Assembly: GCA_944324235.1 (NCBI GenBank)
Contig: CALUVN010000002.1
Span: 1-64,000 of the forward strand
Direction of reading: 5' to 3'
From: Candidatus Gastranaerophilales bacterium
GTDB taxonomy: Bacteria; Cyanobacteriota; Vampirovibrionia; Gastranaerophilales; Gastranaerophilaceae
DNA: 64,000 bases
Position numbers and translations under genes: made by a program
Shown here: one piece after another, positions 1 to 64,000 of the stretch
Position numbering within the stretch: position 1 is the stretch's first letter
Layout: each line of letters starts with the position of its first letter
The notes under the pieces: model-generated
The model's input: only the letters and a program-made list of their open reading frames with translations
Told to the model about the DNA's origin: nothing
Databases searched by the model: none

Positions 1-2659
1 ACGTTGTAACGGTCATCACCTGATTGAGCACCGTCGATTTTGTCGTCAAAGTATACAACGCCGTTATTTTTTGCTTGTAGTGTCAATGTGCTTGCTGTAT
101 CGCCAACAGCATCCATATAGATTGCGTTTGACTCTTCTACTCCGTTGTTGATTACTTTGTTGCCTGAAAAGACACTTTCGCCGTTGTCTGCAGTTATTGT
201 CAAATCTGTCATTGAATATATTGCACCGCCTTTGGCAGTACCTGTTTCGGAGGTTGTTTCCGCGACGTTATCGTAGAATGATGAGTTGACTATCTCATAC
301 TCAAACCCGCTAATACCGCTAACATCCTCAGGCGCTACGCTGGCTATTGCGCCGCCATAAGATTCGCCGGCGGACACTGCCTTGTTGCCTACAAACATGG
401 AGTTTGATATATTATTAACTGCATAATTTGGAATTTCAAGCGCGCTATCAGTATACAAACCTGACTCTATCATAGCCTCTAATTGTGCTGCCAGTTGGTC
501 ATATTGCTCCTGAGTCATAGGCATTCTCTGGCTCACACTCACTACTGTTGCACCGTCTTGAATAGCTGTGAGAGCTTCCTCTACAGGAACAACATCGCTT
601 CCGGAAGAGGTGAATCCATACAAGCTTTTTTCTTCAATAGTATTACCGGCATCGTCTGTGATAACTAAAATTAACTGTTGGCATAATAAATCGGTATTAT
701 CAGCGATGTCATCATCAGTTATCGCGTTGAAAACAGCACCACCTGCTGCGCCAGTCTGACCTGATGCGTAGTTATTATGGAATTCGCCCTGTATAGAATT
801 GATAGTTCCTGAATTCAGAACAGCACCGCCCTGTGCTACGCGTGAATCTGATTTTGTATAATTTTCTATGAAGTTGCCCTTTATATCGCCTATTGTGCCC
901 ACGTTATAAATCGCCCCGCCGTAGCCAGAATCAGTTGCTGCTGTAGCGTAGTTACCGATAAAGTCACCTGTGATATCAACTATTGTGCCGCTGTTATTAA
1001 TCGCGCCACCGGAGGCAGGAATATAATCATCAGCAGACGCGTAGTTACCGACAAAGTCGCCTGTAATATCACCGATAGTGTCACGGTTATTAATCGCGCC
1101 GCCATGGGAAAAAGAACCAGTAGCAGACGCGTAGTTACCGATAAAGTCACCCGTGATATCACCGATTGTGCCACCCTCGTTATAAATCGCCCCGCCATAG
1201 GCTGTAGCCCCGACAGCATAGTTACCGATAAAATCACCCGTGATATCACCGATTGTGCCACCATAGTTATAAATCGCCCCGCCATTGGTAAAAGAACCAG
1301 TAGCAGACGCGTAGTTACCGATAAAGTCGCCTGTGATATTGCCAATTGTGCCACGGTTATAAATCGCGCCACCCTCTGCCAAACTGTCAGATGCGTAGTT
1401 ACCGATAAAGTCACCCGTGATATCACCGATTGTGCCACCATAGTTATTATAAATAGCACCGCCGTAGCCAGAACCAGTTGCTGCTGTAGCGTAGTTACCG
1501 ATAAAATCCCCCGTGATATCGCCGATTATATCACCGTTATAAATAGCACCGCCGTAGCCAGAACCAGTTTCTGCTGTAGCGTAGTTACCGATAAAGTTGC
1601 CTGTAATGTTACCTATGGTAGCTGTGTTATCCTGCCCATCTGATACGTTATAAATTGCTCCGCCGGAGGCCCGACTGTTGTCGCCAGAATCATTTACTGC
1701 TACAGCATAGTTACCAATAAAGTCACCGGTGATATCACCTATTGATGCTCCTCTATAACCATAGGTATAGTTATAAATCGCTCCACCAAATGCAAGTCGG
1801 CCTGATGCGTAGTTACCGATAAAATCACCTGTAATATTTCCTATTGATGCGATGGCTGTGTTATCACTATTAAAATAGGCGTGAGAATAGTTAGCAATCG
1901 CACCACCTTGAGCGTTTCGATTACCTGTTGCATAGTTACCGATAAAATCACCCGTGATATTACCTATAGTAGCGGATGTAGAGCCGGCATTGTTGCTGGT
2001 ATAAGTAGCTCTGTTAAAAATAGCACCGCCGGAGCCAGAACCAGTTGCTGCTGTAGCGTAGTTACCGATAAAATCACCGGTGATATCACCAATTGATAAT
2101 GTAGAACTCGAATCTTGTGTTATCGCTCCTCCCGAGATGTTACCAGTGCCAGATACGTGAATCCCAGTAAAATTACCTGTAACAGGAGCACCAGCTAGGT
2201 CAGTTGTAACCTCCATTCTGCTGTTGGTCGGGACAGAAGAATCATAAGTGTACGTAATTTCAGAGCCTACAGGTGCAGACGGATTTTCCACAAACGTAAA
2301 ACGGCCGTCATCCGTATATTCCCAGCCAAATTTCAGCGTTTTATCACCGCTTTGCTCCCCGTATGCCGTTTGTCTTAAATTAACCCTATAATATACAGGA
2401 GTAAATTCACCGGTTTCTGAATTATACTCAAACTTTGTTATTGTATTTTCGCCCTCCGCATCTACCTTTGTAAGCGTGTAAGCGCTATCATCACCTAAAG
2501 TCGGGATGTCTAATTCATTCGCAACCGCCGGCATTGTGCCCAGTAAAACTGCGGCTAATAGAGCTTTACACCTTACCCCCCCCCGAAATACACACTATTC
2601 AAAGGTTTACAAGCAATATCAGCATTCAAAGTTTCCGTTTGATACTTAATTTCCCTCAT
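1..2659 (-). CDS. Pmp-like GGAI/FxxN repeat surface protein, 5' part, frame broken at a G9 tract
   Basis: A long minus-strand reading frame is open from about 2575 to the left edge, so the C-terminus is outside the window. It begins with a signal peptide (KALLAAVLLGTMPAVA, then NELDIP). About 160 residues later come at least 12 clear repeats of 28-40 residues carrying GGAIYN and GDFIGNYA, then more distant GGAI and FxxN units (FVGNK, GGAIAS, FYDN, GGAIYS, FSGNK). GGA(I/L/V) plus FxxN is the signature of chlamydial polymorphic membrane proteins, which are type V autotransporters folded as beta-helices. The ATG at 2659 has a strong SD (GGAGG on the minus strand, 2667-2671, 7 nt away). It reads 28 codons and stops at TAA just after nine G. 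Seven or ten G would join it to the signal peptide. The autotransporter beta-barrel is not visible, so membrane anchoring is inferred. A secreted beta-helix protein without a barrel is possible. Confidence 0.8.
765..2100 (-). repeat. In-frame tandem repeats encoding GGAIYN...GDITGDFIGNYA units
   Basis: The DNA shows a recurring block with the core gtagttaccgataaa on the plus strand near 951, 1041, 1132, 1218, 1312, 1395, 1491, 1581, 1706, 1809, 1932 and 2059, with degenerate copies near 772 and 859. Spacing is 85-125 bp. Translated on the minus strand, each gives GGAI(Y/N/F)N, a variable spacer, then IG(D/N)ITGDFIGNYA. Spacers of different length keep the frame. The repeats are peptide-coding, not a CRISPR or satellite. 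Confidence 0.9.
2576..2584 (-). repeat. Poly-G9 tract at the 5' end of the Pmp-like gene (possible phase switch)
   Basis: Nine consecutive C on the plus strand are nine G in the coding strand. With nine G, the frame from the ATG at 2659 meets TAA directly after the tract. The signal-peptide frame has no start codon upstream, only an in-frame TAG. Lengths of 7 or 10 G restore one continuous frame. Homopolymer G tracts at this position are classic slipped-strand switches. Confidence 0.7.
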
Positions 2660-2692
2660 AACATATCCTCCATATATGTTTTGTATATTTAT

Positions 2693-2720
2693 AGTATAAC
2701 TCGCTTTTTGCAAATTTAAA
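2693..2720 (-). promoter_or_regulatory. Possible promoter of the Pmp-like gene
   Basis: Read on the minus strand, TTTAAA (2720-2715), a 16-nt spacer and TATACT (2698-2693) lie about 35 nt upstream of the ATG at 2659. The -35 match is weak. The region up to 2895 holds no other gene and probably carries divergent promoters for this gene and the small plus-strand gene at 2896. Confidence 0.35.
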
Positions 2721-2895
2721 GAGGGTCAGGTTATATTTGTTAATATAAATTTACAATTCAATAAACTACTCTGATAAAAATTGATGCTTAATGTAACAAT
2801 CTTGTAATATTAAGACTAAATTATTAAAGATAACATGAAGTATTGCCGTAACAACTTGCATACATGTTGTGTAACTTTTTTAAAGGAGTATTTCT

Positions 2896-3144
2896 ATGGA
2901 AACGACAAGAAAATTTGATGCTAACGACTTCAGATTTATGAAAAGCATTACGTTTGAAGATCTTGCAGACAAAAACTACATCACAGACATGATTAACTTT
3001 ATATCCACACTGGATAAAAAAGCAGCAGGCGGTAAAATTGTAATACTGGATACCAAAAGAAGCGAAAACTCGGAAGTTTATACATACAAAAAATTTATTG
3101 AGATTTATGACAAATCCGGTGCTGACGGATTTATTAAATACTAG
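2896..3144 (+). CDS. Small conserved-looking hypothetical protein upstream of rsmH
   Basis: An 82-residue protein with a clear SD (aaaggagt, 8 nt before the ATG). The composition is balanced and soluble, with no signal peptide or membrane segment. The C-terminal half contains GGKIVILDTKR and a Tyr-rich end (TYKKFIEIYDKSGADGF), suggesting a small alpha/beta fold. It stops 21 nt before rsmH, in the same direction, so the two may share a transcript. I do not recognise the family. Confidence 0.6.
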   Translation: METTRKFDANDFRFMKSITFEDLADKNYITDMINFISTLDKKAAGGKIVILDTKRSENSEVYTYKKFIEIYDKSGADGFIKY

Positions 3145-3150
3145 CTTTTA

Positions 3151-3159
3151 TGCTAAAAT
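3151..3159 (+). promoter_or_regulatory. Extended -10 just upstream of rsmH, implying a leaderless transcript
   Basis: TGCTAAAAT is an extended -10 element (TGn-TAAAAT). Its last base is 6 nt before the rsmH ATG at 3166, so transcription would begin at or next to the A of the start codon. No SD precedes this ATG, which agrees with leaderless initiation. Read-through from the gene at 2896 remains possible. Confidence 0.45.
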
Positions 3160-3165
3160 CAGCTT

Positions 3166-4095
3166 ATGGAATTTAAGCACTATACGGTAATGAAAAATGA
3201 GGCAGTCGATGCATTGGAATGCAGAGACGGCCTCGTTTATGTTGATTGCACTCTGGGCGGCGGAGGTCACAGCGAGCTGATTCTTCAAAGAATTCAGCCG
3301 AATGGACGTCTAATCGCCTTTGATATAGACGATGACGCTATTCAGGCTGCTTCCGAACGTTTGAAAAATTACAATAACTTAACAATTGTAAAAAGTTCTT
3401 ACACAAATATTAAAAAAGTTCTGCACAATCTGGGTATTGAAAAAATAACCGGCGGTGTTCTTTTTGATTTAGGCGCTTCATACCACCAGTTTAACAAGGC
3501 AGAAAGAGGTTTTTCATTTTCTAAAGAAGCACCGCTTGATATGAGATTCAATCAGGATGCGGAATTTTCAGCCTATGATGTAGTGAATTCCTACAAAGAA
3601 GATGATTTAGTCAGAATTTTTTCCGAATACGGAGAAGAAAGATTCTCTAAAAGAATCGCGAAAAAAATAATCGAACAAAGAAAGCTCAAAAAAATAGAAA
3701 CTACAACTGAATTAGCCGACTTAATAAAAAACTGCACACCTAAAGTTAAAAGCAGTATTCACCCTGCAACACGGGTATTTCAGGCTATTCGTATCGAAGT
3801 TAACCAAGAGTTAACAAATGTAAAAAATACATTGAATGATGTGTTGGATTTAATAGAAATAGGTGGTATAATTAGTGTAATAAGTTTTCATTCTCTGGAA
3901 GACAGAATAGTGAAAAATTTATTCAAATACCACTCGCAGCGGTGTCATTGCGAAAAAAATCAAATGATTTGTACATGCCCGCCGCCAAGGTTGGAACTGG
4001 TTAATAAAAAACCAATAATCGCGGGTGATAAGGAGATTAAAGAAAATCCGCCGTCCAGAAGTGCTAAATTAAGAATTGCAAAATGTATTAATTAA
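3166..4095 (+). CDS. rsmH: 16S rRNA (cytosine-1402 N4)-methyltransferase RsmH (MraW)
   Basis: A 309-residue SAM-dependent methyltransferase of normal family length. The SAM loop DCTLGGGGHSE is at residues 28-37, an acidic strand AFDIDDD at 51-57, the DLGAS motif at 101-105, ERGFSF at 113-118 and PLDMRF at 123-128. The C-terminal part has SFHSLEDR. It N4-methylates C1402 in the P site of 16S rRNA. It is followed by an FtsL-like gene, as in the dcw division cluster (mraW-ftsL). A Cys-rich stretch (CHCEKNQMICTC) sits near residues 265-276. The start is ATG without SD, explained by the extended -10 immediately upstream. Confidence 0.95.
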   Translation: MEFKHYTVMKNEAVDALECRDGLVYVDCTLGGGGHSELILQRIQPNGRLIAFDIDDDAIQAASERLKNYNNLTIVKSSYTNIKKVLHNLGIEKITGGVLFDLGASYHQFNKAERGFSFSKEAPLDMRFNQDAEFSAYDVVNSYKEDDLVRIFSEYGEERFSKRIAKKIIEQRKLKKIETTTELADLIKNCTPKVKSSIHPATRVFQAIRIEVNQELTNVKNTLNDVLDLIEIGGIISVISFHSLEDRIVKNLFKYHSQRCHCEKNQMICTCPPPRLELVNKKPIIAGDKEIKENPPSRSAKLRIAKCIN

Positions 4096-4134
4096 GCGGA
4101 TAGAAAATTTTAAAGATAATTGGGGACATTAAAA

Positions 4135-4608
4135 TTGAATACAGCTAGAGTAATAAAAGACGAAATTAAATATTCTTATGAACAATATGAATACGCGGAA
4201 AATCCAATAAAGGAAGATAATTCAGTCATTGAAGGATATTTCCCGAAAGAGAGACAGATGGAATTATCAATAAAAGCGATGGCGATAAGAAAAATTAATA
4301 CAACATTATGCGGTCTGCTGGGCGTATTAATTACTCTTGCATTTATCAGCTATTATTTTTCCATGACAAACGAGCTTCGTCTTAATACTTTAAACAGACA
4401 AATTATTGCCCTGAACGACGAAAATGCCGAGCTTGAAACAAACCTTGAAAGACTTAAATCTTTCAACAATGTTGATACAAAAATGACACAGAATAATACC
4501 CTCCAAAAAGCAGAAAAAGTCATTGAAGTTCCTGCTGTAAATTCAGATATAACCGTAGCAAAAAGACACGACTCTTCTGCACCGTTTTATTGGGCTATAG
4601 GATATTAA
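4135..4608 (+). CDS. FtsL/DivIC-like single-span membrane protein
   Basis: About 157 residues with a type II bitopic layout: a charged cytoplasmic N-terminus, one membrane helix (about residues 56-75, LCGLLGVLITLAFISYYF), then a heptad-like coiled coil (about 80-108) with LNRQIIALNDENAELETNLE. This architecture and the position directly after rsmH match FtsL/DivIC divisome proteins, although sequence identity in that family is too low for certainty. I chose the TTG at 4135 because GGGGA (4122-4126) lies 8 nt upstream. An in-frame TTG at 4120 has no comparable SD. Confidence 0.6.
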   Translation: MNTARVIKDEIKYSYEQYEYAENPIKEDNSVIEGYFPKERQMELSIKAMAIRKINTTLCGLLGVLITLAFISYYFSMTNELRLNTLNRQIIALNDENAELETNLERLKSFNNVDTKMTQNNTLQKAEKVIEVPAVNSDITVAKRHDSSAPFYWAIGY

Positions 4609-4647
4609 TCTTATACTTTCGTTTGAAATTTCCCATACTAAAGTATG

Positions 4648-4676
4648 AACTTTTGTAAAAATCATTAAAGTTTTTT
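4648..4676 (+). terminator. Weak terminator after the FtsL-like gene
   Basis: AACTTT and AAAGTT can pair across a 13-nt loop, followed by TTTTTT. A second small palindrome (catactaaagtatg) lies just upstream. The stem is short and AT-rich. Confidence 0.35.
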
Positions 4677-4734
4677 CCATGACATGCCGTATATATAAAT
4701 GAAGGTCATGTATGTAGAGTAAAGGATGATTTTA

Positions 4735-5970
4735 ATGAATAATGATGAAATCAAAAACGGAGTGTCTTTATTTAGTCAATCTGAAAACCTTATAGAGGGA
4801 GATCCGATTGAAGAAATCTTCGCGCTTAATCTCGGTGATTTTCTTTCAGAACACCTGATTTCCGAAGATTTGGCAAAGAAAATCAGCGCAAAAAACCATG
4901 ACAAAAAAGCAGGTTTAATTAACCAGCTCAAAGAATTGATATCAATATATTCACTTGATAAAACTCTCTGCGTACTGAATTTTGACCCGCAGGAAGAAAC
5001 TGCCGTATTCAATTCTATTGCGTTTACTATTACGCAAATGATTGAAGAAAAGATTTGTAATATTTATATCATCAGAGAAAACGCGTTTAGCCATGCCGGC
5101 TCATCTGACGGAAAAAGCGCACGCTTTGTCTTTAAACCTGAAGATTTCAAGACAAAAGAAACTCAAAAACTCCGTAATCGTACGGTAATTCCGATGTTTA
5201 GCGGAACACGCCTTATCGGTGCAGTAGACATAATTAATTCAAAAGAAATTATACCTGAGTATCTGACACTTGTAGAAAGCATCGCAAATTTACTTGCAAC
5301 ATCGATTGCGCTTCAGAAAGAAATTGATATTGTAAATAAACTTATAGATGATGAAAATTCCGATATAACTGATTTACAGCATTCAAGAGCTGAATTGACG
5401 GCACTCATCGGAGATTTATGCGATTATCAGCAATTCTTTGTAGAAAGACTTGCAGCCGCAGTTGATACAAAAGGTCAGTATAAAGTTTCACATTCAAAAA
5501 ACACAGCAGAGCTTGCACGAAAAATTTGCCGCGAACTCGGTCTGAACGAAAAAACAACAGATTTAATATACTATGCAGGTTTGTTACAAAATATCGGGAA
5601 AATTACGCTGCCTGAAAGTATCTTTGCTACAAACGGCAAATTATCCGACGAAGATTTCAAAAAAATTCAGGATCACGCAAATCTCGGAGTAAACCTTTTA
5701 ATGAATATAAACTTCCTGTCAGAGGTTGTACCTTATATCACATACCAGAAAGAAAGATTTGACGGCTCTGGTGAACCTGAGGGACTTAAAGGCCAATCAA
5801 TCCCGTTCGGCTCAAGAATTATTGCGGTAGCGGATGCATACAGCGCAATGACTTCTGACAGACCTTACAGAAAAGCTATGGACAAAGAAAAAGCATTAGC
5901 GATTATCAAATCCGAATCCGGCTCAAAATGGGATCCGGTTGTTACGGAAGCTCTGGAAAAACTTTTATAA
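4735..5970 (+). CDS. GAF domain plus degenerate HD-GYP domain signalling protein
   Basis: A 411-residue cytoplasmic protein. Residues about 70-200 look like a GAF sensory domain, then a helical linker, then an HD-GYP domain from about 235 to the end. The HD-GYP landmarks are present but altered. The metal-binding HD pair in LLHDIGK reads LLQNIGK (Q285, N286), HHE reads YQKE (about 337-340), and GYP reads GEP (about 346-348). The first His (HS, about 253) and DHANLG remain, as does RIIAVADAY. Active HD-GYP proteins hydrolyse cyclic di-GMP, and these changes predict loss of catalysis. I prefer the ATG at 4735 because AAAGGA lies 8 nt upstream. The ATG at 4726 overlaps that SD. Confidence 0.8.
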   Translation: MNNDEIKNGVSLFSQSENLIEGDPIEEIFALNLGDFLSEHLISEDLAKKISAKNHDKKAGLINQLKELISIYSLDKTLCVLNFDPQEETAVFNSIAFTITQMIEEKICNIYIIRENAFSHAGSSDGKSARFVFKPEDFKTKETQKLRNRTVIPMFSGTRLIGAVDIINSKEIIPEYLTLVESIANLLATSIALQKEIDIVNKLIDDENSDITDLQHSRAELTALIGDLCDYQQFFVERLAAAVDTKGQYKVSHSKNTAELARKICRELGLNEKTTDLIYYAGLLQNIGKITLPESIFATNGKLSDEDFKKIQDHANLGVNLLMNINFLSEVVPYITYQKERFDGSGEPEGLKGQSIPFGSRIIAVADAYSAMTSDRPYRKAMDKEKALAIIKSESGSKWDPVVTEALEKLL

Positions 5971-5991
5971 AATAAAACATATAAGATAATA

Positions 5992-6063
5992 AAGAAGAAT
6001 AATTATTTTCGAAACACGCTTACACACCATTCCCGCTATTGTTCTCAAATAATTATTCTTCTT
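5992..6063. repeat. 17-bp perfect inverted repeat with a 38-nt loop
   Basis: AAGAAGAATAATTATTT (5992-6008) is the exact reverse complement of 6047-6063. It lies between convergent genes, so it may end transcription from either side, but there is no clean T run. The loop starts TCGAAACACGC, closely like the loop of the hairpin at 9120-9175. Confidence 0.7.
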
Positions 6064-6088
6064 GTTTTAATTAATTTATTTATATAAC

Positions 6089-6379
6089 TTAAACAATACT
6101 GTAAGCGACAATATCAGCAATTGCTACGTTTAGCCAGTCGTACTTGAAACAAACATAATCATTGCACTTACATTCATCATCCTCGCATACACAATAATCA
6201 TTCAAACGGCATACAAGAGCATTTTGTAAAGACAAAATATCTTCGTGGCATTCTTCGCACTTGCCGTCTTTGATAAAAAGTTCACCATCGATTTTCAAGT
6301 GGTTTGTAAAAAGAATAATCTTGTTTGAATCAACTTTTTCAGCAATTTTGTAAATAGATTTTGAAATAGATTTAGACAT
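6089..6379 (-). CDS. Small cysteine-rich hypothetical protein
   Basis: A 96-residue protein. I place the start at 6379, where AAAAGGAG precedes the ATG. An upstream in-frame start at 6427 would add an untypical hydrophobic stretch without SD. Nine cysteines cluster in the second half (CEECHED, then CRLNDYCVCEDDECKCNDYVC), suggesting a metal-binding or small zinc-ribbon-like site. The N-terminus is amphipathic and basic, with no signal peptide. It is convergent with the HD-GYP-like gene and divergent from gyrB. Function unknown. Confidence 0.6.
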   Translation of the reverse strand: MSKSISKSIYKIAEKVDSNKIILFTNHLKIDGELFIKDGKCEECHEDILSLQNALVCRLNDYCVCEDDECKCNDYVCFKYDWLNVAIADIVAYSIV

Positions 6380-6480
6380 GTTTAAACTCCTTTTAACTAC
6401 ATTTCTAAAAATAAAAAACAATATCAAAAAAATAAATATACACTTCTATTAATCTGTTAAGACAATATTTCAAAAGGTAA

Positions 6481-9084
<2,604 letters not shown>

Positions 9085-9119
9085 ACAATTAAAAATTTTA
9101 TTAATCTTTATACAACTCT

Positions 9120-9175
9120 AACAGATATTATTTTCGGAATACGCAATTCACTATCGACCTTAAATAATATCTGTT
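9120..9175. repeat. 14-bp perfect inverted repeat after gyrB, related to the one at 5992
   Basis: AACAGATATTATTT (9120-9133) pairs exactly with 9162-9175 around a 28-nt loop beginning TCGGAATACGC. The inner stem (ATTATTT/AAATAAT) and loop start match the hairpin at 5992-6063, while the outer stem differs on both sides in a compensated way. Confidence 0.7.
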
Positions 9176-9213
9176 TAGTTATGTATTTGTACGGCATTTT
9201 GGTTTACAGTTTC

Positions 9214-9242
9214 TTGAAATAAAACCTGTCTTGATGTAAAAT
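9214..9242 (+). promoter_or_regulatory. Promoter of the adk-map operon
   Basis: TTGAAA (9214-9219), exactly 17 nt, then TAAAAT (9237-9242). The predicted start is near 9249, giving a short leader with the SD aaagagagg before the ATG at 9275. Confidence 0.7.
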
Positions 9243-9274
9243 TATTGTATAAAATAAACGAAAGAGAGGTTTTT

Positions 9275-9934
9275 ATGAGCAAGAAAGAACTTATTTTTTT
9301 AGGACCGCCGGCTTGCGGAAAAGGCACACAAACAAACAGACTTGCTGAATATTTAAACTTTCCGCACATTGATACAGGCTCATTATTAAGAGCTGAAATC
9401 AAAGGAGAAACCAAAGCTGGTAAAGAAGCTAAAGCTTATATTGACAAAGGCCAGCTTGTTCCGGTTGAATTAGTTTCAAGAATTATTAAAAACCGACTCT
9501 CTCAAGATGATTGTAAAAACGGATATATCCTTGATGGATTTCCAAGAAGTGTCGAACAGGCCGAACAGCTTGAAAAAATGAATGCAGAAATCGACAAAGA
9601 TACAGACAAAAAATTCATCGCCGTATATTTTGATATAGATACAAGCATTCTGGTTGAAAGAATAGTAAACCGCCGCTCCTGCCCTGTCTGCGGAGAAATT
9701 TACAACCTTGCTTTCAAAGCACCTAAAAAAGAAAATACCTGTGACAAATGCGGCGCACAACTTACTCAACGTAAAGATGATACAAGAGAAGTTGCTCAGG
9801 CAAGATTTGATACTTATAACAATGAAACAGCACCTCTTATTGACTACTACAAAAATAAAGGAGTGCTGAAAAGTATTGACGCAAACGGCGATATCGACAC
9901 CGTTTGGGAAAGATTACTGGAAGTTATTAAATAA
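9275..9934 (+). CDS. adk: Adenylate kinase with zinc-type LID
   Basis: A 219-residue nucleoside monophosphate kinase (ATP + AMP = 2 ADP). The P-loop GPPACGKGT is at residues 10-18 and DGFPRS at 87-92. The LID domain carries four cysteines, C136-x2-C139 and C156-x2-C159, the zinc-binding form typical of Gram-positive-like adenylate kinases. The start at 9275 has an SD (gagagg). The extra in-frame codons from 9245 are promoter and leader. It heads a plus-strand group with map. Confidence 0.95.
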   Translation: MSKKELIFLGPPACGKGTQTNRLAEYLNFPHIDTGSLLRAEIKGETKAGKEAKAYIDKGQLVPVELVSRIIKNRLSQDDCKNGYILDGFPRSVEQAEQLEKMNAEIDKDTDKKFIAVYFDIDTSILVERIVNRRSCPVCGEIYNLAFKAPKKENTCDKCGAQLTQRKDDTREVAQARFDTYNNETAPLIDYYKNKGVLKSIDANGDIDTVWERLLEVIK

Positions 9935-9957
9935 ATTTTCATACAGAAAGAAGACAA

Positions 9958-10710
9958 ATGATTAATCGTAAATCAAAAGATGATATAAAAAGATTACGCC
10001 ATGCAGGCCACATTGTTGCGCTTGTTCACCAGAAGATGAAAGAAGTCGTAGAACCCGGTATAAGCACACTTGAACTTGACGCTATTGCCAGACAGGTAAT
10101 AAAAGAAAATCGTGCAATCCCGACGTTTTTCGGATATCACGGATTTCCGGGCGCAATTTGTGCATCAATTAACGAACAGGTCGTACACGGAATTCCTTCT
10201 GCTGACGTAATTTTAAAAGAAGGCGATATCATAAGCATTGACGTAGGTGCAACTTACGGCGGTTTTGTCGGCGACAGCGCCTGGACATACGCTGTCGGAA
10301 AAATATCGGAAGAAAAACAAAAACTGATGAAAGTAACGGAAGAAGCACTCTATGCAGGTATCGAAAAAATGCGCGCAGGAAATGTTCTTGATGACATTTC
10401 AGGCGCAATAGAAGCCGTCGCACAACGCGAAGGCTACGGAATCGTAAGACAATACGGCGGACACGGCGTCGGTCGTTCGATGCACGAAGAACCGTTTCTA
10501 TACAATTATAGAGTAGGCGACCACACACTGATAAAACAAGGCTACGTAATCGCAATTGAACCGATGCTTAATCTGGGATGTGATGAAGTTGTTGTTGCAG
10601 ATGATGAATGGACTGTAAGCACTGCTGACAAAAAAGCTTCCGCACACTTTGAACATACTGTTCTTGCGACTGACGGAGAACCTATGATTATGACTAAACT
10701 TATGGAGTAA
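9958..10710 (+). CDS. map: Methionine aminopeptidase, type I
   Basis: A 250-residue enzyme removing initiator methionine from new proteins. The five metal ligands are in the expected context: D95 (SIDVGA), D106 (GDSAWT), H169 (GGHGVG), E201 (IEPML) and E232 (FEHTV). The catalytic His is H78 in VVHGIP. The length is that of the type Ia core without an N-terminal extension. It starts 23 nt after adk. The adk-map pairing is common next to ribosomal protein operons, but no such operon adjoins here. Confidence 0.95.
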   Translation: MINRKSKDDIKRLRHAGHIVALVHQKMKEVVEPGISTLELDAIARQVIKENRAIPTFFGYHGFPGAICASINEQVVHGIPSADVILKEGDIISIDVGATYGGFVGDSAWTYAVGKISEEKQKLMKVTEEALYAGIEKMRAGNVLDDISGAIEAVAQREGYGIVRQYGGHGVGRSMHEEPFLYNYRVGDHTLIKQGYVIAIEPMLNLGCDEVVVADDEWTVSTADKKASAHFEHTVLATDGEPMIMTKLME

Positions 10711-10712
10711 TT

Positions 10713-11030
10713 ATGTGCTGGATATATTTAATTGCAGCAATTTTACTCGAAGTTTTCGGAACGACAATGATGAAACTTTCAAACGGGATGTCAGAAATTA
10801 TTCCAACTATTTTGATGTTTCTGGCCTACATTTTATGTTTTGCAAGTTTGTCATTATCACTGAAAGAACTTGACGTCAGCATAGTCTATGCAATATGGTC
10901 AGCTGTGGGTATTATATGTATAAGCGCAATAGGAATATTATTCTTCCATGAACATCTGTCCATTGCTAAAGTCATATTTACACTTGTCATAATAATCGGT
11001 GTAACAGGTTTAAAACTCAGTTCAACATAA
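10713..11030 (+). CDS. Small multidrug resistance (SMR) family transporter
   Basis: A 105-residue protein with four predicted membrane helices, the standard SMR size. The essential membrane Glu is E13 in the first helix (YLIAAILLEVFGTTMMKLSNG). The second part has YAIWSAVGIICISAIGILFF, the SMR signature area. SMR proteins act as antiparallel dimers exporting cations such as quaternary amines or guanidinium by proton exchange. The start is 2 nt after the map stop, so it is translationally coupled. EmrE-type versus Gdx-type cannot be decided here. Confidence 0.85.
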   Translation: MCWIYLIAAILLEVFGTTMMKLSNGMSEIIPTILMFLAYILCFASLSLSLKELDVSIVYAIWSAVGIICISAIGILFFHEHLSIAKVIFTLVIIIGVTGLKLSST

Positions 11031-11048
11031 ATTTTGGAGAAATATATT

Positions 11049-11681
11049 ATGAACTATTATGTAGGATTATCATTATCATCAGGCTCAACACTCGATACAG
11101 GTCTTGCAGTGCTTGATGAAGATAATAACTTAATTCTCATAGATAAATTTTACAAAATGAATGACATTATTCATTTTTTTGAAAACTTTTCATCACTGAA
11201 ACAATCAAAAATGTGCGTCTCTCTCCCGTGGGATAAAACAATGCTGAACGGGAAATGGCGGGTTCTTTCAAAACCATATCAGATGGTTGCAACAAACCCG
11301 ATGATGCCAAATCAGGATAATTGGACGCAAAGATATTCAACTCGCGGGGCGGAATATTTCAAAACACTAACCGAACAAGGTATTGAGGTTAACCGTTTTG
11401 AACTGTACATAACCCGCCAGAGCCTGCATCTGAATTCATGCTATAGAGAACGCACACCGGCTGACTGCAAATTTTTACAACAAATCTTAAGATACGAATG
11501 GGGATTTGATGAACTTCCCGTAAACATGATGCCGATGTCTCAGCTGGAAGCCATTATCGGTGCTATTCTTGCAAAAGAAAATTCTAAAAATCCTTCCAAC
11601 ATAAAAGTTATCTCTAATTTCAGAGGTTTGAACGTTATTGACGTTATTAAAACACCTATACGAGAGAATTTATTAGTTTAA
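11049..11681 (+). CDS. Hypothetical protein, possibly RNase H-like fold
   Basis: A 210-residue soluble protein. The start at 11049 has GGAGA 9 nt upstream. An in-frame TTG at 11034 overlaps that SD. The N-terminus (YYVGLSLSSG, then TGLAVLDEDNNLILIDKFY) resembles the paired first strands of RNase H-like or DUF429-like nucleases, where a conserved Asp usually sits in strand 1. Here that position is Ser, so activity is doubtful. Further on are SKMCVSLPWDK and QLEAIIGAILA. Its 3' end overlaps the convergent tmk by 26 nt. The family call is a fold guess only. Confidence 0.5.
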   Translation: MNYYVGLSLSSGSTLDTGLAVLDEDNNLILIDKFYKMNDIIHFFENFSSLKQSKMCVSLPWDKTMLNGKWRVLSKPYQMVATNPMMPNQDNWTQRYSTRGAEYFKTLTEQGIEVNRFELYITRQSLHLNSCYRERTPADCKFLQQILRYEWGFDELPVNMMPMSQLEAIIGAILAKENSKNPSNIKVISNFRGLNVIDVIKTPIRENLLV

Positions 11682-12267
11682 TTACACTCTCATGAATCTC
11701 TTCAATAGATTTTGCAGAATCAAGAACCCTGACTCTTTGCGGTTCTTGTTTTGCTATTTCCAGATACCCGTGTCTGACTTTGTTAAAAAATTCAGTGCCT
11801 GAACTTTCCATTCTGTCTTTTTCGCTGCCGACACGGCTCATTGAGGTTTCTACGTCTATATCAAAAACTATAGTTAAATCAGGTTTTCTGTTATTAGTCG
11901 CAATCATATTCAATTTATTAATTTGTTCAATATCTTGCCCTCTGCCATATCCCTGATATGCAACCGTACTATCTATATGCCTGTCGCAAAGTACAATTTT
12001 TCCCGCATCAACAGCCGGTACAACTATTGTATCAATATGCTGTGCTCTATCTGCCAGAAACAAAAATGATTCGCATCTGTCGGATACAATACCGTCATAG
12101 TTTAAGAGGATTTCCCGTAATTGTTCGCCTAAACCTTTAGCGCCAGGCTCGCGGGTAAGAATTACATCATAACCTTTATTTTTTAAATATTCGGCAGCCA
12201 GCTTAATCTGTGTTGTCTTACCGCAACCGTCCGCACCCTCAAATGTTATAAATAAACCCTTGCTCAT
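11656..12267 (-). CDS. tmk: Thymidylate kinase
   Basis: A 203-residue P-loop kinase making dTDP from dTMP. GADGCGKTT is at residues 11-19, REPGA near 40 and the DRHIDST motif near 95, which corresponds to DRY/H in the family. The LID region contains KDRMESSGTEFFNKVR. A strong SD (GGAGGAAT) precedes the ATG. The last 26 nt overlap the convergent gene ending at 11681. Confidence 0.95.
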   Translation of the reverse strand: MSKGLFITFEGADGCGKTTQIKLAAEYLKNKGYDVILTREPGAKGLGEQLREILLNYDGIVSDRCESFLFLADRAQHIDTIVVPAVDAGKIVLCDRHIDSTVAYQGYGRGQDIEQINKLNMIATNNRKPDLTIVFDIDVETSMSRVGSEKDRMESSGTEFFNKVRHGYLEIAKQEPQRVRVLDSAKSIEEIHESVIKLINSLV

Positions 12268-12302
12268 TGGAATTCCTCCTACTGATTAATTATAACACGA
12301 AA

Positions 12303-12336
12303 AAAAGGCGCTCCCGATATATGAGAACGCCTTTTT
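12303..12336 (-). terminator. Terminator of the rpmG-rplA cluster
   Basis: On the minus strand, AGGCGTTCTC and GGGAGCGCCT pair over a 7-nt loop and are followed by seven T. It lies between the end of rplA and the start of tmk. Confidence 0.8.
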
Positions 12337-12352
12337 AATTTATTTAGAAAAC

Positions 12353-13078
12353 CTAAGCAATTACTTCTTTAACTTCAGCTGCAAGGTTTTTAGGATCTAA
12401 TTTGATACCAGGCCCCATTGTTGTTGCCAGATAAACTGACTTAACAAATGTACCCTTTGCAGAAGAAGGTTTTGCTCTCAAAATTGCATCAGCAAGTGTT
12501 GCGAAGTTTTTGATTAAATCTTCTTCACTGAATTGAACTTTACCGATAGGGCAGTGAATCATACCTTGTTTGTCGGCACGGAATTCAACTTTACCGGCTT
12601 TAGCATCTTTAACTGCTTTTGCGATATCAAGGGTAACAGTACCTGTTTTAGGGTTTGGCATCAAGCCTTTAGGACCTAAAACACGACCTAATTTACCGAG
12701 CATACCCATACAGTCAGGGGTTGCAATCAATGTATCAAAATCAAACCAGCCGTCTGAAATTTTATCGATAATTTCTTCAGTACCGTAGAAATCAGCGCCT
12801 GCGTCTTTTGCTTCAGTAACTTTAGCACCTTTAGCGATAACGCAAACTTTAACTTCTTTACCCAAACCTGCAGGTAATACAACTGTAGATCTGATTTGTT
12901 GGTCAGCCTGACGAACATCGATACCTAATCTCATGTGGCATTCTACTGTTTCGTTGAATTTAGAAACTTCTTTTGAAATTTCCTGTAATTTTTTAACTGC
13001 ATTCACTGCTGTAGAAGGTTGTTCAAACCCTTCGAGCATTTCCTGCATTTTTCTTTGTTTTTTAGTTAATTTTGCCAT
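12353..13078 (-). CDS. rplA: 50S ribosomal protein L1
   Basis: A 241-residue L1 protein of the L1 stalk. Recognisable blocks are AKLTKKQRK at the start, [35 protein letters not shown] and the C-terminal [15 protein letters not shown]. The SD is AAGGAAAA before the ATG. It is the last gene before the terminator at 12303. L1 often represses its own operon by binding the mRNA; no obvious L1 site was resolved here. Confidence 0.97.
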
Positions 13079-13127
13079 TTTTAATTTTTCCTTTCATGGT
13101 AATAACGGGTTTTGACCCTTCCATACA

Positions 13128-13553
13128 TTATTCTTTAACAGTAACACCCATAGCTCTGCATGAACCTTTAATCATGTTCACAGCAGCTTCCATAGTTGTT
13201 GCGTTCAAGTCATCCATTTTAATTTTAGCGATTTCTTCGAGCTGTTCTCTTGTAATTTCAGCAACTTTGTCCTTGTTAGGAGCTGCAGAACCTTTAGAGA
13301 TGTTCAAAGCTTTTTTAATTAAAACAGGAGCTGGTGGTGATTTTGTTACGAATGTGAAACTTCTGTCTTCGTAAACATCAATAACAACCGGGATAATGTA
13401 TCCTGCTTGAGATTCTGTTTTAGCATTGAACTGCTTGCAGAAATCCATGATGTTAACACCATGCTGACCCAGTGCAGGACCAACCGGTGGTGACGGATTT
13501 GCTTTTCCGGCTTCAATCTGAAGCTTAATTTTTCCTACTACTTTCTTTGCCAT
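13128..13553 (-). CDS. rplK: 50S ribosomal protein L11
   Basis: A 141-residue L11 with the Pro-rich N-terminal helix motif [26 protein letters not shown] and the C-terminal RNA-binding domain ([11 protein letters not shown], then MKGSCRAMG-type ending). It forms the GTPase-associated centre with 23S rRNA. An SD (AAAAGGAG) precedes the ATG. It lies between nusG and rplA in the classical order. Confidence 0.97.
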
Positions 13554-13620
13554 TTTTTTCTCCTTTTGTGGTTATAGCGGGGGCGTCCCTTCCACGTTAT
13601 TTGTACTGATTGTTTTATTA

Positions 13621-14259
13621 TTATAATTTGTTAATTTGTTTATATTCAAGTTCAACCGGAGTTTCACGTCCGAAGATAGAAACATTTGCACGGAGTTTAT
13701 ATTTATCCGGATAAACTTCAATAATATCAGCAATAAAGTCAGCAAACGGTCCTGAAACAATTCTGACTTTGTCGCCTGCTTTAACATCAAGCTCAATTTT
13801 TTGAGTTGTAGATGTAGAGCGGTTGATAATCTTTTTAATTTCGCTGTCTTTTGCAGGGATAGGTCTTTTAGCTGAGCCTACGAATTTTGTAACCCCTGCG
13901 GTGTGTCTTACGACATACCAGCTATCTTCATCCATAATCATTTCAACAAGAACATAACCAGGGAAGATTTTTTCTTCTCTTTCTTGCTTTTTGCCTGATT
14001 TTACCTGAGTAACTGTTTTTTGAGGAACTTCTACTCTGAAGATTTTTTCGCCCATATTCATATATTCAATACGTTTTTCGAGGTTAACTTTAACCTTATT
14101 TTCGTGTCCTGAATATGTATGAACGATGTACCAGCGTTTTTGGTTTTTCTTGGCTTTTTTAGCTTCAGCATCAGCCTGAGCTTGAGCTTCTGCTTCTTCT
14201 CTTTCTGCCTGCAAATCTTCGTTCAACTGTTCTTCCATTGATTTTTCTTTTTTAGTCAT
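13621..14259 (-). CDS. nusG: Transcription termination/antitermination factor NusG
   Basis: A 212-residue NusG. An acidic, Glu/Ala-rich extension of about 40 residues precedes the NGN domain (RWYIVHTYSGHENKVK, then FPGYVLVEM and VRHTAGVTKFVG). It ends with a KOW domain (AGDKVRIVSGPFADF). It binds RNA polymerase and couples transcription to translation. An SD (AAGGTGG) lies 5-6 nt before the ATG. The extension is longer than in E. coli NusG and resembles the acidic tails of cyanobacterial-like homologues. Confidence 0.95.
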   Translation of the reverse strand: MTKKEKSMEEQLNEDLQAEREEAEAQAQADAEAKKAKKNQKRWYIVHTYSGHENKVKVNLEKRIEYMNMGEKIFRVEVPQKTVTQVKSGKKQEREEKIFPGYVLVEMIMDEDSWYVVRHTAGVTKFVGSAKRPIPAKDSEIKKIINRSTSTTQKIELDVKAGDKVRIVSGPFADFIADIIEVYPDKYKLRANVSIFGRETPVELEYKQINKL

Positions 14260-14281
14260 AAGCCACCTTATTCTTTGTAAG

Positions 14282-14506
14282 TTACTTGATTAAACTTAGT
14301 AACCCTTTAAAAATTATATCCATTAAATAAACTGCGACAGTAAATACAAAAACAATAGCTATAACAAAAACTGTTTCTGTAACTACCTGACGTCTTTCAG
14401 GCCAGTTTATCTTACCCCATTCGGTTTTTACGCCGCGGAAGTAAGTTTGTATTGAATTAATTGTTTGTGCCATCCATGCCGGAGTAGCATTTTCTGAGCC
14501 TATCAT
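14282..14506 (-). CDS. secE: Preprotein translocase subunit SecE
   Basis: A 74-residue single-span SecE. FRGVKTEWGKINWPERRQ is the conserved cytoplasmic amphipathic helix, followed by one membrane helix (VFVIAIVFVFTVAVYLMDIIF). I start at the ATG 14506, with AAGGA upstream. The longer open frame to 14566 runs into tRNA-Trp and is not protein. The position between tRNA-Trp and nusG is the usual bacterial order. Confidence 0.93.
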   Translation of the reverse strand: MIGSENATPAWMAQTINSIQTYFRGVKTEWGKINWPERRQVVTETVFVIAIVFVFTVAVYLMDIIFKGLLSLIK

Positions 14507-14535
14507 AGTAAAAATCCTTATTTTATTTTTATAAA

Positions 14536-14610
14536 TCGCGCCCTGAAGGACTCGAACCCTCGACATCCGGTTTTGGAGACCGACGTTCTACCAACTGAAC
14601 TAAGGACGCG
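14536..14610 (-). tRNA. tRNA-Trp (anticodon CCA)
   Basis: The minus strand folds as a cloverleaf: acceptor CGCGTCC pairs with GGGCGCG with one G-T pair. There is a D arm, an anticodon loop TCTCCAAA with CCA, and a T loop in GGGTTCGAGTCC. The discriminator base is A and no CCA tail is encoded. It lies between rpmG and secE, the conserved tRNA-Trp location. Confidence 0.95.
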
Positions 14611-14738
14611 TATCGGGGATAGCTTCCCCGCGTCTTGTATGCTCACGATTTAAGGTTTTGACTTTGTTTGCTGATATTGATTTCAGAAATTATGTGCAAA
14701 TTTTAACCTCAACTCGCTCGCTGCGGCCGAAAATTCGG

Positions 14739-14906
14739 CTACTTAGTTTCTTTGTGGTTGGTGTGTTTTTTGCAAGTCGGGCAATATTTGCTCAATTCAA
14801 GTCTGTCTTTTGTATTTTTCTTATTTTTAACTGTTGTGTAGTTTCTTTCCTTGCAATCTTCACAAGCCAGAACCACCATTCTGTCATTTTTTCCTTTGAT
14901 ACCCAT
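14739..14906 (-). CDS. rpmG: 50S ribosomal protein L33
   Basis: A 55-residue protein starting [18 protein letters not shown] with an ATG at 14906 and SD AATAAGGAA. Two CxxC pairs (CEDC and CPTC) form the zinc ribbon of the C+ type of L33. The ending is [15 protein letters not shown]. It is first in the rpmG-tRNA-Trp-secE-nusG-rplK-rplA order. The rest of the gap to the tRNA (14611-14738) holds a GGGGATAGCTTCCCC hairpin and a GC-rich patch but no gene. Confidence 0.95.
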
Positions 14907-14945
14907 TGTTTTATTCCTTATTTAGTTATTACATTTCTCCTTTTT

Positions 14946-14979
14946 AAAATAGAATGTGAGAGATATCACATTCTATTTT
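14946..14979. promoter_or_regulatory. 14-bp perfect hairpin in the rpmG leader
   Basis: AAAATAGAATGTGA (14946-14959), a 6-nt loop and the exact complement (14966-14979) end about 40 nt before the rpmG ATG. On the plus strand it is followed by TTTTTT, but no plus-strand gene lies upstream. It probably acts in the minus-strand leader, or as a block to antisense transcription. Confidence 0.5.
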
Positions 14980-15060
14980 TTCGGCTTATGTAAACATAAT
15001 AAAACAAAAAAAATAAAATGCAAACTAATTGTAAACAAACAATAAGCATAAAACATGCAT

Positions 15061-15093
15061 AAAAAAAGAGTAATCGGTTATCGAATACTCTTT
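15061..15093 (-). terminator. Terminator after the coiled-coil gene
   Basis: On the minus strand AAAGAGTA and TACTCTTT pair around a 13-nt loop, followed by T residues. It lies 25-57 nt past the stop of the gene at 15118. Confidence 0.7.
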
Positions 15094-15117
15094 CAGAAAA
15101 ATTGATTTTATTATAAA

Positions 15118-15732
15118 TTAATTGATTTTATAATCTGTCATTTTCGGAGCTGTATCTCTTGAAGAGTAGCTTGACGAATAATCGTAAGCGCCGTAGTTAT
15201 CAGCTCTTAATTTTTCCATATAAACCTGACCGTTTTTAACAACTTGCTGTAATTGAGTCAGGTCGCGTTCAAGATTTGTAAGAACCTGTTCTGCGTATAA
15301 CTCAGCACCTTCTCTTGTTCTCATTGCATCTTCTGTTGCTTGAATTCTGATGTTTTCAGCTTCATCAAGAGCTTTACGCTTAATTTCTTCACATTCTTCC
15401 TGAACTTGAGTTCTTATTCTGATACCTTCTTTTTCGAGTGCTTTAATAAAATCAGCTTCACTGAGTTTTCTGTCAGCTTCCATTTGGGCATCATTTATAA
15501 TTCTTTCTGCTTTTTGCTGAGCTTCAAGCTGAAGTTCTTCTCTGCGTCTCAAAAAGGCGCGTGCTTCCTGAACTTCTACAGGCAAAGCAGCATATATTCT
15601 ATCTATTAATGTTTCTATTTCTTTTGTTTTTACGATTGTAAATTTTCTTGGGATAATAGGAAAACCTTCATCCAGAGCTATTTCCAATAATTTGAGTAAA
15701 TCGTACACTCCATTTTGTTGCATATTTGTCAC
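15118..15732 (-). CDS. DivIVA-like long coiled-coil protein
   Basis: A 204-residue protein, mostly alpha-helical. After a short N-terminal part (DLLKLLEIALDEGFPI), residues about 55-170 form an almost continuous charged coiled coil rich in Glu, Arg and Ala (RREELQLEAQQKAERIINDA, KRKALDEAENIRIQATEDA). The tail is Ser/Tyr-rich. This resembles the cyanobacterial DivIVA/ATP-synthase-b-like coiled-coil proteins often found next to coaD. Polar or septal scaffolding is a guess. It lies 84 nt downstream of coaD on the same strand. Confidence 0.6.
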   Translation of the reverse strand: MTNMQQNGVYDLLKLLEIALDEGFPIIPRKFTIVKTKEIETLIDRIYAALPVEVQEARAFLRRREELQLEAQQKAERIINDAQMEADRKLSEADFIKALEKEGIRIRTQVQEECEEIKRKALDEAENIRIQATEDAMRTREGAELYAEQVLTNLERDLTQLQQVVKNGQVYMEKLRADNYGAYDYSSSYSSRDTAPKMTDYKIN

Positions 15733-15816
15733 ACATATACCTTTCTATTGATACTTACATTCTACATAAGCCTAAAATAATTGTCAAATAATTCTTTCAG
15801 CGATAATTATAATATC

Positions 15817-16287
15817 TTAACGATTTGTTAAATATTCAAAAACCGGCTCAGGAACGAACTTTGAAATGTCTCCTCCGTTTAAAAGTATTTCTCTGATTGT
15901 GCTTGACGAAATAAAATTGTATTTAGGTTTTGTTGTCAAAAATACCGTCTTTATATCAGAATCAAGCGCACTGTTTGCCTGAGAAAGCTGCAATTCATAT
16001 TCAAAATCGGATACTGCGCGCAATCCGCGGATAAGAACTGAAGCCTCACGTTTTTTCGCATAATTTACTGTTAACCCGTCAAAACAGTCTACTTCAACAT
16101 TTTCAATATCTTTAACGCTTTCTTTTATCAATTTTACGCGTTCTTCTATCGTCAAAAAACCATGTTTTTCTGAATTTTTTGCTACGGCTATAATCACTTT
16201 ATCAAATATGCCGGCGCCTGTTTTTAGTATGTCCAGATGCCCCTTTGTTATCGGGTCAAAGCTGCCGGGATATATCGCTATTTTCAT
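15817..16287 (-). CDS. coaD: Phosphopantetheine adenylyltransferase
   Basis: A 156-residue nucleotidyltransferase making dephospho-CoA from phosphopantetheine and ATP. The GSFDPITKGH motif at residues 8-17 carries the catalytic His (H17). LIRGLRAVSDFEYE and ISSSTIRE are the other signatures. The length is typical. It links functionally to panB and panC at 28.9-30.6 kb, which supply pantothenate. Confidence 0.97.
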   Translation of the reverse strand: MKIAIYPGSFDPITKGHLDILKTGAGIFDKVIIAVAKNSEKHGFLTIEERVKLIKESVKDIENVEVDCFDGLTVNYAKKREASVLIRGLRAVSDFEYELQLSQANSALDSDIKTVFLTTKPKYNFISSSTIREILLNGGDISKFVPEPVFEYLTNR

Positions 16288-16503
16288 AATTTCCCTTTCT
16301 GTACTTACTAAATTATATAATAAAATGTCGTCAAATAAATATTAATTTTTGTTACAAATTTAAGGTTATTCTGCAATTTAGTATATATATTTTACTTTAT
16401 ATATATATAAGAATTAAATAATATCAATCATACGCATATATTTCAAATACCTTCTACTTTCTACCTACTAACCTTTTACACGAGGAATTGTAAAAAATTC
16501 CGG

Positions 16504-16532
16504 GAGCTTTTTAAAAGAAAGCTCTTTTTTTT
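16504..16532 (+). terminator. Strong plus-strand terminator without a plus-strand gene (possible small RNA end)
   Basis: GAGCTTT (16504-16510), a 7-nt loop, AAAGCTC and eight T form a textbook terminator on the plus strand. Immediately upstream is another hairpin (GGAATT gtaaaa AATTCC). The flanking genes coaD and the XRE gene are both on the minus strand. An RNA running from about 16330 to 16532 would fit; no coding frame longer than a few codons was found in it. Confidence 0.6.
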
Positions 16533-16554
16533 GCATTAATTAATAATCGAATTT

Positions 16555-16782
16555 TTAAAAATTGAAGGTAAAAAGCTCAGACATCGTCATATTCAAGGCT
16601 TTCGCAAGTCTAAACGATGTTTCTACCGTAGGCAGAACAAGTCCGCGTTCAAGTTTACTCAAGGTTGCAACGCTTATTCCTGCAAATTCGGCAAGATCTT
16701 CCTGCGAGATTTCTGCTTTTATTCGCTCTATATGAATTTGTTTACCCAGATCCTTTTGTAATTTCTTAAGTTCGTCAATCAT
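16555..16782 (-). CDS. XRE-family helix-turn-helix regulator
   Basis: A 75-residue Cro/CI-type protein: a basic N-terminal helix, then the HTH (IKAEISQEDLAEFAGISVATLSKLERG) and a short hydrophobic end (SFRLAKALNMTMSELFTF). There is no effector domain. It is divergent from the HAD gene at 16859. The 76-nt gap contains dyad repeats that could be its operator. No SD is obvious, and a TAAAAT box about 8 nt upstream suggests near-leaderless initiation. Confidence 0.85.
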   Translation of the reverse strand: MIDELKKLQKDLGKQIHIERIKAEISQEDLAEFAGISVATLSKLERGLVLPTVETSFRLAKALNMTMSELFTFNF

Positions 16783-16820
16783 AGTATTATATTTTAATAC
16801 TTGACATCAATAATTCCCAT

Positions 16821-16850
16821 ATATTATTATCCTAATACAAGTATAATAAT
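16821..16850. promoter_or_regulatory. Dyad operator/promoter between the XRE and HAD genes
   Basis: TATTATTAT (16822-16830) and ATAATAATA (16843-16851) are perfect inverted arms of a dyad. TTGACA at 16801-16806 with TATTAT at 16825-16830 (18-nt spacing), and TATAAT at 16842-16847, provide plus-strand promoter boxes. The dyad covers both, so the adjacent XRE protein is the natural candidate repressor. Confidence 0.5.
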
Positions 16851-16858
16851 ACGTATTT

Positions 16859-17212
16859 ATGCATAAAAATATTTATAAAAAAAGAATTATATTGATAGAT
16901 CTTGATGGGGTATTAAACAATTACGACGGCAATTTTCAGGAAAACTATATCCCTGAAATAAAAGATGGGGCATTGGAATTTTTACAAGCTCTGGCGGAAG
17001 ATTATTGCCTGAAAATCTTCACATCCAGACCTGAATTTCTTGTAAAAATCTGGTTACAGAGCAACAAAATTGATTCTTATATATCTGCAATAACAAATAC
17101 AAAAGAACCGGCTTTTCTGTATATTGACGACAGATGCCTCTGTTTTGCAGGAGATTACAAATCCACACTGGAAGAAATTAAATTATTCACTCCATGGCAT
17201 GCAAAACAGTAA
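16859..17212 (+). CDS. HAD-superfamily phosphatase
   Basis: A 117-residue small HAD protein. Motif I is LIDLDGVLNNYDG near residues 12-24, with the nucleophile and acid Asp pair. The motif II Thr/Ser is in IFTSRPEF and a late acidic motif is IDDR. It lacks a sizeable cap domain and resembles short HAD proteins related to 5'(3')-deoxyribonucleotidases. The substrate is unknown. The ATG lies about 12 nt after TATAAT, so the leader is very short. Confidence 0.75.
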   Translation: MHKNIYKKRIILIDLDGVLNNYDGNFQENYIPEIKDGALEFLQALAEDYCLKIFTSRPEFLVKIWLQSNKIDSYISAITNTKEPAFLYIDDRCLCFAGDYKSTLEEIKLFTPWHAKQ

Positions 17213-17219
17213 TAAAAAA

Positions 17220-17248
17220 AACACTTCCCAAAAGAGGAAGTGTTTTTT
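17220..17248. terminator. Bidirectional terminator
   Basis: AACACTTCC and GGAAGTGTT form a 9-bp stem flanked by A and T runs on either side. It serves the HAD gene (plus) and the winged-helix gene (minus), which converge here. Confidence 0.85.
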
Positions 17249-17268
17249 AGTTTGTAACGAACTTAAAA

Positions 17269-17475
17269 CTATTTAAGTCTAACGTTAACTGAAGAACCTT
17301 TTTTAGAAATAGCTACTTTGTCTTCTCTAGCTAACCAGCCAAGACCTAAATCTGCAAAGTTGCCTTTCAAATCTAATTCTTTTTTGATTTTTGCAAATGT
17401 TGCTTCACCGTTATTGTTCAAATAATCATAAATTTGACCGGCTGAATAACCAATTTGTTCTTGTAATTCTTGCAT
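17269..17475 (-). CDS. Winged-helix protein, DUF2582 type
   Basis: A 68-residue protein starting MQELQEQIGYSAGQIYDYL from the ATG at 17475, which has the very strong SD GCAGGAGG. The longer frame to 17508 lacks one. LGLGWLAREDKVAI, the three-helix arrangement and the beta-wing end (GSSVNVRL) match DUF2582 (PF10771) winged helix proteins. These are found in anaerobic bacteria and have no assigned target. Confidence 0.8.
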   Translation of the reverse strand: MQELQEQIGYSAGQIYDYLNNNGEATFAKIKKELDLKGNFADLGLGWLAREDKVAISKKGSSVNVRLK

Positions 17476-17637
17476 CTTAACCTCCTGCAATTTGTCTAAA
17501 TAGTACATTAACCTTTATTTATAGCTAAATAGTATATTAAATTTCAAAAAAATGCAATAGTTTATTTAGATTAGATTTTAAGTTATAAACGAAATTTTTA
17601 TGATAAGATAACAGATAAAAGAAAAGGAGCGGGAATT

Positions 17638-20600
17638 TTGCTTATAAACGGCTCTATAGCGTCGAAAAAGACTGATTTGCTGGTTGAGAATTATGCCGGA
17701 CTTTTGAACAAAAATGTAAATGCTTCAAAAATTCTTGTACTTGTACAAAATTCATCATTGAAAGAAAACTTTACACAACGCGTTCAAAATTTGCTGAAAA
17801 TTGACGTGCATGAAAAATTACTGATACATTCTTTTTTCTCGCTTGTCTACAATGCGGTAACTGACAACTGGGCTGAGCTGGAAAATGTAAATCCGTTTCA
17901 AAATCCTGAGATTCTCCCGAACCTTGCAGGGCTGGAGGTTTCTCAATTCATAATGAAAGATTTATTAAAAGACATCAAATTTAAGGGATATAATTCAAAA
18001 AAATCACTGCTGCACCAGCTGCTGAGAAGATATTCTCTGATAGTACAGAACAACCTGACAGATGAAGAAATTGACTGGCGTGCAGGAATTTTAAAAGAAA
18101 GTTTTGCAGATGATGCTAAAGCCGTTTTGAAGAAATTTCTCTCGAAAACATTGCAGATGAGAGATTTTGATTATCTGCGGCAGACTCTTGTGTTCAAATA
18201 CATTTACAAAAATACAGATTACTTCAAAAATATTGAATACCTGTTCATTGATGATGCAGATGAATTGACGCCGGCCGCAATGGATTTTGTAAGACATCTG
18301 GCACCGCAATTAAAAGATGTTTTTATTGCATTTGATACAAAAGGAGCAAGCCGCTCAGGATATTTAAGCGCGGACAGGACTTCCGTATTCGGATTTGAAG
18401 AACTCTTCAATCAGCCGGTTACAATGCTTGAAACATCCTCCAACCTTGCTGGGGATGCTGAAATTTTATTTAATAACGTCAAAGATGAAAAGAAAACTCC
18501 GCTCAAACATTTTTCTGTATATTCTCCGTCAAAACGCGCAGGGATGATTGATTTAACCGCAAAAAAAATAAAGGAGCTGCTCGGGAAAAATGTGCTTCCG
18601 TGTGAGATTTCAATAATCACACCAGTAATTGATGATATGCTGAAGTTCACACTTTCGGAAAACCTCAAAAATATGAATATCGTCTATCTTTCAGGAAGTG
18701 AGAAACTTATACAAAACAAACTAGTTCTTGCATCGTTGAATATTCTAAAACTCACATCGGAATTCAAAAACGATTTAACCGAATTTGATTTAAGAGTTGT
18801 GCTGTCAGACTTTCTAGGAATACCCGTTAAATACTGCAAGGAGATTCTTGAAAACTTCACTGCAAACAAAAATTTGATTGATTATAATTTCGTACATGAA
18901 GAACACAACGAAAAATATTCAAAACTGTTAAGTCTGAAAAATAAACTTGAAACAGGAAATCTAAAATTATCGGAACAGGTTTACGAAATATTTGCAGAGC
19001 TTGCAGACTTCATTTATATAAATCCGGAAGATTTGAAAAAGTTCAATTTTTTCATAAAACAGCTGCAGGATTTTGAAAACATTTATAAAAATGAATTTAA
19101 TTCCAGAAAACAGGACATTATAACCCAGATTGAAAACTCCATAATAGCGGAAAACCCTTATTCCACACTGGAAATATCCGAGAGAGACCTTATTATAGGA
19201 ACACCGCAAAAAATCATTGACAATCAGGTCAGAACAAAATACCAGTTCTGGCTTGATACTTCCAGCTCAGAATGGATAAAAAGCGACACAGGCCCGCTGT
19301 ATAACGCATGGGTTTTCCAGAAGGACTGGAATAAAGACGAATTTACCATAGATGATAATTTAGAGCTCGGTAAGGACAAAACCGCAAGAATTTTGAGAAA
19401 ACTAACACTGTGCGCAGAGGAACATATTTATACCCTCTCCAGTCTCTTCGACGGCAACGGGGTGGAAAATCTCGGCGGTATTGAAAATTACATCACAGAA
19501 GAAAACATTCAGGAAAACCTCCCGCAAGAAAAGACTTTCAAAATCGTACCGAGAGAAGACCAGAAACCCGTTCTGGAATATAAATCAGGTAAAATGGCAA
19601 TTTCAGCTGTACCGGGGGCAGGAAAAACCACAATCCTGCTTGCTTTGATTGTCAAACTTCTGGATAGAGGCGTGAACCCTGAGAATATATTTGTCATGAC
19701 TTATATGGAATCTGCGGCCAGAAATTTCAGAGAACGGATTAAAAACATCCGCCAGAATTCCTCGCAGCTTCCGAATATAAGCACAATTCACGGACTTGCG
19801 CTCAGAATTTTGAAAGAAAACGGAAACTTTGAACGGCTCGGTCTTTCATCTGATTTTGAAATATGCGATGACTCACAAAGAACACGTATTGTCAGAGAAA
19901 TTTCAACAAAATTAAAACTCAAAAAAACTGAAACTGAAGAATTTGACCGTGCGTGCTCTGTATTCAAAATTTCACAGGGAATTCAGCCTGAAAATATAAC
20001 TGACACAAAAATAAAAAAATTCTTTGAATTCTTTAACGAATACCAAAGAATTATGGCCGAAGCAAACCTCATAGACTATGATGACATGCTGATTTCGTCC
20101 GTAAAACTTCTCGAAGAAAACGAAGATATTCTAAAACACTATCAGGAAATCTGTCATTATATTATTGAAGATGAAGCACAGGATTCATCTTCAATTCAGC
20201 AGCGGCTAATTAACCTGCTGAGCGCAAAGCACAAAAATCTTATACGCTGCGGAGATATTAATCAAGCTATCACAACAACCTTTTCAAACGCAGACGTTGA
20301 AGGCTTCAGAAAATTCATAACTGAAAGCAGCAGCGTCAGCATGGATTGCTCGCAAAGATGCACGGAAGATGTATGGAAACTTGCAAATACTCTGGTAAGC
20401 AGTGCTGAAAACAATGAAGAAACCAAGAATGCTTTTTTCAAAATATTTATGCACCCTGTAGAAGGCAAAAATCCTGTACAGAAAAATGCTGTCACCGCTA
20501 AAATATTTGAAAATTATTTTGAAGAAAGAAACTATATTCTGAAAGTTATAAAAAATACTTTTGACAAAGAACCGAAAGCAACTGTCGGCATCCTCCTCAG

Positions 20601-21504
20601 AAACAATTATCAGGTTGCACAGTGGCAAAACTTTGTAAACGACAGCGGATTAAAAAGTATTACCAGAAGCGAATGTCTTGAACAAAAATCCATTTTCAAA
20701 GGGATTTTCGCTGTAATGCAAATGATTTTGACACCGTTTGACAACAATGTCATAGCCGATAACTACGAAATTCTTGCAGAGTTAGGGCTTTACAAACAAA
20801 GAATGGGGACAGAAATCCGAAAATTGGAGACTCCTTTTGTCCGGATGAATTGTGACGATTTAAACAATCAATACCTTGAACAATTCTACTGGGATTTAAC
20901 CTACTGGCTGTCCTTCCCGTACCTCACGGCAGAAGAACTCGCTATCAAAATAGGACGGTATTATTTTAAAAGCGAAATTGAAAAATCAAATGTTTACCTG
21001 ATTTCAACATTAATAAAAAGAATCAGCACAACAAACAAAAATTTGTCATACATTGCGGAACGACTTGGAGAATTAGCGAAAAAGCCGTCTTTGAGCGGAT
21101 TTAAATTTTTCTCGGAAGAAGACGAATCCAATCGCGAATTTTTGGAAGGTAAAGTCCAGATTATGACACTACATAAATCAAAAGGGGATGAATTTGATTA
21201 TGTATTCATACCTGAAATGACTGAAAAAAGTCTGACTCTTGACTTCAGCCAAATCAAACTGAAATCTTCCGATTTTATGGAAAATATCAGAAGGCTAAAT
21301 CCTGATTACAAACCGAAAACCGAATTTGATCTTAAACAGGAACTTATATCGGAAAACCTGAGGCTTTTGTATGTTGCAATTACACGTGCAAAAAGAAAAC
21401 TATTCTTTACTGCAAGTACAAAAACAAAATCTTTTGAAAAACTTGTTCAGCAAGAGCCAAGCCTTATATTCACAGATATTCTAAGCGAGGTGCAGTATGA
21501 GTGA
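17638..21504 (+). CDS. Fused double UvrD/Rep-type helicase: degenerate N-terminal half, active C-terminal half
   Basis: A 1288-residue protein. The C-terminal half is a full SF1A helicase: Walker A AVPGAGKTT near 658, FVMTYMESAA, motif II EDEAQD at 844-849, CGDINQAI, VQIMTLHKSKGDEFD and motif VI LLYVAITRAKRKL near 1245. The first 640 residues look like a decayed second helicase: the Walker A position reads GSIASKKTDLL (5-15), a motif II-like FIDDADELTP is at 203-212, and IIGTPQKIIDNQ with FWLDTSSSEW lies near 520-545. This is the logic of AddB (inactive) plus AddA (active) in one chain. The start is TTG with AGGAG upstream. The stop overlaps the next gene, a separate nuclease. Confidence 0.85.
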   Translation: MLINGSIASKKTDLLVENYAGLLNKNVNASKILVLVQNSSLKENFTQRVQNLLKIDVHEKLLIHSFFSLVYNAVTDNWAELENVNPFQNPEILPNLAGLEVSQFIMKDLLKDIKFKGYNSKKSLLHQLLRRYSLIVQNNLTDEEIDWRAGILKESFADDAKAVLKKFLSKTLQMRDFDYLRQTLVFKYIYKNTDYFKNIEYLFIDDADELTPAAMDFVRHLAPQLKDVFIAFDTKGASRSGYLSADRTSVFGFEELFNQPVTMLETSSNLAGDAEILFNNVKDEKKTPLKHFSVYSPSKRAGMIDLTAKKIKELLGKNVLPCEISIITPVIDDMLKFTLSENLKNMNIVYLSGSEKLIQNKLVLASLNILKLTSEFKNDLTEFDLRVVLSDFLGIPVKYCKEILENFTANKNLIDYNFVHEEHNEKYSKLLSLKNKLETGNLKLSEQVYEIFAELADFIYINPEDLKKFNFFIKQLQDFENIYKNEFNSRKQDIITQIENSIIAENPYSTLEISERDLIIGTPQKIIDNQVRTKYQFWLDTSSSEWIKSDTGPLYNAWVFQKDWNKDEFTIDDNLELGKDKTARILRKLTLCAEEHIYTLSSLFDGNGVENLGGIENYITEENIQENLPQEKTFKIVPREDQKPVLEYKSGKMAISAVPGAGKTTILLALIVKLLDRGVNPENIFVMTYMESAARNFRERIKNIRQNSSQLPNISTIHGLALRILKENGNFERLGLSSDFEICDDSQRTRIVREISTKLKLKKTETEEFDRACSVFKISQGIQPENITDTKIKKFFEFFNEYQRIMAEANLIDYDDMLISSVKLLEENEDILKHYQEICHYIIEDEAQDSSSIQQRLINLLSAKHKNLIRCGDINQAITTTFSNADVEGFRKFITESSSVSMDCSQRCTEDVWKLANTLVSSAENNEETKNAFFKIFMHPVEGKNPVQKNAVTAKIFENYFEERNYILKVIKNTFDKEPKATVGILLRNNYQVAQWQNFVNDSGLKSITRSECLEQKSIFKGIFAVMQMILTPFDNNVIADNYEILAELGLYKQRMGTEIRKLETPFVRMNCDDLNNQYLEQFYWDLTYWLSFPYLTAEELAIKIGRYYFKSEIEKSNVYLISTLIKRISTTNKNLSYIAERLGELAKKPSLSGFKFFSEEDESNREFLEGKVQIMTLHKSKGDEFDYVFIPEMTEKSLTLDFSQIKLKSSDFMENIRRLNPDYKPKTEFDLKQELISENLRLLYVAITRAKRKLFFTASTKTKSFEKLVQQEPSLIFTDILSEVQYE

Positions 21505-22120
21505 TTTTTCTCCGTATATGCTAAAAACTTTCAAAGAATGCCCGAAAAAATTTGAATACAAATACATAAAAAAAATTATAATGCCGCAAAAAGCATCCAA
21601 CTTTGAACGCGGAAAAAAAATCCACGCACTGGCAAATTACTATCTGCAGGGAATTGATATAACAAAACTTGAAACATCACTCCTGCCAGAAGAAGCCGCA
21701 ATCTGGCAAAAATTAAAAAACAACGAATTTTTCAACAAACAATACGTAAAATCAGAGTACACTTTATCGGCGAAAATAAAAAATTACTGGATAGGCGGCA
21801 GACTTGACGCCCTGATGCAGGATGAAAACTGTTATTATATTCTTGACTACAAAACAGGAGCAATCCCGCCAAACCCTGAATTTGACTTTCAAACAATGAT
21901 ATATCTTTATTGTGCTTCGAAAATTCTGAATACAACCTGCCTAAAATTTGTGTATATTGATTTAAAAAATAATGAAAATAAAATCATAGAATTTTCAAAA
22001 GACCGCATGACTGAATATGAAAAAACTCTGTCTGATATGCTGGATAAAATGAATACAACAGACTTTCCGCAGAATTCCGACGCCTGCAGATTCTGTGAAT
22101 ACAACAAGCTTTGCATGTAA
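21497..22120 (+). CDS. Cas4/AddB-like PD-(D/E)XK nuclease with Fe-S cysteines
   Basis: A 207-residue nuclease. The RecB-family core is GRLDAL with D104, then YILDYKTG with D117 and K119, preceded by H43 and followed by Q132-Y136 in QTMIYLY. Four cysteines, C15 and C197-x2-C200-x5-C206, are spaced like the 4Fe-4S cluster that clasps Cas4 and AddB nuclease domains. It overlaps the helicase gene by 8 nt (ATGAGTGA), so the two are translationally coupled and probably form one complex. No Cas genes or CRISPR are near, so a DNA-end-processing role beside the helicase is the better reading. Confidence 0.88.
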   Translation: MSDFSPYMLKTFKECPKKFEYKYIKKIIMPQKASNFERGKKIHALANYYLQGIDITKLETSLLPEEAAIWQKLKNNEFFNKQYVKSEYTLSAKIKNYWIGGRLDALMQDENCYYILDYKTGAIPPNPEFDFQTMIYLYCASKILNTTCLKFVYIDLKNNENKIIEFSKDRMTEYEKTLSDMLDKMNTTDFPQNSDACRFCEYNKLCM

Positions 22121-22141
22121 GAAAATCGCTGCAACCGGATT

Positions 22142-23200
22142 TTATCTCAAAAATGCCTCTGCAATAGATTTATTATAATCAGGTCTAAGTATTCCTTTTT
22201 CCGTAATAATACCGGCAATTAATTCATGCGGAGTCACGTCAAATCCCGGATTGATTACATTCACATCAGGTGCACATATAATCTTTCCGTTAATATGGGT
22301 AACTTCCTCGTGAGAACGTTCTTCAATAACAATCTCATCGCCTGTTTTGATGCTTGTATCTATAGTTGACAACGGTGCTGCAACATAGAACGGAATATTA
22401 TGATATTTCGCTGCAATTGCAACCGTATATGTCCCTATTTTATTTGCAGCGTCTCCGTTTGCGGCAATCCTGTCTGCACCTACAACTACCATATCAATCA
22501 TGCCTTTTTTCATAAAATAAGAGCACATACCGTCAGTAATCAATGTTGTAGGAATTCCGTCCATCGTAAGTTCAAATGTAGTAATTCTTGCACCCTGCTG
22601 ACGCGGTCTTGTTTCATCGGCAAAAACCTGAATAGTATTGTCTTTTGCATAAGCAGAACGAACAACTCCAAGCGCTGTTCCGTATCCCACAGTCGCAAGC
22701 CCGCCAGCATTGCAGTGTGTCAGAATTGTTGCGCCTTTAGGTACAACTTCAGCTCCATAGTCGCCTATTTTCTTATTTATTGCTATATCTTCATTTTCAA
22801 GTTTTGTACAATTTGCTATCAATTCTTTTACTATTCCGTGCACATCGGATGTTGAATTTTTGATAATATCCTTTTGACGTTCTACTGCCCACATAAGATT
22901 AACTGCGGTAGGTCGGGATGTTGCCATATAATCAGCCTTTTCCAGCAATTTTTTAACAAATTCTTCCCTCGATAAATTCTCTTTTTCAAGTTCCTGCGCG
23001 TACAGCGTAACCCCGTGTGCTCCGGCAACCCCAATCGCAGGTGCTCCGCGGACTATCATTGTCTTTATAGCATCATACATTTCCTGTCCGCCGGTGATGT
23101 TTACGTACTTAAATTCGTATGGCAAAAGCGTTTGATCTACCATTTTTGAATAATTATCTACCCATTCGATTGTTTTTATTTTGGAATGAAATTCTGCCAT
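22142..23200 (-). CDS. mtnA: S-methyl-5-thioribose-1-phosphate isomerase (MtnA)
   Basis: A 352-residue member of the aIF2B/MtnA family. IVRGAPAIGVAGAHG binds the sugar phosphate. The catalytic Cys is in THCNAGGLATVGYG and the Asp in VGADRIAANGDAANKIGTY, with ETRPRQQGARIT between. It converts methylthioribose-1-phosphate to the ribulose form in methionine salvage. The start at 23200 has AAGGAGATATA. An in-frame extension to 23248 overlaps the neighbouring gene and lacks an SD. No other salvage gene is in the window. Confidence 0.92.
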   Translation of the reverse strand: MAEFHSKIKTIEWVDNYSKMVDQTLLPYEFKYVNITGGQEMYDAIKTMIVRGAPAIGVAGAHGVTLYAQELEKENLSREEFVKKLLEKADYMATSRPTAVNLMWAVERQKDIIKNSTSDVHGIVKELIANCTKLENEDIAINKKIGDYGAEVVPKGATILTHCNAGGLATVGYGTALGVVRSAYAKDNTIQVFADETRPRQQGARITTFELTMDGIPTTLITDGMCSYFMKKGMIDMVVVGADRIAANGDAANKIGTYTVAIAAKYHNIPFYVAAPLSTIDTSIKTGDEIVIEERSHEEVTHINGKIICAPDVNVINPGFDVTPHELIAGIITEKGILRPDYNKSIAEAFLR

Positions 23201-23216
23201 TATATCTCCTTGCTGT

Positions 23217-23702
23217 TTATAATCTGAACTGTTCGTTATCATTATCATTATTTTGTGTGTTATGATTCATACTCTTGATTAATTCCGTAATATAGTATGT
23301 CAAAAATGCAAAAAATGCGTTCAATGTCGCACTCAAAACAGCCATAAATACCGTAAGTATAATAAGCAGCCATAAACTTGCACTGCTCAATATCAGCGAT
23401 ACACCGTAATTTGTATAAATTCCGAAAAGACGCATCAAAATAATAACTACCGGTATATAAATAATCGAAAATGCAATATATGAAATAGCACCGATTAATG
23501 CTCCGACAATTACACTCTCTCTTATTTCATAAAACTCAATCAGATCAAGCTTCATCATAAAAAGAATTACAAAGACTGATGCAAAACACATCAAAATAAA
23601 AAATCCGATTTGTCCTATAAAAGGAATCAACGTAATAAGCGCCAATAAGCCGCCTAATATTGAAGAAAAAAATGTTATTCGCTGAAACAATAGCTTGTTC
23701 AT
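23217..23702 (-). CDS. Four-helix integral membrane protein, unknown
   Basis: A 161-residue protein with about four hydrophobic segments (about 10-50 as a helical pair, 67-95, 108-138) and a hydrophilic Asn/Asp-rich tail (NHNTQNNDNDNEQF). An SD (GGAG) precedes the ATG. It ends 16 nt before the mtnA start, so the two are probably co-transcribed. I see no known family motif. Confidence 0.6.
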   Translation of the reverse strand: MNKLLFQRITFFSSILGGLLALITLIPFIGQIGFFILMCFASVFVILFMMKLDLIEFYEIRESVIVGALIGAISYIAFSIIYIPVVIILMRLFGIYTNYGVSLILSSASLWLLIILTVFMAVLSATLNAFFAFLTYYITELIKSMNHNTQNNDNDNEQFRL

Positions 23703-23746
23703 ATACGCTCCGTCTTGTTCTTCAATATTTTACCACAAAATGCATC

Positions 23747-23775
23747 AAAAAACCGGAATTATTTCCGGCTTTTTA
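23747..23775 (-). terminator. Terminator after the gene at 23787
   Basis: CCGGAA and TTCCGG pair over a 4-nt loop with an A run upstream and, on the minus strand, a T run downstream. It separates the 23787 gene from the membrane-protein gene. Confidence 0.75.
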
Positions 23776-23786
23776 CAAATATATTT

Positions 23787-24266
23787 CTAACCTGCAAGAT
23801 CCGGGAATGTCATTGTATCTGACTTTAACCCGCGTTTTCTCATCTGATAAAGAAATTCCATCTTTTGCTTTGTATCAAGCTCCTGAAGTTCTCTGTCACG
23901 CTTGTCTCTTGCTTCAATCTTTTTTTGAAGTTTTTTGTTTTGCTCAGCTTTCAGCATCATTACTTCAAAAACATTAACCAATCTCTTTGCTGCTTCGTCA
24001 TTTGACATATGATCCAAATCACAGGTAAAATCCGTTCTAAAACGTGATATTACAGTGTCGCCTTCCCATTCATTGTGTTTAAGAATAAATTCATCACTTC
24101 CGTTGTCATTTGCTTCTAATAAAATAAGCGAATGGTAATTGTCATAACGCGTTTTTTCAAAAAATAAATTTGAAATATTGGTGGCTCTGCCTTTTATTTT
24201 GGCGCTCTTAGCCTCAGACTTAGGATTTACAAGTAAATTCGCAGTAAATGTTATTTTGTTTATCAA
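23787..24266 (-). CDS. Hypothetical protein
   Basis: About 159 residues. I place the start at a TTG (24266), with AAAGGAG 8 nt upstream. The longer frame to 24371 overlaps ruvC and is not supported. Residues 1-75 are strand-rich (INKITFTANLLVNPKSEA, then SLILLEANDNG), residues 100-145 form a charged helix (LKAEQNKKLQKKIEARDKRDRELQELD). There is no signal peptide. It lies just downstream of ruvC on the same strand. Function unknown. Confidence 0.6.
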   Translation of the reverse strand: MINKITFTANLLVNPKSEAKSAKIKGRATNISNLFFEKTRYDNYHSLILLEANDNGSDEFILKHNEWEGDTVISRFRTDFTCDLDHMSNDEAAKRLVNVFEVMMLKAEQNKKLQKKIEARDKRDRELQELDTKQKMEFLYQMRKRGLKSDTMTFPDLAG

Positions 24267-24346
24267 GTTTATACTCCTTTTAAATAATATAAGATACCAG
24301 TATAAAATTCCTGAAAAAAAATTTTTGCTATAGCTTTTACAAAAAT

Positions 24347-24817
24347 TTACCTGAAAGAACGACTGTGACATATTGCAATAGCAATAGAATCAACTGTATC
24401 GTCAAGTTTAGGCAAATTTTCGGTGTTTAGAGAAAGTTTTACCATGTGCTCCACTTCTTTTTTGTCAGCCCTGCCGTAACCTGTAAGAACCTGTTTTACT
24501 TCCATTGGAGTGTATTCATAAATAGGTACACCGTGAGCCTCTAAAACTGTAAGAATGACCCCGCGTGCATGCGCAACCGGCATTACGGTTGTACGGTTTC
24601 TAAAGAAAAACAACTTTTCTATTGCCGCAACCTCAGGTTTATATTTTTCAATAATAGTCGTCATGTCATTATAAATTTCCAAAAGACGCGCAGCTTCACG
24701 CTCGCCCTTTGAGGTCTGAATAGAACCGGAGGCAAGAAGCATACAATTATTCCCGTCAAATTCAACGAGAGAATATCCCACTATTGCCATCCCCGGGTCA
24801 ATGCCTAAAATCTTCAT
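24347..24817 (-). CDS. ruvC: Holliday junction resolvase RuvC
   Basis: A 156-residue endonuclease with the four catalytic acids in context: D7 (LGIDPGMAIVGY), E67 (AAIEKLFF), D140 and D143 (KLDDTVDSIAIAICH). It cleaves four-way junctions with RuvAB, which are not in this window. The length is slightly under the E. coli protein. It adds to the recombination genes of this stretch (helicase/nuclease at 17.6-22.1 kb). Confidence 0.97.
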   Translation of the reverse strand: MKILGIDPGMAIVGYSLVEFDGNNCMLLASGSIQTSKGEREAARLLEIYNDMTTIIEKYKPEVAAIEKLFFFRNRTTVMPVAHARGVILTVLEAHGVPIYEYTPMEVKQVLTGYGRADKKEVEHMVKLSLNTENLPKLDDTVDSIAIAICHSRSFR

Positions 24818-24869
24818 ACCCGCTATTTTAGACTAAATTTAATGATAATACAAGTTACTTTACAAATAC

Positions 24870-24898
24870 TTGAATTAAAAAAAAACTCATGTTATATT
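24870..24898 (+). promoter_or_regulatory. Promoter of the LysM gene
   Basis: TTGAAT (24870-24875), 17 nt, then TATATT (24893-24898) with TGT immediately before the -10. The predicted start is near 24905, about 50 nt before the ATG at 24955. Confidence 0.7.
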
Positions 24899-24954
24899 GT
24901 CATCAGAACAATTAAAAACCAAGCAATTTAGAATTAGGGTAGTGAGGTTAAATC

Positions 24955-25500
24955 ATGAAGAGTTCGACATTAAGGAGATCAAATTTATCAAAAGAAAAAA
25001 TGGCTGTTTTAGAAGCTCTTTCTAAATACAGACAAGAATCTTACGATAATTCGCCGCGTGTATATGTAAGACCTAACAAAGAAAAAGAACTTGATATATT
25101 GTGGCAAAATTTTAAAGTTAACCAGAAAACTGAAAAATCACCTAGCGTTTATCTTGCAACAGGATTTATTGCAGGTGCGGTTGCAATGCTCATTGTCACA
25201 TCATTAATAAGCTTTTCCGTAAGAGGCATTAATACTGCAGAAAACACCTCCGCTCCTAAGGCTAAAATTAAAAAAGAAAAACTCAGCTTTATTCCCGCAG
25301 GAGAAAAAGCCGTTGAAAATCAAACTTCAACAATCAATGAAGTTTATACGGTACAAAGCGGTGATACTATAGAAAGTATTTTAATCAGATTTTATGGCTC
25401 ATATAGCCCTGAAAAAGCTAAACTTGTTCAGGAAGCAAATTCTCTGCCTAGCTTAGACAGAATTTCCATCGGTCAAAAATTGTCAATTCCGATGAACTAA
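24955..25500 (+). CDS. Membrane-anchored LysM-domain protein
   Basis: A 181-residue protein with a charged cytoplasmic N-terminus, one membrane helix at about 66-88 (YLATGFIAGAVAMLIVTSLIS), a Lys-rich linker and a LysM domain from about 130 to the end (YTVQSGDTIESILIRFYG, then LVQEANSL and ISIGQKLSIP). LysM binds peptidoglycan N-acetylglucosamine. The topology places LysM outside the membrane. It may be a cell-wall-associated structural protein. A single-gene unit with its own promoter and terminator. Confidence 0.9.
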   Translation: MKSSTLRRSNLSKEKMAVLEALSKYRQESYDNSPRVYVRPNKEKELDILWQNFKVNQKTEKSPSVYLATGFIAGAVAMLIVTSLISFSVRGINTAENTSAPKAKIKKEKLSFIPAGEKAVENQTSTINEVYTVQSGDTIESILIRFYGSYSPEKAKLVQEANSLPSLDRISIGQKLSIPMN

Positions 25501-25519
25501 AAAGATGTAATTAAATATA

Positions 25520-25550
25520 AAAAAGCCGGTCTAAACAGCCGGCTTTTTTA
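25520..25550 (+). terminator. Terminator after the LysM gene
   Basis: AAAAAGCCGG and CCGGCTTTTT form a 10-bp stem around a 9-nt loop, followed by T. It also faces the convergent gene ending at 25559. Confidence 0.85.
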
Positions 25551-25558
25551 GTATCAAT

Positions 25559-25930
25559 CTAATTATACAACTCTCTGATTTCGGATTCATAACTTTCTGC
25601 ATCAGGACCTTTACAAATTATTCGCTGCAATTTTCTATCGCCGTAATAATAAACCTTACAAGCAGTCTCACCATTTATATGTTTTTCGGATAGAATAGGA
25701 ACACATTCACCTTCTTCATAAGCACGCAGCATTTTATTATATTCACTAAGACATAAATTATAATCTTCAGTACCATTCAGCCATTTGCAAGCTTCTTCAG
25801 CGCCCTGATCCGGTGAATAAATATATTCCCGTTCAAATCCGTTACAATGGAATTGCGGAACATTGCAAGCAACGGAGACAAGACCGCTAATACAAAAAAA
25901 TAATAACACTAAAGACACAATTCTATTCAA
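25559..25930 (-). CDS. Secreted Cys-containing hypothetical protein
   Basis: A 123-residue protein with a classical signal peptide (NRIVSLVLLFFCISGLVSVA, residues 2-21). The next residue is Cys, so a lipoprotein is conceivable, but the lipobox (S-V-A-C) is poor. The mature part is acidic with seven further-spaced cysteines (FHCNGF, EACKWL, NLCLSE, GECVPI, TACKVY, IICKGP), suggesting disulfides in the envelope. Family unknown. It may share a transcript with the next secreted gene upstream (26008). Confidence 0.6.
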   Translation of the reverse strand: MNRIVSLVLLFFCISGLVSVACNVPQFHCNGFEREYIYSPDQGAEEACKWLNGTEDYNLCLSEYNKMLRAYEEGECVPILSEKHINGETACKVYYYGDRKLQRIICKGPDAESYESEIRELYN

Positions 25931-26007
25931 TTCATATACTCCAAATTAAGAAACACTAAATTTAACAGAATTATATCACTGCAATTTTAACTTGTCTACT
26001 AAATATT

Positions 26008-26424
26008 TTAATTTGTAACCGTACAAACTGAAGTATCGCCGAAATACTTATTAAAAATCACAACTGCAGGATTTTCACCTATCTGAGGATTAGATTCCAG
26101 CCCCTGACGCGCAACTGATTCTATCTCTGCGGAGTTTTCCTGCATCGCTGTGACAAGCTCTGCAATCTGTTCTTCAGTAAAGTTACATTCAATATTAGCC
26201 TCGCCTGACGGTGTAGTTATTGAAGTCCTAAAGCCGCATAAATCTCCGCGCCAGCCAAGAACTTCCAAAGTTGACTGCACCTGCATGCCGAACATTTCGC
26301 TGTTATTTCTTTCTGTATAGGATGAACACGTCAGAAAATTTTCAACAAACCTGTCGGTTTGCTCAGCATTTACAGACAAGCACAGAATTCCTGCAAATAT
26401 TAGTATCAAAAATTGTTTCATCAT
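26008..26424 (-). CDS. Secreted hypothetical protein
   Basis: A 138-residue protein with an N-terminal signal peptide (MKQFLILIFAGILCLSVNA) and a likely cleavage before EQTDRF. Mature cysteines (LTCSSY, DLCGFR, IECNFT, SVCTVT) could form two disulfides. Start codons crowd here (TTG 26430, ATG 26424, ATG 26421). I use the first ATG. No family recognised. It sits between the rplL terminator and another small secreted protein. Confidence 0.6.
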   Translation of the reverse strand: MMKQFLILIFAGILCLSVNAEQTDRFVENFLTCSSYTERNNSEMFGMQVQSTLEVLGWRGDLCGFRTSITTPSGEANIECNFTEEQIAELVTAMQENSAEIESVARQGLESNPQIGENPAVVIFNKYFGDTSVCTVTN

Positions 26425-26466
26425 AACCAACTTTCATTCAAAATTCTATCATCCGTTCATAAAAAA

Positions 26467-26495
26467 AACAAGCCCTGAAAACTTCAGAGCCTGTT
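26467..26495 (-). terminator. Terminator of rplJ-rplL
   Basis: On the minus strand AACAGGCTCTGAA pairs with TTCAGGGCTTGTT around a 3-nt loop, then eight T. It follows the rplL stop by about 25 nt. Confidence 0.85.
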
Positions 26496-26519
26496 CTTTT
26501 AAATATTTTGCCGAACCAA

Positions 26520-26897
26520 TTACTTGATTTCAACAGTTGCGCCTGCAGCTTCAAGTTGTTTTTTGATAGCTTCAGCATCTTCTTTTTTGATGCCTTCTTT
26601 AACAGGTTTTGGAGCGCCGTCAACTAAATCTTTAGCTTCTTTCAAGCCAAGACCTGTGATAGCACGAACTTCTTTCAATACAGCGATTTTGTTAGCGCCA
26701 GCGTTAGCAAGGATTACGCTAACTTCAGAAGCTTCTTCAGCTGCTGCTTCACCGCCGGCTGCAGGAGCTGCAACTGCTGCTACAGCTACAGGAGCTGCTG
26801 CAGATACGCCGAATTTTTCTTCCATAGCTTTTACTAATTCTGCTGCTTCTAATAATGTTAATTTTTCAATTGATTCTAAAATTGATTCTACACTCAT
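26520..26897 (-). CDS. rplL: 50S ribosomal protein L7/L12
   Basis: A 125-residue L12: N-terminal dimerisation helices ([24 protein letters not shown]), an Ala/Gly/Glu hinge ([16 protein letters not shown]) and the globular C-terminal domain ([21 protein letters not shown], then [14 protein letters not shown]). It is the multicopy stalk protein recruiting translation factors. An SD (AAAGGAG) precedes the ATG. It is the last gene before the terminator. Confidence 0.97.
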
Positions 26898-26973
26898 TGT
26901 TTTTCTCCTTTATTTTGTTTTTTGGTTTTGTACTAATTTAGATTTTGTAACAGGTTATGCCGTTACATATTGG

Positions 26974-27495
26974 TTATGCAGCTTTTTGATCTCTAACAGC
27001 TGCCATAGCACGTGTAAGCTGTGCCATAACTGCGTTGATAGATCCAACAACACCTGAAGCAGGTGAATTGATGCAGCCAAGCATTTTTGCATAAAGTTCT
27101 TCTTTTGAAGGAAGAGATGCAAGTGCATTTGCTTCTTTGGCTGACAACAGATTGCCGTCTAATGCTGCAGCGATAATTTCGCCTTTTTTGGTTTCTTTAA
27201 TAAATTTAGACAATGCTTTTGCAGGACTAACCTGATCTTCAAAACCGAATGCCAGTGCCATCGGGCCTTTGAAAGAATCTGTCAGAACTTCAAACGGTGT
27301 GCCTTTTACAGCTATTTTTGCAAGTGTATTTTTAATTACCATGAAGTCACCGCCGTCTTTTTGAAGAGCGCGTCTTACTTTTGTAATTTCTTCTACTGAC
27401 AAACCTTTGTAATCAGCGAGGATTGCAACTTGGGCTTTTTCGATTTTTGCTTTAAGAGCATCTATTTTGTCTGATTTAAACGCTTTTGTTGCCAT
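26974..27495 (-). CDS. rplJ: 50S ribosomal protein L10
   Basis: A 173-residue L10 that anchors L12 dimers to the ribosome. Blocks include KIEKAQVAILADYKGLSVEE, VIKNTLAKIAVKGTPF, GPMALAFGFED and LASLPSKEELYAKMLG. An SD (AAAGGAG) precedes the ATG. Unlike in most bacteria, it is not next to rplA, which lies 14 kb away, so this pair has its own promoter and long leader. Confidence 0.97.
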   Translation of the reverse strand: MATKAFKSDKIDALKAKIEKAQVAILADYKGLSVEEITKVRRALQKDGGDFMVIKNTLAKIAVKGTPFEVLTDSFKGPMALAFGFEDQVSPAKALSKFIKETKKGEIIAAALDGNLLSAKEANALASLPSKEELYAKMLGCINSPASGVVGSINAVMAQLTRAMAAVRDQKAA

Positions 27496-27645
27496 TTTTG
27501 CTCCTTTGTTTATACTTCTAAGGGAAAGACATTTGCTGTCGTGACCCTTTTACTTTTGGGATTTCTCCCGACTCGACCTGATTTATCCGAATACTAAAAA
27601 AGATTTTGCATCCATTTTTCTCCGGAACCGCAAAACCTTACATCA
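27496..27645 (-). promoter_or_regulatory. L10 leader (rplJ attenuator)
   Basis: The RNA upstream of rplJ has several stems: GTTTTGC with GCAAAAT followed by CTTTTTT (27593-27640), which looks like a terminator/attenuator; GGGA-GAAA-TCCC; and GACA-gcaaa-TGTC inside AAGGG/CCCTT near the SD. L10-L12 complexes bind such leaders to repress their own synthesis. The match is structural, by eye, and not a computed family hit. Confidence 0.6.
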
Positions 27646-27665
27646 GCGTCTTAAATACATTAAGA

Positions 27666-27797
27666 TTAAAATATAAATATTTCGTCTGTGTAACCTCGAT
27701 TAGCTGGTGTATTAAGGAGATTCGGGTTACTGTCAGGCATATTTGAAATGAAAACCGTTTTTCCGTTTATAATATAGCCGGCAACTGTTTTATTCAT
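27666..27797 (-). CDS. Possible 43-residue leader ORF in the rplJ upstream region
   Basis: Within the long rplJ leader an ATG at 27797 opens 43 codons (MNKTVAGYIINGKTVFISNM, then PDSNPNLLNTPANRGYTDE and an Ile/Phe end) to TAA at 27666. An AGGCGAA just upstream is a weak SD. The codons look normal for this genome. It could be a genuine small protein or a chance frame. The remaining leader (27798-27850) shows no other frame. Confidence 0.35.
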   Translation of the reverse strand: MNKTVAGYIINGKTVFISNMPDSNPNLLNTPANRGYTDEIFIF

Positions 27798-27851
27798 TTC
27801 GCCTGAGGCTTGTCTGCCCCATCCCCGCTAATTGTCTGCGGTTGTAAAATT

Positions 27852-27880
27852 ATATTAGCAAAAGAGATTTTCAAAATCAA
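27852..27880 (-). promoter_or_regulatory. Promoter of the rplJ-rplL unit
   Basis: On the minus strand, TTGATT (27880-27875), 17 nt, then TAATAT (27857-27852) preceded by TGC. It lies directly after the stop of the 27889 gene. The leader to rplJ is then about 350 nt. Confidence 0.65.
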
Positions 27881-27888
27881 GTGGGTGC

Positions 27889-28818
27889 TTAAACTATCTT
27901 AACCAAACTGTAGATATTTGTATCTTCGCCATCACCCAAATCGTATAGACCGTTTAGATATACATTAAAGAGTTTTCTTGTCAAAAGTCCGTATCGAAGA
28001 TTGAAATTTCCCATACACAGGATTTCATTCGGTACTTTTAATTTTATTAATCTGATTAAGGTCGGATAGACATCTTTTATTGTTGTTTTGTTATCAAAAG
28101 TTTCAACGGCCATATAATTTGTTAAAAGCCATCTTTCCTTTTTAAAATTCTGTCTTATTCTTGCGGTTGCAAGGTCTATTGTTGTAAGCACCTTATCTAT
28201 ACCATTAAAATTACTTGAGGTTAAAATCAACTGGCTGCCGTTTTTTGCAAATTTACAGTTTGGAATATCCTTTACTGCGGCATAAAGGCTCTTGAACGCT
28301 AATTCTTCTTGTTCCTTTATCCCTGCATTCGCATCTGCGCTGCTAAAAACGTTATCCGTATATATATTTTTCACCGTAAAAGTAACAATTATCGCATAAT
28401 TTGAATATACGCGCATCTTGGCTTCAAATTCTGCTTTAAGCTTTCTGTTAAACTCCGCTTCACGTCGAAGCCTGATTTTCTCTATTGCACTATCCAGCTC
28501 TTTTAGTTTTTGAATATTAAATTCTTTCATAAAGTTCATCCCCACAATGAACACCATGCTTAATATATCAAAAACCAGTATTGCCGGATCTAATTCGTTA
28601 TTACCTATAATAATTTTCTCGTTATAGATATTGTGCATACTTTTTGTAAGTGATGCAGCTGAGCCTGCCATAAAATTCAAAATGCCAATATCCAGCAAAT
28701 TCAAAAACCAATATGCTGTAACCAAAAACATATAAATTACCAGTATTAACTGAATAATAAATGCTAATTGATTTATTAGTTTCAAAATATTAGCTGTTAA
28801 TTTATAAGCTGACTCCAT
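27889..28818 (-). CDS. Two-span membrane protein with a soluble C-terminal domain
   Basis: A 309-residue protein. Hydrophobic helices lie at about 16-42 and 76-97, a charged coiled coil at about 100-140 (KELDSAIEKIRLRREAEFNR), then a soluble alpha/beta domain to the end. In this domain YAIIVTFTVKNIYTDN and SQLILTSSNFNGIDKVLTTIDLA loosely recall nucleotide-cyclase-like folds, without their metal Asp pair. I do not assign a function. It lies between panC and the rplJ promoter, 32 nt after panC's start region. Confidence 0.5.
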   Translation of the reverse strand: MESAYKLTANILKLINQLAFIIQLILVIYMFLVTAYWFLNLLDIGILNFMAGSAASLTKSMHNIYNEKIIIGNNELDPAILVFDILSMVFIVGMNFMKEFNIQKLKELDSAIEKIRLRREAEFNRKLKAEFEAKMRVYSNYAIIVTFTVKNIYTDNVFSSADANAGIKEQEELAFKSLYAAVKDIPNCKFAKNGSQLILTSSNFNGIDKVLTTIDLATARIRQNFKKERWLLTNYMAVETFDNKTTIKDVYPTLIRLIKLKVPNEILCMGNFNLRYGLLTRKLFNVYLNGLYDLGDGEDTNIYSLVKIV

Positions 28819-28850
28819 GCTATAACAAGTACCCTTTTTATACTCAACAA

Positions 28851-29705
28851 TTACTTTAAGGCCATGTTATCTATAAGACGAACACCGCCAACTTTGACAG
28901 CGATGAATACTATGGTATCATCATCAGCCTTTTCTTTCTCTTCCAGAGTTTCTTTGTCTCTGAACTCCAGATATTCAAGCGAATGATTGCCATTCAGAAA
29001 AGAATATGCAGTTTCACTTAACGCTTTTACATCTGTGATACCCTTATCATAGCATACTTTAATATTAAATAGAATTTTATTAAGCGCGAGTGCATCTTTT
29101 TTAGAATTCTCATCCAGATATTTATTACGTGAACTGAGAGCGAGTCCGCTTTCTTCCCTGACTATAGGACATGGAATAATAGTTACCGGAATATTTAAAT
29201 CCTTAACCATTTTTTTAAGAATTATTAACTGCTGCCTGTCTTTTTCTCCAAAAAATCCAAAATCCGGCTGTACAATGTTAAATAATTTATTAACCACGGT
29301 ACAAACTCCGTCAAAATGACCTACACGGGATTTCCCGCAGAGTTTATTCACATAGAAAAACGGAGGTATTACATACGTCAAAAAATCATTTGAAAGCATA
29401 TAACCCTCGCCGTACATTTCTTTTGGTGTCGGTGCAAATACTATATCAACGCCGGCTTCATTACATAATTTTTCATCAGCGTCAAGAGTTCTCGGATATT
29501 TTTCAAAATCTTCCGACGGACCGAACTGTATAGGGTTTACAAATACGGAAACTACTGTCTTATCACACTTTTCTACACTCTTCTTTATAAGACTCAAATG
29601 TCCGTCGTGCAAAGCTCCCATTGTAGGCACAAGTCCGATTGTAAGTCCTACTTTTTTCCATTTTTTTATTTGTTCTCTCACTTCTTCTATTGTATGAATT
29701 AACAT
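28851..29705 (-). CDS. panC: Pantothenate synthetase
   Basis: A 284-residue enzyme joining pantoate and beta-alanine with ATP. The HxGH-type motif is HDGH at 33-36 within PTMGALHDGHLSL. PIQFGPSEDFEKYPR, GEKDRQQL and SSRNKYL are also present. It overlaps panB by 7 nt. A short insertion (MLSNDFLTYVIPPFFYVNKL) where most PanC have a compact loop is unusual but leaves the active-site motifs intact. Confidence 0.95.
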   Translation of the reverse strand: MLIHTIEEVREQIKKWKKVGLTIGLVPTMGALHDGHLSLIKKSVEKCDKTVVSVFVNPIQFGPSEDFEKYPRTLDADEKLCNEAGVDIVFAPTPKEMYGEGYMLSNDFLTYVIPPFFYVNKLCGKSRVGHFDGVCTVVNKLFNIVQPDFGFFGEKDRQQLIILKKMVKDLNIPVTIIPCPIVREESGLALSSRNKYLDENSKKDALALNKILFNIKVCYDKGITDVKALSETAYSFLNGNHSLEYLEFRDKETLEEKEKADDDTIVFIAVKVGGVRLIDNMALK

Positions 29706-30556
29706 TTTATACTTCCTTCGTGTAATTTTAACTGTTTCAACTCTTCTTCACTCAATTTAAAAACTTCATCATCTGATGGAAATGCACCGCTTTTTACGTC
29801 ATCATTGAATTTTTTTGCGCAATCAAAAATCAAAGATTTCATATCGCCGTATTTACGTGCAAATTTAGGTTTAAACTCCGAGTATTTACCGAACACATCG
29901 TCGCTCACAAGAACCTGAGCCGTACAATATCTGCCGGCTCCGCAGGATATCGTCGGAACTCGCAGATGAGCGGAAATATATTGAGCACTTTCTTCAGGAA
30001 TCATCTCCAGAACTATAGAAAATACTCCTGCTTTTTCCAGCTCCTGAGCCTGAGCTAGAATCTCAAGGGTTGCTTCAAAAGATTTTCCCTGAATATTATA
30101 TCCGCCTATTGTGTTTAAAAACTGGGGAGTAAAACCGAGATGTCCCATAACAGGTATTCCTGATTGAACACAACGCTTGATTACATTCAAAATATACTCG
30201 TTAGCACCTTCAATTTTGACAGCATCAGCACCAGCTCTAATCATATCAGAAGTATTTTTTAATGCCTCTTCGACAGAAAGATTATAACTCATAAAAGGCA
30301 TATCCGTCACAACCATGGCATGATTTACACCGCGGGCAACTGCTTTTGTAAATATTCTCATCTCGTCAACTCCGACATAATGAGTTGTATCATAGCCAAG
30401 AGCAACCATTGCAAGGCTGTCGCCGATTAAAACTATATCAACTCCGGCTTCGTCTATATACTTTGCTGTCGAATAATCATACGCGGTGAGAACCGAAAAT
30501 TTCTCACCGCTGTCTTTAATCTTTTGTATTGTTTTGACTGTAACTTTTTTTGCCAT
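29699..30556 (-). CDS. panB: 3-methyl-2-oxobutanoate hydroxymethyltransferase
   Basis: A 285-residue TIM-barrel enzyme making ketopantoate from ketoisovalerate and methylene-THF. The metal ligands D46 (LIGDSLAMV) and D85 (VVTDMPFMS), VKIEGA, GHLGFTPQ and the catalytic Glu in LEMIPEE are visible. It starts within 1 nt of the yvcK stop and overlaps panC. panD and panE are not in the window. Confidence 0.96.
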   Translation of the reverse strand: MAKKVTVKTIQKIKDSGEKFSVLTAYDYSTAKYIDEAGVDIVLIGDSLAMVALGYDTTHYVGVDEMRIFTKAVARGVNHAMVVTDMPFMSYNLSVEEALKNTSDMIRAGADAVKIEGANEYILNVIKRCVQSGIPVMGHLGFTPQFLNTIGGYNIQGKSFEATLEILAQAQELEKAGVFSIVLEMIPEESAQYISAHLRVPTISCGAGRYCTAQVLVSDDVFGKYSEFKPKFARKYGDMKSLIFDCAKKFNDDVKSGAFPSDDEVFKLSEEELKQLKLHEGSIKC

Positions 30557-31935
30557 TAAAGCTTACACTCCTCTTTATTCATATCTGCCGTGTGCAGTTC
30601 TTTCATTAAAAAAAAATTTTTATCGCTTTTTACCTCTCTGCGATACCACGAATAAATAGAGCGGGCAACTCTGGTTGAACTGTGTCTGACAAGGCCTTCC
30701 GGACTGTCTTCAATTAATTTTTTAGAGAATAACTGAATTCCGAGCTTATTAACATTTTCGGCATCTACTTTAACCGGATAAGAACCTGCCCGTTCATATT
30801 TATCAGCTAAATTTTTCGGAAGAAAATCATTAACAAGTACTGCATCTACAACTTTAGAGCTGTTTGCATGCTGCATTATTGCTCTTACGTGGTCGGAAAC
30901 AGCATAATTATCTGTTTCGCCCGGCTGAGTCATTATATTACATACATAGATTTTTTTAGCGCGCGATTTAGCAATTTCTTTAGATATTTCTTCAACGAGA
31001 AGGTTCGGAATAACACTTGTGAACAAACTGCCAGGCCCTAAAATTATAAGTTCAGCTTCTCTTATTGCACTTATTACATCTTCAAGAGGTCTGCAATCTG
31101 CAGGGTCAGTGTATAATCTTTTTATTTTACCTCTGGCTTCCGGAATATTTGATTCACCTCTGACAATTCTGCCGTCTTCCATTTCTGCGACGAGTTTCAT
31201 ATCATCAAGAGTTGCAGGCAAAACTCTTCCGCGAATTGATAATACATTGGAAGATTCTTTTACCGCACGAACCATATCGCCAGTAATAGAACATAAAGCC
31301 GTGAGGAAAAGATTACCGAAACTGTGGCCTTCCAAACCTTCTCCGTTTTTAAAACGATATTGGAAGAGTTTTGTAACTAAATCTTCATCATCAGCCAATG
31401 CTGCAATACAGTTTCTGATATCACCAGGAGGAAGAATGCCCATTTCTTCACGAAGTCTTCCGGAACTGCCGCCGTCGTCGCCGACTGTGACAACTGCCGT
31501 AATATTATTTGTAAGATGCTTAATCCCTTTTAAAAGCATTGACAAACCTGTACCGCCGCCTACAGCTACAATTTTCGGGCCACGGTTGAGTTTACGTTTT
31601 CTGTACAATGCTTCCAGAAGATGCTGATTATCTTTTTCGTTATCAAGCCCCATTATTGAGAGGTTTGTTTTCTGCCATCCTTTAAAAAATACGGCAGCAC
31701 CGAACAAAACTATTGATACGGCAATCCATTCCGTTGAGACAACCGATGCGAATTTTCTTACAAATTCCATTGTGTAAAATACAGGTTTTACATCAACCAG
31801 AATAAGAATACCGAATGTTATAAGGATTGCGCCGAACAGAATCATTGCAAACCATCTTTTTACCTGCAGTCCCGGAATTAACCAGCCTGCGTCTTTCGGC
31901 ATTTTCATATTATTTCTAAAATCTTTCATATTCAT
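30556..31935 (-). CDS. yvcK: YvcK/CofD-like gluconeogenesis factor with two N-terminal membrane helices
   Basis: A 459-residue protein. Two membrane helices (about 28-48 and 70-86) precede the CofD-like domain: AVGGGTGLSMLLKG near 124-137, VTVGDDGGSSGRLREE, GDIRNCIAAL, GHSFGNLFLTAL, LGPGSLFTSVIPNLLV and MTQPGETDNY. YvcK binds UDP-sugars and controls cell-wall precursor flow and growth on gluconeogenic carbon in Bacillus. The membrane-anchored layout is the form I associate with cyanobacterial homologues. It is 5 nt downstream of pxpA and overlaps panB by 1 nt. Confidence 0.9.
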   Translation of the reverse strand: MNMKDFRNNMKMPKDAGWLIPGLQVKRWFAMILFGAILITFGILILVDVKPVFYTMEFVRKFASVVSTEWIAVSIVLFGAAVFFKGWQKTNLSIMGLDNEKDNQHLLEALYRKRKLNRGPKIVAVGGGTGLSMLLKGIKHLTNNITAVVTVGDDGGSSGRLREEMGILPPGDIRNCIAALADDEDLVTKLFQYRFKNGEGLEGHSFGNLFLTALCSITGDMVRAVKESSNVLSIRGRVLPATLDDMKLVAEMEDGRIVRGESNIPEARGKIKRLYTDPADCRPLEDVISAIREAELIILGPGSLFTSVIPNLLVEEISKEIAKSRAKKIYVCNIMTQPGETDNYAVSDHVRAIMQHANSSKVVDAVLVNDFLPKNLADKYERAGSYPVKVDAENVNKLGIQLFSKKLIEDSPEGLVRHSSTRVARSIYSWYRREVKSDKNFFLMKELHTADMNKEECKL

Positions 31936-31940
31936 AATTT

Positions 31941-32735
31941 TTACCCTACCCAGCCCGAGTCATAAACATTTTTGTAATTTACCGGCACAGGAGTAATCAC
32001 ATCTCTGGCTTCTTTTGCCATTGACAACGCATTAGGAAGTTTATTGCTGAAGTGTATTGTATCAGCAGTAACAATTGTTTTTCCTCCTGCGTTGTTTACA
32101 ACTTGAGAATGCGCAAGTAAATCTTTCAAACGCTGAATACATTGAGGGGTATCTTCCAAGTCTTTTTGGGAATAATCAATAGTACCGTCTGTATTATATG
32201 TTTTTTCAAGATGAACTTCCTGTGCAACCGGAATATTTACATACTCACCTGTTTTTAAAGTCACATCACCAGCAGGCCCGTAGTAAACAAGCCATTGAGA
32301 ACACTTCTTGACAGCTTTGGCTACCGAGCACGCAAATCTGAAATCTTCTCCTGCCTGTCTGTACATTGCACCGTGAGGTCTTACGTGTTCTATTTCCATA
32401 CCGAAACTTTTTGCAAATGACATCAGTGCGCCGACCTGATAAATTACAAGAGATTCAATTTCATCCTCAGTCAAATCCATCTGTCTGTATCCGAAACCTT
32501 GAATATCATCAAATCCGATGTGAGCACCGACAACTACATTTTTTTCTTTAGCGCGAAGCAAAGCGTTTTTAATAGCCATAGGATCGCCTGCGTGGAAACC
32601 GCAGGAAACATTCACGGAACTTACGTAATCCATAATGTCAAATTCTCTGTTGTTTCTGTATATCCCAAAACTTTGCGCCAAATCGCAGTTAAAATCAATT
32701 TGTTTAATTTGTTTACGTTCCAATGTATCTTGCAT
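31941..32735 (-). CDS. pxpA: LamB/YcsF family protein (5-oxoprolinase subunit A)
   Basis: A 264-residue protein with the family blocks FNCDLAQSFG, NVSCGFHAGDP, GAHIGFDDIQGFG and VRPHGAMYRQ. PxpA works with PxpB and PxpC to hydrolyse 5-oxoproline. No pxpB or pxpC is visible here, so the partners lie elsewhere or the protein acts alone. The N-terminus carries about 15 extra residues (MQDTLERKQIKQID). It heads the minus-strand operon pxpA-yvcK-panB-panC. Confidence 0.88.
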   Translation of the reverse strand: MQDTLERKQIKQIDFNCDLAQSFGIYRNNREFDIMDYVSSVNVSCGFHAGDPMAIKNALLRAKEKNVVVGAHIGFDDIQGFGYRQMDLTEDEIESLVIYQVGALMSFAKSFGMEIEHVRPHGAMYRQAGEDFRFACSVAKAVKKCSQWLVYYGPAGDVTLKTGEYVNIPVAQEVHLEKTYNTDGTIDYSQKDLEDTPQCIQRLKDLLAHSQVVNNAGGKTIVTADTIHFSNKLPNALSMAKEARDVITPVPVNYKNVYDSGWVG

Positions 32736-32862
32736 AAATTTCTTTCTATGGTTTTGATTGTGTCTGTTTTAATTATACCTGCTCAAGGAATTATTCCAAT
32801 ATCTTAACATAAATTTAATTCACAATAATTAATTATAAGAAAACAAAATTACCTTGAAATAC

Positions 32863-32897
32863 AAAAACTCCCGCCTGCAATAAGACGGGAGTTTTTT
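32863..32897 (-). terminator. Terminator of rpsT
   Basis: On the minus strand AAAAACTCCCG and CGGGAGTTTTT pair around a 12-nt loop, ending in a T run. It lies 16 nt past the rpsT stop. Confidence 0.85.
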
Positions 32898-32912
32898 AAT
32901 TTTGGCATCAGA

Positions 32913-33182
32913 CTATTTTGTTTGTAATTTGTTTACAGCAATAGTCAATCTTGATTTTTTACGAGCAGCTGTGTTTTTGTGCAAAATGCCTTTTACTACA
33001 GCTTTGTCGCATAATTTATAAACATTTGAGATTGCTGAATTTAAAGCATCTTTATCTTCACCTGAAGCTAATTCCAATGCTTTTTTAATTGCAGTTTTGA
33101 TAGCTGATTTTGCAGCTACGTTTCTCAATCTGTTTCTTTCAGCGATTAATACTCTTTTTTTAGATGATTTAATGTTTGCCAT
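32913..33182 (-). CDS. rpsT: 30S ribosomal protein S20
   Basis: An 89-residue, strongly basic, helical protein. It starts MANIKSSKKRVLIAERNRLR from the ATG at 33182 with SD AAAGGAAAGG, and contains KGILHKNTAARKKSRL. It binds 16S rRNA. A longer open frame to 33227 is leader. A single-gene unit, as often seen. Confidence 0.96.
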   Translation of the reverse strand: MANIKSSKKRVLIAERNRLRNVAAKSAIKTAIKKALELASGEDKDALNSAISNVYKLCDKAVVKGILHKNTAARKKSRLTIAVNKLQTK

Positions 33183-33463
33183 TTTTGCCTTTCCTTTACT
33201 CTTAGCCTGATTAATGACGTCAGGCACATTTGAGGATGTGAGTATAAATTTATTTTATATAAAAATTTTTCTTTTGCAAGAGTTTGTAAAGCTTTTTTTC
33301 ATATTTCTGCAACACAAAATCAAATCTGTAAACATTTGTAACATTATCCCCAGCAACTAGCTCGCAAGTATTATATTTTTTATCCTTTTGTGGTATATAT
33401 AAATAATATAAGGTTGGATTATAGTAAATAATAATTCAGCTAAAGAAGAAGATGGAGGCAAAA

Positions 33464-35185
33464 ATGTCAGTAGGACAATTCGTATTTATGTTACACAGCC
33501 ACCTTCCTTATTATAGAAAAGCCGGCATGTGGCCTTTCGGGGAAGAAAACCTTTATGAATGCATGGCAGAAACTTACGTTCCTCTTTTGAACGCAATTTC
33601 TGAACTGTACGACGAAGGTATTAAGGCAAAATTAACTGTCGGTATAACCCCGATATTAGCTGAACAGCTTAATGATGAACACCTTAAACAAGGATTCGTC
33701 AAATATCTTGATACCAGAATCGCATCTGTTTCTAAAGATTTGGACAGATATCCCGATCCGAAAGTTGCGCATTCTCAACACTTGAAATATCTTGCTAAAT
33801 ATTATTTCGACTGGTTTAATCACATCAAAGATTCATTCGTAAACAAATACGGCATGGATTTGATTGCACAGTTTAAAAAATATCAGGATTTAGGCTGTAT
33901 TGAAATCACAACCTCAGGAGCAACTCACGGATTTTCTCCATTGCTGGCAACAGACAGCAACCTGAACGCTCAATTCAAAGTAGGTTCTGATACAACAAAA
34001 CGCCTCTTCGGTAAAAAAGCAACCGGATGCTGGCTGCCTGAATGTGCCTACAGACAAGGATATGAATACGTCGGAAAAGACGGTCAAAAACACTGGAGAC
34101 CTGCTATTGAAGTTACTCTCCAAAATAACGGCATTGAATATTTCTTCACAGAATCACACGTTATTGAAGGCGGTAACTCTATAGGTAACAGACGTGTAAT
34201 CGGAGTCTACGGAAATATTGAATATATTCCGTTACCTGAAAGAGCTGCTACAGGATATGACACATATTCAGCTTACTGGCTGCCTGATGCACAGGTCGCT
34301 GTTATGGGTAGAAATGACCGCGCCGGTTATCAGGTTTGGTCTGCGGCTGACGGTTATCCTGGCGACGGATGCTTTAGAGAATTCCACAAAAAAGACGATA
34401 AATCAGGCATGCACTACTGGAGAATAACTTCTCCTACTACCGATTTGGGAGACAAAATGCTTTATGATCCGGTGCTCGCTTTAAATAAAATTAACGAAAA
34501 CTCTGATCACTACACAACTCTTATTTACCATCTTTTGAACGATTATAAAATGGCTCATAACGGTAAAGAAGGTCTTGTAATGGTTTCATTTGATACAGAA
34601 TTATTCGGCCACTGGTGGTTTGAAGGTGTTGAATTCATTAAACAGGTTATCAAAAAATTCAACACTTACCTTCCGGAAGTGGAAAGAATGACTGCAGGCG
34701 AATATATTCATGCACATCCTCCTACAGAAGCTATCCAAATCCCTGAAAGTTCTTGGGGTCAAGGCGGACACTTCTACGTATGGAATAACCACTTAACAGA
34801 ATGGATGTGGCCTATAATCCATGCCTGCGAAAAACGTATCAACAGAATTGCGGATAAATATCCTGATATTCCTGAAGATAAACTTCTCCACAGAGCATTG
34901 AACCAGCTTGCAAGAGAAAATCTGTTACTGCAAAGTTCTGACTGGCCGTTCCTGATTACAACATGGCAGGCTAAAGATTATGCTACAGACAGATTCAGAG
35001 AGCACGTTGACAGATTTGAATTCATTGCTGATATGATTGAAAGCGGTAATATCAACGAAGCGAAACTTAAAGAAATCGAAAGTATCGATAACTGTTTCCC
35101 TGTAATTGATTACAGAGTTTACCAGTCAATTGAAGAGGGCGTAATTCCTCAACAATCAGCAAAACTTGCTCCGCTTTATAATTAA
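33464..35185 (+). CDS. GH57-family 1,4-alpha-glucan branching enzyme
   Basis: A 573-residue GH57/DUF1957 enzyme. The N-terminus FVFMLHSHLPYYRKAGMWPF and the ETYVPLL block are family marks. The nucleophile is E193 in GCWLPECAYRQG and the acid D377 in SFDTELFGHWWFEG. A C-terminal helical domain (LNQLARENLLLQSSDWPFL) matches branching enzymes rather than amylases. It would introduce alpha-1,6 branches in glycogen. The ATG at 33464 has GGAGG 7 nt away. The in-frame ATG at 33452 overlaps this SD. A single gene with its own terminator; its promoter should lie in the AT-rich gap 33183-33463, which holds no gene. Confidence 0.92.
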   Translation: MSVGQFVFMLHSHLPYYRKAGMWPFGEENLYECMAETYVPLLNAISELYDEGIKAKLTVGITPILAEQLNDEHLKQGFVKYLDTRIASVSKDLDRYPDPKVAHSQHLKYLAKYYFDWFNHIKDSFVNKYGMDLIAQFKKYQDLGCIEITTSGATHGFSPLLATDSNLNAQFKVGSDTTKRLFGKKATGCWLPECAYRQGYEYVGKDGQKHWRPAIEVTLQNNGIEYFFTESHVIEGGNSIGNRRVIGVYGNIEYIPLPERAATGYDTYSAYWLPDAQVAVMGRNDRAGYQVWSAADGYPGDGCFREFHKKDDKSGMHYWRITSPTTDLGDKMLYDPVLALNKINENSDHYTTLIYHLLNDYKMAHNGKEGLVMVSFDTELFGHWWFEGVEFIKQVIKKFNTYLPEVERMTAGEYIHAHPPTEAIQIPESSWGQGGHFYVWNNHLTEWMWPIIHACEKRINRIADKYPDIPEDKLLHRALNQLARENLLLQSSDWPFLITTWQAKDYATDRFREHVDRFEFIADMIESGNINEAKLKEIESIDNCFPVIDYRVYQSIEEGVIPQQSAKLAPLYN

Positions 35186-35209
35186 TTGAAATGATTATAA
35201 AAAAGACTG

Positions 35210-35240
35210 AAAAGACCCGTAAATATTACGGGTCTTTTTT
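35210..35240 (+). terminator. Terminator of the GH57 gene
   Basis: AAAAGACCCGT and ACGGGTCTTTT form an 11-bp stem around a 7-nt loop, followed by T. Confidence 0.9.
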
Positions 35241-35345
35241 AATACAAAATAAATTTATGCCTTTTGAGCATTATGTTTCATTTAATATAAGTATTTGCTA
35301 TTTTAGCCGATTCAATAAATAATAAATATAAAGGATAATAATTAT

Positions 35346-35924
35346 ATGGATTTAGAAAAATTTTTAAAATATATGGAAACCGGACAAAAGGTGGAATCTG
35401 ATTCTGAAATTTGCAAAATGTTTCATACGGCAAGTCAGGACGCAATAAAAATTACAATGGAACTCAATAACAAGTACAATTCGCCGCAGAAAATAGTAGA
35501 AATTTTTTCAGAATTAACAGGCAAAAAAGTTGACAAAAGTTTCAGATTATTTCCGCCGTTTTTTACTGATTTTGGGAAAAACATAACACTGGGCAAAAAT
35601 GTTTTTATCAACGCCGGCTGCAAATTTCAGGATCAGGGCGGAATTACCATCGGTGATAATGTTTTAATCGGACATAATGTTGTTATTGCAACGTTAAACC
35701 ACGATTTTAATCCGGAAAACAGAGCGGCAATGTACCCGCAAAAAGTTACAATCGGAAATAACGTTTGGATAGGGTCAAATTCAACAATTCTACCGGGGGT
35801 AACAGTAGGTGACGGGGCAATAATCGGAGCAGGAAGCGTTGTGACGAAAGATGTTCCGGCCAACTGTATCGTTGCAGGAAATCCCGCAAAGGTCATACGA
35901 AATATAACCGTAACAAATAAATAA
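35346..35924 (+). CDS. Hexapeptide-repeat O-acetyltransferase (maltose/galactoside type)
   Basis: A 192-residue left-handed beta-helix acetyltransferase. An N-terminal helical part is followed by hexapeptide repeats from about residue 78 ([25 protein letters not shown]) and the catalytic His in [12 protein letters not shown]. The end reads [20 protein letters not shown], then [27 protein letters not shown]. It uses acetyl-CoA. The sugar or other acceptor cannot be read from the sequence. It leads a group with a flavoprotein and a GNAT gene. Confidence 0.93.
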
Positions 35925-35943
35925 ACGGAGGAATTTCAAGCAA

Positions 35944-36585
35944 ATGGACAGAAGAAAATTTATAAAAAATACGCTTATAACTGCTGCAGGTGCTGCCGTT
36001 ATAGGAGCTGCAGCAGGATTTGAGAGTAACAAATTATTTAACGGAGGAAAAAAAATGAAGATACTTGTCATCACGGGAAGCCCGAGAAAAAACGGAAATT
36101 CGAACACTCTTGCTGATAATTTTATAAAAGGTGCTGAAGAAGCAGGCCATAGTGTTGTAAGGTTTGATTCAGCCTTCAAAAATGTTCACCCTTGCGTTGC
36201 TTGCAACAAATGCGGAATGAACGGTCAATGCGTGTTCAAAGACGACTTTGAATTTGTAAAGACAAATATAATAGATGCAGATGCTGTTGTGTTTGCAACT
36301 CCAATGTATTATTTCGGAATTTCAGCACAGATAAAAGCCGTTATCGACAGATTTTATGCTATTAACGGACAAATCCATGTATCTAAAAAAGCCGTACTAC
36401 TTTTGACTTATGCCGACACATCTGCAAAAGAAGCTCAGCCTATAATAAGCCATTATGAAACCTTACTGAATTATCTCGGCTGGTCTGATGCAGGAAAAGT
36501 TATAGCGTCAGGAGTCTGGACAGAGGGTGATGTTAATCATACCCAATATCCAAAACAGGCTTATGAATTGGGTAAAAATATATAG
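35944..36585 (+). CDS. Flavodoxin-fold NADPH-dependent FMN reductase with Tat-type signal and internal start
   Basis: A 213-residue protein. The N-terminus DRRKFIKNTLITAAGAAVIGAAAG is a twin-arginine signal (RRKFIK plus a weakly hydrophobic stretch). The flavodoxin-like domain follows, with the FMN phosphate loop TGSPRKNGNSNTL at 44-56, four cysteines (C84, C87, C90, C96) in HPCVACNKCGMNGQC, and ATPMYYFGISAQIKAVIDR. It resembles iron-sulfur flavoproteins or NAD(P)H quinone-type reductases. A second ATG at 36055 (residue 38) has a better SD (GGAGG, 7 nt) than the first (GGAGG, 12 nt) and would make a 176-residue cytosolic form. Confidence 0.88.
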   Translation: MDRRKFIKNTLITAAGAAVIGAAAGFESNKLFNGGKKMKILVITGSPRKNGNSNTLADNFIKGAEEAGHSVVRFDSAFKNVHPCVACNKCGMNGQCVFKDDFEFVKTNIIDADAVVFATPMYYFGISAQIKAVIDRFYAINGQIHVSKKAVLLLTYADTSAKEAQPIISHYETLLNYLGWSDAGKVIASGVWTEGDVNHTQYPKQAYELGKNI

Positions 36586-36615
36586 GAGCAATGTTTAGGG
36601 AAAATAAACATAAAA

Positions 36616-37065
36616 ATGGAAATCAGAGAAATTAGAGAAAATAAAACAGAGTTTATGGACTTACTGTTAATCGGAGATGAGGAAGAGAATATGATTAACA
36701 GGTACTTAGATAGGTCAACGCTTTTTGTTGTGTATGATAGCGGAAAACCGGTATCTTTATGCGCGGTAATAAAAATCGATTCCGATACAATAGAAATTAA
36801 AAATCTAGCGACATTCCCAGAATATCAAAATAAAGGATACGCTACTAAATTACTGAATTTTGTATTTGACAGATACAAAGAAAATTTCAATTCAGTAATT
36901 CTCGGAACTGGAGAAAATGAAAAAACACTTAATTTCTACAAAAAATGCGGGTTTGTACAAACCCGCAGAGTAAAAAATTTTTTTACCGATAATTATTCGC
37001 ATCCTATATTTGAAAACGGGAAACAATTAGTCGATATGATTTATCTGAAAAAATCTTTAACCTAA
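36616..37065 (+). CDS. GNAT-family N-acetyltransferase
   Basis: A 149-residue acetyl-CoA-dependent acetyltransferase. The acetyl-CoA loop motif is in IKNLATFPEYQNKGYATKLL (Q/R-x-x-G-x-A/G type). The later part has GTGENEKTLNFYKKCGF, the usual strand-helix end of GNAT enzymes. No substrate is suggested. It is 31 nt after the flavoprotein gene. Confidence 0.88.
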   Translation: MEIREIRENKTEFMDLLLIGDEEENMINRYLDRSTLFVVYDSGKPVSLCAVIKIDSDTIEIKNLATFPEYQNKGYATKLLNFVFDRYKENFNSVILGTGENEKTLNFYKKCGFVQTRRVKNFFTDNYSHPIFENGKQLVDMIYLKKSLT

Positions 37066-37112
37066 AAAGGATAAATTTATCCTATTTATCAATTTGGCTT
37101 TCAGTAAATGTA

Positions 37113-37973
37113 TCAGCCCTGTGTCCCATTTTCATTTAAAACTTCTTTTAATGTTTTGAGTGCTGCAAGAGTATTTGGAAATCCTACATAAGGCAGGCAT
37201 TGAATTATTGCGGCTGTTACTGTTTCTTTTGAATTTCCTGCTTTCAAATTACCCTTAATATGACTTTTTAAAGTCACCGTATTTCCGGTTGTAACAAGAG
37301 CTGATATAAATAATAATTCTCTGGTTTTAACATCAAGCCCTTCACGCGTATAAAAGTCTCCGAAACAAACTTCGGTTAAAAATCTTGAAACATCTGCACC
37401 CATATCGGCAGGAAGCCCTTCCATTGCGACATTTATTTCATCACCGTAAAGAGGATTTTGAATTTCCAAGCCTTTTTCATAACGTTCTTCTTCTTTAACA
37501 GTTGCTGTGGATTTCAGAGGTGTGTCAATTCCTCGTTCTTTGAAAACTTCGTTTAAGACACTTAAAGCATTCAGAGTTTTCGGAAAACCTATAAACGGCG
37601 CAAGCTGATAAATAGCTTCCCTGAGTTCAACAGGAGTTGCTCCTGCATTCAATGCACCGTTAATGTGTGCTTTCAACTGCGGTAAAGTCTGCTGTACCGC
37701 AAGAGATGTTACTGTCAGCATCTCTCTTGTTTTAATATCCAGTTCGCCAACGGTGAAAATTTCTCCGAAAATATATTTTTGTAAAATTGCCATCATTTCA
37801 GGATCATCACCCGTAGGCGTCAGAGCTTCTCCGTTAAATAAAATTCTGTAATTCTTTTTACAAATATCTGTTCTTGTCATATCTATATCCTCACTATTTA
37901 ATCCGTTCGCTAATACAAAATTTGATTGAATCGTCATTACAGCTAAACAGATTGCAAACATTTTTTTAAACAT
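37113..37973 (-). CDS. Secreted tandem carboxymuconolactone decarboxylase-like protein
   Basis: A 286-residue protein with a signal peptide (MFKKMFAICLAVMTIQSNFVLA) and two CMD/AhpD-like domains. Each repeats a similar block: TREMLTVTSLAVQQTLPQLK with LREAIYQLAPFIGFPKTLNA, and TRELLFISALVTTGNTVTLK with VTAAIIQCLPYVGFPNTLAA. The Cys-x-x-Cys pair of AhpD is absent. The ATG at 37973 has GGAGATATAA upstream. The start lies inside the end of the DUF3737 gene (31-nt overlap). Role unknown, possibly redox or lactone chemistry in the periplasm. Confidence 0.85.
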   Translation of the reverse strand: MFKKMFAICLAVMTIQSNFVLANGLNSEDIDMTRTDICKKNYRILFNGEALTPTGDDPEMMAILQKYIFGEIFTVGELDIKTREMLTVTSLAVQQTLPQLKAHINGALNAGATPVELREAIYQLAPFIGFPKTLNALSVLNEVFKERGIDTPLKSTATVKEEERYEKGLEIQNPLYGDEINVAMEGLPADMGADVSRFLTEVCFGDFYTREGLDVKTRELLFISALVTTGNTVTLKSHIKGNLKAGNSKETVTAAIIQCLPYVGFPNTLAALKTLKEVLNENGTQG

Positions 37974-38833
37974 TTTATATCTCCTCTGTTTTTTCTTAAT
38001 AAGACCTTGCCTGAACATTTCATAACAGCATCTTCCATTATAATATCGCCGATACTGTCTGCAGTAATTGTGCCTGATTTAGGATTTTTGACAGATAAAA
38101 TATGGCCCTTTACATCGGCTTTTACATCAGAATATTCAAATGCCAAATCAGTATCTTCCATTGTGCAATTTATTAACTTCAGGTTTTTACAGTAACACAG
38201 TGGCTGTGTTCCGATAATTTTACAATTAATAAATGTTAAATTTTCACTGAACCAGCCTAAATATTCACCTTTTACGACCGAATCCTTCACGACAACATTT
38301 TTACTGTGCCAGAAAGCGTCTTTTGTATCAAGGTTTGAATTTTTGATACTGAGATTTTTCATATACTGGAAGGAATATTTCCCTGTCATTGTAAGGTTTT
38401 CAATCTCTACATCTTTTGACTCAAATAAAAAGTACATTGAATCAATTGCTGAATTTGTGATTTTAACACCTTTGCATCTCCAGCCGAATTCTGGTGAAAC
38501 AATGTGGCAGTTATCAACAGAAATATTTTTGCATTCTCTGAGACACTTAATCCCCTGAATATCACAATAGGTTATCTCTCCATCAATGCAATACCATAGC
38601 GGGGCTCTTGTTTTTTCATCCATTGATGAATTCGTAAGCAGGAATTTTTTTGCGTGCCACATCGGATAGCGGAGCGAAAAAGAACATCCATTCACTGAAA
38701 AATTTCTGCTCTCTTTTAAGACAGACTCTCCGTCTGCAGGGCCTTCAAATTTGCAGTTCAAGACTTCCGTATCCTTTATATTGTATAAAGAACGCTCTTC
38801 ATCAAATGTTTGGTTTGAAATTTGATTTTTCAT
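37943..38833 (-). CDS. DUF3737 right-handed beta-helix protein
   Basis: A 296-residue cytoplasmic protein made of about 20-residue ladder repeats (for example VLNCKFEGPADGESVL, VNGCSFSLRYPMWHAKKFLL, ITNSAIDSMYFLFES, IKNSNLDTKDAFWHSKNVVV). The match to DUF3737, a pectate-lyase-like fold with unknown function, is good: this family starts with a short F-DEERSLYN block and contains FWHSKN-type rungs. The ATG at 38833 is used. The 3' end overlaps the CMD gene. Confidence 0.85.
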   Translation of the reverse strand: MKNQISNQTFDEERSLYNIKDTEVLNCKFEGPADGESVLKESRNFSVNGCSFSLRYPMWHAKKFLLTNSSMDEKTRAPLWYCIDGEITYCDIQGIKCLRECKNISVDNCHIVSPEFGWRCKGVKITNSAIDSMYFLFESKDVEIENLTMTGKYSFQYMKNLSIKNSNLDTKDAFWHSKNVVVKDSVVKGEYLGWFSENLTFINCKIIGTQPLCYCKNLKLINCTMEDTDLAFEYSDVKADVKGHILSVKNPKSGTITADSIGDIIMEDAVMKCSGKVLLRKNRGDIKCLKKCLQSV

Positions 38834-39009
38834 AGGGGAACTCCGATAATAATTTCATACAAAAGCATTTTCTATATTTATTATTTACCATGTTTCTTAA
38901 AATAGCAAATACTTATATTGTATCGAGTTGTATACCTTATAGGCATACAAAAGTTTTTTACTTTTTACTATAGATATTAAAAAAGAAAAAAGGCACTATT
39001 GATTTTACA

Positions 39010-39018
39010 TGCTATAAT
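39010..39018 (+). promoter_or_regulatory. Extended -10 upstream of the UvrA-like gene
   Basis: TGCTATAAT is a consensus extended -10 element 25 nt before the GTG start at 39044. No good -35 lies at the right distance, as is usual for extended -10 promoters. The preceding 38834-39009 is AT-rich with no gene. Confidence 0.6.
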
Positions 39019-39043
39019 TTTTTTATTAAAAGGTGGAATTTAA

Positions 39044-41545
39044 GTGAAAAACGAGAATAGTTTAAAACCGGATAAAATACTGGTACGCGGAGCAAAAGTA
39101 CATAATCTAAAAAACATTGACGTTGATATTCCGCTAAACAAAATTGTCGGTATCGCAGGGGTGTCAGGGTCTGGAAAATCTTCGCTTGCACTCGGGGTAT
39201 TATATGCTGAAGGTTCAAGAAGATATCTGGAAGCTCTTTCTACTTATACAAGACGCCGTATGACACAGGCTGCAAAAGCACAGGTAGACGAGATTTTATA
39301 TGTTCCGGCCTCTCTTGCACTCCATCAGCGGCCGGGAGTTCCGGGGATTAGAAGCACATTTGGCACAGGTTCGGAACTGTTAAACAGTTTAAGACTTATG
39401 TACTCGCGTCTTGCGAACCACAGATGTCCGAACGGGCATTACCTTGAACCGTCGCTCCTTGTCGCGGCAGGTAAAGAACTGGTCTGCCCCGTATGTGGAG
39501 AACATTTTTACGCACCCGGGGCAGAAGAACTTGCCTTTAACAGTCAGGGAGCATGTGAACGCTGCGGAGGTGTCGGTACTATAAGAACGGTTGATGAATC
39601 TACGCTTGTTCCTGACGAATCTGTTACTATTGACGACGGGGCAGTCCTTCCGTGGAACTCTCTTATGTGGTCTTTGATGACTGATGTCTGCCGTGCAATG
39701 GGCGTACGGACAGATGTTCCGTTCCGTGAACTTACAAAGGAAGAAAGAGACATCGTTTTTCACGGACCTGCAGTTAAAAAACATATTTTCTACAAAGCTA
39801 AAAATTCAAATCAGGCAGGCGAAATTGATTTTACATATTACAATGCTGTTTACACTGTAGAAAATGCTCTGAAAAAAGTAAAAGATGAAACAGGGATGAA
39901 AAGGGTTGAAAAATTTCTAAAAGAAGATATTTGCCCTGATTGTAAAGGTTCAAGATTATCTGATGCGGCAAGAGCCCCGAAATTGCGAGGAATATCGTTA
40001 GATAAAGCCTGCGAAATGACTTTATCTGAACTTATAGAATGGGTCAAAGGTGTTCCGCCATCACTCCCAGAAGAAATGCGACCTATGGCTGAATCCATTT
40101 GCGAATCTTTTCAGGTGACAGCAAAACGCTTAATGGATTTGGGACTCGGATACCTTTCGCTTGATAGAGCAGCATCAACGCTTTCCACAGGAGAAAGACA
40201 ACGTATGCAGCTGGCGCGCTCCGTAAGAAACCGTACAACAGGCGTTCTTTATGTACTTGATGAACCTTCTATAGGTTTACATCCTGCAAATATTAAAGGG
40301 CTAAACACTGTTATGCACGACCTTATCGCTGACGGGAATTCCGTCGTGCTGGTTGACCACGATATCCAAATTTTATCGGAATCGGATTGGATTATTGAAA
40401 TGGGGCCTGAATCAGGCGCTGACGGAGGTGAAGTAATCACTCAGGGCACAATTCCCGAAATTATTAAAAACCCTGCGTCCAAAATCGGCCCGTTTTTAGC
40501 TGAAAATAACTCCGCTCAAATTCGCCCGAAAGTTAAAAAATCAGAAATGTTTGATAACGGAGAAATCTATCTTGAGACTTCGCAAATTCACACGGTAAAA
40601 CCTTTGAACGTCAGCATTCCTAAAGGACGCCTTACAGTCATAACAGGGGTGTCAGGCTCGGGAAAAACAACTTTAATTCTGGAAAGTTTAATCCCTGCTC
40701 TTGAAAACAGCATCTCGGGCAAAAATCTGCCGCCGCACGTTAAAAATATATCGGCAGAAGGAATTAAACAGGTTAAACTAATTGATGCAACTCCAATCGG
40801 AATAAATATCCGCTCAACCGTTGCGACATACGCTAACGTACACGACGAACTCAGAAAAGTATTCGCCAGAACAGCAAAGGCAAAAGAACTCGGATACAAA
40901 GCAGGTGATTTTTCTTATAATACAGGCTCTCTTCGCTGCCCGACCTGTGACGGCACAGGCAGCATCAGTCTTGATGTACAATTCTTGCCGGATGTAGAAA
41001 TTCCGTGTCCTGATTGCAGAGGCTCTCGCTATTCAAAAAAATCAGAAAGTATCAAATATATTTCAAAATCAAACGAATCTTATTCATTGCCTGAACTTAT
41101 GGCAATGGATATAAACCACGCACTTACAGCCTGTAAAGATATAAACGTTGTAAGACAGCGTCTTCAAATATTGAAAGATTTGGGACTCGGTTATCTTACA
41201 CTTGGAGAGGCAACACCAAGCCTGTCAGGCGGAGAAGCACAAAGATTAAAACTGGCCTCCGAAATGGGACGCCGTCAGGAAGATTCCATATTTATTTTTG
41301 ATGAACCGACAATCGGCCTCCACCCGCTCGATGTGCAATCACTGCTCGGTGTATTCCAAAAACTTATTGAAAATAAAGCAACAGTTATTGTAATTGAACA
41401 CGATCTTGATGTAATTAAAAATGCTGATTATATCATTGATATGGGCCCAGGTGGAGGGAAAGACGGAGGAACCGTTGTTGCTGCGGGAACTCCGGATGAA
41501 ATCACCGACTGTTCAAACAGCATAACCGGAAAATATCTCAGATAA
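39044..41545 (+). CDS. UvrA2-like excinuclease ATPase lacking the UvrB-binding domain
   Basis: An 833-residue tandem ABC ATPase. Walker A1 is GVSGSGKSS at 39-47, signature 1 STGERQR at 381-387 with LDEPSIGLHP after it. Walker A2 is TGVSGSGKTT near 534 and signature 2 LSGGEAQRLKLA follows. Zinc clusters CPVCGEHF, CPDCKGSRL and CPTCDGTGSI are present. In housekeeping UvrA, signature 1 lies about 455 residues after Walker A1; here the distance is about 340, consistent with loss of the UvrB-binding domain (about 115 residues), as in class II UvrA. Such proteins are linked to drug or DNA-damage tolerance. The start is GTG with AAGGTGG upstream. Confidence 0.9.
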   Translation: MKNENSLKPDKILVRGAKVHNLKNIDVDIPLNKIVGIAGVSGSGKSSLALGVLYAEGSRRYLEALSTYTRRRMTQAAKAQVDEILYVPASLALHQRPGVPGIRSTFGTGSELLNSLRLMYSRLANHRCPNGHYLEPSLLVAAGKELVCPVCGEHFYAPGAEELAFNSQGACERCGGVGTIRTVDESTLVPDESVTIDDGAVLPWNSLMWSLMTDVCRAMGVRTDVPFRELTKEERDIVFHGPAVKKHIFYKAKNSNQAGEIDFTYYNAVYTVENALKKVKDETGMKRVEKFLKEDICPDCKGSRLSDAARAPKLRGISLDKACEMTLSELIEWVKGVPPSLPEEMRPMAESICESFQVTAKRLMDLGLGYLSLDRAASTLSTGERQRMQLARSVRNRTTGVLYVLDEPSIGLHPANIKGLNTVMHDLIADGNSVVLVDHDIQILSESDWIIEMGPESGADGGEVITQGTIPEIIKNPASKIGPFLAENNSAQIRPKVKKSEMFDNGEIYLETSQIHTVKPLNVSIPKGRLTVITGVSGSGKTTLILESLIPALENSISGKNLPPHVKNISAEGIKQVKLIDATPIGINIRSTVATYANVHDELRKVFARTAKAKELGYKAGDFSYNTGSLRCPTCDGTGSISLDVQFLPDVEIPCPDCRGSRYSKKSESIKYISKSNESYSLPELMAMDINHALTACKDINVVRQRLQILKDLGLGYLTLGEATPSLSGGEAQRLKLASEMGRRQEDSIFIFDEPTIGLHPLDVQSLLGVFQKLIENKATVIVIEHDLDVIKNADYIIDMGPGGGKDGGTVVAAGTPDEITDCSNSITGKYLR

Positions 41546-41598
41546 AAAATCATCTCCGAAAAATTGATAATATATATATAAATTCAATAACGCCTTGA

Positions 41599-42573
41599 AA
41601 TTTTCAGATAAATGTTAAAGTTCAGGATAAAGTTCTTGAAAGCCAGACCGCAAAAGCTGAAAATCTTCTTACAAACGGCTACAGGCTAATCCAGCTTAAA
41701 AACTCCGGAAACATGGATGCATTTTTTGCCTGTGAAGGTCTGCTATGCCTGGCAAAACAACATAATTACGGTTTTGATGTATTGGATGACAACGCTCACA
41801 CCTTGAGAATATACGACTTGCCGTCAGAATACATGTCGCCTAATAATGTAGACGACGCAATATTCAGTTGGAATGATACTATTTATCATTATGCAACAAA
41901 TGATGGGATGCTTTTCGGATTGCCTGATTATGAATATCTTCACCCTTATCGTTTTTGCACTACAGGAAAAGGGATATCAGTTATAATTGACGTTAACGGT
42001 GCTAAAAAGCCAAATACCGCATCTAAGGACTTGCACAAATATAGATTGTGTTGGCCTGATGATAATTCAACATTCAAAGTCGAAAACATAATAATTTCAC
42101 AAATAAAACCGATTGCAATATTCAGATATTTTTCTGTTTATTATCCGTTGCTTATTATATTTACCGTAACACTCCCTCTCTGCCTGCCGCAAATCCCTTA
42201 TAAAAAAGCATTTGTTACCCTTTTTCTTATATGCTTTACATCAGCACAAACTGGCAACACCTATCTGGCAAACGAGGATTTAGTCACGTATAATATTCAG
42301 GCTTTACTTATGAATACAGAAAATCCTGCGCTGGTTAAATACCGCAGGGAAAAAAGATATAAACATTTAAAATTACATACCGATCACGCCTTTTTCTTCG
42401 GCGATGCAGCAGATAAAGGCATTAACGAAGGTGAGACAATATATTTTGCTGTTCGGCCTTGCGACTATTTGCATAAACTTGAAATACTCGGTACAAAATT
42501 CAATCTGCAAAGAATTGAAACCTCAAATAAATGCTATTACCTCTTCCGTCTGCAAAGGAGGGAAGCGTTATGA
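41599..42573 (+). pseudogene. Chimeric remnant: pilin-like 5' part joined to a membrane glycosyltransferase 3' part
   Basis: An open frame runs from the stop at 41596 to 42573, but no start codon precedes residues that already look internal (VKVQDKVLESQTAKAENLL). This part and PYRFCTTGKGISVIIDVNGAKKP resemble the body of a type IV pilin-like protein whose FTLAEVLITLG-type N-terminus is missing. From about 42090 the frame turns to membrane sequence (YYPLLIIFTVTLPLCLP) and ends NLQRIETSNKCYYLFRLQRR, like the C-terminus of an ArnT-type glycosyltransferase. An internal ATG at 41713 could still express 286 residues. The stop overlaps the next ATG (ATGA), so the 3' part kept its operon link. I read it as a deletion fusion. 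Confidence 0.55.
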
Positions 42574-43263
42574 AATTACTCGTAATTATTCCTACATTTA
42601 ATGAAGCGGACAATATAACAAATCTGATTGAAAATATATTGTTTTATGTTCCTGATGCAGCTATTCTGGTAATTGACGATTCATCCCCTGACGGCACAGC
42701 TGAAACCGTAGAAAAACTTAAGACAAAGTTATCTAATCTTTATCTTATAAAAAGGGATTCAAAAGCAGGAATTGCCTCTGCATATATCGAAGGTTTCAGA
42801 TACGGAATAAAAAATAATTTTGATGTTTTTTTTACAGATGGATGCTGACTTTTCCCATAATCCTGAATATATACCTGAAATGCTGCAGCAACTACAAAAA
42901 TATGACGTTGTTATCGGTTCAAGACTGGTTAAAGGCGGCGGTACAAAAAACAGAGGAGTGTTAAGACAGACTATAACCTTACTGGGTTCTTTGTATGCCG
43001 GAATTATTCTAAATTGCCCCATCAAAGATTTAACGGGCGGATTTAATATGTGGAGCATAACAGCTATTGAAAAAATAAATCTTAATAACATTATCAGCAA
43101 CGGTTATGCATTTCAAATAGAGATGAAATACAAAGCTTACAAAAACGGATGTAAAATTAAAGAAATTCCTATAATATTCAATGAACGTTTTTGTGGAAAA
43201 TCAAAAATAACAGCAGGAATTCTGGCGGAAGCATTAATAAAAATTTTCAGACTTTTAAAATAA
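42570..43263 (+). pseudogene. Polyprenol-phosphate mannose synthase-like GT2, frameshifted at a T8 run
   Basis: The 5' part (KLLVIIPTFNEADNITNLI, ILVIDDSSPDGTAE) and the 3' part (QMDADFSHNPEYIPEML, IGSRLVKGGG, IKDLTGGFNMW) belong to one dolichol/polyprenol monophosphomannose synthase of about 230 residues. They are in different frames. The break is at eight T (42826-42833). With seven T the text reads DVFLQMDADFSH, the expected catalytic region. The enzyme transfers mannose or glucose from a nucleotide sugar to a lipid carrier, for use by ArnT-like transferases such as the upstream remnant. The 3' part has its own ATG at 42820, but the protein would lack the nucleotide-binding half. Sequencing error is possible. 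Confidence 0.85.
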
Positions 43264-43299
43264 AGGCACGTCTATAATTTATTCAACAACTCCACAATT

Positions 43300-43349
43300 T
43301 TAGTTGGGGTAGAAACCCCAACCTACAGGCTGGTGCTGGCATGATAAAG
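43300..43349 (+). other. Structured intergenic segment
   Basis: GTTGGGG and CCCCAAC form a 7-bp stem with a 6-nt loop, followed by CTACAGGCTGGTGCTGGCATG, directly before the terminator at 43350. Together they could be a small RNA or a leader. I could not match it to a known riboswitch. The downstream gap 43386-43463 contains only the promoter/SD area of the next gene. Confidence 0.3.
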
Positions 43350-43385
43350 TTGCCTTAACACTTCTTAACCTGAAAGGCAATTTTT
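43350..43385 (+). terminator. Terminator downstream of the GT2 remnant
   Basis: TTGCCTT and AAGGCAA pair over a 17-nt loop and are followed by TTTTT. Confidence 0.6.
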
Positions 43386-43463
43386 CACGTATGTATGACT
43401 TTATAAATACATGTAATTGTAAGTAGTATATCCTAGTGTGTCTAGGGGAAAGGATTAACTAAC

Positions 43464-44357
43464 ATGTCAGAAATTGGGATTAATGGCATATTGCCAACAG
43501 GTGGTATGGATACAGCTAAAAAGACAATATCAGAAGCTACAAAACTTGCAGATAGTGCAAGACCACAAATAACGGAGCTACCTAATGTATCACTTGGTAG
43601 AGATTTGGTGTCTCAACCTATTGTATTAAAAGCTAATGAACCATACTTGGGAAAAAGTTTTGATGTTCAAGCATTGGGAAGCAGTCCTATTAAAGTACAA
43701 GAAGTAACAGCAGAAAATGTTGGAGAATTAAGTAAGTCTATTGATATTTGGTATCAAGGGGGAGCTGAAGCTGCTGAAAAAGCTATTGCAGAAGGTAAAC
43801 CAGACCCACGCTTCTTACATCCTAAAGTAGGTGAGTCTATGCAACATTACGGATTAGAACCTATTGGTGGAGATTATGTTACACATGACCTTCAAATAAT
43901 TGATTATGCAAGAAAAAATGGTTTAACTGCATTTGATGAACAAGGCAGAGAATGTTTCTTAAATAGGTACAATGGCGATAAGGCTATTATTGAAAGCACC
44001 TATACAACAAAAGACGGTAAATTCTTGAGTGAAATAGGTGGACTTAAAGGTACTATGGAAGCCACACAAGTTAAAGACATGAAAGTTGCATTACTACCGC
44101 CAGGTTCAAAAGTTGTACCACTTGAAGCAAGTAATCCTAAAATTGTTGGTGTAGGCGATGTTGTTTGTTGTGCTGTTAAGAAGGGTAAACCAAAGAATGA
44201 TTGGTTTGTAAAACCTGTTACAGAGTTTCTAAAAACAGCTAAAGCTAATGCAGAAAAAGGTAACACAGAACTTATAGAAGCTCTTACTAAGTTTGTTGAA
44301 AAGGGTGGCAAAGACGCTGGAGAATGGGCTAAAATCTTACGTAGATTTGCTAGATAA
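43464..44357 (+). CDS. Hypothetical protein with unusual composition
   Basis: A 297-residue soluble protein with an SD (AAAGGA) before the ATG. The N-terminus MSEIGINGILPTGGMDTAKK is Gly/Ile-rich, then Lys/Glu-rich. Blocks such as YGLEPIGGDYVTHDLQIIDYARKNG and VKDMKVALLPPGSKVVPLE look like a folded core, and the end is a helical basic tail (AGEWAKILRRFAR). No signal peptide. The codon choice (more gga, gct, gta, ggt) differs from the neighbouring core genes. Family unknown. The short N-terminal NGI motif recalls the 45101 gene (SINGIFG). Confidence 0.6.
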   Translation: MSEIGINGILPTGGMDTAKKTISEATKLADSARPQITELPNVSLGRDLVSQPIVLKANEPYLGKSFDVQALGSSPIKVQEVTAENVGELSKSIDIWYQGGAEAAEKAIAEGKPDPRFLHPKVGESMQHYGLEPIGGDYVTHDLQIIDYARKNGLTAFDEQGRECFLNRYNGDKAIIESTYTTKDGKFLSEIGGLKGTMEATQVKDMKVALLPPGSKVVPLEASNPKIVGVGDVVCCAVKKGKPKNDWFVKPVTEFLKTAKANAEKGNTELIEALTKFVEKGGKDAGEWAKILRRFAR

Positions 44358-44381
44358 CAAAACATCAAAAGATATAAATAG

Positions 44382-44413
44382 CAGGACTCATGACAATCAT
44401 GAGTCCTGTTTGT
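44382..44413 (+). terminator. Terminator after the gene at 43464
   Basis: CAGGACTCATGA and TCATGAGTCCTG form a perfect 12-bp stem with a 3-nt loop, followed by TTTGTT. Confidence 0.85.
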
Positions 44414-44543
44414 TATGTACACTGTTTCCGCCTATTCAAGAAGTTTGTAGGATGTGGTAAATCTGTGATTTACCACATCTTTTAATAATTTTGTTTTGTG
44501 AATCAATGAATACCTAATAGAACCTGTCAGCATTACTATACTG

Positions 44544-44958
44544 ACAAAATTTATTTTCAAATTTTGTTAATGGCGGGAACGACGAGCGGATTTCAGTACG
44601 GACGACACGAGCAAAGCGAGTTAGTCCGGATAGCGAACAGATTGAGCGAAAGCGACGTAAGTCGCATAAGCGAAACTCTGTGAGCGTGGAGGAAATCCAA
44701 GACAGGCGAGAACGTAGTGAGAGCCGAGGTGTGAATAAACTAAAAAAGACACCATAAGGTGTCTTTTTAAATGGCGGGAACGACGAGGCTCGTGTCTTGC
44801 TCGGTCGCGATTAACGGCAATTACGCGTTTTGCTAATGTGTTTTCAACACAAACGCAAAAGCGCTCCAGCCTCAGCTCCCTCGCGCAACTCGCAAAAAGC
44901 ATTTCTCGCCACTATCAATTCGGCCATTAAAAAAAGCCACACAAGGTGGCTTCTTTTA
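44544..44958 (-). repeat. Tandem copies of the tRNA-Asp 3' end, each followed by its own terminator
   Basis: The sequence TGGCGGGAACGACGAG occurs at 44571 and 44772, and again as the true tRNA-Asp 3' end at 44960. The second and third copies share 21 nt (through gctcg). On the minus strand each copy ends with CCA and is followed by a different terminator: 44929-44957 (GCCAC/GTGGC), 44742-44768 (GACACC/GGTGTC) and 44544-44567 (ACAAAATTT/AAATTTTGT). The spacers are GC-richer than the surroundings and full of small inverted repeats. No protein frame is credible here. Repeated tRNA 3' ends are what successive site-specific integrations leave behind. Confidence 0.7.
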
Positions 44959-44959
44959 A

Positions 44960-45037
44960 TGGCGGGAACGACGAGGCTCGAACTCGCGACCTCATGCGTG
45001 ACAGGCATGCGCTCTAACCAAACTGAGCTACGCTCCC
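44960..45037 (-). tRNA. tRNA-Asp (anticodon GTC)
   Basis: The minus strand gives acceptor GGGAGCG paired with CGTTCCC, D arm AGCTCAGTTTGGTTAGAGC, anticodon loop CTGTCAC with GTC, T arm with GTTCGAGCC, discriminator G and an encoded CCA. Confidence 0.95.
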
Positions 45038-45100
45038 ATGCTAGTGTCTTTCGACAATTTTTATTATAATATGCTCAAAAAAAAATTGCAACCTCTTTTT

Positions 45101-45433
45101 TTATACTGCTCCCAAAAATCTTAATTTATTTAATTCCGATATCTGTGTAGCTCCTGTCATTGCCGCTGCATTAACTTTTTCACTCATTTCTATTCCGGCT
45201 AGCTCTTCTATCGTCTCTCCAAAAGTCTTGTTTGCCTGTACACTCCCCTCTGTCTGAGCCGCAGATGCATCCTTGCTGCTCTGTACCCGCTCTAATTTGG
45301 CTTTGTCACTTGCTTTGTCACCGCTCGGCTCTATTCCCAGCGCTCTCAATTCTCTGATTATACGCTGATACTCCGGATCTATTACACACGACAATCCTGT
45401 GCCGCTAAATCCAAATATTCCGTTAATGCTCAT
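45101..45433 (-). CDS. Small hypothetical protein (SINGIFG N-terminus)
   Basis: A 110-residue soluble protein, MSINGIFGFSGTGLSCVIDP then a charged helix region (YQRIIRELRALGIEPSGDKA) and a Ser/Ala/Gln-rich linker ending in a helix (VNAAAMTGATQISELNKLRFLG). No signal peptide. An SD-like GGAGTTTAAAAGAG precedes the ATG. It lies beside tRNA-Asp. The Gly/Ile start with low-complexity helical body is reminiscent of the other unknown proteins nearby (43464, 46099). Function unknown. Confidence 0.55.
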   Translation of the reverse strand: MSINGIFGFSGTGLSCVIDPEYQRIIRELRALGIEPSGDKASDKAKLERVQSSKDASAAQTEGSVQANKTFGETIEELAGIEMSEKVNAAAMTGATQISELNKLRFLGAV

Positions 45434-45545
45434 CTCTTTTAAACTCCATTAGGGTAATTTGTACACAAAACTTACTATATATATTTAGTATATACTATTT
45501 TATATATAATTTCAAGTTTTTCAGGAGGTTTATTAAGAAATATTA

Positions 45546-45568
45546 AAAAACCGGCGATTTGCCGGTTT
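45546..45568 (-). terminator. Terminator of the 57-aa gene
   Basis: On the minus strand AAACCGGC and GCCGGTTT pair around a 5-nt loop and are followed by T. It supports the short gene at 45651 as a real transcription unit. Confidence 0.8.
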
Positions 45569-45650
45569 ATAAAATTCCATCCTATCCTAAGTTTTTAAAA
45601 TCCTTATCCTATCATTCCTTATGTTTCCTTTTAAACTTGATTTCCAACGA

Positions 45651-45824
45651 TTACGCAATAAAGTTGTTTCCGTATCTGTTTGGTCCGTGGAAAAATGACT
45701 GTCTCATCATTTCCACTAAGGTTTTTCTGATGACAACTTTTTCATTTAGCTTTACTTCGCTTAAAGCTTTTGATGTCTCTTTATATTTTTCGCTTACAGC
45801 TTCAAATAACAGCATTGTCGCCAT
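45651..45824 (-). CDS. 57-residue hypothetical protein
   Basis: A short frame starts at an ATG (45824) with SD AGAGAGG, encodes MATMLLFEAVSEKYKETSKA and continues LSEVKLNEKVVIRKTLVEMM then RQSFFHGPNRYGNNFIA, and stops at 45651. A terminator follows about 80 nt downstream. The protein is helical and soluble. No family known. The preceding AT-rich gap (45825-46098) holds its promoter and that of the divergent gene. Confidence 0.6.
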   Translation of the reverse strand: MATMLLFEAVSEKYKETSKALSEVKLNEKVVIRKTLVEMMRQSFFHGPNRYGNNFIA

Positions 45825-46098
45825 TTTTAAACCTCTCTTTTCTTTATTTTGCTCTCGTACTTATATAAAAAATTTTTATAAAAAAATATTGACTTTTTAT
45901 ATTCAATTTATATAAATATTGTTACATTTCTTTACATTAAAGCTATTATTACGGTTTGTTAAACAGAGCAAAAACACATCTGGACAAGGCTTTTCTGCCA
46001 AACTCCAGAATTAGGAGTTAAAGTTTTAGAAAAGAAATTCCGTAGACTAATACAAATACCAATACGAAAAATCAACTACGTATAAAAGGAGATGAAAC

Positions 46099-47187
46099 AT
46101 GGCAAACAGTTATGATGTAACAAGGGTACCATTTAAGCCACAACAACAAATTGTAAATTGGAATTCCTGCACTGCGGATGAAATTCTAAATTACGAAGAA
46201 GAAGGTCAGGAGGTTCCTGAACAATACCTGAAATGGGCCGAAGAAATGTCTGCAGCAATGAATGTTCAAGATGATGTAACCTATGAAATGGCTCAGGCTA
46301 ATGAAGGCGGTACCGGCGAAGATGGCGGATTAAATTCAGCGCAAACATTCCGTGGAGAACTAGCTGATAGTGGAGTCAGCCTTAAACAACAGGGCAAAAT
46401 ATTCATAACAGAAAGTCAGGCCAAAGAAGCAGAAACCATCACTTCTATAGGTGAGATGGCACCACTTTTAAATCAAGCCCAAGAAATTGATAATCAAGCA
46501 AAAGATATTACAGACACAACCAAAACACGTCTGGAAGAAATAAAATCACAGGTTGAAGCGGCAGTAAATGAAAGAGATAATTTAAAAACGAAAATATTCG
46601 GCAGTCGTGAAGACAAAGGTGAACTAAAAGGACTTCAGGCCGTAGCAGGAGCTCTTGCAAACGCAGCATCCGCTCAACTGGAAGGGCTCGGTGCTAACCT
46701 TGAAGATATTCAAGGTGTTGTTAATGAAGGTGCAGCATCTTCTAAACTTTCGGTTGACTATGGTGCAGAAACTGTTGCGATAGGTAAAGAACTTGTTGAT
46801 AGCGGATTTATGGGTATATTTAACGGCAAACGCAAAGTCGGTAAAGAAACCGTTCAACAAGGAACTCAAACAGAAACTGTTGGTACTCAAGGAACACAAA
46901 TTGCACAAGAAGCTGCTGATGCAAACGGTATTGCAATTCAAACTGTCGGCGGAGAAGCCGGTAAAGTTCAACAAAATACAGACACATCCGGATCTGATAC
47001 CGGTTCACAAGGTGAAAACCCACAAGAACCTGAATCAGGTAACAAAGTAGCTGTTACAAATGAAAAAACAAAAACAGCCAAAGCTCCTGAAGAATCCGAA
47101 ATTGAAACGGCACAGGAAGATCCGTCCAAAATAGTCACAGATCCTAACGAAATTCTTAAAAGAAAAGAACGACTAGGCTTGACGTAA
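46099..47187 (+). CDS. Large low-complexity hypothetical protein
   Basis: A 362-residue acidic, Gln/Glu/Thr-rich protein with SD AAAGGAG. Residues about 100-190 are helical and may form a coiled coil (AKDITDTTKTRLEEIKSQVE), 180-235 is Ala/Gly-rich, and 250-345 is a disordered Gln/Thr/Glu stretch (ETVQQGTQTETVGTQGTQIA, then repeats of Gly-Ser-Asp). No signal peptide or membrane helix. The final 15 nt overlap the convergent rpe gene. Disordered scaffold or exported protein without a classical signal are both possible. Confidence 0.6.
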   Translation: MANSYDVTRVPFKPQQQIVNWNSCTADEILNYEEEGQEVPEQYLKWAEEMSAAMNVQDDVTYEMAQANEGGTGEDGGLNSAQTFRGELADSGVSLKQQGKIFITESQAKEAETITSIGEMAPLLNQAQEIDNQAKDITDTTKTRLEEIKSQVEAAVNERDNLKTKIFGSREDKGELKGLQAVAGALANAASAQLEGLGANLEDIQGVVNEGAASSKLSVDYGAETVAIGKELVDSGFMGIFNGKRKVGKETVQQGTQTETVGTQGTQIAQEAADANGIAIQTVGGEAGKVQQNTDTSGSDTGSQGENPQEPESGNKVAVTNEKTKTAKAPEESEIETAQEDPSKIVTDPNEILKRKERLGLT

Positions 47188-47823
47188 TGACATAATTGCA
47201 GATTTGATATCTGCGGATTTATAAATATAATTACCGGCGACAAGAGAGTTTGCACCCAATTCAGTGCAAACTCTTCCTGTTTTATCATTAATTCCGCCAT
47301 CAACTTGCAAAATCAATGATTCAGGTGCATTCGCTCTGATTAAAGGTAATTTTAACGCACAATCCTCCATAAAAGTCTGTCCGCCAAATCCTGGTTCAAC
47401 TGTCATCACCAGCACCATATCCAGATAAGACAGATATTTAAATATTTTTTCCGGAGATGTCTTCGGTTTTATTGATAACCCTGCCTTAACACCGAATGAT
47501 TTTATCAAATCAATAACAGGTTTTATCTCATCTTCCTTTACTGCTTCGTAGTGAAAAGTCAAAATATCTGCTCCTGCCTTAGCAAACGGCTCAATATATT
47601 TTTCAGGATTTGCTATCATAAGGTGAACATCCAGAGGTACTCCTGCTACTTTTTTAATTGATGCAACAACAGGAACTCCTATTGTAATATTCGGGACAAA
47701 ATGTCCGTCCATAACATCAATATGCAGCCAATCCGCACCTGCTTCTTCTACCAATTTTATATCCCGCTCCAGATTTGCAAAATCTGCTGATAAAATAGAC
47801 GGAGATATGATAATATTTGACAT
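47173..47823 (-). CDS. rpe: Ribulose-phosphate 3-epimerase
   Basis: A 216-residue TIM barrel enzyme of the pentose phosphate pathway. SPSILSADFANLERD, HIDVMDGHFVPNITIG, VHLMIANPEKYIE, LVMTVEPGFGGQTF and VDGGINDKT carry the metal and phosphate binding residues. It overlaps the rnc stop by 1 nt (start 47823). Confidence 0.97.
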   Translation of the reverse strand: MSNIIISPSILSADFANLERDIKLVEEAGADWLHIDVMDGHFVPNITIGVPVVASIKKVAGVPLDVHLMIANPEKYIEPFAKAGADILTFHYEAVKEDEIKPVIDLIKSFGVKAGLSIKPKTSPEKIFKYLSYLDMVLVMTVEPGFGGQTFMEDCALKLPLIRANAPESLILQVDGGINDKTGRVCTELGANSLVAGNYIYKSADIKSAIMSLRQA

Positions 47824-48521
47824 TATTTTATAACTCCTAATATTTTACATGCTTCGTAAGCACATTTTTGTTCAGCCTCTTTTTTTGAACGCCCTGTAGC
47901 CTTTGCAATAACATTTTCCTGATAAGAAACTTCTACCTCAAATTCCCTTTTATGAGCCGGCCCGCTTTCTGCAACTACACGATACACCGGAGTTTCTTTT
48001 GTAAGACCTTGCGTATATTCCTGCAATACTGCCTTGGCATTATACTTTGAAGAATTACTATCAACCTCTTCAATATATGAAGCAAACGTCGTATTTATAT
48101 ACTCCAAAAGCTCTCTAAATTTTCCATCAAGATAATACGCGCCCAGAACAGCTTCAAATGCACATGCACAAACGGATTCCAGATTGCGGCATCCCTGCTT
48201 TTCTTCATGTCTGCTCATGATAATCAGCTCAGAAAGACCATTTTTCTTTGCAATTTCAGCCAGAACTGCATCTGATACCACGATTGAACGAATTTTTGAC
48301 AACGCTCCTTCGCTGTACTCTGGAAACTTTTTAAACAGGCAGTCTGATATTGTCAGTTTTAAAACAGCATCTCCCAGAAACTCAAGGCGCTCATAGCATT
48401 CTATAAAATGCATATTATTTTCTTTTGTATAAGAAGAGTGCGTAACCGCTCTTTGAAAATTTTCGACATTCACTACAGGAATTTTGAAAATTCGTTCAAT
48501 TGCTGTTTTATCAAAACCCAT
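47823..48521 (-). CDS. rnc: Ribonuclease III
   Basis: A 232-residue dsRNA endonuclease. The signature ERLEFLGDAVL is at 44-54 and the second acidic site is in CAFEAVLGAYYLD near 118-130. The C-terminal dsRBD runs from about 157 (NAKAVLQEYTQG, then GRSKKEAEQKCAYEACKIL). It matures rRNA precursors. The stop and start codons overlap with its neighbours by 1 nt, so pyrH-frr-cdsA-rnc-rpe is one tightly packed operon. Confidence 0.97.
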   Translation of the reverse strand: MGFDKTAIERIFKIPVVNVENFQRAVTHSSYTKENNMHFIECYERLEFLGDAVLKLTISDCLFKKFPEYSEGALSKIRSIVVSDAVLAEIAKKNGLSELIIMSRHEEKQGCRNLESVCACAFEAVLGAYYLDGKFRELLEYINTTFASYIEEVDSNSSKYNAKAVLQEYTQGLTKETPVYRVVAESGPAHKREFEVEVSYQENVIAKATGRSKKEAEQKCAYEACKILGVIK

Positions 48522-49393
48522 TAAAATATTCCTTTAAAAAGATTTATAATATCAATAATAGTCTGATCAGTAAAAATAAAATATTTACAGAAATAATACA
48601 TTACAGGGATTGTAAAAATAAAACTGTCTGTTCTATCCAAAAATCCGCCATGACCCGGAAGTGTATCTCCTGAATCCTTGACACCTGCATCACGCTTAAT
48701 CAAAGATTCGGACAAATCACCGATTTGCGCAAAAATAGTACACAAAATGCCGCATATAAAAGACATATACCATTCTAAATCAAGAAAAGCACCAATTACA
48801 AGAGCACCGATTACCGCACAAACAGCACCGCCGATTGAACCCTCTATGGTCTTATTAGGGCTCACTACAGGCGCTAATTTATGCTTGCCAAGGTGTCTTC
48901 CCGCATAATAACAGCCGATATCCGTTAACAATATTGCGACAAACATCAGAACAACAAATCCTAACCCGCTGTCAAATTTAGGAGAAGATAAACCTCTTAA
49001 AAATAACAGATGAAGGGGAAACCATCCCGCATATACAAATCCGAGAATAGTTGTTGCGACATTGGCAATATAAGGTTGACGACCTTTGAAAAGCACCCAC
49101 ATAAATGCTCCGATGGAACATACCGTCAATGCAAGTGCTACAAGGTCAAAACGTTGAAAATAAGCTATTGCTGCAAGAAATACTTCTGCAAGAAATATCA
49201 ATTTCAAGCTCGGATAAAAACCTTTATTTTCAAGAATTTTAACGTATTCTTTTGATGCGAAAAATACAAATACCAGAACTAAAAGTAAAATAGCAAGTCC
49301 ACCGTAGAGGATACAGCTCATTGCTATAGTCCCGAGAATAAAGCCCGTCAGCATTCTTGTCGCGTTTTTATTTAAGCCTTTTATTTCCGTCAT
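48521..49393 (-). CDS. cdsA: Phosphatidate cytidylyltransferase
   Basis: A 290-residue membrane enzyme making CDP-diacylglycerol from phosphatidate and CTP. About eight membrane helices are visible, and the C-terminal signature is SLIKRDAGVKDSGDTLPGHGGFLDRTDS (broken here into SLIKRDAGVKDSGD and GHGGFLDRTDS). It is the usual frr-downstream neighbour. Confidence 0.95.
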   Translation of the reverse strand: MTEIKGLNKNATRMLTGFILGTIAMSCILYGGLAILLLVLVFVFFASKEYVKILENKGFYPSLKLIFLAEVFLAAIAYFQRFDLVALALTVCSIGAFMWVLFKGRQPYIANVATTILGFVYAGWFPLHLLFLRGLSSPKFDSGLGFVVLMFVAILLTDIGCYYAGRHLGKHKLAPVVSPNKTIEGSIGGAVCAVIGALVIGAFLDLEWYMSFICGILCTIFAQIGDLSESLIKRDAGVKDSGDTLPGHGGFLDRTDSFIFTIPVMYYFCKYFIFTDQTIIDIINLFKGIF

Positions 49394-49959
49394 TATACAG
49401 TCATAACCTCTTTTTCTTTTTCTGAAACCAGAGAATCGATGATTCCTGTATACTTGTCAGTTTGTTTTTGGATTTTATCCTGATTATCTTTTACAACATC
49501 TTCAGGAAGGTTTTCTGATTTTTCAAGCTTTTTCAAATCATCAACCATATCACGGCGGGCATTTCTTACGACAACTTTAGCGTCTTCGCCCAATTTTTTA
49601 ACTTCCTTGGCTGTTTCTTTTCTTCTTTCTTCGGTAAGCGGCGGGAAGTTCAATCTTATGCAAACTCCGTCATTATTAGGAGTAATTCCCAATTCTGCTT
49701 TAATAATTGCTTTTTCAATATCTTTAATAGTAGATTTGTCAAAAGGTGAAATTACAAGAGTAGTTCCTTCAGAAACCGTAACCTGAGACATCTGTCTGAG
49801 TTGTGTCGGTACTCCGTAATAATCAACCATAACTTTATCAAGGATAAGCGGATTTGCTCTGCCGGAACGAATTGATGCAAATTCACGTTTCATCTGAGAA
49901 ACTGCTTTTTCCATTTTTTCTTCCCCAAACAGGAATAACTCTTCTAATGCTTCTGACAT
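49393..49959 (-). CDS. frr: Ribosome recycling factor
   Basis: A 188-residue, mostly three-helix-bundle protein: MEKAVSQMKREFASIRSGRA, the PTQLRQMSQVTV block and the C-terminal helix ending with KQTDKYTGIIDSLVSEKEKE. It splits post-termination ribosomes with EF-G. It starts 22 nt after pyrH and abuts cdsA. Confidence 0.97.
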   Translation of the reverse strand: MSEALEELFLFGEEKMEKAVSQMKREFASIRSGRANPLILDKVMVDYYGVPTQLRQMSQVTVSEGTTLVISPFDKSTIKDIEKAIIKAELGITPNNDGVCIRLNFPPLTEERRKETAKEVKKLGEDAKVVVRNARRDMVDDLKKLEKSENLPEDVVKDNQDKIQKQTDKYTGIIDSLVSEKEKEVMTV

Positions 49960-49981
49960 TTTTTACCTCTTTCTTATAAAA

Positions 49982-50710
49982 TTACAAACTTATATACGTA
50001 CCAATTTCTTCGCCGTTTAATATACGGCACAAACCGTCTTCGGCAAGAAAATCAAAGACCTCAATAGGAATAGAATTCTGCTTACACAAAGCGCAAGCCG
50101 CTGTATCCATAACTTTCAAACCGTTAATGATAATATCGTCGTAAGATATTTTTTCTAACTTTTTAGCATCCGGATTGACCTTTGGATCATCCGTGTAAAC
50201 TCCGTCAACGCCGTTTTTTGCCATAAGCATTGCTTCAGCGTTAATTTCTGATGCTCTTAAAGCCGCAGCTGTATCTGTAGTGAAGAACGGGTTTCCTGTA
50301 CCAGCTGCAAATATAACAACTCTGCCTTTTTCAAGATGTCTTATTGCACGGTGTCTGATATAAGGTTCTGCTACCTGATTAATTGCAAGTGCACTCTGTA
50401 CACGGCATGGGACTTCAATCTGATTTAGCGCGCTCTGAAGTGCTATGGCATTCATAACTGTAGCAAGCATTCCGACATAATCGCCTGAGGCCTGATCCAT
50501 TCCTAGTTTTGAAGAATTTTTCATGCCGCGGAAAATATTTCCGCCGCCGACAACTACAGCGATTTCCGCACCAAGCTCCCGTGCTTTTTTAATCTCGCGG
50601 GCTATCATCATCACAGGCTTCTGGTCTATCCCGAACTGCTGCTCTCCAAGTAATGCTTCTCCGCTTATTTTTAATAATATACGTTTATATTTTAATTTAT
50701 GAACTTCCAT
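49982..50710 (-). CDS. pyrH: UMP kinase
   Basis: A 242-residue amino-acid-kinase-fold enzyme making [61 protein letters not shown] and [14 protein letters not shown] are all present. It heads the pyrH-frr operon, with an SD AGGTGT upstream. The intergenic gap 50711-50947 contains divergent promoters and no gene. Confidence 0.97.
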
Positions 50711-50947
50711 AAGGACACCTCTTTTCCTATAATATATTAAACCTGCCCGAATGTAAAGCCATTTACAGGATTAGCATAAAATATTATATTAAGTTATGTT
50801 AAGATGTTCAACCCTTTAAAACCCGCTCAAATCAATAGTTTTCAAAATTGTATATATTTTTTATTGAAATTTTAGCACTTTTTTCGATACAAATGTTTTT
50901 AATATAGTATAAGCGAGAATCAATATTACAAAACAAAAGGAGTATAT

Positions 50948-51136
50948 ATGGCTCGAGTACTAATTTCTATGCCCGAAGAATTTTTGAACAAAATTGATCA
51001 GGTTGCAGACGGAGAAAATCGTTCACGCAGCGAACTTATCAGAGAAGCATTGCGCACGTACATTTACAAACAAAGAGTGCGAGAATCCGCCAGTGCAGTT
51101 AAAAATGCAAATATTCTGGAAGAAATGCTTGAGTAA
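50948..51136 (+). CDS. Ribbon-helix-helix (CopG/MetJ-Arc type) DNA-binding protein
   Basis: A 62-residue protein with SD AAAAGGAG. The strand MARVLISMPEEFLNKID and helices GENRSRSELIREALRTYI are the RHH fold. The charged tail ends LEEMLE. This is the typical antitoxin or autoregulator size, but no toxin gene follows: the next feature is a terminator. Confidence 0.88.
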   Translation: MARVLISMPEEFLNKIDQVADGENRSRSELIREALRTYIYKQRVRESASAVKNANILEEMLE

Positions 51137-51166
51137 AAATTCAGCTTACAACAAGATTTGGGATGA

Positions 51167-51203
51167 ATATAGAAGCCTCCGAAAAGGAGGCTTCTATATT
51201 TAT
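51167..51203 (+). terminator. Terminator of the RHH gene
   Basis: A perfect 14-bp stem (ATATAGAAGCCTCC/GGAGGCTTCTATAT) with a 5-nt loop and T-rich end. A second small hairpin GCCC-GAAA-GGGC with a later T run lies at 51225-51250. Confidence 0.85.
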
Positions 51204-51299
51204 AAAGTTTCGTAACAAAATTGCCCGAAAGGGCTTGATGTTTTTTTATAAATAGTGCAATATAAATATGTGTGTAGAAAAGTTTAGAAGGCAGTTTAT

Positions 51300-52472
51300 A
51301 TGAACGATTACATTTTACCTGTAAAAGCAGAATTAACGCAGATTAAAGTTGATGACATCCGCAAAGAATTACCGGATTTAAAAAACAGTTTTGAATCCAA
51401 ATCCGTGACAATAGCAAAATGGCTTATGGAATGGATTGAAGAAGGATTCAAAAATAATACTGTAGACGAAAAAACTTTATTGCCCTCAAAGGGTGATATG
51501 GCCTATATGTTTGGTGTCAGCATCGGCACTATCCAAAATTCGTTAAGATACATTGAAGACAACGGCTATGTAGAATCTAAACAGTGCATAGGAACAGTTC
51601 TGCGAAACCCTGCTACACCTGTTAAAAAAATGAGAAAACTCACCTCTAAACGTGAAATTGCCATAAACGAGATAAAGAAATTTATAATTGAAAATAACAT
51701 TAAAATCGGAGAATTTCTGCCATCTTCAAGAGTACTCGCAGGTATAATAAACAATTCCACAAACACAACAAGACTTGCGCTTGAGCACCTGAGCAATATG
51801 AAAATTCTTGAACACAAATACAAAAATCCAAATGAAAACGGCTGGATTTTAGTCACAAAAGATTTTGATTTTATTCAGGACTTAAGTGACAATGAAAACG
51901 AAACTCTTGTACAAAAAGTTGAAGCAGATTTAAAAAATTATATAACGGAAAACCTGCAGATAGGAGACAGAATTCCTCCGCATTCAGAGCTCTCAAAAAC
52001 TTTGAAAGTAAGCATAAAAACAATTCACGATGCATTTAAAGCACTTATTGACGAAGGGATTTTGCTTGCAAGACGCGGCAGATACGGAACTACTGTTCTA
52101 AAAATGCCTTATGATAAAAATGTCAATCAGAAAAAAGAAACTTCAATTTTTGCATCAGCACCTGAAACAGCTTTTTATTATTATGAAAGAACTCAAGATT
52201 ACATAAAGAAAATGATAAGCGAAAATTATCAGGTCGGAGAAAAACTTCCTTCAATAATGGAATTATCAAAACAGCTTGATTTGAGCCCTAATACAATCAG
52301 AAAAGCTTTCCAAAACCTTGCAAAAGAAGGATATCTTGCATTTTCAAGAGGACGTTACGGCGGAACATTTATTATTGATATTCCGAACCCGCAGGAACAG
52401 GCTTTCAAATGGCTGGCTGTAAACCCTCAGTATGCAAAAGCATACAACAAAGAACTTTCAACAGAAAATTAA
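51300..52472 (+). CDS. Regulator built of four tandem GntR-type winged helices
   Basis: A 390-residue protein without a ligand-binding domain. Four GntR-like winged-helix units can be read: 36-102 (LLPSKGDMAYMFGVSIGTIQ), 117-185 (LPSSRVLAGIINNSTNTTRL), 203-267 (IPPHSELSKTLKVSIKTIHD then ARRGRYGTTV) and 295-360 (LPSIMELSKQLDLSPNTIRK then FSRGRYGGTF). Units 3 and 4 are closest to classical GntR; unit 2 is divergent. Normal GntR proteins have one such unit plus an effector or aminotransferase domain. The gene's 3' end overlaps the convergent prepilin gene by 4 nt. Confidence 0.8.
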   Translation: MNDYILPVKAELTQIKVDDIRKELPDLKNSFESKSVTIAKWLMEWIEEGFKNNTVDEKTLLPSKGDMAYMFGVSIGTIQNSLRYIEDNGYVESKQCIGTVLRNPATPVKKMRKLTSKREIAINEIKKFIIENNIKIGEFLPSSRVLAGIINNSTNTTRLALEHLSNMKILEHKYKNPNENGWILVTKDFDFIQDLSDNENETLVQKVEADLKNYITENLQIGDRIPPHSELSKTLKVSIKTIHDAFKALIDEGILLARRGRYGTTVLKMPYDKNVNQKKETSIFASAPETAFYYYERTQDYIKKMISENYQVGEKLPSIMELSKQLDLSPNTIRKAFQNLAKEGYLAFSRGRYGGTFIIDIPNPQEQAFKWLAVNPQYAKAYNKELSTEN

Positions 52473-53323
52473 TATTTATATTTAATTTTCCAGCCATCTT
52501 CAACAATTCGCCCAAAACATCCGCTGCCGGCATTTGGTTCAGGAGATGATATTTCAGGATTACAGGTTTTAACATTTGCCCAGTAATCTGTATAATACCA
52601 GGAATGACCGCCTCCGGAAAATATTTTTGCTCCGTTAGGATACGCTTTTTCTGAATTCATTACAAGCACAACAAAAATATTTTTCCCGAGTGTTGCAAGT
52701 GCATTACGATTCCAATAACCTGTACCAAATTTATAGAACTTATTACTGTCGGTATATATATTTATTTGGGCTCTGAATTTGTCACCGTTCATGTGATAGT
52801 AATTATCGTACATATGCACATTAATACAAAACATATATGTTCCACTTTTGGCAACAACACATTTAGGTAATGTATCATTTTCATATAATCCCTCTTGGGG
52901 CACAAATCCGCCGCCCATTGCATCACTAAAACTACCATCTTTAACCGGAGTAAGTGTATAATATCTGAACCATACACCATCTGTCTCCATAAAACCTTGT
53001 TTTTCGTAAAGGTACCTTGCAAACTTCAATGCAAATTCACCGCTATTAGGGGCACAGTTTGAAAGGTTTCCATCACATTCTTTATCTATATCAAACATCT
53101 TGATATATTCCTGTAAATCGGCATAAGCTTTGCTCAATACTGCAAGATTTTTTTGTTTTTCTATATTCGTCATAACAGCCGGAACAATTAATGCAGAAAC
53201 TACACCTATTATCCCGAGAGTTATCAATACCTCTGCAAGAGTAAAGGCCGATTTTTCAATATTACTGCACGAATATATATATTCTGTAATCCTGAAAATT
53301 ATCTTTCGATAGAATAGTTTCAT
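52469..53323 (-). CDS. Type IV pilin-like protein (prepilin N-terminus)
   Basis: A 284-residue protein. A 26-residue leader is followed by the class III signal SA-FTLAEVLITLGIIGVVSALI with E at +5 and a hydrophobic helix, then a C-terminal globular domain rich in Tyr, Gly and Cys (DKECDGNLSNCAPN, HSWYYTDYWANVKTCNPE, SGCFGRIVEDGWKIKY). It would be processed by a prepilin peptidase and assembled or displayed as a pseudopilin. The SD is GAGGGCAAAAT. No assembly genes are adjacent, so it is an orphan pilin, like the decayed one at 41.6 kb. Confidence 0.85.
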   Translation of the reverse strand: MKLFYRKIIFRITEYIYSCSNIEKSAFTLAEVLITLGIIGVVSALIVPAVMTNIEKQKNLAVLSKAYADLQEYIKMFDIDKECDGNLSNCAPNSGEFALKFARYLYEKQGFMETDGVWFRYYTLTPVKDGSFSDAMGGGFVPQEGLYENDTLPKCVVAKSGTYMFCINVHMYDNYYHMNGDKFRAQINIYTDSNKFYKFGTGYWNRNALATLGKNIFVVLVMNSEKAYPNGAKIFSGGGHSWYYTDYWANVKTCNPEISSPEPNAGSGCFGRIVEDGWKIKYKY

Positions 53324-53409
53324 ATTTTGCCCTCTTTATTAATAGTTTATTGGTAATATTACTAGTATATTAATTAGTACAACTAATGTCAAGAAACTAA
53401 AATAACATT

Positions 53410-53628
53410 ATGAGAGATGAATTGTTATTTAAAATAGGGCAAAGTGTACGCTACTTACGATTGAAAAAAAACATGTCGCAGGAAGAACTTGCATTTCTTG
53501 CAGAATTAAACATGAATTCAATAAGCACTCTTGAACGCGGACTAAATAACATCAAAATTAAAAATTTATACAAAATTGCAGAAGCTCTCGGAACAGATAT
53601 ATGTGATATTCTGAACTGCAAATTTTAA
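53410..53628 (+). CDS. XRE-family helix-turn-helix regulator
   Basis: A 72-residue protein: VRYLRLKKNMSQEELAFLAE, then NSISTLERGLNNIKIKNLYK and a short end (ALGTDICDILNC). It is a minimal Cro/CI DNA-binding domain without effector. It is divergent from the prepilin gene, which it may control, and its 3' end overlaps the HicB-like gene by 4 nt. The ATG follows an AT-rich gap with no clear SD. Confidence 0.85.
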   Translation: MRDELLFKIGQSVRYLRLKKNMSQEELAFLAELNMNSISTLERGLNNIKIKNLYKIAEALGTDICDILNCKF

Positions 53629-53891
53629 GGGCATAAACTTTCCCAGTCGGGCTCGTCCTCTTCTTCACCTGGTTCCACAATATGTTCGCCGCTTTCAAGC
53701 ATTACCATCAGAGTTAATTTAAGCTGCCTTTTATAATTCTCACGGGCTTTCTCAATAGTTTTTGCGCAAAATACAAAGCTCGGGATTTCCTTTATCTCAA
53801 TATAATGATAAACTTTTCCCTCAAAATCAAGGTCTTCACCCTCAACCAGCGTCCAGTCCAAATTTAAATAATAATCTAAGTCTTTTTCCAT
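53625..53891 (-). CDS. HicB-like protein without HicA
   Basis: An 88-residue protein. DLDYYLNLDWTLVEGED, YHYIEIKEIPSFVFCAKTIE and KARENYKRQLKLTLMVMLES match the HicB_like fold, ending in an acidic tail (EPGEEEDEPDWES). HicB proteins usually neutralise the HicA toxin next door. No HicA frame is found on either side, so this is a solitary member, possibly repurposed. It is 6 nt downstream of the GerMN gene on the same strand. Confidence 0.75.
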   Translation of the reverse strand: MEKDLDYYLNLDWTLVEGEDLDFEGKVYHYIEIKEIPSFVFCAKTIEKARENYKRQLKLTLMVMLESGEHIVEPGEEEDEPDWESLCP

Positions 53892-53897
53892 ACAAAA

Positions 53898-54512
53898 TTA
53901 TCCGTCCAGAGATGAATCACTCAGCGGCTGGTTCAGCATAATACCTTCCCCGCCTACAACATCTGCTTTCTGACCTTCTATATAAAGATATACAGGCAAG
54001 TCAGTGTTTCGTTTTGCGGTTTTAATTAACTGGTAAAGACGTTTATAAAGACTGTCCGTGCCGCCTCCTGTCTCAAATCTTGCCGAAAGGTTAATTACTA
54101 CTTTATCAGGATATTCTCTTATTGAAAGAACCTCCGTTCCGGTCGGGATTTCCGAATATACGCCTTTTTCCTTTTCATTAGGGCGTGGACCTGCTATAAG
54201 GCTTTCTATTGCGTATTTTATCTTTGAGCCGTCTACTGATGCGTCGTATTGGCGTTTTACCGCTTTATACACTTCTTCTTTATTATCATTTTGTCCTATG
54301 AAAAACACATTGACGTAAACCTTTTGCTGTGACGGAGTCTGAGGTTGTTGTACAGGGTCTGCTTCTTCTTCAGTTGTTGTCCTTTCGGAAACCTCTATAT
54401 CCGAACCGGTTATGTCGTGTCCAAAATTAAAATACTTTAACACTCCGAATGTTACCAATCCGCCGATTGCAACAAGTAAAGCACCTATAATAATTTGTCG
54501 AGCGATATTCAT
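53898..54512 (-). CDS. Membrane-anchored GerMN-domain protein
   Basis: A 204-residue protein. One N-terminal membrane helix (RQIIIGALLVAIGGLVTFGV), a Thr/Glu/Pro/Gln-rich linker, then a GerMN domain (KVYVNVFFIGQ, YAIESLIAGPRPNEKEKGVY, PTGTEVLSIREYPDKVVINL, then ARFETGGGTDSLYKRLYQLI). GerM-like domains occur in envelope proteins of spore formers and cyanobacteria. The ATG at 54512 has SD AAGGAT. It lies just downstream of the DUF2993 gene. Confidence 0.88.
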   Translation of the reverse strand: MNIARQIIIGALLVAIGGLVTFGVLKYFNFGHDITGSDIEVSERTTTEEEADPVQQPQTPSQQKVYVNVFFIGQNDNKEEVYKAVKRQYDASVDGSKIKYAIESLIAGPRPNEKEKGVYSEIPTGTEVLSIREYPDKVVINLSARFETGGGTDSLYKRLYQLIKTAKRNTDLPVYLYIEGQKADVVGGEGIMLNQPLSDSSLDG

Positions 54513-54524
54513 AAGCAATAATCC

Positions 54525-55397
54525 TTATTTATGTTCTTTCACCGAATTTTTATCAACAATAAGCGTTCCGTTTACGTTTACGGTATTATTTGACAATGAA
54601 ATATTTCTCACATTCATTGTTGTATTATTATTTTCCAGTATATTCAAAGAAAATTCAAGAGGGTTAAGATAATTTAGCACCTTTGAAAGACTGCTTATGT
54701 CTATACTGAAGTTTTTACCGGCAATTTTTGTATTTTTAAATGCGATATTACCGTCTACTACTTTCAAATCAGCTTCCACTATCATATTATACTGACCGCC
54801 CAAAAACGGAAGCGAATAATTAAAAACATAGAAAAACTGATTGTTGTGAATTTTCACGCGTGTATCATTAATTTTGAAAAGATTTAAAGAAGATCCAAAA
54901 CTGTTAACATCACGTATCAGTCGTGCGTATGCACTTGAGTTCATTGTTTTGTTCAAATCATCTTCATTCATCACTATTGAATAACTCATAGGGAAAGCTT
55001 CTTTGAAAAATACAGAATTGCTGTCTTTATCAAAAACAATGTAGTTAAAATCACACAAGGTCTTAAAATCAAGATATGAAACATAAACCCCGTCCAAATC
55101 AAGATTTTCGCCTGAAATATCCAGAGACTTAAATCTGCCGGCTTTTAAATCCGCCATGCTGTATGAGCTTACCTTGACCTTAAACTTCTCGCCGGATTCT
55201 TTTTTCAGCTGTTTCTTTATCAAAGACTGGGCTACCTGCTGGGCAAGAAGATTTGAACCTGTTGCATTTGCTAATGTTCTTTTTAAGCCTGATGACAAAT
55301 CATAAGGAGCTACACATCCGACAAAGGCTGACTGCGAAGCATAGGAGACTCCGTTTGCTATAATTAAAGACATTAATAAAATCAGAATTTTTTTCAT
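54525..55397 (-). CDS. DUF2993 (LmeA-like) exported protein
   Basis: A 290-residue protein with signal peptide (KKILILLMSLIIANGVSYA). The mature part has LDISGENLDLDGVYVSYLDF and LGGQYNMIVEADLKVVDGNI, fitting DUF2993, a lipid-binding tubular fold related to LmeA, which is common in cyanobacteria and actinobacteria. A role in envelope lipid or glycolipid handling is inferred. Start two nt after truB, so it is the tail of the prfA-truB cluster. Confidence 0.8.
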   Translation of the reverse strand: MKKILILLMSLIIANGVSYASQSAFVGCVAPYDLSSGLKRTLANATGSNLLAQQVAQSLIKKQLKKESGEKFKVKVSSYSMADLKAGRFKSLDISGENLDLDGVYVSYLDFKTLCDFNYIVFDKDSNSVFFKEAFPMSYSIVMNEDDLNKTMNSSAYARLIRDVNSFGSSLNLFKINDTRVKIHNNQFFYVFNYSLPFLGGQYNMIVEADLKVVDGNIAFKNTKIAGKNFSIDISSLSKVLNYLNPLEFSLNILENNNTTMNVRNISLSNNTVNVNGTLIVDKNSVKEHK

Positions 55398-55399
55398 TT

Positions 55400-56251
55400 T
55401 TAATTAAACACTTTCTTCATAAGTATTTTATTATTATCTCTAAAGCCGACGGCTTTAATATCATTATTATAAATCAAAATTACAAAATCATTACTTTTGT
55501 TAGTTTTGTTTACAATAGGATTACCGTTGCGAAGTTTTGCAAAATCACTATCCGAAATTTCAACTTTATCAAGAAGAAGCACATCAACCGGATTTATGAG
55601 AAAACTCTGAACACCGGTCTTTAAATCTTCGAGGCTGGAGGAATTTTCGATGTTGAACCCCCCTGCTTTTGTACGGATAAGTTTAATCAAATGACCGCCG
55701 CAGCCGAGTATTTTGCCTAAATCATAAGCTATTGAACGGATATATGTTCCGGCAGAACATTTAACAAGAATCTCCGCGGTCTGATTAATCTCATCAAAAT
55801 TTTTAAGTTCAATTCTTTCTATAAAAACCTTGCGCGGCTGAATTTCTACATTTTGCCCTTTACGTGCGTACTCGTAAAGTTTTTTCCCGTTCACTTTTAT
55901 TGCGGAATAAATCGGCGGAAGCTGTTCAATTTCACCCTCAAAGTTTTTCAAACCTATAAAAACTTCTTCTTCAGAAACTTTTTTATCGAAAGTTTCCGTT
56001 ACAACTCCTTCTATATCGTAAGTATCTGTATTGCGGCCGAATTGAACCGTTGCCAGATATTCTTTATCATCAGCCAGATATTCTATTAATCTTGTGGCTT
56101 TTCCGATACAAACAGGAAGAACGCCTTCCGCAAACGGATCTAACGTTCCTGTATGACCGATTTGCTTGATATTTGTAATTTTACGCATAAAAGAAACAAC
56201 GTCATGAGACGTCATTCCTTTTGGTTTATAAACATTCAAAAATCCAAACAT
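55400..56251 (-). CDS. truB: tRNA pseudouridine-55 synthase
   Basis: A 283-residue TruB: FGFLNVYKPKGMTSHDVVSF, GHTGTLDPFAEGVLPVCIG (catalytic Asp in the GTLDP loop), KEYLATVQFGRNTDTYDIEG, GEIEQLPPIYSAIKVNGKKL and CSAGTYIRSIAYDLG. It pseudouridylates U55 in the T loop of tRNA. I start at ATG 56251. The in-frame TTG at 56287 lies inside rbfA. The only SD (AAAGGAG) is about 15 nt upstream, so initiation may depend on coupling to rbfA. Confidence 0.93.
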   Translation of the reverse strand: MFGFLNVYKPKGMTSHDVVSFMRKITNIKQIGHTGTLDPFAEGVLPVCIGKATRLIEYLADDKEYLATVQFGRNTDTYDIEGVVTETFDKKVSEEEVFIGLKNFEGEIEQLPPIYSAIKVNGKKLYEYARKGQNVEIQPRKVFIERIELKNFDEINQTAEILVKCSAGTYIRSIAYDLGKILGCGGHLIKLIRTKAGGFNIENSSSLEDLKTGVQSFLINPVDVLLLDKVEISDSDFAKLRNGNPIVNKTNKSNDFVILIYNNDIKAVGFRDNNKILMKKVFN

Positions 56252-56258
56252 AGAGGGA

Positions 56259-56603
56259 TTAAAGTTCTCCTTTTGAGATTTTATCAATAAGTTCGCTTAC
56301 TCTTGAACCTTTTTCCAGAGAATCCGTGTAGACAAATTTCAATTCAGGAGTTAAACGCAGTCTGATACGTTTTCCTACTTCATAGCGGATTTTCGGCGTA
56401 TTTTTCTCGATAACTTCTTTTGATTTTTCAATCTGTTCATCTGAGCCGAGAACACTGTAAATTACTTTTGCAAAAGAATTGTCATGTGCGACTTCAATAT
56501 CCAGAACTGACACGACACCTTCAAGGCCTCTGACTTCTTTGCGAAGGATATCTGATATGTCACGCATCAACTCTTTTCTTACACGTTCATTTCTTAATGT
56601 CAT
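56259..56603 (-). CDS. rbfA: Ribosome-binding factor A
   Basis: A 114-residue KH-like protein: RNERVRKELMRDISDILRKE, VSVLDIEVAHDNSFAKVIYS and RLRLTPELKFVYTDSLEKGS. It assists 16S rRNA 5'-end maturation on the 30S subunit. It lies 14 nt after infB and 7 nt before truB, the normal infB-rbfA-truB order. Confidence 0.95.
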   Translation of the reverse strand: MTLRNERVRKELMRDISDILRKEVRGLEGVVSVLDIEVAHDNSFAKVIYSVLGSDEQIEKSKEVIEKNTPKIRYEVGKRIRLRLTPELKFVYTDSLEKGSRVSELIDKISKGEL

Positions 56604-56617
56604 AATTAAAAACCCTA

Positions 56618-59146
56618 TTAATCTAAACTTTTACGCTCAATTTCTTCGGTTGTAGAAACTTCGATAATATCACCGACTTCGATATCGTTCCATTTACTGA
56701 AAGAGATACCGCATTCAAAACCTTGAGCGACTTCTTTAACATCATCCTTGAATCGTTTAAGCTGGTCAATTGCCCCTCTGAATATTTCCTGACCGTTACG
56801 GTAGAGGATAGCATTCTTACTGCGGACAATCTTACCTTCTGTGACGTAGCAGCCTGCAATTTTTGTAGTTTTTCCGATAGTAAATACCTGACGGATTTCT
56901 GCTTTACCGAGTTCAACCTCTTTAATTTCAGGCTGCAGGAGTGAAAGCATTGTTTTTTCCATATCTTCAAGGATTTGATAGATAATATCGTATTTCTTAA
57001 TTGTAACACCTTCACGTTCAGCGGCTGCAAGAGCATTGCTGTCTTCTTTTACGGTAAATCCAAGGATAATCGCGCCTGATGCGGATGCTAACATAACATC
57101 AGCTTCAGAGATATCACCGACTCCGACGTGAATGATTTTTGTTTTGATTTCTTTTGATTCAAGCTGCGCAATAGCCTGAGAAACAGCTTCAGCAGCACCG
57201 TGGGTATTTGCTTTGATAATCAAATTCAACTGAGGAATATCATCTTCACCTGCGACGGCTTCACGTCTGATATGAGCAGGAAGCATAGCTTCCAAACGTT
57301 TGTTACGTGCTTTTTCTTTACGTTTATCAACTATAGCTTTCATTTCTTTTTCGTTTTTAACAACTTCAAAGTAGTCGCCTGCTTGAGGCACTTCAGTAAG
57401 CCCGAGGATTTCTACAGGTGTTGAAGGTTCTGCCTTTTGAATTTTTTCTCCGCTGTCTGAAAGCAATGCTCTGACACGTCCGCAAGCAGTACCGACGACT
57501 ATACAGTTGCCGACACGCAAAGTACCGTTTTGAACAAGAAGGGTTGCGACAGGGCCTTTACCTTTGTCGAGGTTTGCTTCTATAACTACGCCTGATGCTT
57601 CCGCTTTCGGGTTAGCTTTAAGGTCCTGAATATCTGCAACCAGAAGGATATATTCCAGAAGTTCATCAATACCTGTACCGTTTAAGGCTGACACTTTTAC
57701 CGTAATTGTATCGCCGCCCCATTCTTCCGGCACAAGTCCGTGTTCTGTAAGCTGCTGCAAAATTTTATCAGGGTTTGCACCTGGTTTATCAATCTTGTTA
57801 ACTGCAACTATTATAGGCACTTCTGCAGCTTTTGCGTGGTTGATTGCTTCAATGGTCTGAGGCATTATACCGTCGTCTGCTGCAACAACAAGAATAGCGA
57901 TATCTGTAGCTTTTGCACCTCTTGCGCGCATTTCCGTAAACGCTTCGTGACCCGGTGTATCTACAAATACTATTTTCTTTTCCTTATTGTTATCAAGATA
58001 TACAGTATAAGCACCGATAGATTGGGTGATACCACCGACTTCAGTGGCTACAATTTTATGTTTTGATGCACGGATACTGTCTAGCAGTGTTGTTTTACCG
58101 TGGTCAACGTGACCCATGATACTTACGACAGGTGCGCGTTTTTTGAGTAATTTTTTATCAACTTCGGTCAGAGCTTTATTTTTTTGCTCTTTTTCCATTT
58201 CTTCTTCGATATAAGCATCTAAATCTTCATCAAGAACTTCAAGGTTATACTCGGCGCAAATTTGTTTGATAACATCTACATCAATAAGCTGGTTGACTGT
58301 TGCCATAATCCCGTGAAGCATCAGGAATTTAACGATTTCCGCAGGAGTTTTGTGAATTTTTTCCGACAATTCAGAGATTGTCATAGCCTGATTTACGACA
58401 ATTTGCGTAACTTCTGCGACTTCTTCATCTTTATGAACTCTTTTTTTATGTTTTTGAGCTGCGGCTTTTTCTAAAGAAATACGTTCCTGTTCTTCTTTTT
58501 TAGAGTTAAAATCTTTATCTTTTCTTTTGCCTTCGGAACGTTTACGGCTTGAACCCTTGTTTTCGTATATATCCTGAGAAATAATATGTCTCTGGATAGG
58601 CTTTTTCTCTGTACTTTTTTCGCCTCTTGTGAATGATTTATTTTCTGATGAAGAGGAATCTTTTGAAAATTCTTTTTTACCGCCTTTTGCATCTCCACGC
58701 GGAGGGAATTTTTTACCGCCGTCTTCTCCGTCTCTGCGGGAAGGTTTTGTTTTATCCGGACGTCTTGCGGCAGTTTGCCCGTCTGTTTTAGGAGGGGCTT
58801 TTCTGACTATTTCAAGACGGCTTGTCGGGGTTTGTTTTACAACTTCAACACGCGGACGTTCTTTTACGTCTTCTTTTGGTTCTTCCGCTTTTTCCGGTTC
58901 AATACTTTCAACTGTTTCAGGCTCCGGACTTTTAGCCTTTTTAACAACAAAAGCTTTCGGTTTTTTAACTTCTTTTACAGAACCTGCTGCGATAAAATCT
59001 TTCAGGCGTTTTACCTGTTCCATCGTAACTGTACTTGAATGAGTTTTGTTCGTTACTCCAAGCTGGGCAAATTTTTCTATTATTTCTTTGCTTGTAAGTC
59101 TCATTTCTTTTGCTAATTCATTTATTCTTATCGTTTCAAAACTCAT
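56618..59146 (-). CDS. infB: Translation initiation factor IF-2
   Basis: An 842-residue IF-2. The N-terminal HTH (INELAKEMRLTSKEIIEKFA) is followed by a long charged Lys/Arg/Glu/Pro linker (about 60-255). The G domain has GHVDHGKTTLLD near 343, DTPGHEAF and NKIDKP. The C-terminal C2 domain includes KTTKIAGCYVTEGKIVR and FECGISFSKWNDIEVGD. It places fMet-tRNA on the ribosome. It overlaps ylxR by 11 nt. Confidence 0.97.
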   Translation of the reverse strand: MSFETIRINELAKEMRLTSKEIIEKFAQLGVTNKTHSSTVTMEQVKRLKDFIAAGSVKEVKKPKAFVVKKAKSPEPETVESIEPEKAEEPKEDVKERPRVEVVKQTPTSRLEIVRKAPPKTDGQTAARRPDKTKPSRRDGEDGGKKFPPRGDAKGGKKEFSKDSSSSENKSFTRGEKSTEKKPIQRHIISQDIYENKGSSRKRSEGKRKDKDFNSKKEEQERISLEKAAAQKHKKRVHKDEEVAEVTQIVVNQAMTISELSEKIHKTPAEIVKFLMLHGIMATVNQLIDVDVIKQICAEYNLEVLDEDLDAYIEEEMEKEQKNKALTEVDKKLLKKRAPVVSIMGHVDHGKTTLLDSIRASKHKIVATEVGGITQSIGAYTVYLDNNKEKKIVFVDTPGHEAFTEMRARGAKATDIAILVVAADDGIMPQTIEAINHAKAAEVPIIVAVNKIDKPGANPDKILQQLTEHGLVPEEWGGDTITVKVSALNGTGIDELLEYILLVADIQDLKANPKAEASGVVIEANLDKGKGPVATLLVQNGTLRVGNCIVVGTACGRVRALLSDSGEKIQKAEPSTPVEILGLTEVPQAGDYFEVVKNEKEMKAIVDKRKEKARNKRLEAMLPAHIRREAVAGEDDIPQLNLIIKANTHGAAEAVSQAIAQLESKEIKTKIIHVGVGDISEADVMLASASGAIILGFTVKEDSNALAAAEREGVTIKKYDIIYQILEDMEKTMLSLLQPEIKEVELGKAEIRQVFTIGKTTKIAGCYVTEGKIVRSKNAILYRNGQEIFRGAIDQLKRFKDDVKEVAQGFECGISFSKWNDIEVGDIIEVSTTEEIERKSLD

Positions 59147-59381
59147 TTATTAATTTCCCTTTCAGTTCGTCGGATATAGAACATTTCAGCGCTTTTTGAA
59201 TTTTATTTTTCTTCAAAGCAAGTTCTATACAAGACTTATTATAACAAAGATATGCCGATCTGCCAAATATTTTGGAATCAGGGTTGATAATGATGTCACC
59301 GCGGGAGTTTTCTCTGGTAATTTTAATGAGATTATCTCTGTTTTTAATTTCTCCGCAAGCGATACATTTTCTTTCAACCAA
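59136..59381 (-). CDS. YlxR family RNA-binding protein (DUF448)
   Basis: An 81-residue protein: ERKCIACGEIKNRDNLIKIT, SKIFGRSAYLCYNKSCIELA. The Cys-x-x-Cys and GRSAY-L-C blocks are the YlxR fold. It is usually encoded between nusA and infB. Here nusA is missing and prfA precedes it. It overlaps infB by 11 nt. Confidence 0.92.
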   Translation of the reverse strand: MVERKCIACGEIKNRDNLIKITRENSRGDIIINPDSKIFGRSAYLCYNKSCIELALKKNKIQKALKCSISDELKGKLINEF

Positions 59382-59391
59382 TTGGCACTCC

Positions 59392-60474
59392 TTAGTTTAC
59401 TTCTGCCAGCTTTTCCAATTTTAACTTCTGGTCGTATTCCATCAATAGTTTGATTAATTCATCCAAATCACCGTCAATAACAGTCCACACATTGAGGTTA
59501 TGATTTAATCTGTGGTCAGTCAGACGACCTTGAGGGAAGTTATACGTTCTGATACGTTCGCTTCTGTCGCCTGAACCTACCTGAGAACGGCGAAGGTCTG
59601 TTATTTCCTGCATTTGTTTCTGTACTTCCATATCATACAATTTGGCTTTCAAAATTTGTAAAGCACGTTCTTTATTTTGTAACTGAGAACGTTCTTCAGT
59701 ACAGAAAATCATAATACCTGTAGGTTTGTGGAATACACGTGCTGCGGTTTCAACTTTATTAACGTTTTGTCCACCGGCGCCGCCTGAACGTGCAGTTGTG
59801 ATTTCAATATCATTCATATTAAGTTCAACTTCAACATCATCGACTTCCGGCATAACCGCAACTGTTGCTGTGGAAGTGTGAACACGGCCCTGTGATTCTG
59901 TTGCCGGAACTCTCTGAACTCGGTGCACGCCTGATTCGTATTTTAATTGTGAATAAACCGCGTCACCTTTTATAGAAATAATAATTTCTGAAACACCGCC
60001 GGCTTCACATTCTGTTTTACTCAAAACCTGAGTCTGCCAGCCTTTTTTATCTGCATAGCGCATATACATTCTGGCCAAATCGCCCGCAAAAATGTTTGCT
60101 TCATCTCCGCCGGCTCCGCCGCGGATTTCAAGCATAATATCTTTATCATCCATCGGGTCGCGGGGAAGAAGAAGAACCTTCATTCTTTCTTCGTATTCAG
60201 GAAGTTTTGCTTCGTTTTCTTCCATTTCTGCTTTGAGGAAGCTTCTCATTTCTTCGTCTTTTTCTTCGTGAATCATTTGTTTTGCTTCTTCAATGGCATC
60301 AACGGCTTTTTTCCACGCATAATAGAGTTCAACGGTTTCTTCCATTGATTTTCTCTGTTTTGAGAGGTCTCTAAATCTGTTATAATCCTGAATTACAGCA
60401 GGGTCTGACAGGGTAACACCCAGCTCGTTATATTTTTTCTCTATCTGGAGAATTTTGTCTAACATATCTTTCAT
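59392..60474 (-). CDS. prfA: Peptide chain release factor 1
   Basis: A 360-residue class I release factor. [18 protein letters not shown], the tripeptide PAT of RF1 in [13 protein letters not shown] and the GGQ loop in [16 protein letters not shown] are present, as are [18 protein letters not shown] and [18 protein letters not shown]. The P-x-T tripeptide marks UAA/UAG specificity rather than RF2. It starts the prfA-ylxR-infB-rbfA-truB series, with the ATG at 60474 followed closely by a second in-frame ATG. Confidence 0.96.
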
Positions 60475-60597
60475 ACCCTGATTATATCAGGAACAAAAAA
60501 TTTTTCAAAGGGGGGATTACATCAGGAACTATGAATTGTAAATTATGAATATTAATTTATAAATTTTGATGCACCGGACTTATTTATTTCATAAACT

Positions 60598-60626
60598 TTG
60601 CAAAAGCTGAAATTTTCATGTATAAT
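60598..60626 (+). promoter_or_regulatory. Promoter of the DUF475-GT2 unit
   Basis: TTGCAA (60598-60603), exactly 17 nt, then TATAAT (60621-60626). The start would be near 60633 and the leader about 20 nt, containing the SD GAGGAG before the ATG at 60654. Confidence 0.75.
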
Positions 60627-60653
60627 ATAGCAAGCAAAGAGAGGAGAAAAACA

Positions 60654-61724
60654 ATGCTGCACTACTTTTTAGGGTCATATATAGTTGCAATAGCCGGTTT
60701 TGTCGGCGCTTACTTCTGGGGTGAACACGCTCACGCCGGAACAGGTCTGGCCTGTGTGTTTATCGCACTTGTGTTAAGTGTTCTTGAAATAAGCTTATCT
60801 TTTGATAACGCGGTTGTTAATGCAATGAAACTTGAACACATGTCGGATAAATGGCGTCATAGATTTTTAACATGGGGTATTGCGATAGCAGTTTTCGGTA
60901 TGAGATTTTTGTTCCCGATTTTAGTTGTTGCAATATTTGCAAAAGTAGGCATTGTTGAAGTTGCAAGAATGGCGTTGACCAATGTGGATAAGTATGCGGG
61001 TTATCTGCACGCAACGCACGCACCGATTGTAACTTTCGGCGGAATTTTCCTTATGATGTTATTTCTTCATTACTTCTTTAACCACGAAAAAGCTGTTCAC
61101 TGGATTAAGGTAATTGAATCCCCGCTGTCTCATCTCGACCATATAAAAGGAATTGAAATAGTAATTGCATTACTGGCCGTAATTGCAACCCAAAACTTTG
61201 TCCCTGATGAGGTAAAAGTTTCCGTTATGATTTCAGGGATTGCCGGTGTTATAACATATCTGGCAATTGATGGATTTACACATTATCTTGAAAAACATGA
61301 AGAACGACGTATGGCACAATGCGTAAATTCAGGTGCAAAATGCACGGGGCTTATAAGTTTTCTTTATCTTGAACTTATTGACGCATCATTCTCGCTCGAC
61401 GGGGTTCTCGGAGCATTTGCATTAAGTAAAGACGTCATAATTATTACTATTGGTCTTGCAATAGGTGCAATGTTTGTACGTTCATTGACAATAATGCTTG
61501 TGGAAAAGAAAACTCTTGCAAAATTTATCTATCTTGAACACGGCGCACACTGGGCTATCGGTGCGTTATCAATATTAATGCTTGTGTCTACAGTAGAAGA
61601 AATTCCGGAAGTTGTTACAGGCGTTATCGGGCTTGGTTTTATTATAGCAGCATTTATTTCATCAATCGTCCACAACAGAAAAATGGCAAGGCTGATTGCA
61701 GGCGGAGAAGAAAAAAATGCTTAA
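60654..61724 (+). CDS. DUF475/TerC-like integral membrane protein
   Basis: A 356-residue protein with about nine membrane helices. SLSFDNAVVNAMKLEHM and LELIDASFSLDGVLGAFALS carry the conserved acidic FDNA and D-G motifs of the TerC/DUF475 family, and KKTLAKFIYLEHGAHWAIG is the C-terminal mark. Related proteins handle metal ions, Mn2+ in some TerC/Alx members. The start is the ATG at 60654 with SD. The frame from 60618 begins inside the promoter. The stop overlaps the GT2 start. Confidence 0.88.
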   Translation: MLHYFLGSYIVAIAGFVGAYFWGEHAHAGTGLACVFIALVLSVLEISLSFDNAVVNAMKLEHMSDKWRHRFLTWGIAIAVFGMRFLFPILVVAIFAKVGIVEVARMALTNVDKYAGYLHATHAPIVTFGGIFLMMLFLHYFFNHEKAVHWIKVIESPLSHLDHIKGIEIVIALLAVIATQNFVPDEVKVSVMISGIAGVITYLAIDGFTHYLEKHEERRMAQCVNSGAKCTGLISFLYLELIDASFSLDGVLGAFALSKDVIIITIGLAIGAMFVRSLTIMLVEKKTLAKFIYLEHGAHWAIGALSILMLVSTVEEIPEVVTGVIGLGFIIAAFISSIVHNRKMARLIAGGEEKNA

Positions 61725-62577
61725 TCTCCCGCTGGTAAGTTTTGTCGTTACTTCATATAATTATGAAAAATATATTCTGAAAACTCTTGAGAGCATTAAA
61801 AAGCAATCTTACAAAAATTTTGAAATTCTTGTAGTTGACGATTGCTCATCCGACAATTCTTGCAAGGTGGTTGAAAAATTTATTGAAGAAAATCAGGATT
61901 TAAAAATAACCCTGTTTGTTCAAAACAAAAATCAGGGTCAAATGTCTGCAATGATGAGAGGACTTAAAGAAGCGCAGGGACAGTTTGTAAGTTTTATAGA
62001 TTCGGACGATATACTCATGCCGGACTATGCAAAAATTCACGTCCAGACGCATCTGAAAACAAGTCTCGCAATGACATCCTGTTCTATTATTGAAATCGGA
62101 GAAAACGACGAAGTGCATACGTTCAATTCAATATCGTCCCCTGCTTGCGAAACTGTTGAGGATTTGTTGAACACTGAAAAAAATGATTACAAAATCATAA
62201 AAGCACACTTCGGCGGCTGGCACTGGTCACCGAACAGTTCTGCAATGTACAGAAAAGCATCAATTGAACTCCTGCTTGATTATAAAAATACTGACAAGTG
62301 GAGAATTTGTCCTGATAAATTTATTATGAACTATGCGCACCTCATCGGAGGAAGTGCAATAATTAATGCACCGTTGATTGGGTACAGACGACATTCTTCC
62401 AACGCCGGAAACTGCACGCTTGTTACAGGTGACAAACGTCTCCATTCAGATAAAACAACTTTAGTAAATCTAAATAATAATATTAAAATTCGTCCGGAAA
62501 TGATTAAATTTCTCTGGCAGGAGAAAGAAAAACTCGGACTGCGCAATGTCCTGAAATTATCACTCAGATGTCTATAA
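61717..62577 (+). CDS. Family 2 glycosyltransferase
   Basis: A 286-residue GT-A fold enzyme. The N-terminus VSFVVTSYNYEKYILKTLES, then ILVVDDCSSDNS and the DxD-type FIDSDDILMPDY at about 90-102. An acceptor region with HFGGWHWSPNSSAMYRK follows. The donor sugar and acceptor are unknown. The ATG at 61717 has GGAG upstream and overlaps the DUF475 stop by 8 nt. It is short, without a membrane segment. Confidence 0.88.
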   Translation: MLNLPLVSFVVTSYNYEKYILKTLESIKKQSYKNFEILVVDDCSSDNSCKVVEKFIEENQDLKITLFVQNKNQGQMSAMMRGLKEAQGQFVSFIDSDDILMPDYAKIHVQTHLKTSLAMTSCSIIEIGENDEVHTFNSISSPACETVEDLLNTEKNDYKIIKAHFGGWHWSPNSSAMYRKASIELLLDYKNTDKWRICPDKFIMNYAHLIGGSAIINAPLIGYRRHSSNAGNCTLVTGDKRLHSDKTTLVNLNNNIKIRPEMIKFLWQEKEKLGLRNVLKLSLRCL

Positions 62578-62584
62578 ATACAAA

Positions 62585-62631
62585 AACGGTTAAAAAGTTT
62601 GCAAGCTCTTTAACCGTTTTTTATTTTATTT
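62585..62631 (+). terminator. Terminator after the GT2 gene
   Basis: AAAAACGGTTAAA and TTTAACCGTTTTTT form a long stem around an imperfect loop (aagtttgcaagctc), ending in T. It also faces ahcY, which ends at 62642. Confidence 0.8.
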
Positions 62632-62641
62632 TTTAATATCT

Positions 62642-63910
<1,269 letters not shown>

Positions 63911-64000
63911 TTACTTTCTCCTGCGTTGAATACATATTTAATGTATTTAGTACAATTTATATTATAAAACAAATTTTCACCATTTAAAAAAAAAGTATTT

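Follow-up and report, generated by a model that had tools for sequence, protein, structure and literature searches.

Most known cases of phase variation through homopolymeric tracts come from host-adapted Neisseria, Campylobacter, Helicobacter and comparable pathogens or commensals, and pmp10 of Chlamydia pneumoniae is reportedly a gene with a poly-G tract. In Neisseria, poly-G loci such as pilC, pglA and lgtA carry a tract of 9-20 G within the ORF, with a modal length of 9-10; N. meningitidis, N. gonorrhoeae and N. lactamica average 15-19 poly-G tracts per genome, and no genome exceeds 82 phase-variable loci when all repeat types are counted (PMC5953494). Deep sequencing identified 115 variable genes in N. 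meningitidis (PMC5084427). In Campylobacter, 77% of the tracts lie in ORFs, mostly as G on the coding strand and with a peak length of 9-10, and the median C. jejuni genome has 20 tracts of at least 7 as counted with PhasomeIt (PMC6321876); strain NCTC11168 has 29 poly-G/C loci (PMC4965091). For the poly-G tracts of the C. pneumoniae pmp genes, phase variation has been hypothesised (PMC4514472). The presence of poly-A/T tracts close to gene starts is a general prokaryotic feature (PMC2831843).

The window that we analysed is a 64,000-nucleotide stretch of a MAG assembly of 1.94 Mb in 80 contigs. Gastranaerophilales are non-photosynthetic gut relatives of Cyanobacteria, and the RsmH adjoining the locus described here is 93% identical to that of MAGs named Candidatus Gastranaerophilales. 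The original prediction had placed in this window a phase-variation switch caught in the OFF state, in which an ATG with a good Shine-Dalgarno (SD) sequence reads through nine G into an immediate stop. On the minus strand we indeed found GGAGG (2667-2671), 7 nt 5' of a well-placed ATG (2659-2657), a G9 tract (2576-2584) 75 bp after this ATG, and a TAA (2575-2573) directly 3' of the tract. The leader ORF (2573-2659, minus strand) consists of 25 codons from the ATG, Gly-Gly-Gly and the TAA, and encodes the OFF product of 28 aa, MREIKYQTETLNADIACKPLNSVYFGGG. The long frame, which runs from 2573 down to 3 on the same strand, reads RCKALLAAVLLGTMPAVA and then NELD; its signal peptide (2520-2573, assigned by eye) is not in frame with the ATG, and the Pmp-like body (3-2573) comprises 857 codons and is open to the contig end. 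The long frame was also said to have no start of its own, and this is the case: none lies upstream of the hydrophobic core, and the only ATG nearby (2534) is within the signal peptide. The arithmetic by which one additional G, or the removal of two, restores a single frame is correct. As assembled, the Pmp-like gene of the window is OFF.

A weak promoter-like site 5' of the gene (TTTAAA-16-TATACT, 2693-2720, minus strand) scored no better than chance in a scan. An AT-rich TATA-AATATA block in this region is conserved among homologs, and an SD-like sequence was found in homologous Pmp-like genes too. Alignment of five Pmp leaders gave G9, G12, an interrupted run, G12 and G10 at the tract position, the homologs of the window tract being G12 on contig C9 of G001, G12 on C14 of G002, G10 on C50 of the genome of the window (G000) and a T-interrupted run on C4 of G001. 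Of two G001 Pmp genes that share one leader, the copy with G12 is out of frame, and the copy with the T-interrupted GGGGGTGGGGGGG (C4) is in frame; a broken run of this kind would be expected of an allele locked in the ON state. The window G9 is a candidate slippage switch on the basis of its sequence, of the genome-wide count of runs given below and of these homologous positions.

The window body contains 17 GGA[ILV] and 19 FxxN motifs, compared to means of 0.4 and 2.7 and maxima of 3 and 8 in shuffled sequences, and on these counts Pmp-like is a fair description. The comparison with chlamydial Pmp proteins that accompanied the original prediction is borne out by these repeats and by PF02415 (Chlam_PMP) matches among full-length paralogs from sister species, two of which scored over the cut-off (L309 and L310) and one below it (L313). 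As in the pmp genes of C. pneumoniae, the gene that encodes a surface protein with GGA[ILV]/FxxN repeats has a G-run close to its 5' end. Unlike them, the genes described here belong to another phylum, no C-terminal autotransporter beta-barrel was found in the full-length Pmp-like paralogs by Pfam or PDB sequence matches, and the window body, which is cut by the contig end, did not match PF02415. A structure model of the Pmp-like C-terminus had a pLDDT of 33 and was unusable, the window gene itself lacking its C-terminus at the contig end, and a comparison with PHROGs yielded nothing of use.

A second copy of the gene, at the end of contig C44 of the same genome (G000 C44:15450-17938), is identical to the window gene (1-2573) at 651 of 705 aa after the tract, and its N-terminal part is 99% identical. 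The contig breaks inside the window gene because this near-identical copy exists, and both contigs end inside the repeat. The C44 copy has a different leader with a G10 tract and is out of frame too. Bodies are thus near-identical after the tract while leaders and promoters differ, a pattern that suggests that bodies may have been exchanged between paralogs.

Across the 1.94 Mb genome we counted 11 G-runs of at least 9 (one G9, nine G10 and one G11), where about 0.2 were expected from a run model derived from the window, with a G-run continuation probability of 0.15. Ten of them sit 29-75 bp after an SD-linked ATG and before a Pmp-like or type IV prepilin gene; the eleventh, on C78, is outside any leader. 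Four tracts precede Pmp-like signal peptides (C2, in the window, C44, C50 and C54), and six precede a prepilin segment, for example FTLAEVLITLGIIGVVAAMT (C2:69070, C9, C18, C28, C34 and C36). PF07963 scored over the cut-off at all six prepilin loci (C2:69002 and those on C9, C18, C28, C34 and C36), and TIGR02532 gave a further match to the prepilin segment. When ON and OFF were called from the best SD-linked ATG, a simple rule by which a few calls may be wrong, three of the ten loci were in frame (C34, C50 and C54) and six were out of frame through the tract (the window locus on C2, C44, C2:69070, C9, C28 and C36). The C18 gene carries a second frame lesion besides the tract, and its tract alone cannot switch it.

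The prepilins without a tract served as an internal control. A PF07963 search of the genome found 19 prepilins, six with a tract and 13 without, and an in-frame start was present in one of the six compared to all 13 of the others (Fisher P = 0.0005); the tract-free prepilins have short leaders, every one of them in frame. In the window itself, a prepilin N_methyl segment without a G-tract (53186-53251, minus strand; locus L084) is in frame with an SD-linked ATG. Genes for the pilus motor are present in the genome, with PF00437 over the cut-off on C14, C36, C25 and C16.

An out-of-frame gene may be a decaying pseudogene, a paralog no longer functional in which the tract is a fixed frameshift. 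In keeping with decay, the window gene and its near-identical C44 copy are both out of frame, and the C18 gene has a second lesion. However, the out-of-frame genes retain long open bodies on which purifying selection acts, with dN/dS values of 0.17-0.39 in pairs containing an out-of-frame member (0.35 for the window gene and its C44 copy, both OFF), and in-frame copies are present elsewhere in this genome (C34, C50 and C54). Decay is already disfavoured by these observations, and we regard it as very improbable.

A check of other loci for G tracts near signal peptides had been proposed with the original prediction, and it came out strongly in its favour in the genome, the genus and the family. 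In three species of the same genus (G001, G002 and G003), tracts were again found in Pmp-like and prepilin leaders, and tracts of these relatives also lie in genes for a glycosyltransferase, an SDR, a DHHW/AlgX-like protein and an acyltransferase. We surveyed 145 genomes of the order, one per species, of which 133 belong to the family and 12 to other families. At least one tract of at least 10 G was found in 112 of the 133 family genomes; 65 have at least 10 such tracts, 24 at least 50 and 7 at least 100, with a maximum of 176 in a genome of 2.2 Mb. In the 12 genomes from other families the number of tracts is 0-3. In 1.35 Mb of rsmH surroundings from 80 related records, run lengths were bimodal, with two runs of 7 G, one of 8 G and 31 of 9-13 G (0.3 expected). 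A general excess of homopolymers was ruled out, as A-runs of 10 do not track the pattern of G-tracts.

The number of tracts broadly tracks that of prepilins, with 96 prepilins and 111 tracts in G012, 116 and 80 in G006, 55 and 33 in G009, and 62 and 33 in G004. Expansion of prepilins alone was ruled out as the cause by G010 (111 prepilins, one tract) and G016 (89 prepilins, none). Other genes have a G-tract in their interior or at the 3' end (L123, L124, L130, L141, L353, L127 and L138); several of them are glycan-related (glycosyltransferase, SDR, AlgX/DHHW-like, acyltransferase), and they form a second class of targets. In G012, tracts at L055:3249 and L056:1044-2603 lie at the start of a 497-aa protein that fits no known family and of one with a PRTase-CE domain, neither of which is obviously a surface protein.

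Since the genomes are MAG assemblies and errors concentrate in long homopolymers, a miscall by sequencing or assembly could make a gene appear out of frame when it is truly in frame. Such errors would not yield bimodal tract lengths, placement in prepilin and Pmp leaders or restriction to one family, and the nine tracts of exactly 10 in the genome of the window are found with genes in different frames. For the tract set as a whole a miscall is already disfavoured, and we hold it to be very improbable.

As in Neisseria, homopolymeric G (or C) tracts lie in the ORFs of surface or pilus-related genes. Unlike Neisseria, a genome of the Gastranaerophilales family can have up to 176 tracts of at least 10, and dozens of prepilins are themselves targets, whereas in Neisseria poly-G tracts act on pilC and pilin-glycosylation genes, and pilE varies mainly by recombination. 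Glycan enzymes are among the targets both in Campylobacter and here (glycosyltransferase, SDR, acyltransferase); unlike in Campylobacter, prepilins dominate and the tracts lie in a short leader.

We scored tract position by a 5'-leader test, which 162 of 216 tracts (75%) passed compared to 9.3% of random positions, in a non-random set of loci that comprised rsmH-flank loci and most G012 stretches taken regardless of tracts, and others selected for the tracts in them. Of the 24 tracts in the batch added last (G104, G119, G035, G127 and G091), only 10 passed. About a quarter of all tracts lie elsewhere in genes or in intergenic sequence. Among the 162 leader tracts, 31 are in frame, and 71 and 60 are in the other two phases. 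The ON fraction is below one third, with P = 8e-5 if loci are independent, which paralogs sharing a length are not. That the loci are OFF by default with occasional ON copies is the weakest of our inferences.

Differences in tract length were sought in 46 locus pairs in which both 60-nt flanks were at least 80% identical without gaps. Fifteen of these pairs, which compare paralogs or species rather than strains, differ in tract length, in every case by one G and with a change of frame. In G004, for example, L242 (11 G, in frame) and L306 (12 G, out of frame) have flanks that are 97% and 95% identical, and for two loci on L317 of G012, whose tracts are 13 and 12 long, the flank identities are 95% and 100%. 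The orthologs L009 (genome of the window) and L132 (G001) have 11 and 12. In nine G009 prepilins the tract is a C-run on the coding strand, and G-sense tracts are also found in G009 prepilins. The occurrence of both senses fits a process at the DNA level.

Alternatively, programmed slippage at the RNA level, by RNA polymerase stutter or ribosomal frameshifting, would give some in-frame product from every copy regardless of tract length, which would only tune its level. Most assembled copies are out of frame yet conserved, and one out-of-frame length dominates some genomes (13 in G012, 10 in G009), as such slippage would allow. One-G differences in DNA between near-identical copies speak against it, as does the T-interrupted copy, which is exactly in frame, and C-runs and G-runs in the prepilins of one genome would need different ribosomal slip codons. 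We consider RNA-level slippage improbable.

To describe the prepilin targets we aligned 27 prepilins of G012. Their N-terminal 110 residues are near-constant (mean entropy 0.3-0.6 bits), whereas the C-terminus is highly variable, reaching 2.1-2.4 bits in its most variable parts. A model of a G012 prepilin (pLDDT 84) had as its top fold match the C-terminal domain of Legionella Lcl (E 7e-6), followed by C-type-lectin-like proteins, and all six G012 prepilins tested matched Pfam Lcl_C below the cut-off. This C-terminal adhesin domain of Lcl is described as PF07603 and PDB 8q4e (PMC11162425). The G012 C-terminus resembles it by top fold match and by a weak Pfam match under the curated cut-off; unlike in Lcl, the domain is joined to the N-terminus of a type IV prepilin and occurs in many divergent copies. 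In G012, the species covered by this comparison, the switched genes resemble pilus adhesins in which the binding domain is variable and lectin-like. G012 loci L051-L070, L151-L159 and L314-L320 belong to a set of about 100 paralogous prepilins, most with their own G-tract, in which the N-terminus is constant and the Lcl_C/C-type-lectin-like C-terminus hypervariable.

Translated dispersed repeats (for example RHSEDEVRRIS, CHSETPQAGSESVT and SRNKFGMT) lie between the tract and the prepilin segment in leaders at L242, L268 and L306 (G004), L254 and L260 (G006), and L157 and L316 (G012), as if the cleaved leader tolerated repeat insertions. In G010 and G016, equally large prepilin families have mostly short in-frame leaders.

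The window G9 very probably belongs to a set of poly-G contingency loci that extends through the genome and the family and would phase-vary by slipped-strand mispairing, seen here in the OFF state. The original prediction concerned a single Pmp-like locus; the tract and its frames are confirmed and the reading as a switch is supported, but the locus is one of many, and the main targets are prepilins and not Pmps. In the mechanism that we propose, a G-run of about 9-14 (or a C-run on the coding strand in some genes) a few codons after the start, N-terminal to the signal peptide or prepilin leader, would gain or lose a G by mispairing during replication, so that reading from the ATG either continues in frame into the body (ON) or meets an early stop (OFF). 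Tract length would change within a population, and expression of the protein would follow the frame. As the tract is encoded before the part removed by signal peptidase or prepilin peptidase, its glycines would be absent from the mature protein. Phase variation is supported by where the tracts lie, by the frame states of the genes, by near-identical copies that differ in a single G, by intact bodies under selection and by the taxonomic pattern across genome, genus and family. Against it stand the rarity of ON states (31 of 162, below one third), the second lesion in C18 and the quarter of tracts that lie elsewhere. A further point against it is that two MutS-type genes are present in every family genome checked; lost mismatch repair was ruled out as a cause, and because these genes are present there is no such loss to raise the rate of slippage.

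A literature search, with preprints and most subscription journals outside its scope, returned no paper that links phase variation to Gastranaerophilales or Melainabacteria. Although such a mechanism is known, its lineage, its scale and its main target here (prepilins, with hypervariable lectin-like tips in one species) appear to be unreported. We are inclined, if only just, to the view that the family has the largest poly-G repertoire described, and that there are species in which a prepilin family of about 100 copies, constant at the N-terminus and hypervariable at a lectin-like tip, has nearly all of its members controlled by a G-tract of their own and mostly OFF, such that each cell would show a small, random, heritable subset of adhesins in a combinatorial surface code.

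The finding carries a warning for annotation, in that many such genes, being out of frame as assembled, will be classed as pseudogenes or receive wrong starts. It describes a family-wide trait in uncultured gut bacteria of the cyanobacterial line, with prepilins rather than mostly glycan enzymes as its targets. With most loci probably OFF at any time, each cell would display a small and changing subset of pilins and Pmp-like proteins, which may allow escape from phage or immunity or alter adhesion, and the finding is relevant to the ways in which commensals vary the surface that they present to phage and immunity.
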